Source: Acidobacteriota bacterium
Lineage (GTDB): Bacteria; Acidobacteriota; Aminicenantia; Aminicenantales; Saccharicenantaceae
Length of the DNA stretch: 5,294 bases
Direction: 5' to 3'
Assembly (NCBI GenBank): GCA_003476685.1
Contig: DMVN01000130.1
Coordinates: forward strand, 1-5,294
This document shows positions 1 through 5,294 of the stretch, in pieces (the stretch's first letter is position 1; every line of letters begins with the position of its first letter). The translations under genes were made by a program, and so were the position numbers. The notes beneath the pieces are model-generated. The model was not told where the DNA came from. It saw nothing but the letters and a program-made list of their open reading frames with translations, and searched no databases.

Positions 1-1257
1 GTCAAATTCGGAGTCCCGGTGGAGGCCGTGCTGGCCATGAACAGCCAGGCCAAGGGTCAGGAGTTGAAGACCGCACCCAAAGAAAATTACCTGGACCTGC
101 TGGAAGGCAGCCTGCTGGTGGGCAAGGCGGCCGGCCTGCTGAATGAACCGGGAATGGCTTCCATCTATCTGGAAAAATATCTCAAGCAGAAAGCCGACGA
201 CCTGGAAGGTTATGTGCTGCTCGGCCAGGCCTATTACCGTCTGGGAAATACCTCGGAGAGTTATAAAAATTATGCCAAGGCTGTGCTCCTTAACCCGGAC
301 CATCCTCAGGCTCTGTACGGGATGGGGCTTACCCAGCTCCGGGAAAGAAAGTTCAAAGAAGCAGCCGAGTATCTGGAGAAAGCCATCAGCCGCAACATAG
401 ATTCCAGAGAAGTCTTTTTCGAGCTGGGCACGGCCTATGAGGAGTTGCAGGACCTCACCCGGGCTGCAGAAAATTATGAAAAATATGTTAAGGCCGGAGC
501 GGCCAATCCTTTCCCGGCCTGGCTGAAGCTGGCCCAGACCTATCAAAGGCTGAACCAGTCAGTCCAGGCTATTGCCGCTTTCCGGGAAGCTCTCAAAATC
601 AACCCGGACGACATCAATTGCAATTACAACCTGGCCAAACTGCTGGCTGAAACCAATCAATACGATGAAGCTGAAACTGTTTTCCAGAAGCTGGCCGTCC
701 TGAACCAGCGGGATGCCGTTACCTATTATGGCCAGATTATGCAGATGTATGACCGGGCCCGCAACTATGACAAAGCGGTCGAAGCTGCCCGGAAAATAGT
801 GGAACTCAACCCCAAAAACGAAGTGGCCCTGTATAACCTGGCCATCATGTACGACCGGCTGGGCCGGCTGGAAGAAGCCGCCCAGACCCTGACCGAGACC
901 CTGGCCCTCAAGCCCGATTATACCCATGCCTGGTTCAACCTGGGAATCGTTTATGACAAGCTGAAAAAGCATGCCGAAGCGGTCGAGGCCTTCAAGAAAT
1001 ATACCGCCCTGGCCCCGGATGACCCCAGCGGCTGGTTAAACATTGGCCTGGAATACATGCTGTTGAAAGATTTCGAAAAGGCCCTGCCCAACCTGGAAAA
1101 GAGCGTCAGCCTGAACCCCAACAACGCCGTGGCCCAGTACAATCTGGGCATAACTTATATCAACCTCAAGGATAACTACAGCGCCAGGGAAGTGCTGAAA
1201 ATCCTCCAGAGGCTGGACCAGAACCTGGCCGGGAGGCTGGCCAAGCTGATCAAGTAG
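1..1257 (+). CDS. TPR-repeat protein (5' partial)
   Basis: Tetratricopeptide-repeat protein, probably a scaffold for protein-protein contacts; the partner and pathway cannot be read from the sequence. The frame is open from base 1 and ends at TAG 1255-1257. A GTG at 19 has a GGAG five bases upstream and could be a start. However, the codons before it are in frame and, with those after, read V-K-F-G-V-P-V-E-A-V-L-A-M-N, which resembles the second half of a LysM repeat, so I think the gene begins outside the window. Counting from GTG 19 (412 residues), about ten 34-residue TPR units run from roughly residue 60 to 400, with the usual signature (W/Y-x-x-L-G-x-x-Y near the start, A in helix B, L-x-P-x-x at the end). 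Clear units lie at about 61-94, 199-232, 267-300, 301-334 and 335-368. No membrane segment is visible in this part. It is followed by a promoter and a tRNA gene, so it probably ends its own transcription unit. The TPR call is secure; the LysM-like start and any envelope role are inference. Confidence 0.85.
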   Translation, partial: VKFGVPVEAVLAMNSQAKGQELKTAPKENYLDLLEGSLLVGKAAGLLNEPGMASIYLEKYLKQKADDLEGYVLLGQAYYRLGNTSESYKNYAKAVLLNPDHPQALYGMGLTQLRERKFKEAAEYLEKAISRNIDSREVFFELGTAYEELQDLTRAAENYEKYVKAGAANPFPAWLKLAQTYQRLNQSVQAIAAFREALKINPDDINCNYNLAKLLAETNQYDEAETVFQKLAVLNQRDAVTYYGQIMQMYDRARNYDKAVEAARKIVELNPKNEVALYNLAIMYDRLGRLEEAAQTLTETLALKPDYTHAWFNLGIVYDKLKKHAEAVEAFKKYTALAPDDPSGWLNIGLEYMLLKDFEKALPNLEKSVSLNPNNAVAQYNLGITYINLKDNYSAREVLKILQRLDQNLAGRLAKLIK

Positions 1258-1265
1258 CCGCCGGA

Positions 1266-1294
1266 TTGACTGAAAAAACAAAGTGTGGTATCTA
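1266..1294 (+). promoter_or_regulatory. Putative sigma70-type promoter for tRNA-Leu (and possibly tig)
   Basis: TTGACT at 1266-1271 matches five of six bases of the -35 consensus. After exactly 17 bases comes TATCTA at 1289-1294, preceded by TGG (extended -10 form, TG at 1286-1287). A second AT-rich hexamer, TATAAA at 1293-1298, overlaps it but would need a 21-base spacer. Transcription would start near 1301, about 45 bases before the tRNA, in the gap between the TPR gene and the tRNA. The -10 itself is only a partial match, so this is a prediction by eye. No strong terminator lies between the tRNA and tig, so tig could be read from here too. Confidence 0.5.
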
Positions 1295-1346
1295 TAAACC
1301 CTGAAATCCGCGCTGGCAATCAGGTCATTAGAAAGCGATTTTAACT

Positions 1347-1431
1347 GGGCAGGTGGCGGAATTGGCAGACGCACTAGGCTTAGGACCTAGTTCCTGAATA
1401 AGGAGTGCGGGTTCGATTCCCGCTCTGCCCA
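1347..1431 (+). tRNA. tRNA-Leu (anticodon UAG)
   Basis: A complete class II tRNA that decodes CUN leucine codons. The acceptor stem pairs 1347-1353 (GGGCAGG) with 1424-1430 (TCTGCCC), with one G-T wobble; the discriminator base is A1431. The D stem is GCG/CGC (1356-1358 with 1370-1372), with GG in the D loop. The anticodon stem CTAGG/CCTAG (1374-1378 with 1386-1390) encloses the loop CTTAGGA, so the anticodon is TAG at 1381-1383. The long variable arm typical of Leu, Ser and Tyr tRNAs is 1391-1406, with stem TCCT/AGGA. The T stem GCGGG/CCCGC (1407-1411 with 1419-1423) encloses the TTCGATT loop. The 3' CCA is not encoded (ATTC follows) and must be added by a nucleotidyltransferase. The matching codon family, led by CTG, is the preferred Leu choice in the surrounding genes. 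Confidence 0.97.
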
Positions 1432-1446
1432 TTCCCCGCTTTCATA

Positions 1447-1471
1447 AGCCTGATTTCACTGAATCCGGGCT
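1447..1471 (+). other. Stem-loop between tRNA-Leu and tig
   Basis: The arm 1447-1455 (AGCCTGATT) pairs with 1462-1471 (AATCCGGGCT) through nine base pairs, with one bulged C at 1465, one G-T wobble and the six-base loop TCACTG. It starts 16 bases after the tRNA and ends 35 bases before the tig ATG. No T-run follows, so it does not look like an intrinsic terminator. It might mark a processing site that separates the tRNA from the tig message, or have no function. Confidence 0.35.
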
Positions 1472-1495
1472 GATGATAGGGGTAAAGATTACTGT

Positions 1496-1500
1496 AAGGA
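1496..1500 (+). promoter_or_regulatory. Ribosome-binding site of tig
   Basis: AAGGA lies six bases before ATG 1507, a normal Shine-Dalgarno distance. It fixes the tig start and agrees with the expected length of the trigger factor N-terminal domain. Confidence 0.75.
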
Positions 1501-1506
1501 AGTACC

Positions 1507-2784
1507 ATGGAAAACAATACCAATGAGGAAAAGATCAGGGTGGTGAGTCCAACCGAGCGGGAACTGGACCTGGAAATTTCGGCTGAGACCGTCAAGAAGG
1601 AATACGAGAAAGTGCTCAAAGACTACGTGGCCCGGGTTAAACTGCCAGGCTTCCGTAAGGGCTATGCCCCCAGAGAAATGGTCCAGAAGATGTTCGAAGC
1701 CGAGATCAAGGAAGCGGTCCTGGATAACCTTATACCTGACAATTTGAGGCAGGAACTGGAGAATTTAAAAGTCGTCCCGGTCAACGTCCCGACGGTCAAG
1801 TCGGTTGATTTCAGCCTGGACCGAGGAGTCAGGTACCGGGTAGGTTTTGAGGTCTGGCCGGAATTTGAGCTGCCGCCTGATTATTTAGAGAAAAAGGTGC
1901 CCCGCGACCGGGTGGTGGTGGAAGAGGCTGAGGTGGAAACCGTCCTGAACAAGCTGCGGGAGAATGCGGCCGAATACCTGCCGGTTTCAGACCGGGGAGT
2001 CCAGTCCGGGGACTATGTGGTGATCGAGATCCAGGGCCGGGAAGTGGCCAGCAAGAAGTTCCTTCCTCTGGAAAAGGTAGTGGTCCTGGCCGGTCACACC
2101 GACAATGAACCCCAGCTCAATGATGTTCTGCCCGGTCTTAAACCCGGAGAACAGAAAACCTTCAGCGTCAAGTATCCCGATGATTACCAGCAAAAAAGGT
2201 TTGCCGGAAAAGAGATTGAATACCGACTAAAAGTTCTGGAGATAAAAGAGAAAAAATTGCCCGAGCTCAACGATGATTTTGCCAGGATGGTGGATGAGGT
2301 GAGCGGACTGGAGGCTCTCAGGGAAAAAATCAAGCAGGACCTGGCCAGGCATAAAGAGGAGGAAGCCAGGGACCGGGCCATCAACCAGTACCTGGAAAAG
2401 CTGGCCGCGGAAATCAACCTGGTCATTCCTGAGAGCATGGTCAAAGAGGAGGCTCAGGCCATCATCAGCCGTCAATTCCGGGAGGAAGAGTTGAAAAAGA
2501 TACCGGCTGACCTCTGGCCCCGGCTGCTGGAGCAGGCCCGGAAACAGGCTGAAAGCAGCCTGAAAAATCATATCCTGCTGCGGAAAGTGGCGGCCCTGGA
2601 GGGTCTGGACATAACGGCCGAGGAATTTGAGCAGGAATTGAAGAAAATCTCCGAGAACAGGAATATCCCCCTGGACCAGTTGAAAGCTGCCCTGGCCCGG
2701 GAAGACAGGGAAGATGACTGGAAGCTAAACCTTCTCCTGAGAAAAACGGTTGACTTTCTGGCCGGGAGGATTATAATAGAATAA
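1507..2784 (+). CDS. tig: Trigger factor (ribosome-associated chaperone)
   Basis: ATP-independent chaperone that binds at the ribosomal exit tunnel and shields new chains; the family also has peptidyl-prolyl isomerase (PPIase) activity. It has 425 residues, close to the 432 of the E. coli protein. The N-terminal ribosome-binding domain (about 1-125) has the signature loop LPGFRKGYAP at residues 46-55, with the F-R-K that contacts the ribosome. An FKBP-like PPIase domain follows at about 160-245, then the conserved linker LPELNDDFA (251-259) and the helical C-terminal chaperone arms (about 260-425), rich in charged residues and with VIPESMV at 306-312. In the PPIase domain the usual I-P-G-F-E stretch reads E-P-Q-L-N (201-205), so a key aromatic of the pocket is missing and isomerase activity may be weak. 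The start is set by the AAGGA site. Only 10 bases separate its stop from the ClpP-like remnant, which matches the usual tig-clpP order. Confidence 0.97.
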   Translation: MENNTNEEKIRVVSPTERELDLEISAETVKKEYEKVLKDYVARVKLPGFRKGYAPREMVQKMFEAEIKEAVLDNLIPDNLRQELENLKVVPVNVPTVKSVDFSLDRGVRYRVGFEVWPEFELPPDYLEKKVPRDRVVVEEAEVETVLNKLRENAAEYLPVSDRGVQSGDYVVIEIQGREVASKKFLPLEKVVVLAGHTDNEPQLNDVLPGLKPGEQKTFSVKYPDDYQQKRFAGKEIEYRLKVLEIKEKKLPELNDDFARMVDEVSGLEALREKIKQDLARHKEEEARDRAINQYLEKLAAEINLVIPESMVKEEAQAIISRQFREEELKKIPADLWPRLLEQARKQAESSLKNHILLRKVAALEGLDITAEEFEQELKKISENRNIPLDQLKAALAREDREDDWKLNLLLRKTVDFLAGRIIIE

Positions 2785-2794
2785 AGCTTCCCCC

Positions 2795-3265
2795 ATGGCC
2801 TTAATTCCTTTGATTGTTGAGTCTGAGGGCCTAACCGGACGCGGTTTTGAGATAAGAGGCAGCAAATATCAGCTGGTTAACGAAGGAAAAAATGACAGAG
2901 TCAGGCCAGAAAGCGTCCGGGAGCGAACCCCGAGAACTGAAGCTTGTGGAAAGGAAATTTCATCATACATAAATATACCTGGAGGTTGCCTCAAGACCGG
3001 CCGGGAGATTTATGATAATATGCAACGAGCAATCTTGGTTTTAACCTCGAACAGGCCGGGGTCAGAGCCGGCCCAGGACGGGGCCTGGTTAAATTCAATC
3101 GTAGCCCAAAAAACCCGGAATAAGCCGGTAGCCGGGCTATCCGGCCAGTCAGATAAAAAAATAAGGTCTCAGGCTGGAATTGATGTGTTCCTGACATCCT
3201 CCAGGGTGGGAAAGGTGAATCCCGGAAACCCGGTTAGTGTTTCCAGAAAGGACACTCTGGTCTAA
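2795..3265 (+). pseudogene. clpP: Decayed ClpP-like frame (clpP remnant or non-catalytic ClpP relative)
   Basis: A 156-codon open frame, 10 bases after tig, that reads as a broken ATP-dependent Clp protease proteolytic subunit. ClpP landmarks occur in order and in one frame. Residues 1-9, MALIPLIVE, match the ClpP mature start (MALVPMVIE in E. coli), with F-E-I at 18-20 matching F-D-I. Residues 53-77 contain KEI, YINIPGG and IYDNMQ, matching KDI, YINSPGG and IYDTMQ. Residues 93-99 (AQDGAWL) fall where ASMGAFL carries the catalytic Ser, here Gln94. Residues 116-134 (SGQ..KKI.....D.FLT) match the TGQ..KI....D.FMT tail, with Gln126 at the catalytic Asp place. The NSRIMIHQP region with the catalytic His is absent, which accounts for most of the missing 40-50 residues. 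There is no convincing ribosome-binding site, and the codons lack the CTG/GCC bias of tig and lon. Against a plain pseudogene, the frame has no stop and its gaps are net in frame, so a divergent inactive protein cannot be excluded. ClpP ancestry is inferred from position plus motifs recalled from the family. Confidence 0.66.
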
Positions 3266-3368
3266 ATGTCCGTTATTACTCGAGGAACAGATTACAATTA
3301 AAGGGAGGATAGCCACCGGGTAAATGGATGGTAGAATGGAGGCGAGAGGGAAATTATATTCAGGTAAC

Positions 3369-3373
3369 AGGAG
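3369..3373 (+). promoter_or_regulatory. Ribosome-binding site of lon
   Basis: AGGAG lies six bases before ATG 3380. It supports this start over later in-frame ATGs, and the N-terminal substrate-binding domain begins directly after it (LIPLRDLVVFP from residue 16). Confidence 0.75.
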
Positions 3374-3379
3374 TTTAAC

Positions 3380-5294
3380 ATGACTGAATCCCAGGAAAAC
3401 TCTGAACTCATAAAAAATATACCGCTCATACCGTTGCGGGACCTGGTGGTCTTTCCGGCTACCCTGGTGCCTTTTGTGGTCGGACGCCCCTCTTCCATCA
3501 AGGCCCTGGAAAAAGCCTATGAGAAGGACAAGCTGATATTCCTGGCCGCCCAGATGGATGCCGGCATAGATAATCCTTTGCCCCGCGACATTTACACTAT
3601 GGGAGTTACGGCCAGGATTATCAGGACGGCCCGGACTGACGAAAGGAATATGAAAGTAATCGTCGAGGGCCTCAACCGGGCCCGGATTGTGGAGTTCCTG
3701 AGCACCTACCCCTATTACCAGATCCTGGCCAAGGTGGTCAAAGAAATAGAGGATAACTCTCCCGAAACCCAGGACCTGCTCAAAAAAGTCCTGGCCCTGT
3801 TCGAGGAATACCTGAAGATAAATCAGAATGCCAGCCTGGATTCTATCATTCCCGCACTGCGTGAAAACAGCACCGATCGCATTGCCGACATCATTTCTTC
3901 CCATCTCTATCTGCCGCTCGAAGAAAAGCAGAACCTGCTGGAAACTCTTAACACCAGGGAAAGGCTGAACCGGCTGAAGTTCTTGCTCCAGGAATCGCTG
4001 GTTAATTTCATCGGCCGGGAAACCCCGCCCGGGACAACCCGAAAAAGGGGAGGGCACAAGGAAGGCGGGCAGAGAACCTTCATCCCCGGCGGTCAATTCA
4101 AGAAAGAAGAGCAACCCAACGAGATTGAAGACCTGAAAAGAAAAGTGGCCGAAGCCCAGATGCCGCCCGATGCCCACGACAAGGCTATGAAGGAAATCGA
4201 GCGCCTGGAGACCATGCCCCCGATGTCGGCCGAAGCTACCGTCAGCCGTAACTACCTGGACTGGCTGATTTCCCTGCCCTGGAACAAAAAATCAAGAGAG
4301 AAGAGAGACCTGAAAGAGGCTGAGAGAATCCTGAACGAAGACCATTATGGCCTGGAAAAGGTCAAGGAAAGAATCCTGGAGTACCTGGCCATCCGGCAGC
4401 TGGTTAAGAACCCCAAGGGCGTCATCCTGGCCTTTATCGGACCGCCGGGTGTGGGCAAGACCTCCCTGGGCAAATCCATTGCCCGGGCCACCGGGCGGAG
4501 GTTTGTCCGGCTGTCGCTGGGCGGCGTCAGGGATGAGGCTGAAATCCGGGGACACCGCCGAACCTACATCGGGGCTTACCCCGGTCGCATCATCCAGATG
4601 ATAAAAAGAGCTGGCACCAAAAACCCGGTCTTTTTGCTGGACGAAGTGGACAAGATGAGCATGGATTACCGGGGCGACCCGGCCGCAGCCCTGATGGAAG
4701 TCCTGGACCCGGAACAGAACAAGGAATTTCTAGACCATTACATAGATACCGACTTTGACCTGTCGCAGGTGATGTTCATCGTCACCGCCAACTCCATCGA
4801 CCCCATTCCCAGGGCCCTGCTGGACAGGATGGAGGTCATCCGGCTGCCCGGCTACACCGAGGACGAGAAAGTCCAGATTGCCAAACAGTTTCTAATTCCC
4901 AAGCAGCTTAAAGCCCATGGCCTGACCGCTAAAAACCTGGAATTCACCGAACAGGCCATCCTGAAAATCATCAGGGACTATACCCGGGAAGCCGGGGTCA
5001 GAAACCTGGAGCGGGAAATCACTTCCATCTGTCGCAAGATGGTTAAAAAGGTGGTGACCAAAGGCAAGGATTACCACGAAAAACTTACCCCCAAAGCGGT
5101 GGAAAATTACCTGGGCATTCCTAAGTACCGCCGGCTGGAAATCGACCGCCAGGATGAGGTGGGCGTGGCCCTGGGTATGGCCTGGACCGAGTTCGGCGGT
5201 GAGCTGCTGACCTTTGAAGCCACCAAAATCCACGGCAAGGGCAACCTGATGCTCACCGGGCACCTGGGTGAAATCATGCAGGAATCAGCCCAGG
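3380..5294 (+). CDS. lon: ATP-dependent Lon protease (LonA), 3' partial
   Basis: Cytoplasmic AAA+ serine protease that unfolds and degrades misfolded and regulatory proteins. The frame is open from ATG 3380 to the window end (638 codons plus one base), about 80% of a typical LonA. The N-terminal LON domain covers about 12-205 (LIPLRDLVVFP, VEGLNRARIVE). MPPMSAEAT...YLDWLISLPW lies at 279-301. The AAA+ module has Walker A GPPGVGKT (354-361), the LGGVRDEAEIRGHRRTYIG segment, Walker B VFLLDEVD (417-424) and the arginine region RALLDRME (478-485). The protease domain starts near 590, with AWTEFGGE at 601-608 and LTGHLGEIMQESAQ at the edge; the catalytic Ser-Lys pair would be about 40 residues further on and is not seen. 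Residues 207-246, where other LonA proteins have a helical QREYYLxEQxKAIQKELG motif, are instead rich in Gly, Pro, Lys and Arg. The gene lies downstream of tig and the ClpP remnant, with 114 bases in front, so it may have its own promoter, but none is convincing. Confidence 0.97.
   Translation, partial: MTESQENSELIKNIPLIPLRDLVVFPATLVPFVVGRPSSIKALEKAYEKDKLIFLAAQMDAGIDNPLPRDIYTMGVTARIIRTARTDERNMKVIVEGLNRARIVEFLSTYPYYQILAKVVKEIEDNSPETQDLLKKVLALFEEYLKINQNASLDSIIPALRENSTDRIADIISSHLYLPLEEKQNLLETLNTRERLNRLKFLLQESLVNFIGRETPPGTTRKRGGHKEGGQRTFIPGGQFKKEEQPNEIEDLKRKVAEAQMPPDAHDKAMKEIERLETMPPMSAEATVSRNYLDWLISLPWNKKSREKRDLKEAERILNEDHYGLEKVKERILEYLAIRQLVKNPKGVILAFIGPPGVGKTSLGKSIARATGRRFVRLSLGGVRDEAEIRGHRRTYIGAYPGRIIQMIKRAGTKNPVFLLDEVDKMSMDYRGDPAAALMEVLDPEQNKEFLDHYIDTDFDLSQVMFIVTANSIDPIPRALLDRMEVIRLPGYTEDEKVQIAKQFLIPKQLKAHGLTAKNLEFTEQAILKIIRDYTREAGVRNLEREITSICRKMVKKVVTKGKDYHEKLTPKAVENYLGIPKYRRLEIDRQDEVGVALGMAWTEFGGELLTFEATKIHGKGNLMLTGHLGEIMQESAQ

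What the first reader, a model, noticed from the sequence alone, without database searches (positions are those of the whole stretch)
2795..3265. ClpP remnant with all three catalytic positions lost, between tig and lon
The frame after tig carries ClpP landmarks in the correct order: MALIPLIVE, YINIPGG, IYDNMQ and SGQ..KKI....D.FLT. The aligned catalytic Ser is Gln94, the aligned Asp is Gln126, and the His region is missing. ClpP is nearly universal in bacteria outside Mollicutes, so its decay at its ancestral site would be a notable lineage event. A gene finder would probably call this a hypothetical protein and miss the relationship.
Basis: partly seen in the sequence, partly recalled or inferred. 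Interest (0 to 1): 0.8.

Follow-up and report, generated by a model that had tools for sequence, protein, structure and literature searches.

The report
Dead clpP marks repeated ClpXP loss
The stretch between the genes tig and lon in this uncultivated Aminicenantes bacterium is a worn-down remnant of clpP, part of a protein-shredding machine found in most bacteria; its partner gene clpX is gone from the same spot, and 40 of 94 surveyed genomes of the same order show neither gene intact, so the whole machine was likely lost several times in this group, with other proteases such as Lon likely covering for it.

Summary
The ORF at 2795-3265 is a decayed clpP at its ancestral site. Close relatives carry tig-clpP-clpX-lon; here, in G002 and in G007 the order is tig, clpP remnant, lon, with about 31 nt resembling the end of clpX in front of lon. 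Between G000 and G002 the remnant evolves much like neutral DNA (omega 0.53, neutral expectation 0.76-0.78, P 0.10-0.12; tig 0.05, lon 0.03).

One detail was wrong: the Ser and His stretches are missing, but the catalytic Asp aligns with Asp130, not Gln126.

The larger finding: 40 of 94 genomes of the order lack intact clpP and clpX (53 have both, 1 a clpX fragment). In 32 of the 40, tig and lon sit side by side with both genes missing or reduced to remnants. Outside the order 3 of 185 sampled genomes lack clpX. The tree needs several losses, at least four if the genes are never regained. A promoter-like sequence inside the last tig codons is kept in 78 of 80 tig ends, 32 of 32 after loss, so the remnant is probably now the lon leader. 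The ssrA tag keeps its VAA/LAA end in 20 lost and 29 kept genomes: no Mycoplasma-like tag change.

The parts
1507..2784 (+). tig (trigger factor), 425 aa
   Evidence: Trigger_N E 4.4e-30 and Trigger_C E 1.6e-18; 96% identical in G002
2750..2777 (+). sigma-70-like promoter TTGACT-16-TATAAT inside the last tig codons; probably the ancestral clpP-clpX-lon promoter, now in front of the remnant and lon
   Evidence: 11 of 12 consensus matches; at least 10 of 12 in 78 of 80 tig ends, 32 of 32 clpPX-lost and 46 of 48 kept; silent positions nearly fixed. Function inferred.
2795..3265 (+). clpP remnant (pseudogene): start and stop of clpP kept, Ser and His stretches missing, frame open by chance or by weak constraint
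2989..3025 (+). 37-nt block invariant in G000, G002 and G007 inside the remnant; function unknown
   Evidence: 1 of 20,000 column shuffles gave a run as long (shuffling assumes equal rates along the remnant); no unusual RNA fold
3348..3378 (+). likely remnant of the clpX 3' end holding the lon ribosome-binding site
   Evidence: 19-23 of 31 positions identical to the clpX ends of five intact relatives; of 548 other 31-nt stretches upstream the best reaches 18, mean 9.6; invariant in G000, G002 and G007
3380..5294 (+). lon (ATP-dependent protease La), cut by the window's end
   Evidence: LON_substr_bdg E 1.4e-40, AAA, Lon_lid and Lon_C matches

Best explanation
The ORF at 2795-3265 is a decayed, almost certainly inactive clpP left between tig and lon in a Candidatus Saccharicenans (Aminicenantes) lineage that has likely lost the whole ClpXP protease. 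Shown: homology, place and the missing Ser and His stretches; clpX absent between the remnant and lon; the same remnant in two relatives; the promoter-like sequence in the end of tig kept with or without clpPX. Inferred: the 31 nt before lon are the last of clpX; that promoter once drove clpP-clpX-lon and now drives lon, with the remnant as its untranslated or idly translated leader. Inferred and only weakly tested: ClpX was the main or only Clp unfoldase in this order, so decay of one operon abolishes Clp proteolysis, and Lon (two matches in most genomes), HslUV and possibly FtsH (not searched) take over, including disposal of ssrA-tagged proteins whose tag is unchanged.
For: Synteny: intact relatives have tig-clpP-clpX-lon with 1,865-1,957 nt from tig to lon; here 598 nt, G002 537 nt. 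DNA alignment through the remnant. Near-neutral evolution: omega G000-G002 0.53 (bootstrap 0.30-0.995) against a neutral median of 0.76-0.78, P 0.12 and 0.10; codon-position differences 16/13/20 over 135 codons; tig 0.051, lon 0.033, five intact clpP pairs 0-0.052. G007 has a 2-nt shift and an in-frame TAA. A search of 5.8 billion proteins returns, besides the window's own, one relative, identical to the G002 reading. clpP and clpX vanish together: 53 both, 40 neither, 1 clpX fragment only, of 94. Stages of decay elsewhere: G013, G074, G020, G006, others erased. Promoter-like sequence: 78 of 80 tig ends; Val codon GTT in 64 of 64 that have Val there (23% elsewhere in tig; the other 16 have Ile ATT), GAC 78 of 80 (49%), ATA 72 of 80 (20%) (genomes are related, so not independent).
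Against: The frame is open for 156 codons here and 136 in G002, and the net length change is a multiple of three. Neutral simulation leaves a frame open in 15-17% of cases for the G000-G002 divergence and in 1.6% after 200 changes from intact clpP. For G000-G007 omega 0.74 lies below the neutral median 0.88 with P 0.042, from only 24 open simulations; G002-G007 gives 0.81 against 0.84, P 0.45. So weak constraint is not excluded. The 2-nt shift of G007 is on a 2.9-fold contig and may be an error. One 37-nt block is more conserved than chance. The window's genome is 79.8% complete. A spare ClpC is not excluded: the Clp_N search missed the control B. subtilis, which has ClpC (recalled). Promoter use and proteolysis were not measured.
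Confidence: 0.9

Rival explanations
1. The ORF is a fast-evolving but working small protein made from clpP, for example a catalytically dead partner or a new function.
For: Frame open in G000 and G002, with a 60-nt in-frame deletion in G002; omega 0.53 is below the neutral median, and G000-G007 gives P 0.042 on 24 simulations; 37-nt invariant block; the G002 protein is recorded on 7 contigs.
Against: G000-G002 and G002-G007 omega are not different from neutral (P 0.10-0.12 and 0.45), codon positions differ about equally, G007 has a frame shift and a stop, one homologue found, and clpX, the partner of ClpP, was not found in G000, G002 or G007.
Confidence: 0.07
2. The remnant is kept as an RNA or DNA element: its start, the 37-nt block and the clpX tail serve as leader and control region of lon, and the open frame is kept so that translation protects the leader from early termination of transcription.
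For: Promoter-like sequence kept after loss in 32 of 32; a clpP-like start (ATG soon followed by CCC) is kept in 14 of 14 lost f6 genomes examined, against 4% of shuffled leaders, and clpP starts are seen in G006, G013 and G074; 37-nt block; 12 of 13 g4 genomes have a predicted hairpin at the lon ribosome-binding site.
Against: No unusual fold in the two pieces of the window's leader tested; G006 and G007 have stops or shifts; shared ancestry alone may explain the kept starts; most other lost lineages keep only 48-200 nt.
Confidence: 0.3
3. Missing genes are an artefact: incomplete or misassembled metagenome bins.
For: Window genome 79.8% complete; 8 of the 40 genomes cannot be checked across the whole tig-lon junction.
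Against: The same junction lies on a 295-kb contig of G002; in 32 of 40 genomes tig and lon are side by side on one contig with both genes missing or reduced to remnants; 14 of 45 good genomes of the order against 3 of 185 sampled outside it lack clpX.
Confidence: 0.03

Closest known systems
ClpP (Pfam PF00574, NCBIfam TIGR00493), tig-clpP-clpX-lon gene order
   Same: Place, start and stop, landmarks, residual profile match
   Different: Below every curated cut-off that it was scored against; Ser and His stretches missing; evolves near neutrally; clpX missing
Loss of ClpP in Mollicutes
   Same: ClpP lost in a bacterial group while Lon remains (the Lon part is recalled)
   Different: The lost genomes here are bins of 1.4-3.5 Mb, loss is repeated within one order with decay stages preserved, HslV is found in 35 of the 40 lost genomes, and the ssrA tag is unchanged. 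A passage of PMC6600665 says ClpP is absent in archaea and mollicutes. The Mycoplasma tag change and Lon preference are recalled, not read.
Bacterial pseudogenes in operons
   Same: Near-neutral decay, promoter-like sequence and downstream ribosome-binding site kept
   Different: Of a nearly universal protease gene, with the co-operonic unfoldase lost together with it

Membership tests
ClpP protease | Whole-length profile match over curated cut-off | tested here: not met
   PF00574 19.1 bits against 20.2; TIGR00493 26.9 against 308.6. Caution: most intact relatives also stay just under the TIGR00493 cut-off (7 of 94 genomes over it).
ClpP protease | Catalytic Ser and His | tested here: not met
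   Both fall in missing stretches with four gap costs
ClpP protease | Catalytic Asp | tested here: met
   D172 of G014 aligns with Asp130; lost in G002
ClpP protease | Purifying selection | tested here: not met
   G000-G002 omega 0.53, not distinguishable from neutral (P 0.10-0.12); G000-G007 P 0.042 on 24 simulations; intact clpP pairs 0-0.052
ClpP protease | Partner unfoldase in the genome | tested here: not met
   No clpX match at 1e-40 in the own genome, G002 or G007; own genome incomplete; ClpC not well tested
clpP pseudogene | Orthologous position to intact clpP | tested here: met
clpP pseudogene | Disruptions or large deletions in orthologous copies | tested here: met
   Missing Ser/His stretches in G000; 60-nt deletion in G002; 2-nt shift and TAA in G007, a low-coverage contig
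clpP pseudogene | No working product | not testable with these tools
   Needs proteomics or expression

The most novel reading that the evidence does not exclude
An order of bacteria with ordinary-sized genomes has shed its Clp protease again and again through one operon, because ClpX was the sole partner of ClpP. Each loss leaves the clpPX promoter driving lon, so ClpXP loss automatically rewires the cell to Lon- and HslUV-based proteolysis and to a Lon- or HslUV-cleared ssrA tag that never had to change. The clpP debris is put to use as the lon leader.
Probability: 0.3. Interest if true: 0.75.

Novelty: new variant of a known kind. Interest (0 to 1): 0.6.

Why it matters
ClpXP is usually treated as near universal outside Mollicutes. 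An order in which 40 of 94 genomes have neither gene intact, with intact, dying and erased stages side by side, offers a natural series for asking what makes ClpXP dispensable and what clears ssrA-tagged and other ClpXP substrates without it. The unchanged tag is a contrast to the Mycoplasma case (recalled) and makes the question directly testable with purified Lon and HslUV of these bacteria.

Tried and rejected
Tag change as in Mycoplasma: rejected. Tags were read in 49 of 50 loci (30 of 30, 19 of 20), taken from the 50 of 60 relatives with a tmRNA match over the cut-off. 20 are from clpPX-lost genomes (3 of them, G001, G008 and G047, not checked at the site) and 29 from clpPX-kept ones; all are 8 residues and end in VAA or LAA. 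G000 and G007 gave no full tmRNA.

Selection on the ORF: not shown, and not fully excluded. A second clpP elsewhere in G000: none found. PF00574 alone is a poor test in the order: 49 of 60 relatives have some match over its low cut-off, many in frames of 280-580 aa that I take to be other members of the superfamily (not scanned). One lost genome, G053, has a 200-codon ClpP-family frame (79 bits) away from the site that does not reach 1e-15 with TIGR00493; I did not identify it.

A spare ClpA or ClpC: none recognised, but the test is weak. 

One single loss for all: not compatible with the tree. The AU test rejects G000, G002, G007, G006 and G013 as one clade (p 2.1e-7). But G000+G002+G007+G006 as one clade is not rejected (p 0.256), nor are the 13 or 15 lost f6 genomes (p 0.63 and 0.55), so 8 changes on the quick tree of 84 rows is not a firm count. 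Four rows (G001, G047, G072, G091) were dropped before that count; with them it was 12 on 88 rows. 6 of 94 genomes had no usable tig or lon among the stretches that I fetched and are in neither tree; G093 was labelled kept.

RNA structure in two pieces of the window's leader: nothing unusual. Rfam: only a tRNA in the window. Paper searches showed nothing on ClpP or ClpX loss in Aminicenantes; searches returned no paper, one unrelated paper, and searches listed 15 of 32 and 12 of 116. I read one passage; the others I saw only as listings.

Full report
What the window is. The window is the whole 5,294-base contig C14 of an Aminicenantes bin of 1.93 Mb, 79.8% complete, 1.2% contaminated. Its nearest named relatives by trigger factor are 'Candidatus Aminicenantes bacterium' MAG-74 (96%) and Candidatus Saccharicenans bins (82-91%). 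It carries a TPR protein cut at its start, a tRNA-Leu, tig, the ORF in question and the first 638 codons of lon.

The ORF is clpP. Pfam finds PF00574 at E 0.0013, just below its cut-off; NCBIfam finds TIGR00493 at E 3.5e-6 over residues 2-78. In the same genus 12 of 18 relatives have a full clpP directly after tig: G003, G004, G005, G009, G010, G011, G012, G014, G015, G016, G017 and G018. The DNA aligns from the clpP start to its stop. The start region 'AAAGCTTCCCC-ATG-GCC' is nearly identical to that of the intact genes. The Ser and His stretches are missing. The catalytic Asp has a counterpart, Asp130, contrary to the finding.

clpX is gone too. Intact relatives have clpX between clpP and lon, its stop 1 nt before the lon start in the five clpX ends printed. 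Here only the last 31 nt before lon still resemble the end of clpX: 19-23 of 31 identical to five intact relatives, while 548 other 31-nt stretches upstream reach 18 at most (mean of best 9.6). They hold the lon ribosome-binding site. G002 and G007 share the remnant and the junction.

Dead or alive. Between G000 and G002 the remnant has omega 0.53 (bootstrap 0.30-0.995), tig 0.051, lon 0.033. Unconstrained simulations that happen to stay open give a median of 0.76-0.78, and 12% and 10% of them are as low as observed. Differences are spread about evenly over codon positions (16, 13, 20). G000-G007 gives 0.74 against 0.88 (P 0.042, but only 24 open simulations) and G002-G007 0.81 against 0.84 (P 0.45). 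G007 has a 2-nt shift and an in-frame stop, but its contig has low coverage (2.9-fold by its title), so this may be sequencing error. Against a plain pseudogene: the open frame in two species has odds of 15-17% for the last step and 1.6% after 200 neutral changes from intact clpP. The finding was also picked because the frame is open. A word-based search of 5.8 billion proteins finds one relative besides the window's own, identical to the G002 reading and recorded on 7 contigs.

How common is it. In the order, 94 genomes including G000 were searched. clpP (TIGR00493, 1e-15) matches in 54, one of them the broken copy of G013, so 53 are intact. clpX (1e-40) matches in 54, one of them (G093) a fragment at a contig end without clpP. 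So 53 have both, 1 has a clpX fragment only, and 40 have neither intact. One of the 40, G053, has an unidentified 200-codon ClpP-family frame elsewhere (79 bits to PF00574). Among genomes at least 90% complete and at most 5% contaminated, 14 of 45 lack clpX. In a sample of the phylum (197 genomes, completeness filter 90 plus G000, threshold 1e-60), 12 belong to the order, 3 of them without clpX (G000, G021, G022); of the other 185, 3 lack clpX (14 of 45 against 3 of 185, Fisher P 8e-9). The two sets are not filtered in exactly the same way, and related genomes are not independent. In 32 of the 40, tig and lon are neighbours on one contig with both genes missing or reduced to remnants. The remaining 8 are G013 (contig ends in the remnant), G085 (contig begins 134 nt before lon), and G001, G008, G047, G072, G079 and G091, which could not be checked.

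Stages of decay. G013: 119 residues at 50% identity, one TAA. G074: first 37 residues. G020: last 35 residues of clpX. G006: no match at 1e-3, but the clpP start is visible, followed by many stops. In all 13 genomes of genus g4 and in 13 of 14 lost f6 genomes examined no clpP or clpX piece was found at 1e-3. In those 14 of 14 f6 genomes an ATG soon followed by CCC, as in the clpP start, still stands after the promoter (4% of shuffled leaders).

How many losses. On a tree of joined Tig and Lon (84 rows) the fewest changes are 8. The AU test rejects a single clade for the lost g1 members G000, G002, G006, G007 and G013 (p 2.1e-7) but not for G000+G002+G007+G006 (p 0.256) or the lost f6 genomes. 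I take at least four losses as supported, provided that the genes are not regained: G000's group (perhaps with G006), G013, g3+g4, and f6. Whether G020 and g4 share one loss was not tested.

What remains. HslV is found in 87 of 94 genomes and in 35 of the 40 lost ones; lon is found in 93 of 94, two matches in most. G000 itself has two lon matches, the second cut by a contig end, and no HslV match in its incomplete bin. FtsH was not searched. No Clp_N protein other than ClpB was recognised, but only two were identified, and the search missed B. subtilis among its controls, so ClpC could be missed. That ClpX was the only Clp unfoldase, which would explain why clpP and clpX vanish together, is therefore a weakly tested inference.

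The promoter. A scan finds TTGACT-16-TATAAT (11 of 12) at 2750-2777, inside the last tig codons; 3 promoter-like sites were found in the region against 0.9 expected. The same motif (at least 10 of 12) is in 78 of 80 tig ends examined, 32 of 32 with clpPX lost and 46 of 48 with clpPX kept. The codons under it are nearly fixed in their silent positions, far beyond tig's own usage. This is DNA-level conservation. That it is the clpPX-lon promoter, and that the remnant is now the lon leader, is inferred.

The ssrA tag. tmRNA tags were read in 49 of 50 loci. All are 8 residues and end in VAA or LAA, in 20 lost and 29 kept genomes alike. Thus no tag change follows the loss; which protease clears tagged proteins is open.

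Verdict. An ordinary pseudogene by itself, but a marker of an unusual and repeated loss of ClpXP. No listing in the searched library connects Aminicenantes with ClpP loss (searches; two searches were seen in part).

Noticed in passing
window 2750-2777 and 80 tig ends: A near-consensus promoter embedded in the last tig codons, with silent positions nearly fixed across the order (GTT, GAC, ATA).
   Followed up: yes
window 2989-3025: 37-nt block invariant in three species inside otherwise drifting remnant DNA; function unknown.
   Followed up: partly
lon leaders of 12 of 13 genus g4 genomes (L127-L133, L135-L138, L154): After clpPX loss the short lon leader carries a predicted 6-bp GC hairpin directly before the GGAG ribosome-binding site and a second 7-bp hairpin; 3 of 17 predicted pairs show changes on both sides, but the covariation term is only -0.01. 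No Rfam match there in the 6 loci scanned. Three single-sequence folds are not unusual.
   Followed up: partly
tmRNA loci L075-L123: All 49 tags read are only 8 residues (such as AEPVAVAA), very short for ssrA tags (recalled).
   Followed up: no
G031:C26:1213-5742: Two Lon sequences lie head to tail in one 1,570-codon open frame; real fusion or assembly artefact.
   Followed up: no
G053:C54:29791-30201: A ClpP-family frame of 200 codons (PF00574 79 bits) in a genome without clpP-clpX at the usual site; below 1e-15 with TIGR00493. Not identified.
   Followed up: no
G155, G175, G268: Three of 185 sampled genomes outside the order also lack clpX; a genome with the same genus code has it for G155 and G268.
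   Followed up: no
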